A program made the translations under genes and the position numbers. Shown here piece by piece: positions 1-39,352 of a stretch of DNA of 39,352 nt; positions within the stretch are counted from its first letter, which is position 1; every line of letters starts with the position of its first letter. Location: positions 1 to 39,352 of the IMG/VR virus record IMGVR_UViG_3300032235_000716; one strand, 5' to 3'. The notes under the pieces are model-generated. The model was not told the DNA's origin and searched no databases. It saw nothing but the letters and a program-made list of their open reading frames with translations. The DNA comes from a virus.

Positions 1-3000
1 CCTATAGAGGGTCCGTCATAATATTCTGTTTTTAATTCAAAAATAATAGTACTGGACCCAACAGAAACATTAACAATATTTCCAAAATCACCCTTGACTT
101 TATATGAAATTATTTTTTCCGATTTTAATGGAGTTGATTCAAAAATTATCGGAGGAGAATCTTCTTTTAAATAACCAAATCCAGGATTTGCTATATTGAC
201 AGAAGTTATCGAGTCACCAGAGACGTTTGCAGTTGCAGTTGCTCTATTATAAATTGGTTCAGCATAAATTATTGTTCCTGTAGATCCAACACCAACATAT
301 CGTCCTCCAGTTCCAAATGAATTTACAAAAATTAAATCGTTAATTTTATTTGATTGATTTGTTGACCTTTCCAACCAATATACAAGATCAAAAGAATAAT
401 ATAGTTTTGAATCGGAAGTCAAAATTACATAAAAATCTTCATAATATCTTATATTTACAATATCTTTATTGAGAGATGGATTTGTTGATATTAGATTCCA
501 ATTTAAATTAGAATCGGATACTATGATAGTTCCACCATCACCGACAATGACAAATTTGGTATTGTCCCAAATAACTTTATTTAAGTTATTTCCTGTTGGT
601 GATGGAGATAAAACCCAATTTTCACCATCAGTTGATATTACTATTGAACCATTCTTTCCAACAGCAACAAAACGACTTTCCGTTATTGAAGATAGTCCAA
701 CTTTTTTAATATCATTATTAGCAACACTTAAGAGATCATAGAAAGATCTTGATCGTTGTTCTATAAATTCAGTTGACTCTACTCCAGTTGACAGGAAGGC
801 AGCAGCACTATTTCCAACAGCAACTACTTTATTTTGTACGGGAGAATAAATTAAATCATTAAAGGTATTGGTATATTCACTAGGTACTTTAATTTTATCA
901 CCAACAACAATTGATGCTGTATTAGAAACAAATTTGGATAATGTATACTCAGAAAAATTGGATGCCGATGAACCGTTTGAGTTGAATGAAATAATTTTTG
1001 AATTTTGACCAGCAGCAATATACTTATCCGTAGTTATTGAAACTACAGAATTAAAAGAAATAGTTGAAGCATAACCAATATTTGAAAATTCCCAATCTAT
1101 TCCATTTGAACTATATGCTACTAAACCACTTTGTCCAACAGAAATTAAATTACTTCCCATTGCAACAGAATTTAAACCATATATTGTAGATAAACCAACA
1201 GACTGCCAATTGTAAATAGGATCTTTTTTCTTTATGAAAAGTGAAGATATAGAAACATTCAAATTATTCACTCCTTGATAACCAAGTCCACCATATTCAA
1301 CGTTTATTTGAGAAATAGTAGACGAACTAGAAACTATAGCAGTTCCAATTGCTGGGGTTATATTTTTATTTTCAACTATAATAATATCACTTAACTCTTC
1401 TTTAATTTTATCAACTGCACTAAACATCGGAAAAGCATTGTCAACATATACAAAAGAATCAAGTTCTGATAAATTTCGTATTAGTTGGCAAGAGGGAACA
1501 ACTCTTGATTTTAAATCTGGTCTAGACTTAGATTGTAATGACCCATTAATTATTCTATCTTGAGTTTGTTTAATCCAACTCAAAGGTCTATATTTTGTAA
1601 TATCAGTGTTTATGCCAATATCATTATAGGTGAAAGTATCAAGTGAATCGGTAGAAATAATTGTTTTTACAATTCTTTCAAATTGTGACCTATCTGTTCC
1701 ATCGAGAATATTTTCCTCAATAATTACGGTATCCCCAGATTTTATTGTTTTTGGTGGGTCGATTTGCTCTACGTCTAAATCGGAACCTTTATAGAATAAA
1801 ATAGTACACTTGCTTCCCTTTAATGGTGGTTCTTTGAATGTAATCCTTGAACCAGAAAAAGTATAAGAACTTACTGGTTGCTGTAAAATATCATTTATAT
1901 AAACAAAAAGATTGTTTTCTATATTTAATTTACTTGTAGGAGAAACTTTTAAACTAATTGCTTCTCTAATTCCATTTTCAGTAACAGTTAATGTGAATCT
2001 TTTTTTATTATTGTTAAAAAACTGACTTACATCATCAAATTGTAAAAATTGACCTGGATAAAAACCACTAAATTTATCTGTAAACACTTCTTCAACATAA
2101 ATTCTAAATTCACTAAATGCTATTCCAACATTTGGATTTGTAGTTATACCAACGACCGATAAAACATCTCCAACTTTATAACCAAATCCAGATTCCTCCA
2201 ATTCAAATCCAATTATACTTGACCCAGATCCCACAACTACTGAAACTTTTGCTCCTTCACCATCACCAGTTGTTCCACTAATGTAAGTTAATGGCAGATC
2301 ACTATAACTAGATGGCAAATCTACCAAGACATTTGGAGGTGGATTTGATGTATAACCAGATCCAGAATTGACAATTGATAGTGATGTTACTGTTCCACCA
2401 GCACCAATCGACGATGAAAATGATGCACCTATTCCTTGGGAAGAATTTAATGATATTACTGGAGATCCTCTGTACCCAGAACCACGTCCTGTTAAAGTGA
2501 TACTTGATATTGTTCCTGATGAAGAAACCGTAACAGTTGCAGCAGCACCAACTAAAGGTTGATAACCAAATCCACTATTAATTCCCACTCTAACTATTCT
2601 ACCTGCATTTGGGATGCCACTAATAAATTTAAAAGTATTTTGATTGGCAGTATCAATTATATAATCAGTACCAGAAACTTGAGGAATATTATTAATTAAA
2701 ATTATAGGATTATTGTTAATGTCACCAGAAGCATTTATGCTAACTGAACTATTCGTATTTGTATACAGACCAACAACATTTTCTTTATTTGATTTTAAAA
2801 TGTAGTTCAATCTAGTAATATTAAACGATGTAGTTGCTATTCCAGAAGTTACATTATGATTGGGTGTAATTTCAATAAATCCAGAACCAATAGATTGAAC
2901 TTTAGTACTGGGTAAAATAAATCTATCTTCAAATGTAGTTTGTGAAATTACATCACCAAGTGAAATGCCAAGGGTATTAATACCAGATATTATTTTTCTA

Positions 3001-6000
3001 TTAGATGCGCCAAGAGTTCCTGTGAAAGTTCCAACAAAAACATCAGAACCTGTAAAATCTTTAGATATGTCATCTAATATAATATTTTTATCATTTGGCA
3101 ATCCTGGGTCAAACCTTCTACTAAAAACTCTTCCCTGGAATGATGAGTTGACTTGAATACCTTCTGGTCCTATATCACCATATGGTGCTGTTGCAAAATA
3201 AATTGTGTCTTTTATGATGTTAAAGTTTCCTCTACATAAAGTAATGGCAGAGTTTGATTCGTGTGATTCCTCAGATGTCCCCAAAAATCCTCTTACAACC
3301 TCAACTCTATTGGTAGATCCAATTCCTATATTTTTTATTCCAAAAAATTCTTGATTTATTTTAAAAATATCTTGAGATGTTATTGATGTTATTCCTGAAC
3401 TTAAATATATCGAGTCAGTTCCAATGGCAACTGATGATGCTAAACTTACATTAATATCTCTTATATAAATGGGACTTTGTATTATATTATCCAATACAAT
3501 TAAAGTACTTGCATTAGAATTATTAAATTCAAATGAATGAGTTCCAATTCCAAGTGTGATGAGATCCAATTCAGTTTCATTTTGTAGTCCAGAAACTTTA
3601 AATAAATTTTCATTACTCTGATTAATGTATAATGATGATGGCAATTTATTTGTGCCTAAACCAATTGGAGATATTGAAATATCATCATTACCATTGAGAC
3701 CACCAACATCTGATCCTAAAATTGTAATTTTGTCCGTTAAGGCATAACCAACACCACCATCAACAATTTCAATTGTGCTAATATCACCAAAAGAATTTCT
3801 GTAAACATTAAATTTAGCATCAGTACCGGTCCCAGAATTGATGCCTTCAATATCCAAATATGAATTATTTGCTGCACTAATAATTCTTGAACTTGATACT
3901 TTAGAAACTGTAAATGATAAATCATTTACTGAATCGGAACCACCAAAATAAGTTCCCGATAAAGATACTGTATCACCTACTTTATATCCTTTTCCACCAC
4001 TATTTAAAATTATAGATGTTGAAATTGGTTGTCCTGTGGACGAGTCATAAACAATAAATGCACTAAACTTTGCATCAGATCCAATACCAGTTGTTGATTT
4101 TTGAGGATAACCATTTGGATACCCATAATATGAATTTTGGTAACCAGAAAAATTTGGAACTATTGATGCAGAAGTTCCAACAATTGAAGTAGTAATTGCA
4201 ACATTATAACCATTTTCATATAATGCACTTCCAATACCACCGGAAATTTTAGTTATTATTGAAGAATTGTTTGAAGATACGGAAAGATAACTAGTATTCC
4301 CAAAACTTACAATTCTAATTACAGAATCTTCAACTGCTGATGTTGTTTTAATTCCAATAGATGAACCATATGGTGAATAATAAGTTACTTTTTGTCCAAC
4401 TTGAAAATTATTATTTCTAATATTAAATGAATTTTGGGAAAGATCCACAATATTAGAATCACTGGAATCAAATTCTCTGTAGAATAAAGGTATTCCATTT
4501 TCTTTGAGTTTAAAACTAGAAATACCAATTATTTGACTAGAACCTATATTTCTAGTTATTTTTACTGTTGTCTCATTTAATATTTCAGTTAAACTATCTC
4601 CTTGAAGTAAAGTGTGTGGTATATTTAATGTTATTGAATTTATTCCAACAGAAGTTATAAGAGTTAAGTCTGGTATGATATAAGATGAAAATCCAACAAA
4701 ATCTCCAACCTGAAGATTTGATGTTGAAATTCCTAGTGTTTTTTTCCTATAAGAACTAAATGTTGCTGTTCTTATTCCAACAACTTCATAATTCGATGAC
4801 CCATTAAACTGATCACTTATATCATCAATGCTAATAACTTTGTTTGTTTTATTTAAAATATAAGGTTTCAATGGAACTCCAAGTATTGGTCCAGTTTGAC
4901 CAACACCTGCAACATTGGCACTTTCAGCACCAATTTCAATTCTCTCAATTGATCCATCTTCAAATTGACTTTCTGGGTCTTCATTGACTATAGTAAAATT
5001 ATTTCTTTTGTAGATTGAAGAACTGCTATCGATATTCACAATAAATGATGAATTGGAATCAATAGCATTCATACTCATATTTGTTGTTGCAGAACTAATT
5101 ATGTTGAGGTCAGAAAATTCTTTAAATCCTGCTGGATGTATTATAGATTTTACTGGTTCTTTCCAAGTGTTATAGGGAAGTTTACTTACTATAGAGTATG
5201 AGAATTTCTGATAATAATCATTATCAGAAATTCTTTGTTGATAGTCATTAAGATATCCAGATCTATCAAATGATTCAACTAATTTGTCAACAGAAACACC
5301 ATAATTTGCTTGAATATTGAAACTATTAACTATTTGAACTATTCCATTCAGTTTGGATCTTTCACCATAAAGTTTATCTCCAATATTTAATGTTCCCTTG
5401 GAATTCGTTATAATTATTTGATTTGTTTTTCCATTCCAACCATCCTTTACGACTTCTCCGGAAAAAGTATTCGTATTGGATTCATTAAATCCTAAAACTT
5501 TCTCACCAGAAAAATAATTTAAGTCATCGGATAATTTCATATCAAACTTTGGCATAACTTTTTTATTAGTTACATACCCATATCCAAAATCATTATTATA
5601 ATTTCCAAGATCAGAAGAATAATCAGACATATCATAAGTAACTGTATAATTTTCTGTGCTTATTCCAGTTACTTTAAAAAATTTATAATTATAATCTGAA
5701 GAATTATAATTATCTTTAGGTACAATATTTCCAGATTTATCAGTATCTGTTAGAGAAATCCTACAATTTTCAATAAAAATTTCATCTCCAACTGCAAATG
5801 GAAAATCAATTTCCAATCCACCGTATGAATTTGCAATTAATGGATAAATTTGATTGTCCGAGTTCACTAATTCTAAAGTTACAAAATTTCCAGAAACAGT
5901 AATGGTTTCAATATCATACCCATTTGAATTTTTTGTAGAAACAATATCCAATGGTGAAGTTAAATTATTTGTATTCTTTAAAATATCAACCTTAGAAATA

Positions 6001-9000
6001 GATCCTCCTTGTAGTTCACAAGATATCTCAATATCATCATTTCCAACTACTTTTAAATATGGAATTGAATTATATCCTCTGCCACCAGTGATAATGCCAA
6101 CATAATCTATTCTAGAAATTCCATTTATTGTTGCTACTGTTGGAACACTCAAATATGGTCTTAATGTAATATCAGTTGGATAGTCATACCCATCCTTTAT
6201 TCTAACAAATGAATCTATTTTTCCAATATTTTCGGATACTGGTTTAACTGAAGCACCATTTCCATTTTCAGATTGAATACTTAAAAGACTAGGTAATGTC
6301 TTATACCCTCTTCCTTTGAAATTTATTTTTACTTTTTCTATTGGTCCATTAACATTTCTAGAATTGGTAGAATATGATATGGAACTTATTCCAGAGTTTA
6401 TAGAATAATCAATGTATTCTGGTTTATTTTTTAAATTTATTTTAAATTCACTACTTCCAATTGAAACGACTTGATACTGATCATTTAAACTAGTAGGAAT
6501 TATAATTATTTTATTTCTTCCCAATACATCCAAATCTGAAGAAATCTCAAATTTTACGTCCTCTAATGGAGAATTTGGAATTAAATTATAATATAATTCT
6601 TTTTCGGAAGTTAAATTATCTGTATTAATTGACAAGAAAGAATTTGAAGATCCTGGTGTTATAGCACTTTTAACATATTTGAAAGATTCTAATTCATCAA
6701 TAAAATTAATATCTTTATAAATTTTTAAATCCATTCCAGATAATGAACTATCTGATAGGTCAAATTTTATTGATGACCCTTTAGTTATCTTCAATGGTGG
6801 ATTTATAAGACCTATTTTATGAGTTCCAGATGAAGAATTTATTAATACAATATTTTTTCCAACAATTGCATCATTGTATGATTTTGCAAATTTAATCTTA
6901 TCTGATGTTGTTTTTATTACGAAGTAAGTATTACGATCAATCAAATCTGAAATATTCGCATTTCCATTTGAATAATAAACTATTTTTTGTCCATTTTCAA
7001 ATGAATTATTTCCAATTTGAATTTCAGATTTCGATAGATCTACTAATGAAGAATCGAATGATATTGTATTGGTAACTATTTTTCTTAAATTTAAATCATA
7101 AGAAACGGAATAATTTTCAATATAATTGGGTTTTAAGTTAAATCTTACAAAATCATCATTGGATAATTGATGATTTTCTGCTGTAGTAACATTGAGATAA
7201 AAATTTTCAACGGCAGAAGATAAAACTTCATAGTTGGTTTTAAATGAATCAGAATTGCCTGTAGTTCCAGTTTTATAAAAATATAAAGATTTAAATGTTG
7301 ATCCAATTCCAACACTGGAAGTAAAACCAACAGTAGATATTCCAAGAAAATTTTCCCCATAATTTACAGCATAAACTTTTTGATTGTCTGATAATCTAAA
7401 AGACGATGCTTCATTGGAATCTGAAACAAGAAGACCATTTCCATCTATTCCAATATTATAAATTAATTCTTGTCCAGTATAAAAGTTATGACTTTCAATG
7501 AAAATGGATTTTGGGGGAATATTTAAGTTTCCTCCATTATAGTCAATATAATTAGAAGCAGTTGTTCCAAATCCAATTAAACTTTTTGGGGTAAAAAATA
7601 TTTTTTTATTTTCTTTTATTCCAAAATTGACCCCATTCTGAGTAAAAGTAAATTTATTTGGCAATAAAACTACGGAAGATATTCCTACACTATGAGTTGA
7701 ATAATTAGATAATCTGTCAACAGTGAATTTTGATTCAGCACCAGAAATATTAGTAATCATCATGACTTCATTATCTATCTTAATGAAGTCACCAATATCA
7801 AATCCTTTAATATCATCTACAAATACACTTGTAGTAAAACCAGTTGAAATACTAGGTACGGACTGTGCTAAACCTACAGTTTTTTGGTTTACAAATATTT
7901 TTTTACTTCCTTCCAGATCTTTATATTTTAAAGAATCGAATTGATCAATGTAAATTGTATCACCAGTATATAAATTGTGTGGGGAACTAGTTATACCAAT
8001 AACAGTGTTTATTTTGTCAATAAATTCAACATTAGTAAAAGTCGAAACACCAACTTGTACAGATAATAATCCTTTACCTTTTACTTCAGAAACTTTTGCG
8101 GATAATCCAGATCCATCAGTACCAGAATTATCGAAAAATAAATTATCTCCTACTTTATAACTATTTCCAGGGGATAGTATTTTCAGATCGTCAACATATG
8201 ACGAAAGAACTTGACTGACAGAAAACTCTTGTTGATATTTTTTATCAATAGAATTCAAGAATAAAGATTTAGTTTTACTTGAATTTATATAATAATTTGA
8301 AACATTTCTAATTATATTTAAAGAACTTATATCAAATTCTTGATTGAATTCTAAGTCATAATTTTTTTCTATGAGATTGTCCTTTGATTGGAATCCAATG
8401 ACATAGGGGTATAGTGAATTTGAAAGTGAATCTCCATCAATGGTATAAAAATATGCATAAGTTCCCTCTGGGAAATCTGGAGTAACACAAAATCTTCCAT
8501 TATGTTCATCCAAATCACCATATGAACGATCAAAAGTATAATCTTGTATGAAAAATCCTCCAGGATAATTTGGTCTTATTGATGTATTTGAATCAACATT
8601 TAAAAAATAACTTGTTTCTACTTTTCTTACTTCGGAATCTACCTGACCATATGGACCATAAATTGGATTTCCATCATATGCCCACCCAATAATTGGGGAA
8701 TGGACAACAGAATCAATTCTTTCTTGAGAACTATTAAAGTTAATATTATCGTTTAATTCTTTTCTTAATTCTTTTGGTGGATAAAAATTAACAAATTGTA
8801 AACCAAAATTATTATTTTTGCTCGGGACTATTATCCCCTCATCAGGATTTTGAGCATAACTTATCAAATCTTTATTTTTTTCTACTTGATTTATTTTCCA
8901 TTCAGTAACATTCGCAATAAATTTAACTCCATAACCTCTATCAATGACTGTTAATTTTGTTTTGTTGTTGTAATTTATTCCACTATTTAAAACCTTAACC

Positions 9001-12000
9001 TCAATTATCTTGCCATCTTCTACTACTGGGTATAAATCCGCAAAATTACCTTCACTGCTTATTACTATATCAACTCCTTTTGTATAACCTTGTCCCTGAT
9101 TTAAAATTTGAACATTGACAATTTTGCCATCAACTATTATTGGTTTTAGTAAAGCAATTGAAGATGGGACCTTGGCGAATGCATTTGGTCTTCTATGGAA
9201 ATTAATTATGTCTGAAGTTCCATATTTTTCTCCAGAATCAATTATAAAAACACTATCTGCAGAACCAATCACTACAGGATCTAATTCTGGTTGTGATTGT
9301 ATAGTGGAAGATATTCCTGACTGAACCTCTACCTTTATTTTAATTGGAGGATAAGAAAATGTTTGATATCCTGATCCCAAGGAAACAAAATTAACATAAG
9401 TCTTGTTAATATAATTTTCATATGATGCATCAACAAAATCTCTTGTCTTTATAGTATCAAAAGTATTAATGTATGATGAAAGATTATATCCAGTTTCTAC
9501 TTGAGCACCCCACATATAGAAACCAGAGGTTCCATCACCGGTAAATGAACCACCTGAAAATGATGTATTGTTTCTAATTTGAAGACCAATATTATCATAT
9601 AAATTTGATTTATATACTACTGAGCAACGATACCATCCATTGCCATAGTATTCTATTTTCGAATCTTTAAATACTACATTTGTTGTTGGATTAATAACTG
9701 TCCCTGTGTTTAAATCAAAAACAGGCGCTTCATTTGTTGCTTGAGAACCAGCACCAGAAAATTGAAAATATCTATAAGATCCATATTTCTTCACAAAAAC
9801 ACTTAATGTGAATACCTCGTTCAAGGTGAAAATATTACCTTGAACGTCTGCAGTCAAAGCACGAACTGAATCTGACCCGTTTGAAATTACTAGGTCAGCA
9901 GTTTTGGTGCCATCTGGAGAAATTTCGGCATTTGGTTGAATTGTACTTATTCCAAATCTTTGCCAACTTGTGCCAATATCTAAATTTTGACTATGTTTGA
10001 TTAAGTTTGTTGCTGATTCTTCGTAACCAGTTTCAGATAATTTAAATTTATTTTTATCTAATACTGTAACCGAATATAATGTAGTAGTTGATAGACCAGA
10101 AATTGAACTGCCACTATATGAATATTTTACTAAATCTTTATTTTTAAAGTTATGGTCCTTTGCAAAAATATAATCATCAAAAGTATTGACCCCATTGGTT
10201 TTACTGTCAGCAGATAAAACAGATTTTACTGATACTTTTTTATTTGAATAACCAAAACCAGAATTCTTTACATAAATTTTTGTTATCGTGTTTTTTGATT
10301 TTAATGTTTTTAAAAAATGAATTCCATTACTTATAGATCTAAATTGGATTTCGTTTTGCTTTTTGACACAATCATTTAAAGTTTTATATAACTTTACCTG
10401 TGTAGAATTTAAAATTTCAACGAAATAAGAGTCATCATTAGATAATTTTGGATAAACAAATACACCGGGTTCAACTTCTTCCTCATAGGAAATATTTTGA
10501 TTGCCATTTGAATTGTATAAAACTTCTTCACAATCATTAAAGTTGTGATCTTGCGTAAAAGTTATGACATTTGAAGCAGTGTTTACACCAAAACCATCAC
10601 CCCTAAATGAAGAATTAATTCTTGTTTTGACTAAATTTGATTCAAGAATAGCCCCAGAACCATTTCCCCCAACTAAAGAAATTTTTGGTTTTAATTCATA
10701 ACCAATTCCTGGTTTAATAATTTTTACTTCCTTTAAACTTCCAACTAAATTGAGATGCGCAGAGCATCCAATTCCAATCTCATCCTCAATCACTAATTGG
10801 GGATAATTTATAACATCGTAGTCTTTTCCTTTATCAGTTATTAAAATTGAATCTATTTTTCCGTAATATAAATTCTCATCATATAATGTTGGTGAATATA
10901 ATTCAACTCCATTTGCGAGCATTCCAATTGTTTTATTATTAGTACTTCTTTCTTTAGATTTTTCAAAGATGGAATTATTTTCTTTTAAATTGAACTTTTT
11001 AAATAATTTTTGATTTTTTAAAGATTTATTTTCATAGTCCAATTTTACAAAATATTCACCAGTAGATCCTGAGTTTAAGGTTACGAATTTTTTATTATAT
11101 AAATCACTTTTACTATAAGATAGATTTATTTTTTTACTATCAAAAGTATTGCCTATAGTATTGACAAAATATACTCCAGAAGATATTCCAGAAGAAGAAT
11201 TTGAAAAATAATAAATTTTTTCTCCAGTATAAAATTTGTGTAGAATATCTGTGTTTAAAATTGTAGTTTTCGATGCCCCTACATCTGTAGATACATTTAT
11301 TTTCCTGTCTTTTGCATAAATTTTATGGTCTGGAATACCAGATGAAGAGACATAAAAATTATTTCTATCATAATCAATATAAGTATTTTGCACAGAAGAA
11401 GTGGAAGACGTGATACCAGAAAAATAATCCTGATCTACTGATGCAAAAGAAATATCTTTTTTTAATTTGTTTTTTTGAGAAAGATCTACATCACTTTGTA
11501 TTTGTATTTTATTTGCATTCTTAAATGTTTCTAAGACTATAGCATTCTCAAAAACATCATTTACATCTTGATCATTTAAAAATAAAATAGTTTCTCCTCT
11601 ATAAAATTTTATATCATCATATAAATCAACTGTCCATACGTTATTATTTGAACCCGATGGTCCAGAAATAGACTTAACTTCTGTAATTATTGGGGTATTA
11701 TATTTCCAACAATAAAAACGAGGATCCCCACTCAGATCTTCACCAAAATATGATAGAGAAATTTTATCCTTAACTCTTAAATTTGAAGTTTTAGATAAAT
11801 CAAAACTATCAATAATGTTAATGACTCTAAATTCAACTTTAGTTCCATCTTCCAAAAATGCATAAGCAAAATTATCTTCTACAACTTCATCGTTAATATT
11901 AAAATTAAAGTCAATTCCAGAAACTTCAAAAAATTGTGTAAGTGTTTTTTGATTATATGTTATTTTTACTGGTTGTTGATACAATTTCGAAACAATAAAT

Positions 12001-12986
12001 GCAGATCCACTATTTTCAAATCCTACTGTGGAATCTACAATTAAATTAGTTTCTCCTTCAGAAACCTGTTTTATTATATTTGTTTTTTTTGTATTTTCAA
12101 ATGGAATTGTGATTGAATCTCTATCTAAAGATACTTCATACAAAAATTTATCATCTACAGGTCTAATTTCAACATTATAAATTGAAGCACTAGAAGATGT
12201 TCCTTGGTATAAAGTTTTTCCAATTAACTCAAGAGGATCACCACCAGAGATTTTTTCTAAAAGAATACTTTTGGTAACAATGTAGTTTCCACCAGAAGAT
12301 TTTAATGTATACTCTTGTGGTCTTATAATTTGGATATCTTCATTGAAAAGAATTTTGAAAAGAATTTTATATGAAGTATCAGTTCCTTTTGAAGAGTAGA
12401 AATCTCTTGCTCTTGATAAAATATTTTTTATATTTACATCATCAACAAATTTTCTATTTTCAAAACCTGGAAAAAATTGGTACTTAAATTTTTCAAATAA
12501 CTTATTGAAAAATAAAACACTTAAATTCTGAACAACTGCTCCATCTAAGTGAGATGCTGCTTCAGTAGTTGAAAAAGTTAAAGAATTAGTTTTTAACTCA
12601 TCTATACCACTAAATCCTCTAATGCAACCAGTAAAAGAATTTATTGTTTTGCCAGTATAAGAGATTATTTCATTATCAATTTTAATTAATCCATATTTTT
12701 CTGGAAATCCTATCGTATGATTTACAAAAATAATATCATTTGGTGCTAAAGTATTTTCAGTTAAACTGCAGGGAACAACATTAGAATAAAATGTTTCATT
12801 ATTAAAGTTTTCAATTGACTTATATTTTGTTAAATTATTAGCTAAGTCAACTATACCTGTTTGATACTCCTGTGAGATATAATACTGAGTTAAAAATTCT
12901 TTGAATAATGGTGACTCACTATTGAGAAACTCTGGAATTTGAGTTTCTACGAAGTTTTGGATTTTTACTCTTTTGATTTCTGTCAT
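1..12986 (-). CDS. Giant multidomain tail/adhesin structural protein, 3' end beyond the window (>=4,328 aa)
   Basis: One uninterrupted frame runs from an ATG at 12986 past the left edge, so the C-terminus is missing. The ATG lies one base after the gp6 stop. Visible parts: N-terminal wedge-like region; about residues 990-1172 a concanavalin/carbohydrate-binding-like module (NGWYRC and YMWGAQVE motifs, as in phage tail proteins); about 1425-1530 a YHYH domain (WAYDGNPIYGPYG, then GDLDEHNGRF and a PEGTYAYFYT variant of the YHYH core); about 3920-4242 a WD/BNR-like propeller (repeats such as FVAVGKNGSIVISTDGENW). In between are at least 15 G-x-G-Y modules (SGSGYTSNP, GGKGYKVGD, GGRGYNSIP). T4-like cyanophages are known to carry very large YHYH-containing structural genes after gp6. 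I infer a virion protein at the baseplate or tail-fibre level, probably touching the host surface. Domain edges are by eye. Confidence 0.9.
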   Translation of the reverse strand, partial: MTEIKRVKIQNFVETQIPEFLNSESPLFKEFLTQYYISQEYQTGIVDLANNLTKYKSIENFNNETFYSNVVPCSLTENTLAPNDIIFVNHTIGFPEKYGLIKIDNEIISYTGKTINSFTGCIRGFSGIDELKTNSLTFSTTEAASHLDGAVVQNLSVLFFNKLFEKFKYQFFPGFENRKFVDDVNIKNILSRARDFYSSKGTDTSYKILFKILFNEDIQIIRPQEYTLKSSGGNYIVTKSILLEKISGGDPLELIGKTLYQGTSSSASIYNVEIRPVDDKFLYEVSLDRDSITIPFENTKKTNIIKQVSEGETNLIVDSTVGFENSGSAFIVSKLYQQPVKITYNQKTLTQFFEVSGIDFNFNINDEVVEDNFAYAFLEDGTKVEFRVINIIDSFDLSKTSNLRVKDKISLSYFGEDLSGDPRFYCWKYNTPIITEVKSISGPSGSNNNVWTVDLYDDIKFYRGETILFLNDQDVNDVFENAIVLETFKNANKIQIQSDVDLSQKNKLKKDISFASVDQDYFSGITSSTSSVQNTYIDYDRNNFYVSSSGIPDHKIYAKDRKINVSTDVGASKTTILNTDILHKFYTGEKIYYFSNSSSGISSGVYFVNTIGNTFDSKKINLSYSKSDLYNKKFVTLNSGSTGEYFVKLDYENKSLKNQKLFKKFNLKENNSIFEKSKERSTNNKTIGMLANGVELYSPTLYDENLYYGKIDSILITDKGKDYDVINYPQLVIEDEIGIGCSAHLNLVGSLKEVKIIKPGIGYELKPKISLVGGNGSGAILESNLVKTRINSSFRGDGFGVNTASNVITFTQDHNFNDCEEVLYNSNGNQNISYEEEVEPGVFVYPKLSNDDSYFVEILNSTQVKLYKTLNDCVKKQNEIQFRSISNGIHFLKTLKSKNTITKIYVKNSGFGYSNKKVSVKSVLSADSKTNGVNTFDDYIFAKDHNFKNKDLVKYSYSGSSISGLSTTTLYSVTVLDKNKFKLSETGYEESATNLIKHSQNLDIGTSWQRFGISTIQPNAEISPDGTKTADLVISNGSDSVRALTADVQGNIFTLNEVFTLSVFVKKYGSYRYFQFSGAGSQATNEAPVFDLNTGTVINPTTNVVFKDSKIEYYGNGWYRCSVVYKSNLYDNIGLQIRNNTSFSGGSFTGDGTSGFYMWGAQVETGYNLSSYINTFDTIKTRDFVDASYENYINKTYVNFVSLGSGYQTFSYPPIKIKVEVQSGISSTIQSQPELDPVVIGSADSVFIIDSGEKYGTSDIINFHRRPNAFAKVPSSIALLKPIIVDGKIVNVQILNQGQGYTKGVDIVISSEGNFADLYPVVEDGKIIEVKVLNSGINYNNKTKLTVIDRGYGVKFIANVTEWKINQVEKNKDLISYAQNPDEGIIVPSKNNNFGLQFVNFYPPKELRKELNDNINFNSSQERIDSVVHSPIIGWAYDGNPIYGPYGQVDSEVRKVETSYFLNVDSNTSIRPNYPGGFFIQDYTFDRSYGDLDEHNGRFCVTPDFPEGTYAYFYTIDGDSLSNSLYPYVIGFQSKDNLIEKNYDLEFNQEFDISSLNIIRNVSNYYINSSKTKSLFLNSIDKKYQQEFSVSQVLSSYVDDLKILSPGNSYKVGDNLFFDNSGTDGSGLSAKVSEVKGKGLLSVQVGVSTFTNVEFIDKINTVIGITSSPHNLYTGDTIYIDQFDSLKYKDLEGSKKIFVNQKTVGLAQSVPSISTGFTTSVFVDDIKGFDIGDFIKIDNEVMMITNISGAESKFTVDRLSNYSTHSVGISSVVLLPNKFTFTQNGVNFGIKENKKIFFTPKSLIGFGTTASNYIDYNGGNLNIPPKSIFIESHNFYTGQELIYNIGIDGNGLLVSDSNEASSFRLSDNQKVYAVNYGENFLGISTVGFTSSVGIGSTFKSLYFYKTGTTGNSDSFKTNYEVLSSAVENFYLNVTTAENHQLSNDDFVRFNLKPNYIENYSVSYDLNLRKIVTNTISFDSSLVDLSKSEIQIGNNSFENGQKIVYYSNGNANISDLIDRNTYFVIKTTSDKIKFAKSYNDAIVGKNIVLINSSSGTHKIGLINPPLKITKGSSIKFDLSDSSLSGMDLKIYKDINFIDELESFKYVKSAITPGSSNSFLSINTDNLTSEKELYYNLIPNSPLEDVKFEISSDLDVLGRNKIIIIPTSLNDQYQVVSIGSSEFKINLKNKPEYIDYSINSGISSISYSTNSRNVNGPIEKVKINFKGRGYKTLPSLLSIQSENGNGASVKPVSENIGKIDSFVRIKDGYDYPTDITLRPYLSVPTVATINGISRIDYVGIITGGRGYNSIPYLKVVGNDDIEISCELQGGSISKVDILKNTNNLTSPLDIVSTKNSNGYDIETITVSGNFVTLELVNSDNQIYPLIANSYGGLEIDFPFAVGDEIFIENCRISLTDTDKSGNIVPKDNYNSSDYNYKFFKVTGISTENYTVTYDMSDYSSDLGNYNNDFGYGYVTNKKVMPKFDMKLSDDLNYFSGEKVLGFNESNTNTFSGEVVKDGWNGKTNQIIITNSKGTLNIGDKLYGERSKLNGIVQIVNSFNIQANYGVSVDKLVESFDRSGYLNDYQQRISDNDYYQKFSYSIVSKLPYNTWKEPVKSIIHPAGFKEFSDLNIISSATTNMSMNAIDSNSSFIVNIDSSSSIYKRNNFTIVNEDPESQFEDGSIERIEIGAESANVAGVGQTGPILGVPLKPYILNKTNKVISIDDISDQFNGSSNYEVVGIRTATFSSYRKKTLGISTSNLQVGDFVGFSSYIIPDLTLITSVGINSITLNIPHTLLQGDSLTEILNETTVKITRNIGSSQIIGISSFKLKENGIPLFYREFDSSDSNIVDLSQNSFNIRNNNFQVGQKVTYYSPYGSSIGIKTTSAVEDSVIRIVSFGNTSYLSVSSNNSSIITKISGGIGSALYENGYNVAITTSIVGTSASIVPNFSGYQNSYYGYPNGYPQKSTTGIGSDAKFSAFIVYDSSTGQPISTSIILNSGGKGYKVGDTVSLSGTYFGGSDSVNDLSFTVSKVSSSRIISAANNSYLDIEGINSGTGTDAKFNVYRNSFGDISTIEIVDGGVGYALTDKITILGSDVGGLNGNDDISISPIGLGTNKLPSSLYINQSNENLFKVSGLQNETELDLITLGIGTHSFEFNNSNASTLIVLDNIIQSPIYIRDINVSLASSVAIGTDSIYLSSGITSITSQDIFKINQEFFGIKNIGIGSTNRVEVVRGFLGTSEESHESNSAITLCRGNFNIIKDTIYFATAPYGDIGPEGIQVNSSFQGRVFSRRFDPGLPNDKNIILDDISKDFTGSDVFVGTFTGTLGASNRKIISGINTLGISLGDVISQTTFEDRFILPSTKVQSIGSGFIEITPNHNVTSGIATTSFNITRLNYILKSNKENVVGLYTNTNSSVSINASGDINNNPIILINNIPQVSGTDYIIDTANQNTFKFISGIPNAGRIVRVGINSGFGYQPLVGAAATVTVSSSGTISSITLTGRGSGYRGSPVISLNSSQGIGASFSSSIGAGGTVTSLSIVNSGSGYTSNPPPNVLVDLPSSYSDLPLTYISGTTGDGEGAKVSVVVGSGSSIIGFELEESGFGYKVGDVLSVVGITTNPNVGIAFSEFRIYVEEVFTDKFSGFYPGQFLQFDDVSQFFNNNKKRFTLTVTENGIREAISLKVSPTSKLNIENNLFVYINDILQQPVSSYTFSGSRITFKEPPLKGSKCTILFYKGSDLDVEQIDPPKTIKSGDTVIIEENILDGTDRSQFERIVKTIISTDSLDTFTYNDIGINTDITKYRPLSWIKQTQDRIINGSLQSKSRPDLKSRVVPSCQLIRNLSELDSFVYVDNAFPMFSAVDKIKEELSDIIIVENKNITPAIGTAIVSSSSTISQINVEYGGLGYQGVNNLNVSISSLFIKKKDPIYNWQSVGLSTIYGLNSVAMGSNLISVGQSGLVAYSSNGIDWEFSNIGYASTISFNSVVSITTDKYIAAGQNSKIISFNSNGSSASNFSEYTLSKFVSNTASIVVGDKIKVPSEYTNTFNDLIYSPVQNKVVAVGNSAAAFLSTGVESTEFIEQRSRSFYDLLSVANNDIKKVGLSSITESRFVAVGKNGSIVISTDGENWVLSPSPTGNNLNKVIWDNTKFVIVGDGGTIIVSDSNLNWNLISTNPSLNKDIVNIRYYEDFYVILTSDSKLYYSFDLVYWLERSTNQSNKINDLIFVNSFGTGGRYVGVGSTGTIIYAEPIYNRATATANVSGDSITSVNIANPGFGYLKEDSPPIIFESTPLKSEKIISYKVKGDFGNIVNVSVGSSTIIFELKTEYYDGPSI

Positions 12987-12987
12987 T

Positions 12988-14871
12988 TTATCTCGTATAT
13001 TCTCCGTTGGTATAGCTTGATGAAGTTATATAAGTCGTTGCTGAAGTATTTTCACCAGAAGAAATTGTATCTTCTATCATATTTACCACAGTATTTTGAA
13101 TACTTAATTCTAAATATATATCTTTAAAAGCAATGATGTCATTTGATTCTGGAACTGCTTGTATCTGTATTCCCTCTGGATTGGATGAACTTGTTATATT
13201 GATAATATCGGTCATTATTTCACCCTTGATATAATCTACTTTTCCTGCATTTTTATTGATGATAACAGGAATATTTTCTTTTAGTGTAAATAAAAATAAT
13301 GTTCCCATATTATCATTAATTGGAACATCACTCATATAGACAGTACCACTTACACCATCTATCGTAAACCCAGTGCTCTTGATATTGTATCCACGATTAT
13401 CTTCAAAATTATTTTTTTTGATATGAAATTGATTGCCAAAGCAAAGTTCATATGTGGCAAGTTTATTGTATTGAGGTTGCAAATCCCTTCTCATTACAAC
13501 TTTTGAAATATTGGAAGTTATTGAGTCACTAGTATTATCAATTAATGAACAAAGTTTACTATATTTAAATCTTCCTCCAAAATTATTAATTTCATAAGAA
13601 GAACCAAATTCTTTCAATGTATCGTAAATTTTAGTTTGGAGAAAATTTACATCTGAAGTTGTTGACTTATTATAATATACGTTTGAGACTAATTCAATAT
13701 AAAGATATTTCAAGTCTACAATTTCTGGTTTAATACCTGCTATTGAATACTGTTTTAACTTTTTTTTAATTTCATTTTTTGATATTTCTGATATGAATTT
13801 TCCTTGTCTGGGTTTTATAGATATGAAAACTTTTCCGTACTCTGGAGGATCTAATTCATCTCCACCATAAGCACTAACAGATTCTACATTTGGAAAAATA
13901 TATGGTATTAAACCTTTATAGTCATTAGCAGTAACTGCCCTATACTGCGAGGCATAAACTCTTGGTGCCAAATACTTAATAGAATCTAGAGTTTCTATAT
14001 CATCACCATTTTCAGATCTTTGTACTGTAGTAATTTGTGATATGCCAGTAGTAATTTTATTTTCTCTATTGTCAACTAAAATTCCAGAAAAAGTGAAATT
14101 GAAGGCACCATCTGCAACTGCTCCATTTGTCACTATATAACCGACTTCAATCAAAGATCCTGAAATTGGTTTTTTTCCAAGAACATTATCCCCAAAAACA
14201 ATCTCATATTTTTCATCTTCAACTTCTTGAACTAAAAATATTTTTGAATTCTTATCTATATTGAAAATATTATTATATAACTTATATTCTTCTGTAGTTT
14301 TGTTTCTTACAAAAACACGTATTGTTGAAATATCAACACTAGTATTGGGTATAACAAATTTTTGATTTGGTTGTGAATTATCAATAGAAAATCTTTTCGT
14401 TAAATATACACCTTCATAAACATCTATGTTTGTGAAAGAAGCAATTCCAAAATTATCAACTGATACGGTAATATCCTCTGGTATTGAGAAGATATAATTT
14501 CCACCTTGAATTGCACCTAAAGCAACAGATCCTGCTTTTAAAGTGACAGTTTTTAAATCTGGATTACCTGTATCTACAGTAAAACTAATTTTTCCTTTTG
14601 ATGATCTTTTTGATCTTGGGACATAACCAATGTTTCTTGCTAGAGAAACTACATTTTCTCTTAATGAAGCACTATCAATAAAAGATTCATTTACTGCCAT
14701 ATTTGTATTATAGGCAGTTATGTAAGAATTATAAGCAAGTATATCAATTAAAATAGAAAAATTTGATCCTTCAAAATCAAAATCTGTAAAGTTGCTATTC
14801 GATCTCAAATAGTCTTTTATTTGAGATCTTAGATCTTCAAAATCTAAATTAGTAAATTGATTGAAGGCCAT
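12988..14871 (-). CDS. 6: Baseplate wedge protein gp6 (T4-like)
   Basis: The product is 627 aa, close to T4 gp6 (660 aa). It starts MAFNQFTNLDFEDLRSQIKD and contains an ILAYNSYITAYNTNMAVNES segment typical of gp6/gpJ-like baseplate proteins, followed by the conserved LARNIGYVPRS region. In T4, gp6 dimers join the wedges into the inner baseplate ring. The ATG overlaps the stop of the gp25 gene (TAATG), so the two are translationally coupled. The giant tail gene follows after one base. Synteny (gp25, gp6, giant protein) supports the call independently of similarity. Confidence 0.92.
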   Translation of the reverse strand: MAFNQFTNLDFEDLRSQIKDYLRSNSNFTDFDFEGSNFSILIDILAYNSYITAYNTNMAVNESFIDSASLRENVVSLARNIGYVPRSKRSSKGKISFTVDTGNPDLKTVTLKAGSVALGAIQGGNYIFSIPEDITVSVDNFGIASFTNIDVYEGVYLTKRFSIDNSQPNQKFVIPNTSVDISTIRVFVRNKTTEEYKLYNNIFNIDKNSKIFLVQEVEDEKYEIVFGDNVLGKKPISGSLIEVGYIVTNGAVADGAFNFTFSGILVDNRENKITTGISQITTVQRSENGDDIETLDSIKYLAPRVYASQYRAVTANDYKGLIPYIFPNVESVSAYGGDELDPPEYGKVFISIKPRQGKFISEISKNEIKKKLKQYSIAGIKPEIVDLKYLYIELVSNVYYNKSTTSDVNFLQTKIYDTLKEFGSSYEINNFGGRFKYSKLCSLIDNTSDSITSNISKVVMRRDLQPQYNKLATYELCFGNQFHIKKNNFEDNRGYNIKSTGFTIDGVSGTVYMSDVPINDNMGTLFLFTLKENIPVIINKNAGKVDYIKGEIMTDIINITSSSNPEGIQIQAVPESNDIIAFKDIYLELSIQNTVVNMIEDTISSGENTSATTYITSSSYTNGEYTR

Positions 14872-15272
14872 TATATTCTACTAGGAAGTAAAAGAAACTC
14901 TATGTTTTGTGATGGGAATGCTTGCCCAATTATATCATATGAAATTTTAATAAAAAGATCATTAGAATCATCTGGATAATCAATAAATACTTCTCTTAAT
15001 AAAATTCTAGGTTCAAAATTATTTAAAAGTGTAGTTATTTGCTCCTTTAAAAAAACTGAAGTTTCATCAGTTTGAAGTTCAAAAAGAGATGATTCTACTT
15101 CAGAACCTATTAATTTATTAAAAAATCGTTCCCCAATACGAGTTCTTACCAAATTTATAACAGATTTTTTAACCGCATCCTCATTATTTAATGGTATTAA
15201 GTCATTCGTAACTGGATGTCTGGAGAACGATAAACTAATGTCTCTAAATGCTCTAGAGATAGTTATTGACAT
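14871..15272 (-). CDS. 25: Baseplate wedge protein gp25 (lysozyme-like fold family)
   Basis: The product is 133 aa, the usual size of gp25 (132 aa in T4). It has the family hallmarks: a GERFF segment near residues 47-51 and the NFEPRI motif near 85-90, followed by a short acidic beta-rich C-terminus. Despite the historic lysozyme label, gp25 is a structural wedge component that nucleates sheath assembly. Its stop overlaps the gp6 start. The ribosome-binding site is weak (GTAAAG). No separate promoter is obvious; an AT-rich TATATTAAAT stretch lies 20-30 bases upstream. Confidence 0.92.
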   Translation of the reverse strand: MSITISRAFRDISLSFSRHPVTNDLIPLNNEDAVKKSVINLVRTRIGERFFNKLIGSEVESSLFELQTDETSVFLKEQITTLLNNFEPRILLREVFIDYPDDSNDLFIKISYDIIGQAFPSQNIEFLLLPSRI

Positions 15273-15311
15273 TCAACTTTACAAGTGCATTTAATATATC
15301 TATAATGGTTT

Positions 15312-15554
15312 TCAAATTACTTTTCCGTAAACTGGTTCTGTTCCATAACTCCAATCGTCGTAATCTTCATCATTACGAATTTTTTCGTGCAATTCAGTTT
15401 GTTTTTTGAAATTATGTTGCTTTGGGGCAGAATCATGCATAATTTCTTGAATGATTCTTTTGGGGGGATCATTATTATAGTCAGTAATAAGTTTATTTGT
15501 TCCCCAAGTTTGGTACATATAGTTTTTGTCTCTATCAACTGGTAAATTTGACAT
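15312..15554 (-). CDS. Small conserved phage protein, unknown function
   Basis: The product is 80 aa, hydrophilic and rich in D, N, K and Y (starts MSNLPVDRDKN; WSYGTEPVYGKVI at the C-terminus). No domain is recognised. An AGGAG ribosome-binding site lies 7 bases before the ATG. It sits between speD and gp25 in the structural operon, 39 bases upstream of gp25, so co-expression with the baseplate genes is likely. I cannot say whether it is a virion protein. Confidence 0.75.
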   Translation of the reverse strand: MSNLPVDRDKNYMYQTWGTNKLITDYNNDPPKRIIQEIMHDSAPKQHNFKKQTELHEKIRNDEDYDDWSYGTEPVYGKVI

Positions 15555-15563
15555 GAAAAACTC

Positions 15564-15615
15564 CTGTTTTTAAGAAAAACAGAACTTTTATTTGAAGGAG
15601 GTTCCTATCTCCTTC
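15564..15615 (-). terminator. Two stacked stem-loops between speD and the 80-aa gene
   Basis: GAAGGAG (15594-15600) pairs with CTCCTTC (15609-15615) around an 8-base loop. A second hairpin, CTGTTTTT with AAAAACAG, lies at about 15564-15582, next to the RBS of the following gene. T-rich tracts follow on the plus-strand reading (CTTTTATTT), so the first may act in either direction or as an mRNA stabiliser. The AAATAAAAG between them resembles a T4-type late promoter core. Confidence 0.45.
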
Positions 15616-15622
15616 CTTTTAT

Positions 15623-15949
15623 TTAACGATTTAAGTATCTTAAGTTATAATTTTCAGAATTTAAATATTTTAATATCTCTAATGCTATGAGTTTTGGGTT
15701 TCCTGGACCACAAGTATAGACATCTATGGCAACACAACCATTTTCTGGCCAAGTATGGCAAGAAACGTGACTTTCTGAGAGAGAAATTACAATGGTACAA
15801 CCTTGTGGATAGAAACAATGTTGAAATATGTTCAATATTGTCATTCCAGCACGTTTAATACCTGTCTCCATAATTTCTTGAAGAGATATAGAATCGTTAA
15901 GTAGGTCATATTTTACGTCATACACCTCCAAAAGAAGGTGATTTCCCAT
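15623..15949 (-). CDS. speD: S-adenosylmethionine decarboxylase proenzyme (AdoMetDC, prokaryotic class)
   Basis: This pyruvoyl enzyme makes decarboxylated AdoMet, the aminopropyl donor for spermidine synthesis. From the chosen ATG the product is 108 aa, a little shorter than bacterial SpeD (~125). The processing motif SESHVSCHTWPE is intact: self-cleavage would occur at Glu59-Ser60, making Ser60 the pyruvoyl residue; His65 and Cys80 (DVYTCG) match the catalytic pair. A TTG at 15964 in the same frame would add five residues, but GGAGAGA stands 6 bases before the ATG at 15949. speD is a known auxiliary gene of T4-like cyanophages. It is placed among late structural genes here. Confidence 0.93.
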   Translation of the reverse strand: MGNHLLLEVYDVKYDLLNDSISLQEIMETGIKRAGMTILNIFQHCFYPQGCTIVISLSESHVSCHTWPENGCVAIDVYTCGPGNPKLIALEILKYLNSENYNLRYLNR

Positions 15950-15999
15950 TGAAAATCTCTCCAATTCCTTAAATCTCCATTTTTTATTTGAAAAACTAT

Positions 16000-16599
16000 T
16001 TATTTTATAACTATTCCCCTTCTTCCATAAGTATCATACTCACAATCTCCAATAAAATTTGAGTTTTTATCAAAATTATCGTCCCAAACTGGAATTGCAA
16101 CCTGATTATTGTATCTAAAGTCTGGATTTTGTCTTACGTGAACCTCAATTAAGTTTCCATTGATGAATTCACAGTTAATCCAGTCATAATTTCCTTTTAA
16201 ATTCTTCAAAATTGAAGGAAATTCTACTTCTTTATCAATTTTTTCCCATTTTTGCCATTTGTAAAGAGGATCTTTCTCATCTTTTATCCCTCTTACGACT
16301 AATTTTGCTTCACCGTAGTGAAAATCAACACTTAAGTGCTCTCCTTTAAACACTTCACACCAAAAATCTGAAGGATATAAGTGTTCTGTACTATCTTCTA
16401 TCCATAAAATCTCAGCAAACCGACCCATCCCAAGGAAATTTATACTTGGACGGACAATATAAAAGTCGGATTTAGGAACTGTAGACCCAATGGGACCACA
16501 ATTGTAACCTAAAATCCGACTTAATTGTAATTTATTATAAATCCATAGATCATTATGATGAATTGCATTCCACTCATCATTAACGTCTAAGTGATACAT
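16000..16599 (-). CDS. Conserved protein of unknown function, weakly ATP-grasp-like
   Basis: The product is 199 aa. Two stretches recall the ATP-grasp fold: SRILGYNCGPIGSTVP with YIVRPSINFLGMG in the N-terminal half, and WINCEFINGNLIEVHVR near the C-terminus, which resembles the metal-binding strand of that superfamily. The central part has SVDFHYGEAKLVVRG. The complete nucleotide-binding set cannot be confirmed by eye, so the similarity is only a lead. The start lies 3 bases after the stop of the 43-aa gene, so the two are co-transcribed; speD follows after 50 bases. Confidence 0.75.
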   Translation of the reverse strand: MYHLDVNDEWNAIHHNDLWIYNKLQLSRILGYNCGPIGSTVPKSDFYIVRPSINFLGMGRFAEILWIEDSTEHLYPSDFWCEVFKGEHLSVDFHYGEAKLVVRGIKDEKDPLYKWQKWEKIDKEVEFPSILKNLKGNYDWINCEFINGNLIEVHVRQNPDFRYNNQVAIPVWDDNFDKNSNFIGDCEYDTYGRRGIVIK

Positions 16600-16602
16600 C
16601 TT

Positions 16603-16734
16603 TTATTTTCCTTGTCCACGATATCTTTTTTTAGCTTTATTGCGACTTGTTGCGGAATATTTTGTATTTTTACCAAAACCTTGACGAGTATTCTTAGGAA
16701 CACTTTCAATTTTCATTTCCTTTCTTGTTGCCAT
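16603..16734 (-). CDS. 43-aa basic microprotein
   Basis: MATRKEMKIESVPKN starts a 43-aa product that is strongly basic, ending KKRYRGQGK. A near-perfect AGGAGGA ribosome-binding site sits 8 bases before the ATG at 16734. It is directly followed by the 199-aa gene. The charge suggests nucleic-acid binding, but no domain is recognised. Confidence 0.75.
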   Translation of the reverse strand: MATRKEMKIESVPKNTRQGFGKNTKYSATSRNKAKKRYRGQGK

Positions 16735-16788
16735 AATGTATCTCCTCCTAAAATGTCTCTTAACGGTTTTTAACGGGTTATAAGGGCA

Positions 16789-16820
16789 AGAATGCCTTAA
16801 AGATTATTCTAAGGCATTCT
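16789..16820 (-). terminator. 11-bp perfect stem-loop after the glycosyltransferase gene
   Basis: AGAATGCCTTA (16789-16799) and TAAGGCATTCT (16810-16820) pair perfectly around a 10-base loop, 20 bases past the stop of the glycosyltransferase gene. The following minus-strand sequence is only moderately T-rich, so it may be a processing or attenuation hairpin rather than a classical intrinsic terminator. Confidence 0.6.
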
Positions 16821-16839
16821 AGGGGCACTGTCAAGGGAA

Positions 16840-17592
16840 TCAGATTATTCTTGACTTCTCGTGTCCAACACGAATCAGAGGATCACACCAAATTTCATAA
16901 CCTGCCTCTTTAGCATCTAGACAGAATGAGACATCCTCGCCACACATATCCTGAACTGCACCAGATTCAAAAACTTGCATCTTTGGTGCAAACCAAGGAT
17001 ATTCAAGATTCTCGAAAACTCCATTCTTAATTAGAACCCATCCAAAACCTGTGTAGTCAACTGTAAATGGTTTGCGACGTTTGCTCATAGTTTCTAAGGT
17101 TTCGTGATTCATCACTCCACCATTATTACGGAAATCATCTTCCTCTAACCAATGAGCAACGGAGGTGGTTCTTCCATCTTCTGTGCAATACCATCCTGCA
17201 GCAATGTCCTTATCCATTGCAACCAAACGATAAAATGACTCAGTATTAAAGACAATATCCGAGTCAATCCAAAGTTGATAATCATATTGAAGTTTTCCAT
17301 CCCAAGGAATCTGTTTTGGACCCCTGAGAACATTTGCCCCAAGACACTTGCACCTTGCAAAATTAACCATTGAACTATAATCTTGCGAGATCTGAATACT
17401 CGCACCATTCTGAACCAAATCAAAACATAACTGGACAAAGTTTTTCAGATACGTATATGATACTCCCCTTCCAGGCAAACAAAAGACTACTGATTTTCCA
17501 CGAATCATTTCTTTTGCTTGATCTATATCAAAATCTACTTCACTATCCCCCCGTTGAGGAACTTTTGCCTTAACAGTAAATCCTTTTGCCAT
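16840..17592 (-). CDS. GT-A type glycosyltransferase
   Basis: The product is 250 aa. An N-terminal Rossmann-like strand (SVVFCLPGRGVSY, about residues 34-46) leads to the DxD motif in WIDSDIVF (Asp110-Asp112), which binds the metal and nucleotide-sugar. A C-terminal GEDVSFCLDAKEAGYEIWCDP block with VGH completes the GT2-like pattern. Such enzymes are common in marine T4-like phages, where they may modify DNA, virion proteins or host surface glycans; the acceptor is unknown. A TGGTATAAT promoter lies just upstream and an 11-bp hairpin follows, so it may be a separate unit. Confidence 0.85.
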   Translation of the reverse strand: MAKGFTVKAKVPQRGDSEVDFDIDQAKEMIRGKSVVFCLPGRGVSYTYLKNFVQLCFDLVQNGASIQISQDYSSMVNFARCKCLGANVLRGPKQIPWDGKLQYDYQLWIDSDIVFNTESFYRLVAMDKDIAAGWYCTEDGRTTSVAHWLEEDDFRNNGGVMNHETLETMSKRRKPFTVDYTGFGWVLIKNGVFENLEYPWFAPKMQVFESGAVQDMCGEDVSFCLDAKEAGYEIWCDPLIRVGHEKSRII

Positions 17593-17614
17593 AAAATTTA
17601 ATACTAACGGTTAC

Positions 17615-17620
17615 ATTATA
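17615..17620 (-). promoter_or_regulatory. Extended -10 promoter before the glycosyltransferase gene
   Basis: Minus-strand TGGTATAAT, a perfect -10 hexamer with a TG extension, lies 23 bases before the ATG at 17592. No clear -35 box is seen. Confidence 0.6.
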
Positions 17621-17634
17621 CCACCACAAATCAT

Positions 17635-17805
17635 TCATTGCAATGGTGTTTCATTTTTATTTAGAGTGATTAAAATATCTTGATCATTTCCTCCCTTCGT
17701 CCATACAATCCCTCTCACCTGATTGATGGACCTCTGTAAATCTTCCTGGGAAATTTTTTCAAATATCTTTATACCTCTAACTTCAATGTCATAAGTATTC
17801 ATCAT
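17635..17805 (-). CDS. 56-aa small protein, unknown function
   Basis: MMNTYDIEVRGIKIFEKISQ starts a clean 56-aa frame ending NKNETPLQ. It overlaps the preceding 50-aa gene by 17 bases in another frame, with GAAGG upstream of the double ATG. Alternating hydrophobic and charged residues suggest a small alpha/beta protein. No family is recognised. Confidence 0.65.
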   Translation of the reverse strand: MMNTYDIEVRGIKIFEKISQEDLQRSINQVRGIVWTKGGNDQDILITLNKNETPLQ

Positions 17806-17941
17806 CTTCGACCTTCATTAGAAGATCTTCTAACTCCTCTTTGAGACTATTGTTGATAATTAAAATTTTATCAGTATCTAAACGATGCCTAATTGTGTCA
17901 ACTAATAAGTCTTTCTCATACTCATCAAAATTTATCTTCAT
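17789..17941 (-). CDS. 50-aa small acidic protein, unknown function
   Basis: MKINFDEYEKDLLVDTIRHR starts a helical acidic 50-aa product ending KVEDDEYL. It is the first gene left of the 1.3 kb noncoding region. Upstream (17967-17984) is an 18-bp perfect AT palindrome that includes a TATAAT box and could be its promoter. Confidence 0.65.
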   Translation of the reverse strand: MKINFDEYEKDLLVDTIRHRLDTDKILIINNSLKEELEDLLMKVEDDEYL

Positions 17942-18312
17942 TTTAGGTTTCTTTCATACTTCTTCAAAAATTATATATAATTTTCTTATTTTATCTCCTA
18001 ACGCACCTTTTTGAGAATTTTTTTGCCAGAAAAATTTTTTTATTTTAAAGTAAATCTCGAAGGCACTTGGGAACCTTTGTAGGTTAGGGTAGTTTATCGA
18101 TTTTATATAAGGGGGGGCATCGGTTTATAATAATAATAACAAACAAATAATAATAACTGTCTATTGTTATTACACAAGGACGAATATAAAAATATATCCC
18201 CAGGTGTTAGATATTCGTTATTAACAACACTGTGTAATTATAATAAAACTATACTAGGGGTACGGTTAGTAACAACGAAGTGTATTAGAATAACAAACTA
18301 TATGGGGGGTGC

Positions 18313-18620
18313 TATAACGAATGGTGTGGTGATAAAGTATAAGACAACGAGTGCATCAGTTTATGAGAAAAACTGTATGACTTCTACACTATAGCACTGT
18401 CCAACACGAATTGTCAACCGTAACTCTACAACGAATTGTTTACTCTCTGTCAGTTAAAAATAAAAACTGTATGGGGGGTGGTGTATCTTACTCATTGCCT
18501 ATAAGTTTATACTAACATATCACAATACAATACAATGATATAACGAATTAAACACTTTATACGATGACGTAATGATTGCCCCCAGGGTATAACGAATCAT
18601 AAGACGAAGTTATAACGAAT
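18313..18620 (+). repeat. TATAACGAAT iterons (four exact copies) with variants
   Basis: Exact copies are at 18313-18322, 18539-18548, 18588-18597 and 18611-18620. Variants sharing (A/G)ACGAA occur around 18178, 18274, 18344, 18403, 18430, 18603 and 18725, and the reverse complement ATTCGTTA is at about 18213. Spacing is irregular except for the last two copies (23 bases apart). The array abuts the DnaA-box cluster. Confidence 0.75.
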
Positions 18621-18622
18621 AG

Positions 18623-18801
18623 TTCTCCACAGGGTTGTGGAAAAAGTACGAAAGTTCTCCACAGGGCAATTCTTATAAACGACTGCAAACACTACAATTC
18701 ATTATCAACCTGTGGAAAACTATTGACGAATCCTGTGGAAAAATCATTACTTTCCCCTATAGGAGAACTAATCAACCTGTGGAAAACTATTTTTCCACAG
18801 G
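18623..18801. repeat. Cluster of DnaA-box-like 9-mers (TTTTCCACA)
   Basis: Exact TTTTCCACA or its complement TGTGGAAAA occurs at 18636-18644, 18711-18719, 18734-18742, 18778-18786 and 18791-18799. One-mismatch copies TTCTCCACA are at 18623-18631 and 18655-18663. The last exact pair forms a perfect inverted repeat, CCTGTGGAAAA-CTAT-TTTTCCACAGG (18776-18801). TTTTCCACA is the DnaA-box form reported for cyanobacterial oriC, so host DnaA is the expected binder. Confidence 0.8.
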
Positions 18802-18958
18802 TACTTTAATTTAATTCTTATCTCTTTCTCCGTGTTTTATGATGTTCCCTCTGCCACCCACCCTATAAGTCTACACGCAAAATCGTGAGTCTCATAGGAC
18901 GATGTGCCACTTCTCAAAGTGTTTGCGTCTTATGAGTCTTACAAGTAACTAGCAAAAT

Positions 18959-18995
18959 ACTCCCAAGACTCATAAGATGTGTGAGTCTTGGGAGT
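18959..18995. terminator. 14-bp perfect hairpin, possible bidirectional terminator
   Basis: ACTCCCAAGACTCA (18959-18972) pairs fully with TGAGTCTTGGGAGT (18982-18995) around a 9-base loop. On the plus strand TTCTTTG follows; on the minus strand ATTTTGC follows. It would stop leftward transcripts from the 19-21 kb genes before they cross the DnaA-box cluster, or rightward transcripts leaving it. Confidence 0.65.
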
Positions 18996-19044
18996 TTCTT
19001 TGTCAATAAGCATTGTGCCAGTCCTAGAAGAGTCTATAAGGTGC

Positions 19045-19073
19045 TTGACATTTTCTCCGAGTTATGGTATCAT
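19045..19073 (+). promoter_or_regulatory. Strong plus-strand sigma70-type promoter
   Basis: TTGACA (19045-19050), a 17-base spacer ending TGG, then TATCAT (19068-19073). It has a consensus -35, ideal spacing and an extended -10. It is the only promoter of this quality that I see pointing rightward, opposite to all surrounding genes. Confidence 0.7.
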
Positions 19074-19079
19074 ACGGTC

Positions 19080-19190
19080 TTAGACAACAAGACCCAGAGA
19101 CATTTACAGACATTAGAGAACATTTACAAACACATTTATCAGAACATTATATAAGCAAAACAAAACACTAACATATGTTTTTTTTAACAT
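19080..19190 (+). ncRNA. Putative short rightward RNA with ACATTTACA repeats
   Basis: A transcript from the 19045-19073 promoter would begin near 19080, carry ACATTTACA twice plus ACATTTATC (about 19100-19150), and meet the palindrome AACATATGTT followed by two runs of eight Ts (about 19178-19197), which could terminate it. It has no open frame of note. Its presence depends wholly on the promoter being active; it could equally be an origin primer transcript. Confidence 0.4.
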
Positions 19191-19248
19191 TTTTTTTAAT
19201 TATCTTTTTTTACCTTATCACGTAAATAATGATTATTTTTTCTTATCT

Positions 19249-19404
19249 TTAAGTATTCAGTTCAACTAATGCAGTAGTGAAAGAGTCAATGATTTCTTCG
19301 CATAAAGAAAGTTCAGTCTTATTGAAGTCATACTCTTGTTGTTCTAGACAGAACATAATCAGATTGATTTGATCTTCAGTTAACCTAACAAATGTTTCAT
19401 TCAT
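19249..19404 (-). CDS. 51-aa small acidic protein, unknown function
   Basis: MNETFVRLTEDQINLIMFCL starts a 51-aa mostly helical product. It begins 4 bases after the stop of the 98-aa gene and is the last gene of the operon before the origin-like region. No good ribosome-binding site is seen, so translation may depend on coupling. Confidence 0.65.
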   Translation of the reverse strand: MNETFVRLTEDQINLIMFCLEQQEYDFNKTELSLCEEIIDSFTTALVELNT

Positions 19405-19408
19405 TCTA

Positions 19409-19705
19409 TTAGTAAGATGCAGGTTCAAGTTGAATAGTTTCTTTCTTTGAGAGTTGATCTACTTGATATGATACTTCATCTGACATACACTTATGAATTG
19501 TTTCATAGATTACATCATAACAATCTAGATTAGAAAGAACTTGTTCTGCTAGATTATCATTATAAGGATAAACTACTTCATTTGTAATTGGATCATAATG
19601 TTGTAGTTCTTTTACATCATCCTTTGTATAAAGAAGATAAAAGACTTGTTCATTAGGATCACGTTTTTCAAGTTGATTAATAACGTCTTTGACTGTTTGT
19701 TTCAT
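19409..19705 (-). CDS. 98-aa protein, unknown function
   Basis: MKQTVKDVINQLEKRDPNEQ starts an acidic product with LLYTKDDVKELQHYDPITNE and a helical C-terminus. The N-terminal pattern (a helix, then DPNEQVFYLLYTKDDV) recurs in small phage proteins, but I cannot name the family. Its ATG overlaps the stop of the 64-aa gene (ATGA). Confidence 0.7.
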   Translation of the reverse strand: MKQTVKDVINQLEKRDPNEQVFYLLYTKDDVKELQHYDPITNEVVYPYNDNLAEQVLSNLDCYDVIYETIHKCMSDEVSYQVDQLSKKETIQLEPASY

Positions 19706-19896
19706 TTGTTTAGATTGATGAGTTCTTTTTGAATTGTGAGTACATCATATTCATCATCTACACTTGATAGATCAACAGGTGCAAATTCAGAAAGATTTAC
19801 AGTGTTGTTATTGTAGATAGGAGCATAATACAACTCATTCGAATCAATGTCAATCGTGTAGATGCAACCGTGATCTTCTTTTTGAATGATAATCAT
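19702..19896 (-). CDS. 64-aa protein, unknown function
   Basis: MIIIQKEDHGCIYTIDIDSN starts a beta-rich N-terminus that turns acidic (SSVDDEYDVLTIQKEL). It is coupled by ATGA overlaps on both sides (with the 31-aa gene upstream and the 98-aa gene downstream). Confidence 0.65.
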   Translation of the reverse strand: MIIIQKEDHGCIYTIDIDSNELYYAPIYNNNTVNLSEFAPVDLSSVDDEYDVLTIQKELINLNK

Positions 19897-19988
19897 TTTG
19901 CGGAATTAAGAATTGCTTGTGCGATGAGAAGAAGATCGTTTCCTGTTTGTGCTTTAGATAGCAGTTGAAGTTTTTCTTTGCGTTTCAT
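19893..19988 (-). CDS. 31-aa microprotein
   Basis: MKRKEKLQLLSKAQTGNDLL begins a 31-aa amphipathic helix-like peptide ending NSAK. It is supported mainly by its ATGA overlap with the 64-aa gene and its close fit between neighbours. There is no strong ribosome-binding site. Confidence 0.5.
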   Translation of the reverse strand: MKRKEKLQLLSKAQTGNDLLLIAQAILNSAK

Positions 19989-19995
19989 CTTTGTT

Positions 19996-20148
19996 TTAAT
20001 CAATGACTGAGTAGTTATCAACATCAATCTCTTTAAGAAGAGTTGTGTATGCATCAATTGCTACCTGATTACAATTATCTTCTTTCATTCTGTAAATATA
20101 ATACTCAAGTGCCTCGATAAGCATATGAGTTCGATTGGGTTTTTCCAT
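19996..20148 (-). CDS. 50-aa small protein, unknown function
   Basis: MEKPNRTHMLIEALEYYIYR starts a 50-aa helical product ending DNYSVID. It resembles the 69-aa product at 25618-25827 in having an IxALEYYxxR/N helix. It lies 1 base after the stop of the 47-aa gene. Confidence 0.6.
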   Translation of the reverse strand: MEKPNRTHMLIEALEYYIYRMKEDNCNQVAIDAYTTLLKEIDVDNYSVID

Positions 20149-20149
20149 T

Positions 20150-20293
20150 CTAATTACTCATGACTTTGTTGAATAAAGAATCAAATGCGTCTTGATTCAT
20201 CCATTCTGGTACATCCTCATCATTGAAGAATCCAATCAAAGATTGCAGAACATCAAGTTCTTCAGGTGTGAATCGAAAAATCATTTCAGTCAT
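20150..20293 (-). CDS. 47-aa small acidic protein, unknown function
   Basis: MTEMIFRFTPEELDVLQSLI starts a 47-aa acidic, helical product. It is tightly packed between the 52-aa and 50-aa genes (gaps of 1 base), typical of this operon. No family is recognised. Confidence 0.6.
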   Translation of the reverse strand: MTEMIFRFTPEELDVLQSLIGFFNDEDVPEWMNQDAFDSLFNKVMSN

Positions 20294-20294
20294 T

Positions 20295-20453
20295 TTAGTT
20301 GCTAGTTGTGCGTTCAATCAGTTTAGCAGGAGAACCACAAGACTTGTAGAATTCTACCATTCTTTCTGCTTCATCAAGAGTGTTAAAGTATTGAACTCTC
20401 CACTCACAATCATTATACGGAATCTGATAAGAGACTTGATACATTTCAGGCAT
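20295..20453 (-). CDS. 52-aa small protein, unknown function
   Basis: MPEMYQVSYQIPYNDCEWRV starts a 52-aa product with a TLDEAERMVEFYKSCG segment. The strand-helix layout recalls small phage proteins with a beta hairpin followed by an EA-rich helix. It overlaps the end of the 54-aa gene by 8 bases. Confidence 0.6.
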   Translation of the reverse strand: MPEMYQVSYQIPYNDCEWRVQYFNTLDEAERMVEFYKSCGSPAKLIERTTSN

Positions 20454-20610
20454 TGATCAGAGTTTTCACTTCATCGAAAGACTTACACTGCCCTGCTTTA
20501 ATCGCATTGGTGATACTGTAAGTCACAAATCCGCATCGTTCAGACTCAGGATCACAAATAGCATAACCTGCTTGTTGAGTCTGAACGTCGAAAACAGTTT
20601 TAATCAGCAT
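20446..20610 (-). CDS. 54-aa small protein, unknown function
   Basis: MLIKTVFDVQTQQAGYAICD starts a 54-aa product with GFVTYSITNAIKAG and two cysteines (C19, C26). No ribosome-binding site is obvious. A 39-base gap separates it from the upstream 61-aa gene. Confidence 0.6.
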   Translation of the reverse strand: MLIKTVFDVQTQQAGYAICDPESERCGFVTYSITNAIKAGQCKSFDEVKTLINA

Positions 20611-20649
20611 TGTTGTGTGTGTGGGACAGATGGAAAGAGTGAGGAAGAA

Positions 20650-20835
20650 CTAATCAACCAGTGCAACTCTTACACTATTTGTATGACCGTTTGGATCTTT
20701 GGTTTCCCGAATATAAACAATACCAGCATTGATAAGTGGTTGAATTGCTCTCATCCGTTGAGAGTAATTGAGAACTTCATCACCATTCTCAAGAGTCAGT
20801 AGAATCTCTTTTTGTGCTTTAGTGAGTTTCATCAT
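20650..20835 (-). CDS. 61-aa protein, possible winged-helix fold
   Basis: MMKLTKAQKEILLTLENGDE followed by INAGIVYIRETKDPNGHTNS has the pattern of a small winged-helix domain: helix, turn, recognition helix, beta wing. This could make it a DNA-binding regulator, but the inference is weak. The leader just upstream is a pyrimidine tract containing repeated CCTCCT rather than a Shine-Dalgarno sequence. Confidence 0.65.
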   Translation of the reverse strand: MMKLTKAQKEILLTLENGDEVLNYSQRMRAIQPLINAGIVYIRETKDPNGHTNSVRVALVD

Positions 20836-20874
20836 TGAGGAGGAAGAAGAAGGAGGAGTAGGAGTAAAAAAGAA

Positions 20875-21030
20875 TCAGACCAAAGAAAGTGCATCTTTCT
20901 TTTGTTTAGGGTTTTGAGTTTGTTTTACCCAGGAAGACTTACGATAACCAGTTGCTTGAGAAGGAAGTTTCTGTTTACCTTGCACCTCATTGATAAGAGA
21001 AATGAAATTGATAAAGAATTGCTTTTCCAT
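20875..21030 (-). CDS. 51-aa small basic protein, unknown function
   Basis: MEKQFFINFISLINEVQGKQ starts a product that becomes basic (SSWVKQTQNPKQKKDALSLV). It is the first gene downstream of the TTGACA-N17-TATGAT promoter at 21073-21101, with about 35 bases of leader. No domain is recognised. Confidence 0.6.
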   Translation of the reverse strand: MEKQFFINFISLINEVQGKQKLPSQATGYRKSSWVKQTQNPKQKKDALSLV

Positions 21031-21072
21031 CCGTTGGGCAGTGGTCAAGGTCTCATCCTCTGAACTTCGTTC

Positions 21073-21101
21073 ATCATAGCACGGATCTGGGGGTTTGTCA
21101 A
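21073..21101 (-). promoter_or_regulatory. Consensus sigma70 promoter (TTGACA-N17-TGC-TATGAT)
   Basis: The minus strand has TTGACA (21096-21101), a 17-base spacer ending TGC, then TATGAT (21073-21078). It is the best complete leftward promoter in the early region and should drive the 19.2-21.0 kb operon of small genes. Confidence 0.75.
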
Positions 21102-21150
21102 GGGGGTACGAGATGTTCTACCTATCAGCATCCCTGATGGGTATGCTGGA

Positions 21151-21399
21151 CTAGAGTTGAGACAGTACCCACATCATCGCAGAAACTTGCTCTTTAGTTT
21201 TCCAACCACTTACATCTTCAGTCATATTTCCATTCGGTCGGAAAAGTCCAACCTCATAGGTATTCTCATTGATGTTACCATACAGACCACAATTCGGTGG
21301 TCCAGCAACAACAGAAATCTCCCAATCATTGGAAAACTTATGTCGTGCTTGAATACACTCAGGGATCTGGTGTGGTTCAAACTTCAGAAGATCAAACAT
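21151..21399 (-). CDS. 82-aa conserved phage protein, unknown function
   Basis: The ATG at 21399 follows the previous stop by 10 bases and gives MFDLLKFEPHQIPECIQARH; a longer in-frame start at 21435 would overlap the neighbour. The rest has WEISVVAGPPNCGLYGNINE and a TYEVGLFRPNG strand, suggesting a compact alpha/beta fold. No function can be assigned. Confidence 0.7.
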   Translation of the reverse strand: MFDLLKFEPHQIPECIQARHKFSNDWEISVVAGPPNCGLYGNINENTYEVGLFRPNGNMTEDVSGWKTKEQVSAMMWVLSQL

Positions 21400-21409
21400 T
21401 GTGGTAGAA

Positions 21410-21739
21410 TCAAATAGTTTGGCAAGACAGTGCATACTTTACAATCTCAGTGCGATTGTTCTTGTACTCCAGAAGAAGTTGAATCAGAGGTTTGATTTCA
21501 TCAGGGTCTTGATCTTCAGATTCACTATTGGCAAGTTCAGTAAAAATACCTGCAATTTCAAAATCAGATTCAAACAGAAGTTCCCGATGCTCATCAATAT
21601 AGAGATAATCATCTACTGCACTACCAGAAAGTGTCAGAGGAATATCAGGACCAATCATACCCAAAGTTGCAAGTCGTTGCAATGCACCAACAACCCACAT
21701 CACTTTGCACTCATCAATCGTCAGTTGTGCGTTCATCAT
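21410..21739 (-). CDS. 109-aa protein, unknown function
   Basis: The double ATG at 21739 (MMNAQLTIDECKVMWVVGAL) is preferred because longer starts would overlap the end of the DUF2786-type gene. The product is acidic with long helices (SESEDQDPDEIKPLIQLLLE). The ribosome-binding site is weak. Confidence 0.65.
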   Translation of the reverse strand: MMNAQLTIDECKVMWVVGALQRLATLGMIGPDIPLTLSGSAVDDYLYIDEHRELLFESDFEIAGIFTELANSESEDQDPDEIKPLIQLLLEYKNNRTEIVKYALSCQTI

Positions 21740-21779
21740 ATCAAGAATAAAGGAAAAGGAATGAAGAGATGAGATTAAC

Positions 21780-22454
21780 TCACACCCCACAGAGTTGTTT
21801 GGCAACAGAACCAGATGCCTGACGGTTCAAAGAAACACCAGCACCTACGTTTGCACCAGAGTAAGCACCAGCACCACTTGCACCATTCATTTTCTTGGTG
21901 CGACCGAATCGCATATGAGACAGTTTGTTCTTCACTGCATCTGCATCATCATGAACTCGGTTCTCTGCGAGTTTCATTTCCTTCAGACGTTCTGCAACTT
22001 TATCTGCAAATGCCTTACGGAAATTAAGTTTGAAAGACCGAGAAACAGTTTTACCAGTCAGATCAGACATAATCTTTTCTGCTTGATGAGCAACTTCTGC
22101 TTCATTCTCCATCACCTGAACAAGGTAATCATAATAGAGACGCACTTGGATTTGTTGTGCTTCACTACCAATGATTTGTAGAGACTTGCTATCCCCATTC
22201 TTCAGATATGCTTTTGCATCATAGAAAGTTGCAATCGCATTGGCAAGAGTAGTTAGTGCAACATTGATTCTCTTGAAAGAAACAAACTCTTCATCAAGAA
22301 CTTGAGTTTCTGTTGCTTCAGAGATAGTTACACCATACTGCTTGCACAGTTTATCAATCATCTTGGCAGCAGCATCTGCCTCACCCTCAAAAGAAGTTCC
22401 ATTCTGAAGTTTCAGGATGGATTGAATCTTTGCGATAACTTGCTGACGATCCAT
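21780..22454 (-). CDS. DUF2786-type protein
   Basis: The product is 224 aa. The N-terminal part matches the DUF2786 pattern: a helix IAKIQSILKLQNGTSFEGEA, then AAKMIDKLCKQYGVTISEA (residues about 6-45). A helical middle region (about 60-165) follows, then a Gly/Ala-rich low-complexity tail (GASGAGAYSGANVGAGVSLN). DUF2786 proteins are found in phages and phage-like elements; their role is unknown. The gene begins a unit with a terminator hairpin and presumed promoter region just upstream (22470-22565). Confidence 0.75.
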   Translation of the reverse strand: MDRQQVIAKIQSILKLQNGTSFEGEADAAAKMIDKLCKQYGVTISEATETQVLDEEFVSFKRINVALTTLANAIATFYDAKAYLKNGDSKSLQIIGSEAQQIQVRLYYDYLVQVMENEAEVAHQAEKIMSDLTGKTVSRSFKLNFRKAFADKVAERLKEMKLAENRVHDDADAVKNKLSHMRFGRTKKMNGASGAGAYSGANVGAGVSLNRQASGSVAKQLCGV

Positions 22455-22540
22455 AACAAAAAGTGAAGAATTGGACTCGGATGGGACTGACCCCCTCCAC
22501 CCTCTTAATCTACCAGAAAAAAGTTCCAGTGCCCGTTTAG

Positions 22541-22562
22541 TGTGCCAGTGCTACAAGTGGCA
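22541..22562 (-). repeat. Intergenic GTGCCA...TGGCA hairpin (element family, copy 1)
   Basis: TGCCA and TGGCA arms lie around a 10-base loop, 17 bases past the stop of the 48-aa membrane gene. The flank GAGTCCAGTGATGAGAC on the minus strand is shared with other copies. It is probably a 3'-end terminator or processing hairpin. Confidence 0.6.
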
Positions 22563-22578
22563 TGTCTCATCACTGGAC

Positions 22579-22725
22579 TCACCGATTTGTGCTGATAATG
22601 TCAGCAACCGTGTAAAGAGTATTTGCAGTAAAGTTTCTCACACTAGGAGAGAAAATAAATGCAACCACAAAGATAAGAGTTATAGTTCGCATCTTATCTG
22701 GTGCCTTGAAAGTAAGGGTTTTCAT
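22579..22725 (-). CDS. 48-aa predicted single-pass membrane protein
   Basis: MKTLTFKAPDKMRTITLIFV leads into one hydrophobic helix (TITLIFVVAFIFSP, about residues 14-27), then VRNFTANTLYTVADII. Its ATG overlaps the stop of the gene upstream (TGATG). It is followed directly by the conserved hairpin element, so it is the last gene of its operon. Confidence 0.6.
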   Translation of the reverse strand: MKTLTFKAPDKMRTITLIFVVAFIFSPSVRNFTANTLYTVADIISTNR

Positions 22726-22913
22726 CAAGCACAAACAGCACAGAGTTTCTTGAACTCATAATCACCATCTTCACCCTCAAGTGCTTGATAAACAAACACA
22801 GTTTCACCAGATAGTTCTACACTCCAATCAAGTGCATCTTCCTTTGCATTATCCACATCTTGATACCACTCGGCATCAATCAAATCAAAAGAAACAGGGC
22901 AAGAAAGAAACAT
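22725..22913 (-). CDS. 62-aa protein, unknown function
   Basis: The ATG at 22913 gives MFLSCPVSFDLIDAEWYQDV; a GTG at 22943 would add ten residues. The product is acidic with an ALDWSVELSGETVFVYQALE strand-rich middle and CAVCA at the C-terminus. It is coupled to the 48-aa membrane gene. Confidence 0.6.
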   Translation of the reverse strand: MFLSCPVSFDLIDAEWYQDVDNAKEDALDWSVELSGETVFVYQALEGEDGDYEFKKLCAVCA

Positions 22914-22976
22914 CGGAATCGAGAGTAAATGAATTAAGTCCACAGAGGGGAGAAGAATCTCCCCTCAAAATTAAAC

Positions 22977-23198
22977 TCAGACAGAAACTGTCGCATTGGC
23001 AATGTATGCTTCAATCTCATCATCATTCTCGGGACAATCAGCAATCGCAAGATCCTCACAAACTTGCTCACGAGTGAGTTCAGTTTGCTCAGGAGCAATC
23101 ACATCAAGAATGTCCAGAATCTGAGTTCCAGTCTGACCCTTGCGGAGCATACCGAGCATCACATCCTTGGAGAAATCAACAGTCATTTGAGTAGTCAT
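22977..23198 (-). CDS. 73-aa protein, unknown function
   Basis: MTTQMTVDFSKDVMLGMLRK starts an acidic, helical product (GTQILDILDVIAPEQ, then DDEIEAYIANATVSV). It is a common style of cyanophage early protein, but I do not recognise a named family. Confidence 0.7.
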   Translation of the reverse strand: MTTQMTVDFSKDVMLGMLRKGQTGTQILDILDVIAPEQTELTREQVCEDLAIADCPENDDEIEAYIANATVSV

Positions 23199-23233
23199 TT
23201 GAGTTTGTGTTAGTATGTGCGAACGTGGTTAAA

Positions 23234-23437
23234 TCAGGCAGGAGGCATAGCACCAGCAAGCATCAAATCAAGGTTGGTTGCATTATGCCGATCTTCGATT
23301 TCGTCGCAGGAAGTATAATCACCTTCGGTGCGAATGTCGTGCATAAACTCATACCAAGCATCGAACAGATCCCAACTCTGAGTGGCAAGAACTTGGAAGG
23401 CATTCTCGATAGCGAAGTTGAGTGCAGTTTGAGACAT
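23234..23437 (-). CDS. 67-aa acidic protein, unknown function
   Basis: MSQTALNFAIENAFQVLATQ is followed by SWDLFDAWYEFMHDIRTEGD. It is acidic and aromatic-rich. It is the first gene left of the promoter/hairpin cassette at about 23500-23555; a TATTGTAT box about 60 bases upstream is the likely -10. Confidence 0.7.
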   Translation of the reverse strand: MSQTALNFAIENAFQVLATQSWDLFDAWYEFMHDIRTEGDYTSCDEIEDRHNATNLDLMLAGAMPPA

Positions 23438-23531
23438 TTAGTGTCGTTTGAGGAGTATTGTGGAGTGGGTTGGTTGCCCTTCCCTCACCACCCCTATACA
23501 ATACCACGTTTAGGGCACTGTGCTCATTTAC

Positions 23532-23555
23532 TGTGCCACTAGAACAAGTGGCACA
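23532..23555 (-). repeat. Intergenic hairpin element, perfect 9-bp copy
   Basis: TGTGCCACT (23532-23540) pairs with AGTGGCACA (23547-23555) around a 6-base loop. It is preceded on the minus strand by CGAGTCCAATGATGCGA, close to the flank of the copy at 22541. Confidence 0.75.
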
Positions 23556-23614
23556 TCGCATCATTGGACTCGATGGGATTGAGTTTTGCTTGAAAGCACC
23601 AACCCCCCTGAGTC

Positions 23615-23710
23615 CTATGTGGGACACATAATGAGACCGTTGAAGAACCTTGCTTTTTCTGCGATTCCACCTGCAATCCAGGCACCCCTCCCCGCAGGAA
23701 TCCGTCTCAT
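23615..23710 (-). CDS. Possible 31-aa microprotein (low confidence)
   Basis: MRRIPAGRGAWIAGGIAEKA then RFFNGLIMCPT. There is no Shine-Dalgarno sequence and no coupling. It is listed only because the 23590-23820 gap is otherwise unexplained. Confidence 0.2.
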   Translation of the reverse strand: MRRIPAGRGAWIAGGIAEKARFFNGLIMCPT

Positions 23711-23820
23711 TGCAGTCTCGTGTGGAACTGTCAATAATGGATTTTCCTGCGATCAGGTGCTCAGGCATGGTAGGTCCTGCGGTGCAGTCTCATCAACGGT
23801 CCATATGAAACTGTTGAGAA

Positions 23821-24006
23821 TCAGGCAGATTCCAGCAGTTCAGGGTTGTATTCGGTAACTTCTTCAATCAATTCTTCCTCGGTATAGTTGGTAAGATTCT
23901 CCACAAGAGTATCATACACAAAACGTTCCATAGTTTTCATATCCATGCCATCCAGCAGTTGCTGGGCATAAGCATCAATCAGGTCTTCTTTGTTCATTTC
24001 AGGCAT
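23821..24006 (-). CDS. 61-aa acidic protein, unknown function
   Basis: The ATG at 24006 (MPEMNKEDLIDAYAQQLLDG) is preferred over an in-frame TTG at 24039 because the upstream gene stops at 24008. It has the DAYAQQLLDGMDMKTMERFV helix, and a related RAYAQNLLEDL motif occurs in the 100-aa product at 34371-34673, so the two may be distant paralogues. Confidence 0.7.
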   Translation of the reverse strand: MPEMNKEDLIDAYAQQLLDGMDMKTMERFVYDTLVENLTNYTEEELIEEVTEYNPELLESA

Positions 24007-24007
24007 T

Positions 24008-24214
24008 TCAGTTAGATTCAACAATTTCAATGTAATCAAGAGATTTTACACACCAACCAGTTTCGTCAGAGATTGCATCAGCAAGTTCATCCTCACTGTC
24101 AACCTCGAACACTTCTCCAATCACAGACTTTGAAACTGCAACCTGTTCATCATAAGGAAGTTCTCCCTCAGAATCATCAAAATCAAATTCAATATCCGTA
24201 AGTTGTAGTAGCAT
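24008..24214 (-). CDS. 68-aa highly acidic protein, unknown function
   Basis: MLLQLTDIEFDFDDSEGELP starts a product with a strong negative charge and a ELADAISDETGWCVKSLDYI C-terminal half. Its charge would suit a DNA mimic or interaction protein, but that is speculation. It sits between two equally small genes with 1-2 base gaps. Confidence 0.65.
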   Translation of the reverse strand: MLLQLTDIEFDFDDSEGELPYDEQVAVSKSVIGEVFEVDSEDELADAISDETGWCVKSLDYIEIVESN

Positions 24215-24216
24215 TG

Positions 24217-24468
24217 TTAGACAGTAGCAAATGGATTGGAAAGTTGGGGGATAGTATTGAAATCAACAACATCATAAGGAATAGGAATGTTGTTGAGGTA
24301 TTCTTCAATCTCAAGATTCATCTCAATTCGATTGAGAAACTTCTTAGATTGAGTTTGTCCCATAAAGGTGAGGGTTTTAAGAAACCACTCTTTAGACACA
24401 TTGCCCATTGGAGTTTTGATGGGGTAGAAATCCACCACCATATTTCCGTCTTTTGATTGAAGTTTCAT
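24217..24468 (-). CDS. 83-aa protein, unknown function
   Basis: MKLQSKDGNMVVDFYPIKTP is followed by NVSKEWFLKTLTFMGQTQSK and an NLEIEEYLNNIPIPYDVV tail. No domain is recognised. It lies 3 bases after the stop of the ArdA-like gene, so it is probably in the same transcript. Confidence 0.7.
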   Translation of the reverse strand: MKLQSKDGNMVVDFYPIKTPMGNVSKEWFLKTLTFMGQTQSKKFLNRIEMNLEIEEYLNNIPIPYDVVDFNTIPQLSNPFATV

Positions 24469-24471
24469 TGT

Positions 24472-24918
24472 TCAGAATTGAGAATCAAACACAAAACCAT
24501 TGACATAGATGCAATCGAGATTGTCGAAAGTATTTTCCCAATCAATTTCGATAAAACCAGGCAGATCAATAGAATAACAATCGGTCACATAGTTTTCTGC
24601 ATAATCTGCTTTAGACTCCCATTCACCACGGTAAGCATCTAAAAATCCACCAAGATTATCAACACCAAACTCCTCAATGAAAGCATCTACTGCTTCATAA
24701 GAGTATTGCTCACCACTATCAACATACTCATCATAATGCTCACAGAAGGCAATCTCATTATACTTATTGATGAAATCAATAATATCACTAATGTAGAGGT
24801 TTTCTTCCAGATAGTATTCAATCTTTTCTACAGTAGTTTCGTTCAACAACTGCTTATAGTTTTCAGTCGTGAGATCAGAGTAATCTACAGTTTCTTTCAC
24901 GTTTGGGAGAGAGATCAT
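24472..24918 (-). CDS. ArdA-like antirestriction protein
   Basis: The product is 148 aa and acidic, slightly shorter than plasmid ArdA (~165). The C-terminal half shows the ArdA arrangement: a helix with GGFLDAYRGEWESKADYAEN (about residues 89-108), then DLPGFIEIDWENTFDNLDC and a final VNGFVF strand. ArdA dimers mimic bent DNA and block type I restriction enzymes (and modification). The call rests on this pattern and the acidity. It is the first gene of a unit with a TGCTATGAT promoter just upstream, as expected for an early anti-defence gene. Confidence 0.7.
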   Translation of the reverse strand: MISLPNVKETVDYSDLTTENYKQLLNETTVEKIEYYLEENLYISDIIDFINKYNEIAFCEHYDEYVDSGEQYSYEAVDAFIEEFGVDNLGGFLDAYRGEWESKADYAENYVTDCYSIDLPGFIEIDWENTFDNLDCIYVNGFVFDSQF

Positions 24919-24941
24919 TGGTTTCTTTCGATTACTCCGTA

Positions 24942-24970
24942 ATCATAGCACCCCAGAGGGATGTCTGGGG
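24942..24970 (-). promoter_or_regulatory. TGCTATGAT promoter with adjoining GC hairpin
   Basis: The -10 box TATGAT (24942-24947) with a TGC extension lies directly downstream of a CCCCAGA...TCTGGGG hairpin (24951-24970) that fills the usual -35 area. It drives the ArdA-like gene; the ATG is 24 bases on. Confidence 0.65.
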
Positions 24971-24976
24971 GATGCA

Positions 24977-25000
24977 TGTGCCACCTCTAAAAGTGGCACA
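24977..25000 (-). repeat. Intergenic hairpin element copy
   Basis: TGTGCCAC (24977-24984) pairs with GTGGCACA (24993-25000). It lies 15 bases past the stop of the 60-aa gene and is flanked by TGAGTCTAGTATGAGAC on the minus strand. Confidence 0.75.
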
Positions 25001-25014
25001 GTCTCATACTAGAC

Positions 25015-25197
25015 TCACACATCATACCAGTATTCATAATCTTTCACAATGTCGTCTGGATGATGATACTTTTCAGTCATACGTTCGATGAAATCTCTTA
25101 CTTCACCATCATCCATTTCATCATTGAAGTAAAGTGCGATATTTACACTTTTATGTGTAGGAATACGTCCTTGAGTCAGAGTGTTTTCTTCTTCCAT
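25015..25197 (-). CDS. 60-aa protein, unknown function
   Basis: MEEENTLTQGRIPTHKSVNI is followed by ALYFNDEMDDGEVRDFIERM. It is acidic, with a beta strand then a helix. Its start overlaps the upstream stop (TAATG). It is the last gene before a hairpin element. Confidence 0.65.
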   Translation of the reverse strand: MEEENTLTQGRIPTHKSVNIALYFNDEMDDGEVRDFIERMTEKYHHPDDIVKDYEYWYDV

Positions 25198-25613
25198 TAA
25201 AATTGTTGTTCGATTACGTTAGAAAGTTCTTTGAAAGTATAACCTGAATCGTTTAGATTGGCAATCTCATCATTGTAGAACCAATCATCCTCATCCTCAT
25301 CACCAGTTACATCAACTCGCACCGAAGGATTCTTACAAGACATCCCTGCCCATTCTCTTACAGAGTCAGGCAGAAACTCACTCTCTCCATCAAAATACCA
25401 ATAATCTTGAGGTTTGTAATCAGTTTCATCATACCCTCGAAACTCCCATTCTGTATTCTTTTCTTGAGAATACAAATCACAAAGAACACCAAGGCAACAA
25501 TATCCTTGATGACCGCGGAGTTTCTCACTGCCTTGTTCGTATTTACCAGAACGCAGGGCACCAATCCACTTTTGCTTAACTTCTGGATTCATTTTATTGA
25601 TAAGAGTTGACAT
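25197..25613 (-). CDS. Conserved CCLGVLCD-motif phage protein, unknown function
   Basis: The product is 138 aa. It has the pattern KQKWIGALRSGKYEQGS, then GYCCLGVLCDLYS (about residues 37-49), then LPDSVREWAG and a C-terminal ANLNDSGYTFKELSNVIE. This family is widespread in phages and some bacteria without a known function; the paired cysteines are its hallmark. The ATG at 25613 is preferred over the GTG one codon earlier. Coupled to the 60-aa gene downstream. Confidence 0.8.
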   Translation of the reverse strand: MSTLINKMNPEVKQKWIGALRSGKYEQGSEKLRGHQGYCCLGVLCDLYSQEKNTEWEFRGYDETDYKPQDYWYFDGESEFLPDSVREWAGMSCKNPSVRVDVTGDEDEDDWFYNDEIANLNDSGYTFKELSNVIEQQF

Positions 25614-25617
25614 CACT

Positions 25618-25827
25618 TCAATTCACAGCAAGAACAAGATTAGCAACACGTTTTTCTGGCACAACCTCAGAAAGTTTCTCTAGCACCAACTCAAACTGAT
25701 TTTGCATACTCATATAATAACTAGCAAGATGTGCATCCTTTTGATTGAAGTAAGCATCATTCTCGTAGTATTCAAGTGCTTTGATAATGTCTTCAATCTG
25801 ACCAGATGTAAGTGTGATTGAGGTCAT
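25618..25827 (-). CDS. 69-aa helical protein, unknown function
   Basis: MTSITLTSGQIEDIIKALEY then ENDAYFNQKDAHLASYYMSM. It is mostly helical; the N-terminal EDIIKALEYY helix resembles the 50-aa product at 19996-20148. It overlaps the upstream stop by ATGA. Confidence 0.65.
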   Translation of the reverse strand: MTSITLTSGQIEDIIKALEYYENDAYFNQKDAHLASYYMSMQNQFELVLEKLSEVVPEKRVANLVLAVN

Positions 25828-26024
25828 TTGATGTCAAAGATGTCAAACAGTTCACGTTGAGTTTTAGTGAAAAGAGTGTCCTCTTGGGGATAATCATAGA
25901 GTTCCAACTCAAACTCTTTGTAGAAGTAAAGAATGTCCCGCAGAGCAAGCAGTTGCTTTTCAGTCAGGATTTCTTCCATCGTCAGAACAGTATCAAGCAT
26001 AGTTTCAGTAGTCAGTTCCATCAT
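25824..26024 (-). CDS. 66-aa acidic helical protein, unknown function
   Basis: The start is taken at the ATG pair 26024/26021 (MMELTTETMLDTVLTMEEIL); an in-frame TTG at 26051 is the only longer option. It ends RELFDIFDIK. It overlaps the preceding 54-aa gene by 20 bases and the next by ATGA. Confidence 0.6.
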   Translation of the reverse strand: MMELTTETMLDTVLTMEEILTEKQLLALRDILYFYKEFELELYDYPQEDTLFTKTQRELFDIFDIK

Positions 26025-26169
26025 TTTCACAACGTTGAATCCAATAAGCAAAGCATGGAAAGTTCAATGGATGATCTTTCTGCCTCTGATACCAATCAAA
26101 TGCAAGATTCAATCGGTTTTCAGGCACCTGCAAATACGGAATGTAAGAGAGGTGCGGTGTGTAAGTCAT
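26005..26169 (-). CDS. 54-aa protein, unknown function
   Basis: MTYTPHLSYIPYLQVPENRL then NLAFDWYQRQKDHPLNFPCF. It is aromatic-rich. GAGGAAG lies 5-11 bases before the ATG, and a TGGTATTAT box (26193-26198) about 25 bases further upstream gives a complete promoter-RBS-start layout, which supports it despite its size. Confidence 0.65.
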   Translation of the reverse strand: MTYTPHLSYIPYLQVPENRLNLAFDWYQRQKDHPLNFPCFAYWIQRCENDGTDY

Positions 26170-26192
26170 TGAACTTCCTCAACCATAAGACC

Positions 26193-26250
26193 ATAATACC
26201 ACAACCAGGGGTCTGCCCCCATTTACTGTGCCACTTGTACTGGTGGCACA
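26193..26250 (-). promoter_or_regulatory. Promoter cassette: hairpin element, GC hairpin, TGGTATTAT
   Basis: In transcription order: hairpin TGTGCCAC/GTGGCACA (26227-26250), GGGG-GCAG-ACCCC hairpin (about 26205-26219), then extended -10 TGGTATTAT (hexamer 26193-26198). It separates the 60-aa gene from the 54-aa gene. Confidence 0.65.
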
Positions 26251-26264
26251 CGGACTCACTGGAC

Positions 26265-26447
26265 TCAACTGAGATTGTTAATGTACTTTCTCAGCAAATG
26301 AGTTCCTTTCTCTACATCATACTTACTCTCAAGCAACTTCATAAGTTCTAGAACAATGTCAGCATAAACAACTGGAACTCTGATGTGTTTAGTTTCACCT
26401 GATTTGGGAAACTTTTTAATGAATGGCATTGCAACTATGTCGGACAT
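26265..26447 (-). CDS. 60-aa basic protein, unknown function
   Basis: MSDIVAMPFIKKFPKSGETK is followed by HIRVPVVYADIVLELMKLLE and a LRKYINNLS tail. The HIRVPxxYAD segment is seen in small phage proteins. It lies 8 bases past the helicase stop and just before a hairpin element. Confidence 0.7.
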   Translation of the reverse strand: MSDIVAMPFIKKFPKSGETKHIRVPVVYADIVLELMKLLESKYDVEKGTHLLRKYINNLS

Positions 26448-26455
26448 ATAGTGAT

Positions 26456-27688
26456 TTATGCAACAACCTCACCTTTCACAAACACAGTATCAATAACAGA
26501 CTGAAGTTGACGGGCAATCTTATCACCATAGTTGTTGTTGACAGGAATAGTGATAGTTCCAAATGGTTTCTTATAGAAAGCAAACTCCCCTGCTTTCATT
26601 TTACCAGATGCGATTGCCTGTCGATCATCCTTATGGACTCGAATAACCCTACCAATAGTCTGGCACATTTCAATCATAGGAAGATTGCGAAGCATAATGC
26701 AATGAGTCAGACCTTGAATGCTAATACCCTCACTCATAATGGAATAGTGAAACACAATGAACTTCTTGTCTGGATCAGCACCAAACTCATTCATCGTATC
26801 AAAGAATACCTCACGGGATACTTTATTCTTGTCAATGTAAGCACCGTGCTTAGATGTGATATGCATAATTGTATAACCCATATTATTGAGTTGTTGAAGC
26901 AAATCACTCTCAGTGAACATTGCCCAAATTACTTTGGTGCTGGGAGCAGCAACAAGAACTTTAGGTGCATCACAATCAGAAATCTCTGACAGAATACCTA
27001 CAATGTTCTCTGCATCTACAAAGGGTGCATTTTCCTTTGTGCGAATGGTTTGTGCTTCATAAGGCACAACCTTGGGAGGAATGATACTACCTGCTTCGAT
27101 GAGTTCTTGTGCAGGAATACTGATGATATTGTTACCGTAAACATCAGTATTGTTCATCGACTCCTTGCTGTTATTGAACTTCGGAGTTGCAGTGAAGAAA
27201 TAAGCATTTTCTGCAACTGAAGATGTATGTGCAATACCAACAAAGTTGGAAGGTTTCACACAGTGGTGTGCTTCATCAAAATACACCACATCAATGTTAA
27301 TATCTGCTTCATTCACCCGACCAATCGAATTGTAAGTGGTGAAGATGAATTGATGAATGCCACTTCCGATTGCAGTGTCATTATATTCTGCAATGACTGC
27401 TGGACGTGTAGAGGATTGATGATGAGTTTCACCACTGTGAACGTGAATATAAGCAACACTTTGGTCTTTGAGATATTGTTCAAACTCTGAACAGAGTTGA
27501 TTTGCAAGCAGAATACGAGGAGCAACAACAAGAAACGTCATCGGTTCTTTTGCATTTAGAATCCGTTGACGGGCATCTTCCATCATCACAACAGTCTTCC
27601 CACCACCAGTAGGAATATACACAGAACCCCTGATTGCTTTTTGTACAGCATCAAGAGCACGTTGTTGATAAGGAAGAAGAGTCAGCAT
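26456..27688 (-). CDS. Superfamily 2 DNA helicase (DEAH box)
   Basis: The product is 410 aa from the ATG at 27688 (a TTG one codon earlier also exists). Motifs in order: Q-like LLPYQQRALDAV (5-16), Walker A PTGGGKT (26-32), Ia VVAPRILLANQ (54-64), II DEAH (138-141), III TATP (166-169), V about 318-326 (SEGISIQG), VI QTIGRVIR (343-350). This layout matches the Res-subunit/UvsW-type SF2 group; many T4-like cyanophages carry such a helicase beside UvsW. Likely roles are branch migration, recombination-dependent replication or R-loop removal. A TGCTATAAT promoter lies 26-31 bases upstream. Confidence 0.9.
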   Translation of the reverse strand: MLTLLPYQQRALDAVQKAIRGSVYIPTGGGKTVVMMEDARQRILNAKEPMTFLVVAPRILLANQLCSEFEQYLKDQSVAYIHVHSGETHHQSSTRPAVIAEYNDTAIGSGIHQFIFTTYNSIGRVNEADINIDVVYFDEAHHCVKPSNFVGIAHTSSVAENAYFFTATPKFNNSKESMNNTDVYGNNIISIPAQELIEAGSIIPPKVVPYEAQTIRTKENAPFVDAENIVGILSEISDCDAPKVLVAAPSTKVIWAMFTESDLLQQLNNMGYTIMHITSKHGAYIDKNKVSREVFFDTMNEFGADPDKKFIVFHYSIMSEGISIQGLTHCIMLRNLPMIEMCQTIGRVIRVHKDDRQAIASGKMKAGEFAFYKKPFGTITIPVNNNYGDKIARQLQSVIDTVFVKGEVVA

Positions 27689-27713
27689 CAATCAATCACG
27701 TTTGTATTCATAC

Positions 27714-27771
27714 ATTATAGCACCCCTCCCGTGCGTTCGGGAAGAGTGCTGGACAGTACCACAAGTGGCAC
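27714..27771 (-). promoter_or_regulatory. TGCTATAAT promoter with hairpins, upstream of the helicase
   Basis: A perfect extended -10 (TGC-TATAAT, hexamer 27714-27719) is preceded by a TCCCG-TGCGTT-CGGGA hairpin within outer AGCAC/GTGCT arms, and by a degenerate CCAC-AA-GTGG copy of the hairpin element (27757-27771), which follows the stop of the membrane paralogue. Confidence 0.65.
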
Positions 27772-27774
27772 GTC

Positions 27775-28098
27775 TCACTTGTCTCTCAAAAAGAAAAACC
27801 AAACTAAACCACAAACAATAGATATTCCTAAAACATACTGCCAGTAAGCAATAACTAAACAAATACCAATTATCCACATCAAACCACCAAAACTAATGGT
27901 AGAACCAACACCACCTCCACTTGAAGTGTTTGACTCTACATCATCATTGTATGTCTTTGGTGTGCTATAAGTTACTCTTTTCCCACCTGTCATACCTAAT
28001 GCTGCTTCTTCAGCATCACTTCGAGTTACACAATCATTAACTCTGACTTTCTTAAAGTAATTTGAATGTGTAATTACACCAACTTCCCAATCAGTCAT
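27775..28098 (-). CDS. 107-aa membrane protein, paralogue of its upstream neighbour
   Basis: The N-terminal domain (1-55) has DWEVGVITHSNYFKKVRVND, RSDAEEAALGM and STPKTYNDDV, and aligns with the N-terminus of the 116-aa product encoded just upstream. After a Ser/Gly linker (about 56-68) come two hydrophobic helices (LMWIIGICLVIAYW and VLGISIVCGLVWFFF) and a basic RDK end. It is probably anchored in the cytoplasmic or thylakoid membrane with the paralogous domain cytosolic. ATGA overlap with the neighbour. Confidence 0.75.
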   Translation of the reverse strand: MTDWEVGVITHSNYFKKVRVNDCVTRSDAEEAALGMTGGKRVTYSTPKTYNDDVESNTSSGGGVGSTISFGGLMWIIGICLVIAYWQYVLGISIVCGLVWFFFLRDK

Positions 28099-28445
28099 TG
28101 GTTATCCAAATAATCATAAAACTCTTTAATGGTAGGAAGTTCTTTCCCTTCACTCATAGCAATTTGGCACATCAAATCATACATCTCTTCTTCCATTTCA
28201 TCCAAAGATGAACTGTAATCTTCATCACAAGTATCTTCATAAATTGGAACTTGATGATAATGATTTTCTACATTTTGACTAACTACATCATCTTTATATT
28301 CTTTTGGAGTGCTAACAACAACTTTTTTAGCACCACTAGAACTTAATGCTGCCCTCTCTGCATCTGTTCTGAATGCATAACCATCAACTCTAACATTTTT
28401 AATTTGTCCTGATTCAGTAAGAATTTTTACTTCCCAGTCTGGCAT
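28095..28445 (-). CDS. 116-aa soluble paralogue of the membrane protein
   Basis: MPDWEVKILTESGQIKNVRV, then RTDAERAALSSSGAKKVVVS and TPKEYKDDV repeat the neighbour's N-terminal domain. The C-terminal half differs: acidic (DEDYSSSLDEMEEEMYDLM) and without membrane helices. The ATG at 28445 is used, overlapping the 49-aa gene stop. The domain has no name I recognise. Confidence 0.75.
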   Translation of the reverse strand: MPDWEVKILTESGQIKNVRVDGYAFRTDAERAALSSSGAKKVVVSTPKEYKDDVVSQNVENHYHQVPIYEDTCDEDYSSSLDEMEEEMYDLMCQIAMSEGKELPTIKEFYDYLDNQ

Positions 28446-28594
28446 CAAATAAACTCCATCATATAGTAATCAACAGTTACACCAAGAACTGCTGCTTTCA
28501 TCTCCATTTCCATTGCATACTCATCAGCACATTCTTCATTTGTTTTATCATCAGGTTCATGATTACAAAACAAATCCAAAGTCGATTCAAACAT
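28445..28594 (-). CDS. 49-aa acidic protein, unknown function
   Basis: MFESTLDLFCNHEPDDKTNE starts a product with a Met/Glu-rich helix (DEYAMEMEMKAAVLGV). A perfect AGGAGG lies 8 bases before the ATG, overlapping the end of the 28-aa gene. Its stop overlaps the next start (TGATG). Confidence 0.7.
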   Translation of the reverse strand: MFESTLDLFCNHEPDDKTNEECADEYAMEMEMKAAVLGVTVDYYMMEFI

Positions 28595-28598
28595 TTTT

Positions 28599-28685
28599 TT
28601 AATCCTCCTTGTTAATTTCATGCAAACAATAATTAAAGTATAATGCTAAAGTTAGCAAGATTAAATAACCAATTAAGTAAGTCAT
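28599..28685 (-). CDS. 28-aa membrane microprotein
   Basis: MTYLIGYLILLTLALYFNYC is nearly one transmembrane helix, followed by LHEINKED. Its ATG overlaps the previous stop (TAATG) and its C-terminal codons contain the Shine-Dalgarno of the next gene, which supports it as a real coupled gene despite its size. Confidence 0.6.
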   Translation of the reverse strand: MTYLIGYLILLTLALYFNYCLHEINKED

Positions 28686-29065
28686 TAGAACTCAATAGGT
28701 TCAAGAGTTGGTTCTGCAAACCCAAAAGAACTTGGAGAGACTTCCTCGAACTCATCACTACCAGAAATCTGCCTATAGGTCCTCAAAGAACCTTCAACAA
28801 CTTTATTAAGGTTATAATTGATCTTTTCACCCCTAACAGAGTCATTATACACAGATTCCGATACCTTGTCAACTACATCAAAGATGATGAGATTGGTGCA
28901 AGTATCCTTTGCATCTTTGAGAGTCTTTGTAACATGCTGAGGAGTGTCTACAACATCAGTTACAATCCATTTAGATGCAGATGCTTTACGAATGAATCCA
29001 ACAGTGTTAGAATCCTTCTGAACCTCGTAGATACCAGCAGAAAGACGGGGGAAGGTGAAAGTCAT
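28685..29065 (-). CDS. 126-aa protein, unknown function
   Basis: The ATG at 29065 gives MTFTFPRLSAGIYEVQKDSN; a TTG two codons earlier is the only alternative. It continues SKWIVTDVVDTPQHVTKTLK and TYRQISGSDEFEEVSPSS. The beta-hairpin then helix layout (AGIYEV...GFIRKASASKWIV) is common in small cyanophage proteins of unknown role. Confidence 0.7.
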   Translation of the reverse strand: MTFTFPRLSAGIYEVQKDSNTVGFIRKASASKWIVTDVVDTPQHVTKTLKDAKDTCTNLIIFDVVDKVSESVYNDSVRGEKINYNLNKVVEGSLRTYRQISGSDEFEEVSPSSFGFAEPTLEPIEF

Positions 29066-29067
29066 AA

Positions 29068-29280
29068 TCAAATTGAAAGTTTGTATTTGGAGATTAACAA
29101 ATCTCTTACAAGTTCACGGTCAATACTATCACCAGCAAACTCTTCACCTTTCAGTTTAAGTATCTTAAGGTAAGTTGAAGTTGCTTGTTTGATGAGTTTC
29201 GGAGTTGCACCCATAGGATAGATGCCCTCGGGACCATAGAAGGAGAGAACGTAATCGTGAAACTTTTGCAAGTCAGTCAT
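29068..29280 (-). CDS. 70-aa protein, unknown function
   Basis: The ATG at 29280 overlaps the stop of the upstream gene (TAATG) and gives MTDLQKFHDYVLSFYGPEGI. A helical C-terminal part follows (STYLKILKLKGEEFAGDSID, RELVRDLLISKYKLSI). The YGPxGIYPMGAT segment is conserved-looking, but I cannot name it. Confidence 0.7.
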   Translation of the reverse strand: MTDLQKFHDYVLSFYGPEGIYPMGATPKLIKQATSTYLKILKLKGEEFAGDSIDRELVRDLLISKYKLSI

Positions 29281-29528
29281 TAGTAGCAATACTCAGGAAG
29301 AATACAGAAATTACCACAATACTTACGAACCCAGTTCAGGGTATCTGCATAGCAACGAGGTTCAGATACTACTGTGCTTACATTCTTACGAGGATTGTAA
29401 GCAACAGCAACATAACGATAGTAATCAGGAGATTCTTCAATCTCTTGAATCCACATTTGATTGACGTTACCTTCCTGCCAATCCCAACGAGAGGTGGTGT
29501 AGTTAAAGACAGTATCGAGGTCTGCCAA
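29280..29528 (-). CDS. 82-aa protein with a TTG start, unknown function
   Basis: No ATG is available before residue 25; TTG at 29528 follows AAGGA by 6 bases, so a UUG start is likely. The product has FNYTTSRWDWQEGNVNQMWI, SPDYYRYVAVAYNPR and a C-terminal CGNFCILPEYCY with three cysteines. A TACAAT -10 box lies 27 bases upstream. Confidence 0.65.
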   Translation of the reverse strand: MADLDTVFNYTTSRWDWQEGNVNQMWIQEIEESPDYYRYVAVAYNPRKNVSTVVSEPRCYADTLNWVRKYCGNFCILPEYCY

Positions 29529-29554
29529 GTGGTTTCCTTTGCTTGTGTCCCTGT

Positions 29555-29612
29555 ATTGTAGGGCATCTGGGGGGTCTGCGGGACTTTATAGTGCCAGTGC
29601 TACAAGTGGCAC
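29555..29612 (-). promoter_or_regulatory. Promoter and hairpin element between the 76-aa and 82-aa genes
   Basis: The -10 TACAAT is at 29555-29560. The hairpin element GTGCCA...TGGCAC is at 29591-29612, 13 bases past the 76-aa gene stop. Confidence 0.55.
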
Positions 29613-29624
29613 ACGGTATCAACT

Positions 29625-29855
29625 TTACTCTTCGTATTTTGATTTCCTTGACTTTATATACTCAAGTTGATTCCATTGATTATGATAACATATCACAAGA
29701 AGATGGTCCTTTTTATGAAAAGAACCTTTACTGCATACTTTATCTTTTACCGCAATTTCGATAGTAATGTATGCATTATCTTGAAAATAAACCCATCCCT
29801 CTAAACCTTTCCATTTGATATAATCATTAACTTTTGGTGTGTAATGAGTGAGCAT
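29625..29855 (-). CDS. 76-aa basic protein, possible SH3-like barrel
   Basis: MLTHYTPKVNDYIKWKGLEG then WVYFQDNAYITIEIAVKDK, GSFHKKDHLLVICYHNQWNQ. The repeated short strands (DYIKWKGLEGWVYF) look like a small SH3-like barrel, a fold often found in phage host-takeover proteins. This is a fold guess only. Confidence 0.65.
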   Translation of the reverse strand: MLTHYTPKVNDYIKWKGLEGWVYFQDNAYITIEIAVKDKVCSKGSFHKKDHLLVICYHNQWNQLEYIKSRKSKYEE

Positions 29856-29886
29856 CTGTCAATTAAATGATTTCTTTAATTTATAC

Positions 29887-30093
29887 TCATTCCAAATTAC
29901 AATCTGGATGCCAACCTGCTTGACGTTCGCACCAAGTTTTAAGTGAACTGGTTGGAGGATGCTTCAATCGTTCCATTGCTGTTCGTTTTTCATAAACATC
30001 AAACATTTTCTTATCTCGTTGGATAAGAAATACGTTCCATCCAATAACAGCAAAGAACGCAAGTAATCCGTAAGAAATAACTTTAGGGTTCAT
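29887..30093 (-). CDS. 68-aa single-pass membrane protein
   Basis: MNPKVISYGLLAFFAVIGWN contains the transmembrane helix (residues 5-24). A basic, soluble tail (RDKKMFDVYEKRTAMERLKH, CERQAGWHPDCNLE) has two cysteines near the end. ATGA overlap with the 134-aa gene. Confidence 0.7.
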   Translation of the reverse strand: MNPKVISYGLLAFFAVIGWNVFLIQRDKKMFDVYEKRTAMERLKHPPTSSLKTWCERQAGWHPDCNLE

Positions 30094-30494
30094 TTGTAAA
30101 GATAACCTCCTGCCCAGTCGGCACGTTGATACATTTCTTCCCGAGACTTATCATCAATCAAGTTGAATCGGATTCCTTTTGCAGGAGACTTCCAACTTGC
30201 AGACTTATATACATCACCAGTATTCAGGTCAACAAATGCGTGGGCACTTCTCTGACCGTGACTGATGTGAACAATACGAGCATACTTTCTACCTTTCTCG
30301 TAGATGTATTCATCTACACCTTCACCCATTGCAAGTTTATCAATCTGTTCTTGATGCCATTCTTTGGTTTCTGGGTCATCAAGATGTTTACGATGACAAG
30401 CAATCGAGTATTCTTGATAGTTGGTGCGAAGAACCTCACAAAATTGCTTTATGAGATCAATAACTTTTTCTTGCATCAGAGTTGTGTTGTCCAT
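30090..30494 (-). CDS. 134-aa conserved phage protein, unknown function
   Basis: The N-terminal helical half leads to a C-terminal beta-rich domain with SHGQRSAHAFVDLNTGDVYK and SASWKSPAKGIRFNL. The HAFVDxxTGDVYKxASWKxPAKxxRxN pattern recurs in many phages without a known function. The -10 box TATAAT ends 6 bases before the ATG, so the mRNA is expected to be leaderless or nearly so. Confidence 0.8.
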   Translation of the reverse strand: MDNTTLMQEKVIDLIKQFCEVLRTNYQEYSIACHRKHLDDPETKEWHQEQIDKLAMGEGVDEYIYEKGRKYARIVHISHGQRSAHAFVDLNTGDVYKSASWKSPAKGIRFNLIDDKSREEMYQRADWAGGYLYK

Positions 30495-30500
30495 ACCAGT

Positions 30501-30506
30501 ATTATA
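30501..30506 (-). promoter_or_regulatory. TATAAT -10 box immediately before a start codon
   Basis: Minus-strand CCCCTATAAT; the ATG of the 134-aa gene follows after 6 bases. A degenerate hairpin element (CACT-ACGATT-AGTG, 30541-30554) lies further upstream, after the stop of the 88-aa gene. Confidence 0.6.
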
Positions 30507-30563
30507 GGGGAAACCACAGCAGTTTTGATTTGTTTAGGGACACTACGATTAGTGGCACATCCA

Positions 30564-30830
30564 TTAGGACTGAGCAAAATACTCAAGATAAGAAATGATT
30601 TTTCCAAGAGAGTATTCGTCACAAAGACGGGAAGCAGGGTTAAACCCCAAATGATCATTGTGACTATTCAACCAGTTGCGCATTAGTTCCACATCTCCAC
30701 CGTGAACGGCATAGAGTGCTTTCCACATACGAAGAAGACTTAACTTATCTACACAACCATTCAAAGGTAAATGTAGTTCTTGTGATGCTTTAGATGCAGC
30801 ACCATCTATAATTTCTTTGTCAGTTTTCAT
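30564..30830 (-). CDS. 88-aa protein with DUF2384 (Xre/MbcA/ParS)-like C-terminal pattern
   Basis: The C-terminal half has MWKALYAVHGGDVELMRNWL, NSHNDHLGFNPASRLCDEY and SLGKIISYLEYF. This follows the toxin-binding domain of Xre/MbcA/ParS antitoxins (helix, GD, AxxWL, N-x-x-LG-x-x-P, G-x-x-x-V). No RES-type toxin gene and no HTH domain is next to it, so it may be an orphan that neutralises host toxins or just a related helical protein. It overlaps the 58-aa gene stop by 11 bases. Confidence 0.65.
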   Translation of the reverse strand: MKTDKEIIDGAASKASQELHLPLNGCVDKLSLLRMWKALYAVHGGDVELMRNWLNSHNDHLGFNPASRLCDEYSLGKIISYLEYFAQS

Positions 30831-30996
30831 TAGTTAAATGTTTAGGTATCTCTACTACAAGTTTATTGTCGTGGAATCCAAGAATTGCTTCTCCTGCATC
30901 GTGATTTAGTTGCTCATAGATGCTTTCATAAATCCAATCGCAAGAGGGTTGATCATCCTCAAGGAGAAGTTTAATAGTGAGTGTGACTTCTTTCAT
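30820..30996 (-). CDS. 58-aa acidic protein, unknown function
   Basis: MKEVTLTIKLLLEDDQPSCD then IYEQLNHDAGEAILGFHDNK: a strand, a helix and a final strand. Its start overlaps the previous stop (TAATG) and its end overlaps the 88-aa gene. No family is recognised. Confidence 0.65.
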   Translation of the reverse strand: MKEVTLTIKLLLEDDQPSCDWIYESIYEQLNHDAGEAILGFHDNKLVVEIPKHLTNEN

Positions 30997-31118
30997 TAGA
31001 TTACTTTGAGTTTGCGTTTGATGTGTTGCAATACTTGTTTTCTTGCTTTGAGTTTTCCCTTACAAGAACCTTTAGTGTTTTTACGTTTTCCTGAGTTGTG
31101 CTGCCAATTCGGAGTCAT
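30996..31118 (-). CDS. 40-aa highly basic microprotein
   Basis: MTPNWQHNSGKRKNTKGSCK then ARKQVLQHIKRKLKVI. GGGGAGG lies just before the ATG, and the TGTTATACT promoter about 25 bases upstream makes it the first gene of its operon. The charge suggests RNA or DNA binding. Confidence 0.65.
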   Translation of the reverse strand: MTPNWQHNSGKRKNTKGSCKGKLKARKQVLQHIKRKLKVI

Positions 31119-31142
31119 CCCTCCCCTTTGCTTGATGAACAT

Positions 31143-31196
31143 AGTATAACACCCTCTCCAAGCAAATGGAGAGGGTGATGGGCAGTCCTACGACTG
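31143..31196 (-). promoter_or_regulatory. TATACT promoter abutting a 10-bp perfect hairpin and a hairpin-element copy
   Basis: The -10 TATACT (31143-31148) is one base from a stem CACCCTCTCC/GGAGAGGGTG (31150-31159, 31168-31177) that replaces the -35 region. A CAGTC-CTAC-GACTG hairpin (31183-31196) sits just past the stop of the 58-aa gene. Confidence 0.65.
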
Positions 31197-31204
31197 GCAC
31201 AGGA

Positions 31205-31381
31205 CTATTTCTTTAGTCTCTTAGTTTCTAGTCCATTTACAACTATTCCTTTCCTAATCATTTTCATCATTGCTTCTTGTGCGGATTCAAGTTGAAAATA
31301 ACAAGCAAACTTCTTCTCACCCATAAACTCATACTCTATAGTATAAAATTCATTATCAAGTTTAGGCATAAGAGTACTCAT
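31205..31381 (-). CDS. 58-aa protein, unknown function
   Basis: The start is uncertain: the ATG at 31381 (AGAGTGG before it; MSTLMPKLDNEFYTIEYEFM) overlaps the HNH gene by 20 bases; 31369 and 31414 are alternatives. The product is basic at the C-terminus, with FACYFQLESAQEAMMKMIRK. Confidence 0.6.
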   Translation of the reverse strand: MSTLMPKLDNEFYTIEYEFMGEKKFACYFQLESAQEAMMKMIRKGIVVNGLETKRLKK

Positions 31382-31838
31382 TCCACTCTGGATCATTTGC
31401 TCTATCGAGAGCAAATAGCATCTTATTCAATGGTTTTTTTGGAACAGTGCGAAGTATCAAATTGGTTTCTACGAGAAGTTTGTCACTTTTTTTGGAATTG
31501 CAAGGCATACAAGCAACAACTAAATTTTCCCAAGTATCTTCACCACCACGAGAACGTGGAATGATGTGGTCAATAGTTAGATTTTTGGTAGAACCACAAT
31601 ACTGACACTTATGCCCATCACGTTTATAGATCATTGCTCTTGATGGTCTGTTTTGTGAGAGTTTCTCGTAGGGCAACTTAATATAATTGACCAATCGAAT
31701 CACTCTTTTACCAAGTGCCTGTGCTTTATTCTTCATAAGAAGCACAATTGCTCTCTTCCAATTAGTAAAGTTAATTGGTTCGTAAGATGCGTTCAGAACA
31801 AGTATAGTTTGGTTTGGTTCAATTTTTAAGTAGTCCAT
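31362..31838 (-). CDS. HNH endonuclease of the cyanobacterial McrA-like type
   Basis: The product is 158 aa. The N-terminal LVLNASYEPINFTNWKRAIV segment is typical of a family of small HNH proteins abundant in cyanobacteria. The HNH core is intact: CQYC (78-81), IDHIIPRSRGG with Asp90-His91, Asn105 and CMPC (110-113) as the second zinc pair. A free-standing nuclease of this type could act in homing, host DNA degradation or recombination. It has no tRNA neighbour. Confidence 0.85.
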   Translation of the reverse strand: MDYLKIEPNQTILVLNASYEPINFTNWKRAIVLLMKNKAQALGKRVIRLVNYIKLPYEKLSQNRPSRAMIYKRDGHKCQYCGSTKNLTIDHIIPRSRGGEDTWENLVVACMPCNSKKSDKLLVETNLILRTVPKKPLNKMLFALDRANDPEWNEYSYA

Positions 31839-31887
31839 CGACCTTTTGCGGTTTTACAGAATGAATAGATTTTAACTCCCATAGTAT

Positions 31888-32658
31888 CTAGATGTCAAAG
31901 AAAATATCTGGATTAAATCCAGTTTCTTGTCCTGGATAACCACCAGGATTGCAGACAACACGACAACCATCAATCATATAATTAAAGGCATTGTGAGTGT
32001 GTCCATGTACCCAGTATTTGATTTGTCGATGATTCACAATAACATTATCAAGATTACTACAATAAGCACCGTTAGCATTTTTCTTATATTGATGCGGAAC
32101 AGACTGATAACTAGGTGCGTGATGACTGATGACAAATACGTTTTCATTCAGTGTTTGTAGTTGATTCAGTAGATACTTCTTGCTATCTTTGTGAAAGTTA
32201 AGGGTATCAGTTGGATTCAGTTTTCGATACTTTGGAGTGATACGAATAACTTTATAGTCATTCATACACTGTGCTGCTTCCATCATCTCTAGAGCATTTT
32301 CATTGCGAAAATCCGTCCAAAGTGTGAAACCAATAAAGTTCCAGTTGTTGATAGTTATTGTATCATTATCAAGAAGATGAAAATTATGAGGAAGATTCTC
32401 TTTTAGTTTCTTTTTGGTTCCTTCATAATTGTATCCATAGAACTCATGATTGCCCATCACATAAAGAACTTTATCATAGTTCTTGCTACAATCATTTAAG
32501 AACCTATCATAGACTGCGTGAATGTATCCATCAGTCTTAAAATGCTTGGCACAAAGAATGTCTCCAGCAAGAACTAATACATCACCTTCATCGACATCAA
32601 AGATTTGGCAAGAAGTAAAATGTTCAAGATGCAAATCACTAAGAACTTTGAGTTTCAT
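31888..32658 (-). CDS. Calcineurin-like metallophosphoesterase
   Basis: The product is 256 aa from the ATG at 32658. The upstream in-frame ATG at 32691 lies within the promoter sequence. All blocks of the fold are present: SDLHLE (7-12), AGDIL (31-35), MGNHEFYG (68-75), SHHAP (178-182) and HGHTH (218-222), giving a two-metal centre. Phage members include DNA-repair-type and 2',3'-cyclic phosphodiesterase enzymes; the substrate cannot be told here. A CCTATAAT promoter lies 22 bases upstream. Confidence 0.88.
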   Translation of the reverse strand: MKLKVLSDLHLEHFTSCQIFDVDEGDVLVLAGDILCAKHFKTDGYIHAVYDRFLNDCSKNYDKVLYVMGNHEFYGYNYEGTKKKLKENLPHNFHLLDNDTITINNWNFIGFTLWTDFRNENALEMMEAAQCMNDYKVIRITPKYRKLNPTDTLNFHKDSKKYLLNQLQTLNENVFVISHHAPSYQSVPHQYKKNANGAYCSNLDNVIVNHRQIKYWVHGHTHNAFNYMIDGCRVVCNPGGYPGQETGFNPDIFFDI

Positions 32659-32679
32659 TGTTTCTTTGTGCGTGTTCCC

Positions 32680-32685
32680 ATTATA
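32680..32685 (-). promoter_or_regulatory. CCTATAAT -10 box before the phosphoesterase gene
   Basis: The perfect hexamer TATAAT is placed so that the transcript would start about 15 bases before the ATG at 32658. There is no -35 consensus. It overlaps the stop region of the HNH gene upstream. Confidence 0.6.
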
Positions 32686-32690
32686 GGGCA

Positions 32691-33182
32691 TCAGGTGAGA
32701 CTTTGAGAGTTCTCTGTGCCAGTTTTTGAAGTGTCCAGATTATCATATTCCCAGTGACAATTTGGACACAGTGCCATAAGATTTTCTCTTGAATTGATAA
32801 CACTTATAAGAGTTTCACCAGTAAATGTAGAGATTCCTTTTTTGTGTGCTATTTCTACGTGTTTATCATATCCGCATTTTTCACAAGAATTCATATTATA
32901 TTTTTTTGCTTCTGCCCTTGCTCTTGTTCTCACCAAAGCATATGCAGAAGACCTATGGTGCTTCTCATAAATTGCTTCAGATAAGGTCATATCACCCAAA
33001 GAACCACAACACCTTATACATCTTTTGCTTCTATAATCAATTTTTACTCCACATACCTCACAATCATTTGGAAAGTTTATTTTTTTCTTTTTGGGATGAT
33101 GAACATTTGTCCATTTTGCAGCACAACTCCTACTACAAAATTTTGGATTGTTATGTGATTTTCCACAAGTGATACATTCCAT
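32691..33182 (-). CDS. Zinc-finger HNH endonuclease next to tRNA-Arg
   Basis: The product is 163 aa from the ATG at 33182 (an open extension upstream only reads through the tRNA). Zinc ribbons CITC...CSRSC (3-20) and CEVC...CIRCC (41-59) are followed by a helical linker and an HNH-like core: CEKC (100-103), EIAHKKG with His113, ENLMALCPNCH (133-143). Such enzymes are mobile elements of T-even-type phages and often sit beside tRNA genes. Its transcription may share that of the tRNA. Confidence 0.82.
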   Translation of the reverse strand: MECITCGKSHNNPKFCSRSCAAKWTNVHHPKKKKINFPNDCEVCGVKIDYRSKRCIRCCGSLGDMTLSEAIYEKHHRSSAYALVRTRARAEAKKYNMNSCEKCGYDKHVEIAHKKGISTFTGETLISVINSRENLMALCPNCHWEYDNLDTSKTGTENSQSLT

Positions 33183-33235
33183 ATTGTGAATGGATATTAC
33201 ATTATTATTTATATTTTTAGTTGTTTTATTCAAAA

Positions 33236-33308
33236 CACCCCGTGTAGGATTCGCACCCACGACCGATTCTTTAGAAGAGAATTGCTCTGTCTCCTGAGCT
33301 AACGGGGC
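33236..33308 (-). tRNA. tRNA-Arg (anticodon UCU)
   Basis: 73 nt. Acceptor GCCCCGT/ACGGGGT with G1-U72 wobble, standard D arm, anticodon loop with TCT, T loop in GGGTGCGAATCCTA, no encoded CCA. It would decode AGA, a codon frequent in the AT-rich structural genes. It lies 54 bases upstream of the HNH gene. Confidence 0.9.
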
Positions 33309-33393
33309 AAGAGACCCTCTGGTTTGTGCATTGTTAAGAGGCATAGAGGGTGTGGGACTTACTTAAAGTTTGGACCTTTAATGCCCGTAGAAA

Positions 33394-33633
33394 TTAACCG
33401 TTAAGGACTTGAGGTTCGGAATCCTCTACGTCAAGTTTATTTAGAACATACTGAATTGGTTTCAGTTCTTCCTTGAGGTCATTCTCAAGTTCCTTGAAAG
33501 TCTCAACCAGTGCCTCAAAGAGTTCAGAACCAGTCAGTTCATCATAATAAACATTCTCACGGAAATACTCAGTGAGTTGGTTTTTCAGATCCTCACCAAT
33601 TTGATGAGAAGCAGACTTGCAACGACGTGCCAT
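33394..33633 (-). CDS. 79-aa acidic helical protein, unknown function
   Basis: MARRCKSASHQIGEDLKNQL then TEYFRENVYYDELTGSELFE, LKPIQYVLNKLDVED. Mostly helical with coiled-coil tendency in ALVETFKELENDLKEEL. No family recognised. It is upstream of tRNA-Arg in the same direction. Confidence 0.7.
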   Translation of the reverse strand: MARRCKSASHQIGEDLKNQLTEYFRENVYYDELTGSELFEALVETFKELENDLKEELKPIQYVLNKLDVEDSEPQVLNG

Positions 33634-33666
33634 AATAAAGAGATAAGATAGTTAGTTAAACTGTAA

Positions 33667-33891
33667 TCAGACGTAGGTTACAGTACCTTCAACGTCAGTG
33701 AGGGAAGCATAACCGTCATCTTCAGAATCCACAGGTTCGGAATAGTTCTCAAGCACAGTGGAATCATAATTATCCAGTGCTTCAATGAGTTCGGCACCAG
33801 TTTCTGCATTAGTCAGATTGACAATCAGTTGAGAACCAGCAGGGTTGGTATCAACGATTTCAGCAGCAAGAGCAATCAGTTTAGCAGACAT
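33667..33891 (-). CDS. 74-aa acidic protein, unknown function
   Basis: MSAKLIALAAEIVDTNPAGS then LIVNLTNAETGAELIEALDN, YDSTVL. The TGAELIEALDNYDS segment is also seen as TGSELFEALVETF in the neighbouring 79-aa product, hinting at a shared short motif (TGxELxEAL). Confidence 0.7.
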   Translation of the reverse strand: MSAKLIALAAEIVDTNPAGSQLIVNLTNAETGAELIEALDNYDSTVLENYSEPVDSEDDGYASLTDVEGTVTYV

Positions 33892-33975
33892 TTAAGAAAA
33901 AGTCAAGTGAGTAAAAAGTGGATAACTTTATCGGTCAGATATTTCTAACCCGTAGGCAAACCCGTTCCTCCAAAA

Positions 33976-34119
33976 TTAAATACCTACAGGATATTCAATT
34001 TCAATTTCATCTTCGTCAGGAAGACCCAGTTGAAGACTAACATAATCTTCATAGTCAATACCAAGAAACTTTTTAGCAAAGTCTTCGTAATCATCGTGAA
34101 GAATACAAGTATCAATCAT
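33976..34119 (-). CDS. 47-aa acidic protein, unknown function
   Basis: MIDTCILHDDYEDFAKKFLG then a very acidic end (GLPDEDEIEIEYPVGI). GGAGG 8 bases before the ATG and the TGCTATGAT promoter at 34147-34152 support it as the first gene of its unit. Confidence 0.65.
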   Translation of the reverse strand: MIDTCILHDDYEDFAKKFLGIDYEDYVSLQLGLPDEDEIEIEYPVGI

Positions 34120-34146
34120 CTTGAAACCTCCTTGACTTGATGAATA

Positions 34147-34205
34147 CATCATAGCAGATGTCTCGTGATCTGTAAAGTGTTATGTGCCAGAAGGATTAGT
34201 GGCAC
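34147..34205 (-). promoter_or_regulatory. TGCTATGAT promoter with hairpin element
   Basis: -10 TATGAT with TGC extension (34147-34152), a CAGAT/ATCTG hairpin just upstream, and element copy TGTGCCA...TGGCACA (34182-34205) 8 bases past the 56-aa gene stop. Confidence 0.65.
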
Positions 34206-34213
34206 AAGTGGTA

Positions 34214-34384
34214 TCAAACGTCATACCACTTATATTCATTAAAGTGTTCCTGATAGAAGAAAATATCAATTTCATCAGTGCTAATACTCAAAAGATTGCT
34301 ATAATATTTCATTCCTTGAGTGCAAACAAGTTCCAAAACATCAAGACTCTTTTGACAATAATTGTAAGTATCAATTTTTAGCAT
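34214..34384 (-). CDS. 56-aa protein, unknown function
   Basis: MLKIDTYNYCQKSLDVLELV then LSISTDEIDIFFYQEHFNEY. It overlaps the end of the 100-aa gene by 14 bases; an ATG one codon earlier is equally possible. It is the last gene before a hairpin element. Confidence 0.65.
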   Translation of the reverse strand: MLKIDTYNYCQKSLDVLELVCTQGMKYYSNLLSISTDEIDIFFYQEHFNEYKWYDV

Positions 34385-34673
34385 CATCTTCTAGTTCAAC
34401 TCCGAAACTTTGGAGTACATAAGGGAAACATTCAACACATTCCTGAACAATATATTCTTCTTGATTGTCATCACATTTCTTATGTAAATCCTCAAGAAGA
34501 TTTTGTGCATATGCACGGATAATGTCTTTAGGGTCCATTGACTCAACCAGTTCGTCAACAAACTCCTCAAGAAAGTTATCTCGAACTATGGGATCTTCTA
34601 CGAGTTCAATTGTAAACTCTTCGATTGTTTTTGACACTTGTTCAAGTTTCAGGATTTCAGTATATAGGTCCAT
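34371..34673 (-). CDS. 100-aa acidic helical protein, unknown function
   Basis: MDLYTEILKLEQVSKTIEEF then FVDELVESMDPKDIIRAYAQ, VQECVECFPYVLQSF. It is strongly acidic and helical. The IIRAYAQNLLEDL motif matches LIDAYAQQLLDGM in the 61-aa product at 23821-24006. Confidence 0.7.
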   Translation of the reverse strand: MDLYTEILKLEQVSKTIEEFTIELVEDPIVRDNFLEEFVDELVESMDPKDIIRAYAQNLLEDLHKKCDDNQEEYIVQECVECFPYVLQSFGVELEDDAKN

Positions 34674-34681
34674 TGCTAGAA

Positions 34682-34912
34682 TTAGTAAGTATCAAGTTCA
34701 ACCAGTTTCTTTTGCTGTCGCATCTCCTTAATAATCATCTGAAGTTCTGAAATGTCTTCATTTAGGATTGTGAGGTCATCATACATCATTTCTGCTTGAT
34801 AAACACTCCTACACTTTTTATATTGCTTTGAGAGTTTATCGAACTTTTTCTTTGCTTCCTTGAGATCTTTTTCATACTCGGGAAGTGTTTTTTCGAATTG
34901 TTGATAATTCAT
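34682..34912 (-). CDS. 76-aa coiled-coil protein
   Basis: MNYQQFEKTLPEYEKDLKEA and KKFDKLSKQYKKCRSVYQAE form a long helix with heptad-like spacing; a second helix ends ELQMIIKEMRQQKKLVELDTY. Probably a helical hairpin that oligomerises. ATGA overlap with the 41-aa membrane gene. Confidence 0.7.
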   Translation of the reverse strand: MNYQQFEKTLPEYEKDLKEAKKKFDKLSKQYKKCRSVYQAEMMYDDLTILNEDISELQMIIKEMRQQKKLVELDTY

Positions 34913-35034
34913 TTGCGATAAGGACTAGACCAGTAAGAACGAAAAACGGAATAAACAATAACAACAGTGCTGATAACACCAACCAAACCGAAAAGGGTAA
35001 TGGCATCACCTGTAAATTGGTAAGTTTCGGGCAT
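34909..35034 (-). CDS. 41-aa single-pass membrane microprotein
   Basis: MPETYQFTGDAITLFGLVGV then STVVIVYSVFRSYWSSPYRK: one transmembrane helix (about residues 11-30) and a basic tail. It is first after the TGCTATGAT promoter (35058-35063) and is coupled by ATGA to the coiled-coil gene. Confidence 0.65.
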   Translation of the reverse strand: MPETYQFTGDAITLFGLVGVISTVVIVYSVFRSYWSSPYRK

Positions 35035-35057
35035 AACCTCGACTTGTTTACTTTTCA

Positions 35058-35115
35058 ATCATAGCACCTTTTGGGTGCTCCATCAAGTAATAATGGACAG
35101 TAGAAAAACCGTCCA
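35058..35115 (-). promoter_or_regulatory. TGCTATGAT promoter whose hairpin includes the extended -10
   Basis: The stem AGCACC/GGTGCT directly precedes ATGAT, so the TGCT of the extended -10 is inside the hairpin (hexamer 35058-35063). A variant element TGGAC-GT...AC-GTCCA (35094-35115) lies 21 bases past the 96-aa gene stop. Confidence 0.6.
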
Positions 35116-35136
35116 TCGTTATACTTATGTAGTTAA

Positions 35137-35427
35137 TTAACCTACTACATCTTGGTAAGTATTCCGAACATTTTTCACCAAATTATCACGTTTTTCTTGA
35201 GTTGTCAGGTTTGCAAGAGCAAACCTTGCAGTTACATAAACACCAACAACCTGCATCAGAGAGTTAAACACAGGAATACTATCAACGATTTCAACAAATC
35301 CGTGAAGAAAGAGTTGAGAAACAATGACTGCTGTAAAGATGCCAACAGTCATTCCAGTTTTCTTTAGAATATCATCAGTAATGTTTTCAGTGTAAAACTC
35401 TTTGGCAGTGTTAAAATTAAATTGCAT
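35137..35427 (-). CDS. CAAD/CURT1-like membrane protein
   Basis: The product is 96 aa. An N-terminal amphipathic stretch precedes two hydrophobic segments joined by a short turn: TVGIFTAVIVSQLFLHGF (about 27-44), IVDSIPVFNSLM, then QVVGVYVTARFALANL (about 59-74), ending with a charged helix (TTQEKRDNLVKNVRNTYQDV). The order amphipathic helix, hairpin of two membrane helices with D-S-I-P at the turn, and charged C-terminal helix is that of the CAAD domain of cyanobacteria and of CURT1, which bends thylakoid membranes. Similarity is by pattern only. If right, it is a candidate auxiliary gene acting on host thylakoids. Confidence 0.65.
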   Translation of the reverse strand: MQFNFNTAKEFYTENITDDILKKTGMTVGIFTAVIVSQLFLHGFVEIVDSIPVFNSLMQVVGVYVTARFALANLTTQEKRDNLVKNVRNTYQDVVG

Positions 35428-35441
35428 TGGATTGGATTGGA

Positions 35442-35630
35442 TTAGGGAGTAGGGTCAAAATAAACGATTTCTTCCAGCATTGGAAGAATCTCGTATTGAA
35501 TATCATCAAGATGTTCTACCATAATGGTTTGGTCCATCTGATGAAGTTTCTTTTCACGTTCTACAAGTTCAGTCAGAATCTTGTAGGCACGTTCAACTTC
35601 TGCGTAAGCATAAACTGTTGTTCTCACCAC
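35442..35630 (-). CDS. 62-aa helical protein with a GTG start, unknown function
   Basis: No ATG is present at the start; tandem GTG codons (35630, 35627) follow AGAGG by 3-6 bases. VRTTVYAYAEVERAYKILTE leads into a charged helix (LVEREKKLHQMDQTIMVEHL). Likely an all-helical small protein. It follows the RlpA-like gene and precedes the CAAD-like gene by 14 bases. Confidence 0.65.
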   Translation of the reverse strand: MVRTTVYAYAEVERAYKILTELVEREKKLHQMDQTIMVEHLDDIQYEILPMLEEIVYFDPTP

Positions 35631-35660
35631 AAACCTCTTTCTAAGTTACATGTTAATAAT

Positions 35661-35969
35661 TTAACCAATTCTCCTCCAACAAACAGTAGCATTACCCCGT
35701 CCAGTGGATTCGATATGTGCAAATGCAGAATAACTTAAATCAATGTCTGCATGGGAATAAGGTCCACGATCATTTATTCTTACAATTACTTGCTTCCCAT
35801 TATCTTGATTTGTCACTCTAATTTTAGCACCCATAGGTAAATAAGGATGAGCTGCAGTCCAACGATAAGCATCAAACCGTTCACCATTTGCGGTTTTCTG
35901 TCCATGAAATCCATCTCCCAGACCATAAAAAGTAGCAATGCCGCAAACTAGAGCAGAAACAATTACCAT
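35661..35969 (-). CDS. RlpA-like double-psi beta-barrel protein
   Basis: The product is 102 aa, essentially only the barrel domain. GIATFYGLGDGFHGQKTANG (10-29), TAAHPYLPMGAKIRVTN (38-54), VIVRINDRGPY (61-71) and DIDLSYSAF (75-83) are the RlpA signature, including the Asp in NDRGP expected at the active groove. RlpA proteins bind and, in some bacteria, cleave peptidoglycan strands. A short hydrophobic N-terminus (VIVSALVCGIA) could be a reduced export signal. In a phage it may help modify or lyse the host wall. Confidence 0.85.
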   Translation of the reverse strand: MVIVSALVCGIATFYGLGDGFHGQKTANGERFDAYRWTAAHPYLPMGAKIRVTNQDNGKQVIVRINDRGPYSHADIDLSYSAFAHIESTGRGNATVCWRRIG

Positions 35970-36226
35970 TCACCTCGTTGAATCATAATCTTCTTAATCT
36001 CAGCAAACACAAACTTTTTCAGTTTAGCATCTTCAGTTGTTTCATATGCAAGATAGAGTCTCTTCAGGTAATCTTCTTGTGTGCAAACTTTAACTACCTT
36101 CACATCAGTCATTCCAATATCACGCAAAGAGGAACCTGCTTTTACCTTTGCCCTACCAAAGTTCCCAGACACAGAACCTTGAGTGCGAAGTTTAGGTTTG
36201 ATTTTAGAAAGATTGGAAGCAGTCAT
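35963..36226 (-). CDS. 87-aa basic protein, unknown function
   Basis: The ATG at 36226 (AAAAGG before it) gives MTASNLSKIKPKLRTQGSVS; the in-frame ATG at 36250 overlaps the TATAAT box and is unlikely. The C-terminal half has VCTQEDYLKRLYLAYETTED and KKFVFAEIKKIM. Its stop overlaps the RlpA-like start. Confidence 0.7.
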   Translation of the reverse strand: MTASNLSKIKPKLRTQGSVSGNFGRAKVKAGSSLRDIGMTDVKVVKVCTQEDYLKRLYLAYETTEDAKLKKFVFAEIKKIMIQRGEW

Positions 36227-36248
36227 TGCCCTTTTTGTTGATGTACTC

Positions 36249-36300
36249 ATTATAGGGCAGAACCCACCCCATCGGGGGGTGGTCTGTGCCAGTTCAACAA
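36249..36300 (-). promoter_or_regulatory. CCTATAAT promoter with C/G-rich hairpin
   Basis: -10 TATAAT at 36249-36254; directly upstream a CCACCCC-ATC-GGGG(GG)TGG hairpin (about 36262-36281) and a degenerate hairpin element (TGTGCCA at about 36285). Confidence 0.6.
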
Positions 36301-36305
36301 GTGTC

Positions 36306-36473
36306 TCAGTCAGTAGTTAAATGCTGGTACTGAAGTTTATCCATATAGTAGTAAATTGTATTATCATTATAAAATTCATAGAATCTCCTTGGATTCTTTT
36401 CTTTCATTTTTGTTAGCATATTTACCCACTGATAGTCGCAATCTATCTCGTAACCAATGTGTCTTTCATTCAT
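36306..36473 (-). CDS. 55-aa protein, unknown function
   Basis: MNERHIGYEIDCDYQWVNML then TKMKEKNPRRFYEFYNDNTI. Tyr/Asn-rich and helical. Coupled by ATGA to the 52-aa gene. It is the last gene before the hairpin cassette. Confidence 0.65.
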   Translation of the reverse strand: MNERHIGYEIDCDYQWVNMLTKMKEKNPRRFYEFYNDNTIYYYMDKLQYQHLTTD

Positions 36474-36628
36474 TTTTTCATCAGAGAAAGTTGACGTTCA
36501 AACTCAAACTTCAATGGAAGAAGGTGGGATACAAAAAAATGCTCATATTCATTTCCTTTCACAATATTTGAAAGATTTTCAATCTGAATAAGAGCAAGTT
36601 GGAACTTTGTTAGGTTATCTATAGGCAT
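36470..36628 (-). CDS. 52-aa protein, unknown function
   Basis: MPIDNLTKFQLALIQIENLS then NIVKGNEYEHFFVSHLLPLK. Helical. It lies 5 bases after the stop of the secreted-protein gene. Confidence 0.65.
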   Translation of the reverse strand: MPIDNLTKFQLALIQIENLSNIVKGNEYEHFFVSHLLPLKFEFERQLSLMKK

Positions 36629-36633
36629 TTTAG

Positions 36634-36999
36634 TCAATCCCAACTTACACTTTCAAGCAAAACACCAGGCATTACATAAGTGTATGTCTTTTGGGTATTA
36701 GTTTCACCAATTTTATATTCCCACTTATATTCGTGTTTATTGTGTGAGTCCCAAGTTACGAATCCTTTTACATTATCAAATCGTGACTTAATTGTCAAAC
36801 CAAATCGATTAGAATAAATGTTGCGAGTTTTCAGTGCTCCACCATTCTCACGAGTTTCTACTACAGTACATACATCACTATAGAGTTCTCCAGACGATTC
36901 AAGATAACAATTAGTCTGGTACTTAAAAGGTGGTCCAGCAAGAGCAGGAACGGGAAGAGTAATAGCAGCAAGAAGAAGTAGTTTTTTCATAAGAATCAT
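36634..36999 (-). CDS. Secreted protein with signal peptide, unknown function
   Basis: The product is 121 aa. MILMKKLLLLAAITLPVPAL-A-GPP has a classical Sec signal (basic n-region, Leu-rich core, ALA cleavage site; M4 is an equally possible start). The mature part, about 98 aa, is beta-rich with two cysteines (CYLESSGELYSDVCTVVETR) that may form a disulfide, and a SRFDNVKGFVTWDSHNKHEY segment. It would be exported to the periplasm or thylakoid lumen. No family is recognised. ATG overlaps the upstream stop. Confidence 0.75.
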   Translation of the reverse strand: MILMKKLLLLAAITLPVPALAGPPFKYQTNCYLESSGELYSDVCTVVETRENGGALKTRNIYSNRFGLTIKSRFDNVKGFVTWDSHNKHEYKWEYKIGETNTQKTYTYVMPGVLLESVSWD

Positions 37000-37202
37000 T
37001 TGACAATTTTCCAGTTAGAGTCTTCTTTTTTTCGTACTGTAAATTTATACTTTCCATTCACAGATGTCAAATACATTACATCATTTACTTCATCATCTAC
37101 ATAACAACTGTGTAATTTGTCCATTTCAGTATTAAATCTAAATGTAGCAGCACCAGAAATTGGTTGAACACAAACAAATTTACGTTTAATTGCTGTTGTC
37201 AT
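36996..37202 (-). CDS. 68-aa basic protein, unknown function
   Basis: MTTAIKRKFVCVQPISGAAT then NTEMDKLHSCYVDDEVNDVM, KYKFTVRKKEDSNWKIVK. Beta-rich, with two cysteines. ATGA overlap with the secreted-protein gene. Confidence 0.7.
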   Translation of the reverse strand: MTTAIKRKFVCVQPISGAATFRFNTEMDKLHSCYVDDEVNDVMYLTSVNGKYKFTVRKKEDSNWKIVK

Positions 37203-37206
37203 AATT

Positions 37207-37347
37207 TCAAAATTTAACGTTTACCCCAACAACCTTTGCCTTCGGATTACGAGCAAGAGCAGTTTCTCTTGCATCCTTCGGATTAGTTGCCATTACTTCT
37301 TCCTTAAAAACTTTACCACCAACATAAAGTTCAACAATATATTTCAT
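37207..37347 (-). CDS. 46-aa basic protein, unknown function
   Basis: MKYIVELYVGGKVFKEEVMA then TNPKDARETALARNPKAKVV. The layout (strand, then DARETALARNP helix, then strand) is common in small cyanophage proteins. Coupled by ATGA to the 133-aa gene upstream. Confidence 0.7.
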   Translation of the reverse strand: MKYIVELYVGGKVFKEEVMATNPKDARETALARNPKAKVVGVNVKF

Positions 37348-37745
37348 ACAGCAAGTGCTCCATTGGGAATTTCAACAACAATAGGAAAAAGAGAATGAAG
37401 TTTATAACATACCCATTCACCTTTCAAGGTGTAAAGATATGCATATTCTTCACCATCGACAAGATAATCGTAGATGTTTCCATCGTGCCGTGGAGGACAG
37501 TCATCACCACGTTGAGAATAATAGTTGGGACCATACTTTGATGCTTTACCACCACAATCAAATGGAGTATCAGTCCAACAGGAACTCATATCACCACCAT
37601 CAATCAGTTCTGCAACTTTATCACGAGTATTGTAGTGGGTCTTTAGAATACGACCCAACCATTCAGGATAACCATCCCAATGATGGTACACCGAGAGCAC
37701 AGACTCATCAGAAAGTTGAATGCCGATGCGAGAACGTGTTGACAT
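37344..37745 (-). CDS. 133-aa conserved phage protein (YHHWDGYP motif), unknown function
   Basis: MSTRSRIGIQLSDESVLSVY leads to HHWDGYPEWLGRIL (about 21-34), GGDMSSCWTD, a PFDCGGKASKYGPNYYSQRG loop, and a C-terminal EYAYLYTLKGEWVCY strand. The R-S-R-I-G-I...HWDGYP pattern marks a family found in many phages and some bacteria with no known role. Confidence 0.8.
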   Translation of the reverse strand: MSTRSRIGIQLSDESVLSVYHHWDGYPEWLGRILKTHYNTRDKVAELIDGGDMSSCWTDTPFDCGGKASKYGPNYYSQRGDDCPPRHDGNIYDYLVDGEEYAYLYTLKGEWVCYKLHSLFPIVVEIPNGALAV

Positions 37746-37768
37746 AATGCGGTTTGGTTAATTAAAAA

Positions 37769-37921
37769 TCAGAATTCAATTTCAGTCCAATCAATAGCAT
37801 CTGTTTCACTTACAGATGCGTATTGATCTTCATAAATGTCAAAAAGTTCTTCATACAAATCAGAACCTTCAAGTTCTTCAATTTGTGCCTCTTCAAGAAA
37901 GATTCGAGTCATCCATCTCAT
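37769..37921 (-). CDS. 50-aa very acidic protein, unknown function
   Basis: MRWMTRIFLEEAQIEELEGS then SDLYEELFDIYEDQYASVSE; more than a quarter of residues are Asp/Glu. It is the first gene after the TGCTATGAT promoter (37936-37941), with a short leader. ATG at 37910 is an alternative start. Confidence 0.65.
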   Translation of the reverse strand: MRWMTRIFLEEAQIEELEGSDLYEELFDIYEDQYASVSETDAIDWTEIEF

Positions 37922-37935
37922 TTGATTACCTAGTA

Positions 37936-37941
37936 ATCATA
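37936..37941 (-). promoter_or_regulatory. TGCTATGAT promoter before the 50-aa acidic gene
   Basis: -10 TATGAT with TGC extension on the minus strand, 15 bases before the ATG at 37921. A degenerate hairpin element (GTGCCAC...GTCCAC) lies at about 37968-37993, past the tmRNA terminator. Confidence 0.6.
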
Positions 37942-38000
37942 GCACGACTTTGGATGGATTGGGCATTGTGGTGGACGGTTTTTAGAGTGGCACAAAGCGT

Positions 38001-38025
38001 AAAAATAGAGGGCATTGCACCCCCT
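38001..38025 (-). terminator. Intrinsic terminator of the tmRNA
   Basis: AGGGGG-TGCAATG-CCCTCT stem-loop (38007-38025) followed on the minus strand by ATTTTT. One of the few hairpins here with a proper U tract. Confidence 0.75.
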
Positions 38026-38265
38026 TAGTAAGTTTTGGATAAGAAGGAAACTTATAACCCCCCTTCACTCATTTAAGGTCAAACAGCAACAGGTGCTGAG
38101 TGACGAGTGAACTTAACGATTTTATTCGCTGCGTTTGTTTGTTTGTCCCGTCAACAGATAAGACCTTTATGCCCCGTCGAAACCTGTGTATCCCCGTGAA
38201 GTGGAGATAAGGGGAATCGAACCCCTGTCCGAAACATCAGACTTCTCATCCTCTTGAACACTTTA
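38007..38265 (-). ncRNA. ssrA: Circularly permuted (two-piece) tmRNA with tag ANKIVKFTRHSAPVAV
   Basis: In transcription order: acceptor piece (about 38265-38202) with GATGAGA (P2 strand), T arm AGGGG-TTCGATT-CCCCT, acceptor strand TATCTCC and discriminator A; a 6-base spacer CTTCAC (38201-38196); coding piece starting GGGGATACACAGGTTTCGAC (38195). GGGGATA pairs with TATCTCC with the G3-U70 wobble that AlaRS reads; GATGAGA pairs with TCTTATC (7 bp, P2). The reading frame from GCG at 38129 to TGA at 38079 gives the tag; a GCA codon directly before could also be the resume codon. Downstream TAAGTTT/AAACTTA pairing indicates a pseudoknot. Marine picocyanobacterial tmRNAs are permuted and their tags are similar but end in AA; here the end is AV. 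The 5' limit of the acceptor piece is approximate. Confidence 0.88.
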
Positions 38266-38296
38266 TATAGTATCAGATTTTTTAGTTTTTGTAAAG

Positions 38297-38369
38297 TGGA
38301 GAATAGGAGACTCGAACTCCTGACCTCCTGAATGCAAATCAGGCGCACTACCAACTGTGCTAATTCCCC
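38297..38369 (-). tRNA. tRNA-Ala (anticodon UGC)
   Basis: 73 nt. Acceptor GGGGAAT/ATTCTCC with the G3-U70 alanine identity pair, anticodon arm CCTGA-TTTGCAT-TCAGG, T arm AGGAG-TTCGAGT-CTCCT, no encoded CCA. It lies about 30 bases upstream of the tmRNA on the same strand and is probably co-transcribed with it. Confidence 0.93.
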
Positions 38370-38397
38370 TTGTGTTTTATTTAGGATAAAATCCTAA

Positions 38398-38480
38398 TGC
38401 TCCAGAGAAGATTTGAACTTCCACGCTTTTTAAGGCGGCGGATTCTAAGTCCGCTGTGTCTACCGTTCCACCACTGGAGC
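38398..38480 (-). tRNA. tRNA-Leu (anticodon UAG)
   Basis: 83 nt, type II with a long variable arm. Acceptor GCTCCAG/CTGGAGC, anticodon arm GCGGA-CTTAGAA-TCCGC, T loop TTCAAAT. Its 5' end directly abuts the stop codon of the HNH gene at 38481. Confidence 0.92.
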
Positions 38481-38924
38481 TTATCGTTTTTTATTTGAGA
38501 ACGTATCTGTTTGTGTATGACAATTAGGACACTTCAATCTCAAATTTTCTGAACGATTATCGTATCGATCACCGTTAATGTGATCGACTTGTAACCTCAA
38601 AGGTTTACCATTCCAAGTAGAAGAAATACCACATTCAGAACAAGTATTACCTCGTTCTTCTACTAACAATCTGTATAAGATATCTCTTTTACAAGTTTCT
38701 TTAGCAGAATTGTAGTATTCGGTAAGAGAATTCCATTTATTTTGACCACCAAAACTACTAAGATGTTTAGTATTGTTTGGTTTGTAGTCAGGAATCCACT
38801 TTTTCCATCTAGATCTTAGTGTATCTATCTTACAATTTAACTCAACACATAATTGAGTTGGAGATACTCCAGACAAAAGAGAGTTTACTATGTAATCTTT
38901 CTTATCGTCAAGATCTTTTCTCAT
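38481..38924 (-). CDS. HNH homing-type endonuclease abutting tRNA-Leu
   Basis: The product is 147 aa from ATG 38924 (a TTG start at 38966 would overlap the TATAAATA box). An N-terminal helix-turn-helix (VSPTQLCVELNCKIDTLRSR, about 20-39) precedes the HNH core: CSEC (95-98), LRLQVDHINGD with Asp114-His115, ENLRLKCPNCH (126-136). Such freestanding nucleases cut cognate DNA lacking the insert and spread by recombination. TATAAATA, the T4 late-promoter consensus, lies about 20-27 bases before the ATG. There is no Shine-Dalgarno. Confidence 0.85.
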   Translation of the reverse strand: MRKDLDDKKDYIVNSLLSGVSPTQLCVELNCKIDTLRSRWKKWIPDYKPNNTKHLSSFGGQNKWNSLTEYYNSAKETCKRDILYRLLVEERGNTCSECGISSTWNGKPLRLQVDHINGDRYDNRSENLRLKCPNCHTQTDTFSNKKR

Positions 38925-38941
38925 AATTGGTAGACGTGCTG

Positions 38942-38949
38942 TATTATTT
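38942..38949 (-). promoter_or_regulatory. T4-type late promoter core TATAAATA
   Basis: Minus-strand TGTATAAATAATAC upstream of the HNH gene matches the T4 late core TATAAATA exactly. Position to within a few bases. Confidence 0.5.
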
Positions 38950-38981
38950 ATACAAATTACTACCAATTTACCCCCAAATAA

Positions 38982-39179
38982 TTACTTTGAACTTACAAAG
39001 TCATTGATGATTTCTGCTTGCTTAAGCACATCATCAAGAGTTGGATATTTTGAATCAAATCCTTCTGGCAATTTGCCATCATTAGAGCACTCTGCTTTTG
39101 CAAACTCTACATGATAATTGTCAGAAAGCATACAATATGCTTGCTTAAAAATTTCAAACCGAAGTTCGTAAGGTGTCAT
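38982..39179 (-). CDS. 65-aa protein, unknown function
   Basis: MTPYELRFEIFKQAYCMLSD then NYHVEFAKAECSNDGKLPEG, DVLKQAEIINDFVSSK. The MTPYELRFEIFKQA N-terminus is a recognisable T4-like cyanophage pattern, without known role. AGGAGAA lies 5 bases before the ATG. Confidence 0.8.
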   Translation of the reverse strand: MTPYELRFEIFKQAYCMLSDNYHVEFAKAECSNDGKLPEGFDSKYPTLDDVLKQAEIINDFVSSK

Positions 39180-39206
39180 AGTTATTCTCCTGTGTGTTTG
39201 TGTGTT

Positions 39207-39278
39207 TCCTCTGTATAGGAATCGAACCCAGTTTCCAAGTGCATTGTCTGCCTGTCCTTACCAATAGACTACCAGAGG
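39207..39278 (-). tRNA. tRNA-like gene with aberrant anticodon arm
   Basis: 72 nt. Acceptor CCTCTG/CAGAGG (seventh pair G-A mismatched), D arm GTCT/GGAC with ATTGGTAA loop, T loop TTCGATT with four good T-stem pairs. The middle part (GGCAGACAATGCACTTGG) does not fold into a 5-bp stem with a 7-base loop and U33, so no anticodon can be read. Either a decaying tRNA or a tRNA-shaped RNA. Confidence 0.45.
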
Positions 39279-39299
39279 TTGTGGTAGGTGTTGGGAACT

Positions 39300-39352
39300 T
39301 TACCTATGTCCCCACTCTTGACATTCACCCAAGCACCAGTTTAAACATCGAC
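39300..39352 (-). CDS. Possible C-terminal end of a further gene (partial)
   Basis: An open frame enters from the right edge and ends at TAA 39302-39300 with RCLNWCLGECQEWGHR. Cys/Trp-rich; too short to judge. Confidence 0.25.
   Translation of the reverse strand, partial: RCLNWCLGECQEWGHR

Follow-up and report, generated by a model that had tools for sequence, protein, structure and literature searches.

Two-piece, circularly permuted tmRNAs have been described in phages before. Passages of PMC9004378 report them in the OM43 phage Melnitz, in pelagiphages and in cyanophages, and place those of cyanophages with the cyanobacterial ones; the searched portion of its main text holds no discussion of tag sequences or tag ends. 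Like the gene presented here, the Melnitz gene is, by those passages, a complete permuted tmRNA carried by a lytic myovirus of aquatic origin; it differs in being of the alphaproteobacterial type and in being linked to a glutamine riboswitch (PMC9004378). Excerpts of PMC11915505 count 79 bacteriophage tmRNAs in a curated database and, where searched, do not discuss altered phage tag ends. They also present the TLD-only tmRNA of mycobacteriophage DS6A, which resembles our case as a phage tmRNA that may interfere with host tmRNA function, but which has no tag frame, whereas the frame described below is complete and conserved.

Homologous permuted tmRNAs, most of them near tRNA genes, are found in S-CAM1, S-CAM3, S-CRM01, S-SSM7, Sf-FS3 and the single-cell virus AG-345-P14, with tags that end in STVAA, LVAAL, LVTA or LATA. 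The records of these phages carry no tmRNA annotation; in the GenBank records of S-CAM3 and S-SSM7, hypothetical proteins are annotated over the permuted tmRNAs. The gene itself is thus of a known kind. In the openly accessible main texts that could be searched, we found no report of altered phage tmRNA tag ends, and the systematic change of the degron documented here appears to be unreported there.

The window, that is, the whole stretch of DNA that was analysed, is an entire IMG/VR virus record of 39352 bases. Its best DNA matches are Synechococcus phages, and its genes include the T4-type baseplate wedge proteins gp6 and gp25, an S-adenosylmethionine decarboxylase, a helicase and several HNH proteins. 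It reads as a fragment of a T4-like cyanophage, probably of the family Kyanoviridae. Beside gp6 and gp25, an open frame of more than 4300 codons (3-12986, minus strand) runs off the edge of the window, and probably encodes a giant structural protein.

Near its other end, the window carries a genuine permuted, two-piece tmRNA gene of the cyanobacterial type. The first-pass annotation had claimed as much from the letters, and the programs agree: ARAGORN places a permuted tmRNA at c(37988-38291) and reads its tag as AANKIVKFTRHSAPVAV, followed by a stop; the Rfam model cyano_tmRNA (RF01851) matches over its full length at c(38276-38008), with 136.8 bits and an E-value of 2.8e-37 against a gathering score of 70; and tmRNA_permuted (RF04321) matches at c(38251-38079), with 85.2 bits against a gathering score of 47. 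These two scores put the match far beyond chance. The parts of the gene, and its two neighbours, are as follows, in the order in which the minus strand is read.

38398..38480, minus strand: tRNA-Leu(TAG), in the same RNA-gene cluster as the tmRNA
38296..38369, minus strand: tRNA-Ala(TGC), directly upstream of the tmRNA, in the same cluster
38008..38276, minus strand: whole permuted tmRNA gene, acceptor piece then mRNA-like piece (RF01851, RF04321, ARAGORN)
38231..38237, minus strand: 5' strand of the P2 helix, ATGTTTC, in the acceptor piece (7/7 pairs with 38169-38175; covaries among phages)
38210..38226, minus strand: T arm AGGGG TTCGATT CCCCT (5/5 pairs; compensatory changes at all 5 in relatives)
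38203..38209, minus strand: 3' strand of the acceptor stem, TATCTCC (7/7 pairs with 38189-38195, including G3-U70)
38202, minus strand: discriminator A, directly after the acceptor 3' strand
38196..38201, minus strand: intervening sequence CTTCAC, 6 nt, separating the two mature pieces
38189..38195, minus strand: 5' strand of the acceptor stem, GGGGATA, the first bases of the mRNA-like piece
38176..38184, minus strand: D-loop-like motif GGTTTCGAC (from the sequence)
38169..38175, minus strand: 3' strand of the P2 helix, GGGGCAT (from pairing)
38079..38132, minus strand: tag reading frame AANKIVKFTRHSAPVAV and its TGA stop (ARAGORN, codon table; core kept with synonymous codons in relatives)

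Short linkers complete this layout: GGAC lies between the P2 5' strand and the T arm, and CACA between the acceptor 5' strand and GGTTTCGAC. The sequence that follows the discriminator A does not encode CCA. The regions flanking the tag align to the covariance model; the models used contain no pseudoknots. Both the Ala resume codon and the stop of the tag frame are present, and the last tag codon is GTT, a Val in place of the Ala of the hosts.

All the parts named in the first-pass annotation (T arm, acceptor stem with G3-U70, 6-nt spacer, initial GGGG and 7-bp P2) are thus found on the minus strand, and its reading of the tag end as VAV agrees with ARAGORN. Its count of 16 codons holds if the resume codon is the second Ala, as in the hosts; ARAGORN reads 17. 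The very short spacer that it singled out is ordinary: a length of exactly 6 nt is found in 57 of the 114 host genes.

Compared with the picocyanobacterial two-piece tmRNA (RF01851), the gene of the window has the same gene order, T arm, G3-U70 acceptor stem and P2, the same tag core ANxIVxFxR and the same spacer length. The differences lie in the score, 137 bits against roughly 300-335 for most hosts, in the position of the phages on a separate side of the tree, and in the tag, which ends in V where those of the hosts end in A.

The nearest tmRNA relatives of the window are loci L124, L126, L192 and L242, which also have the tRNA-Ala and tRNA-Leu neighbours; the tRNA-Ala neighbour is common to L124, L126, L192, L222 and L242. 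Several of the nearest-relative loci lie in arrays of about 20 or more tRNAs. L192 (7050-8120) and L126 each have an additional, incomplete copy of the tmRNA some 650 nt upstream, limited to the acceptor piece and the beginning of the coding piece; it seems to be joined to the 3' portion of a tRNA-Ala, and looks like a recombination product. An open reading frame separates the two copies, and a peptide-deformylase-like one lies further upstream.

In the window, HNH-type endonuclease-like frames lie beside tRNA genes at 32691-33344 (minus strand, weak Pfam match only) and 38481-38966 (minus strand), which is consistent with mobile endonucleases in RNA-gene clusters. An abiF RNA (RF03085, 48.8 bits) adjoins a tRNA-Arg at 33314-33350, minus strand, and is present also in the records of L124 and L160. 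A search for an Abi_2 toxin gene found none in the window record. In C. difficile, the AbiF toxin is neutralised by abiF RNA (PMC12373285), and an abiF RNA has been described in cyanophage S-CREM1 (PMC9964418); a stand-alone phage abiF RNA could be a decoy antitoxin against host AbiF.

Seventeen cyanophage loci have a complete tRNA-Tyr or tRNA-Asn gene between the acceptor and coding pieces:

tRNA-Tyr inside the tmRNA gene: L132, L133, L145, L161, L170, L172, L178, L184, L195, L205, L208, L219, L221
tRNA-Asn inside the tmRNA gene: L167, L169, L179, L212

Since the inserted tRNAs are of two kinds, at least two insertions took place. A tRNA between the pieces fits processing by the enzymes that mature tRNAs, and supports the existence of two separate mature pieces. 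The 220-nt spacer of L228 contains no tRNA that we could find.

The comparison of tag ends carries the main result. Host tags of Prochlorococcus, Synechococcus and Cyanobium, collected from GTDB genomes with an exact T-arm pattern, end in Ala-Ala in 114 cases out of 114; a family-wide covariance-model search adds 53 further host loci, some overlapping the first sample, and 53 of 53 end in AA. The end of the window tag, flagged as non-canonical in the first-pass annotation, is indeed foreign to the sampled hosts, and altered ends recur across cyanophages: among 142 related cyano-type phage loci, only 41 keep AA, a proportion that is not a population estimate, two of the collection patterns being enriched for particular lineages. 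The others end in TA, TV, AV, LV and similar pairs, and the types TA, TV, AV, LV, SV, AL, PA, LA and VA are seen among phages only. A T-arm pattern that takes no account of the tag retrieves 28 phage loci, 12 of them with an end other than AA, against none of the 114 hosts found by a similar pattern. The pooled Fisher test of hosts against phages gives p = 5e-38, a figure that we do not take as the strength of the evidence because related sequences are not independent.

The window is not a one-off case: L124, L126, L192 and L242 have the same VAV end, and so do loci on separate branches, for example L025/L044/L060/L093 and L154. The other phage tmRNAs of the same collection, of the one-piece and alpha/beta two-piece types, mostly end in AA, with a few in VA, MA or NA; none of them is a credible V-ending tmRNA, the rare V rows looking like chance ARAGORN calls. 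The altered end is thus largely a feature of cyanophage tmRNAs. Tags of many marine phages are also longer at the front (e.g. AKTSDT-AANNIVAFSR) than the 16-residue host tag, and some contain long inserts, of up to 32 residues, before the tag end; loci with such tags include L001, L003, L005, L129 and L141.

The tree of these genes, built without the tag-end codons, separates phages from hosts by a single branch, whose support is 100/100; the position of the long-branched L034 and L036 is unsure. The phage tmRNA probably derives from the cyanobacterial two-piece tmRNA, and has followed a separate phage lineage since. On this tree, at least 13 to 14 switches between AA and non-AA ends are required, and at least 7 changes of the last residue, counts that are approximate since many inner branches are weak.

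The significance of the last two residues is known from other systems. For E. coli ClpXP, a terminal Ala-Ala with a free carboxylate is the most important element of the tag, and replacing either Ala raises KM (PMC7652416). In Synechocystis, an excerpt of PMC3446811, citing Huang 2010, reports AAV and ASV as weaker degradation tags than LVA. These engineered ssrA tags are man-made variants of the E. coli tag, altered in their last residues; the phage tags are natural variants of the cyanobacterial tag, and AAV and ASV end in Val like that of the window. AAV-type tags remain working degrons in E. coli, and the effect may therefore be modest. By analogy, the phage tag would be a weaker or differently read degron and, on the basis of the published ClpX and reporter-tag data, the altered tag is likely to change protein turnover.

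Partners encoded by the phage were also considered. Thirteen tmRNA-bearing records were searched for SmpB, and none has it; no ClpP was found in the tmRNA-bearing cyanophage records searched, five of which are GenBank isolates or single-cell viruses, the single ClpP match being in record G008/L045, whose tmRNA is of the one-piece type. A phage-encoded SmpB or ClpP partner is thus rejected for the cyanophage records searched, and the phage tmRNA must use the SmpB and the proteases of the host.

The best explanation, which we consider reasonably probable as a whole, is that cyanophages acquired a tmRNA that rescues ribosomes with host SmpB, and detuned its ClpX degron. We infer that the gene is expressed, and that host tRNA-processing enzymes cut the precursor into an acceptor piece and a coding piece, which base pairing in P2 and in the acceptor stem would join; the host would add CCA and, given G3-U70, alanine. 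Host SmpB would deliver the phage tmRNA to ribosomes blocked on broken mRNA, of which an infected cell should have plenty. Through trans-translation, the nascent chain would get a tag that has the cyanobacterial core ANxIVxFxR and lacks the C-terminal Ala-Ala gripped by ClpX. The phage would benefit by keeping ribosome recycling, with the destruction of rescued chains by ClpXP lowered, or redirected to another protease. What the data establish directly is the gene, its structure, the selection acting on it, the separation of phages from hosts, and a tag end that is consistently changed in its amino acids. Within this scheme, ribosome rescue by the phage tmRNA during infection is well supported as an inference; the 41 of 142 loci that keep AA count against a universal detuning.

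In a close variant, degradation would continue by another route, the altered end being suited to a different unfoldase, such as ClpC, or to a ClpX that infection has modified. The restricted set of residues at the last two positions speaks for it, the conserved N-terminal core could serve as a site for an adaptor or unfoldase, and E. coli ClpA depends less than ClpX on the final residue, which also counts for such a change of target. Against it stands the lack of ClpP in the tmRNA-bearing cyanophage records searched. We regard it as unlikely, while noting that sequence alone cannot separate it, whether through ClpC or another protease, from a plain weakening.

It could also be that the phage needs rescue only, and that the degron drifts, degradation being irrelevant in a short lytic infection. 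The ends are many, different and confined to phages, and A-to-V and A-to-T are single transitions, as drift would have it. However, the ends are limited to small or aliphatic residues: among 101 distinct phage sequences, 66 end in A, 34 in V and 1 in L, and none in a charged residue; the second-to-last is T, A, L, V, P or S; and Thr, common second to last, is never last. Moreover, the final Val is written GTT, GTC, GTA and GTG across phages, and the Leu that precedes it TTA, TTG, CTA and CTT; keeping these residues through several codons favours maintenance of the residue over decay. The remainder of the tag is strictly conserved as well: in the 101 distinct sequences, the core A-N-[NK]-[IV]-V-x-F-x-R is kept with two to four codons per fixed residue, and the stop is always intact (101/101), which argues that the tag frame is translated and under selection. 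The narrow residue set and the codon pattern thus speak against relaxed selection, which appears improbable.

The last tag codons are also the 3' strand of a hairpin, and its remodelling might have changed the amino acids as a side effect. The middle C of the last codon forms a pair with G in 23 of 27 AA-ending sequences; in V-ending ones, the middle U of that codon has a partner in 20 of 34, A in 13 and G in 7. That base is unpaired in the remaining 14 of 34, apparently including the window, where it falls in an internal loop, and Ala codons could equally keep the pairing, as they do in all hosts. Hairpin pairing could contribute to the change of the tag end; as its cause, we find it decidedly unlikely.

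The rest of the molecule argues for selection on it as a tmRNA. All 142 cyano-type phage loci have the discriminator A and a complete 7-bp acceptor stem with G3-U70, counting 3 rows mis-parsed by the script and read by eye from the sequences. Compensatory double changes affect 3/7 acceptor, 5/5 T stem and 6/7 P2 pairs in 57 distinct helix sets; none of 500 shuffles reaches the observed pairing, which is mildly biased in that the position of the acceptor 5' strand was chosen, within 2 nt, to give the most pairs. That the gene is a non-functional relic of a host gene acquired by chance, as the missing tmRNA annotation in every GenBank cyanophage record examined might suggest, is scarcely credible, being already contradicted by covarying helices and a conserved tag frame across a deeply diverged phage clade. 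The change of the tag end is not decay, to judge by the acceptor stem with G3-U70, the covarying helices, the core ANxIVxFxR and the retained final Val.

Returning to the acquired tmRNA with a detuned degron, a more specific proposal can be put forward tentatively: during infection, the degron-switched cyanophage tmRNA and the tmRNA of the host would compete for SmpB and for stalled ribosomes, and the phage tag would be poorly handled by host ClpXP, or read by another protease. Rescue would then be uncoupled from normal proteolysis, an infection strategy that selection may have maintained, and that may have been reached several times.

Most cyanophage copies depart from a degron that is invariant in the hosts, while conserving the tag core and the remainder of the RNA. 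This bears on why phages carry a tmRNA at all: the prediction is that they would want the rescue of ribosomes, and not the same destruction of proteins. The tag ends of cyanophages would amount to a naturally occurring set of degron variants that evolution has sifted.
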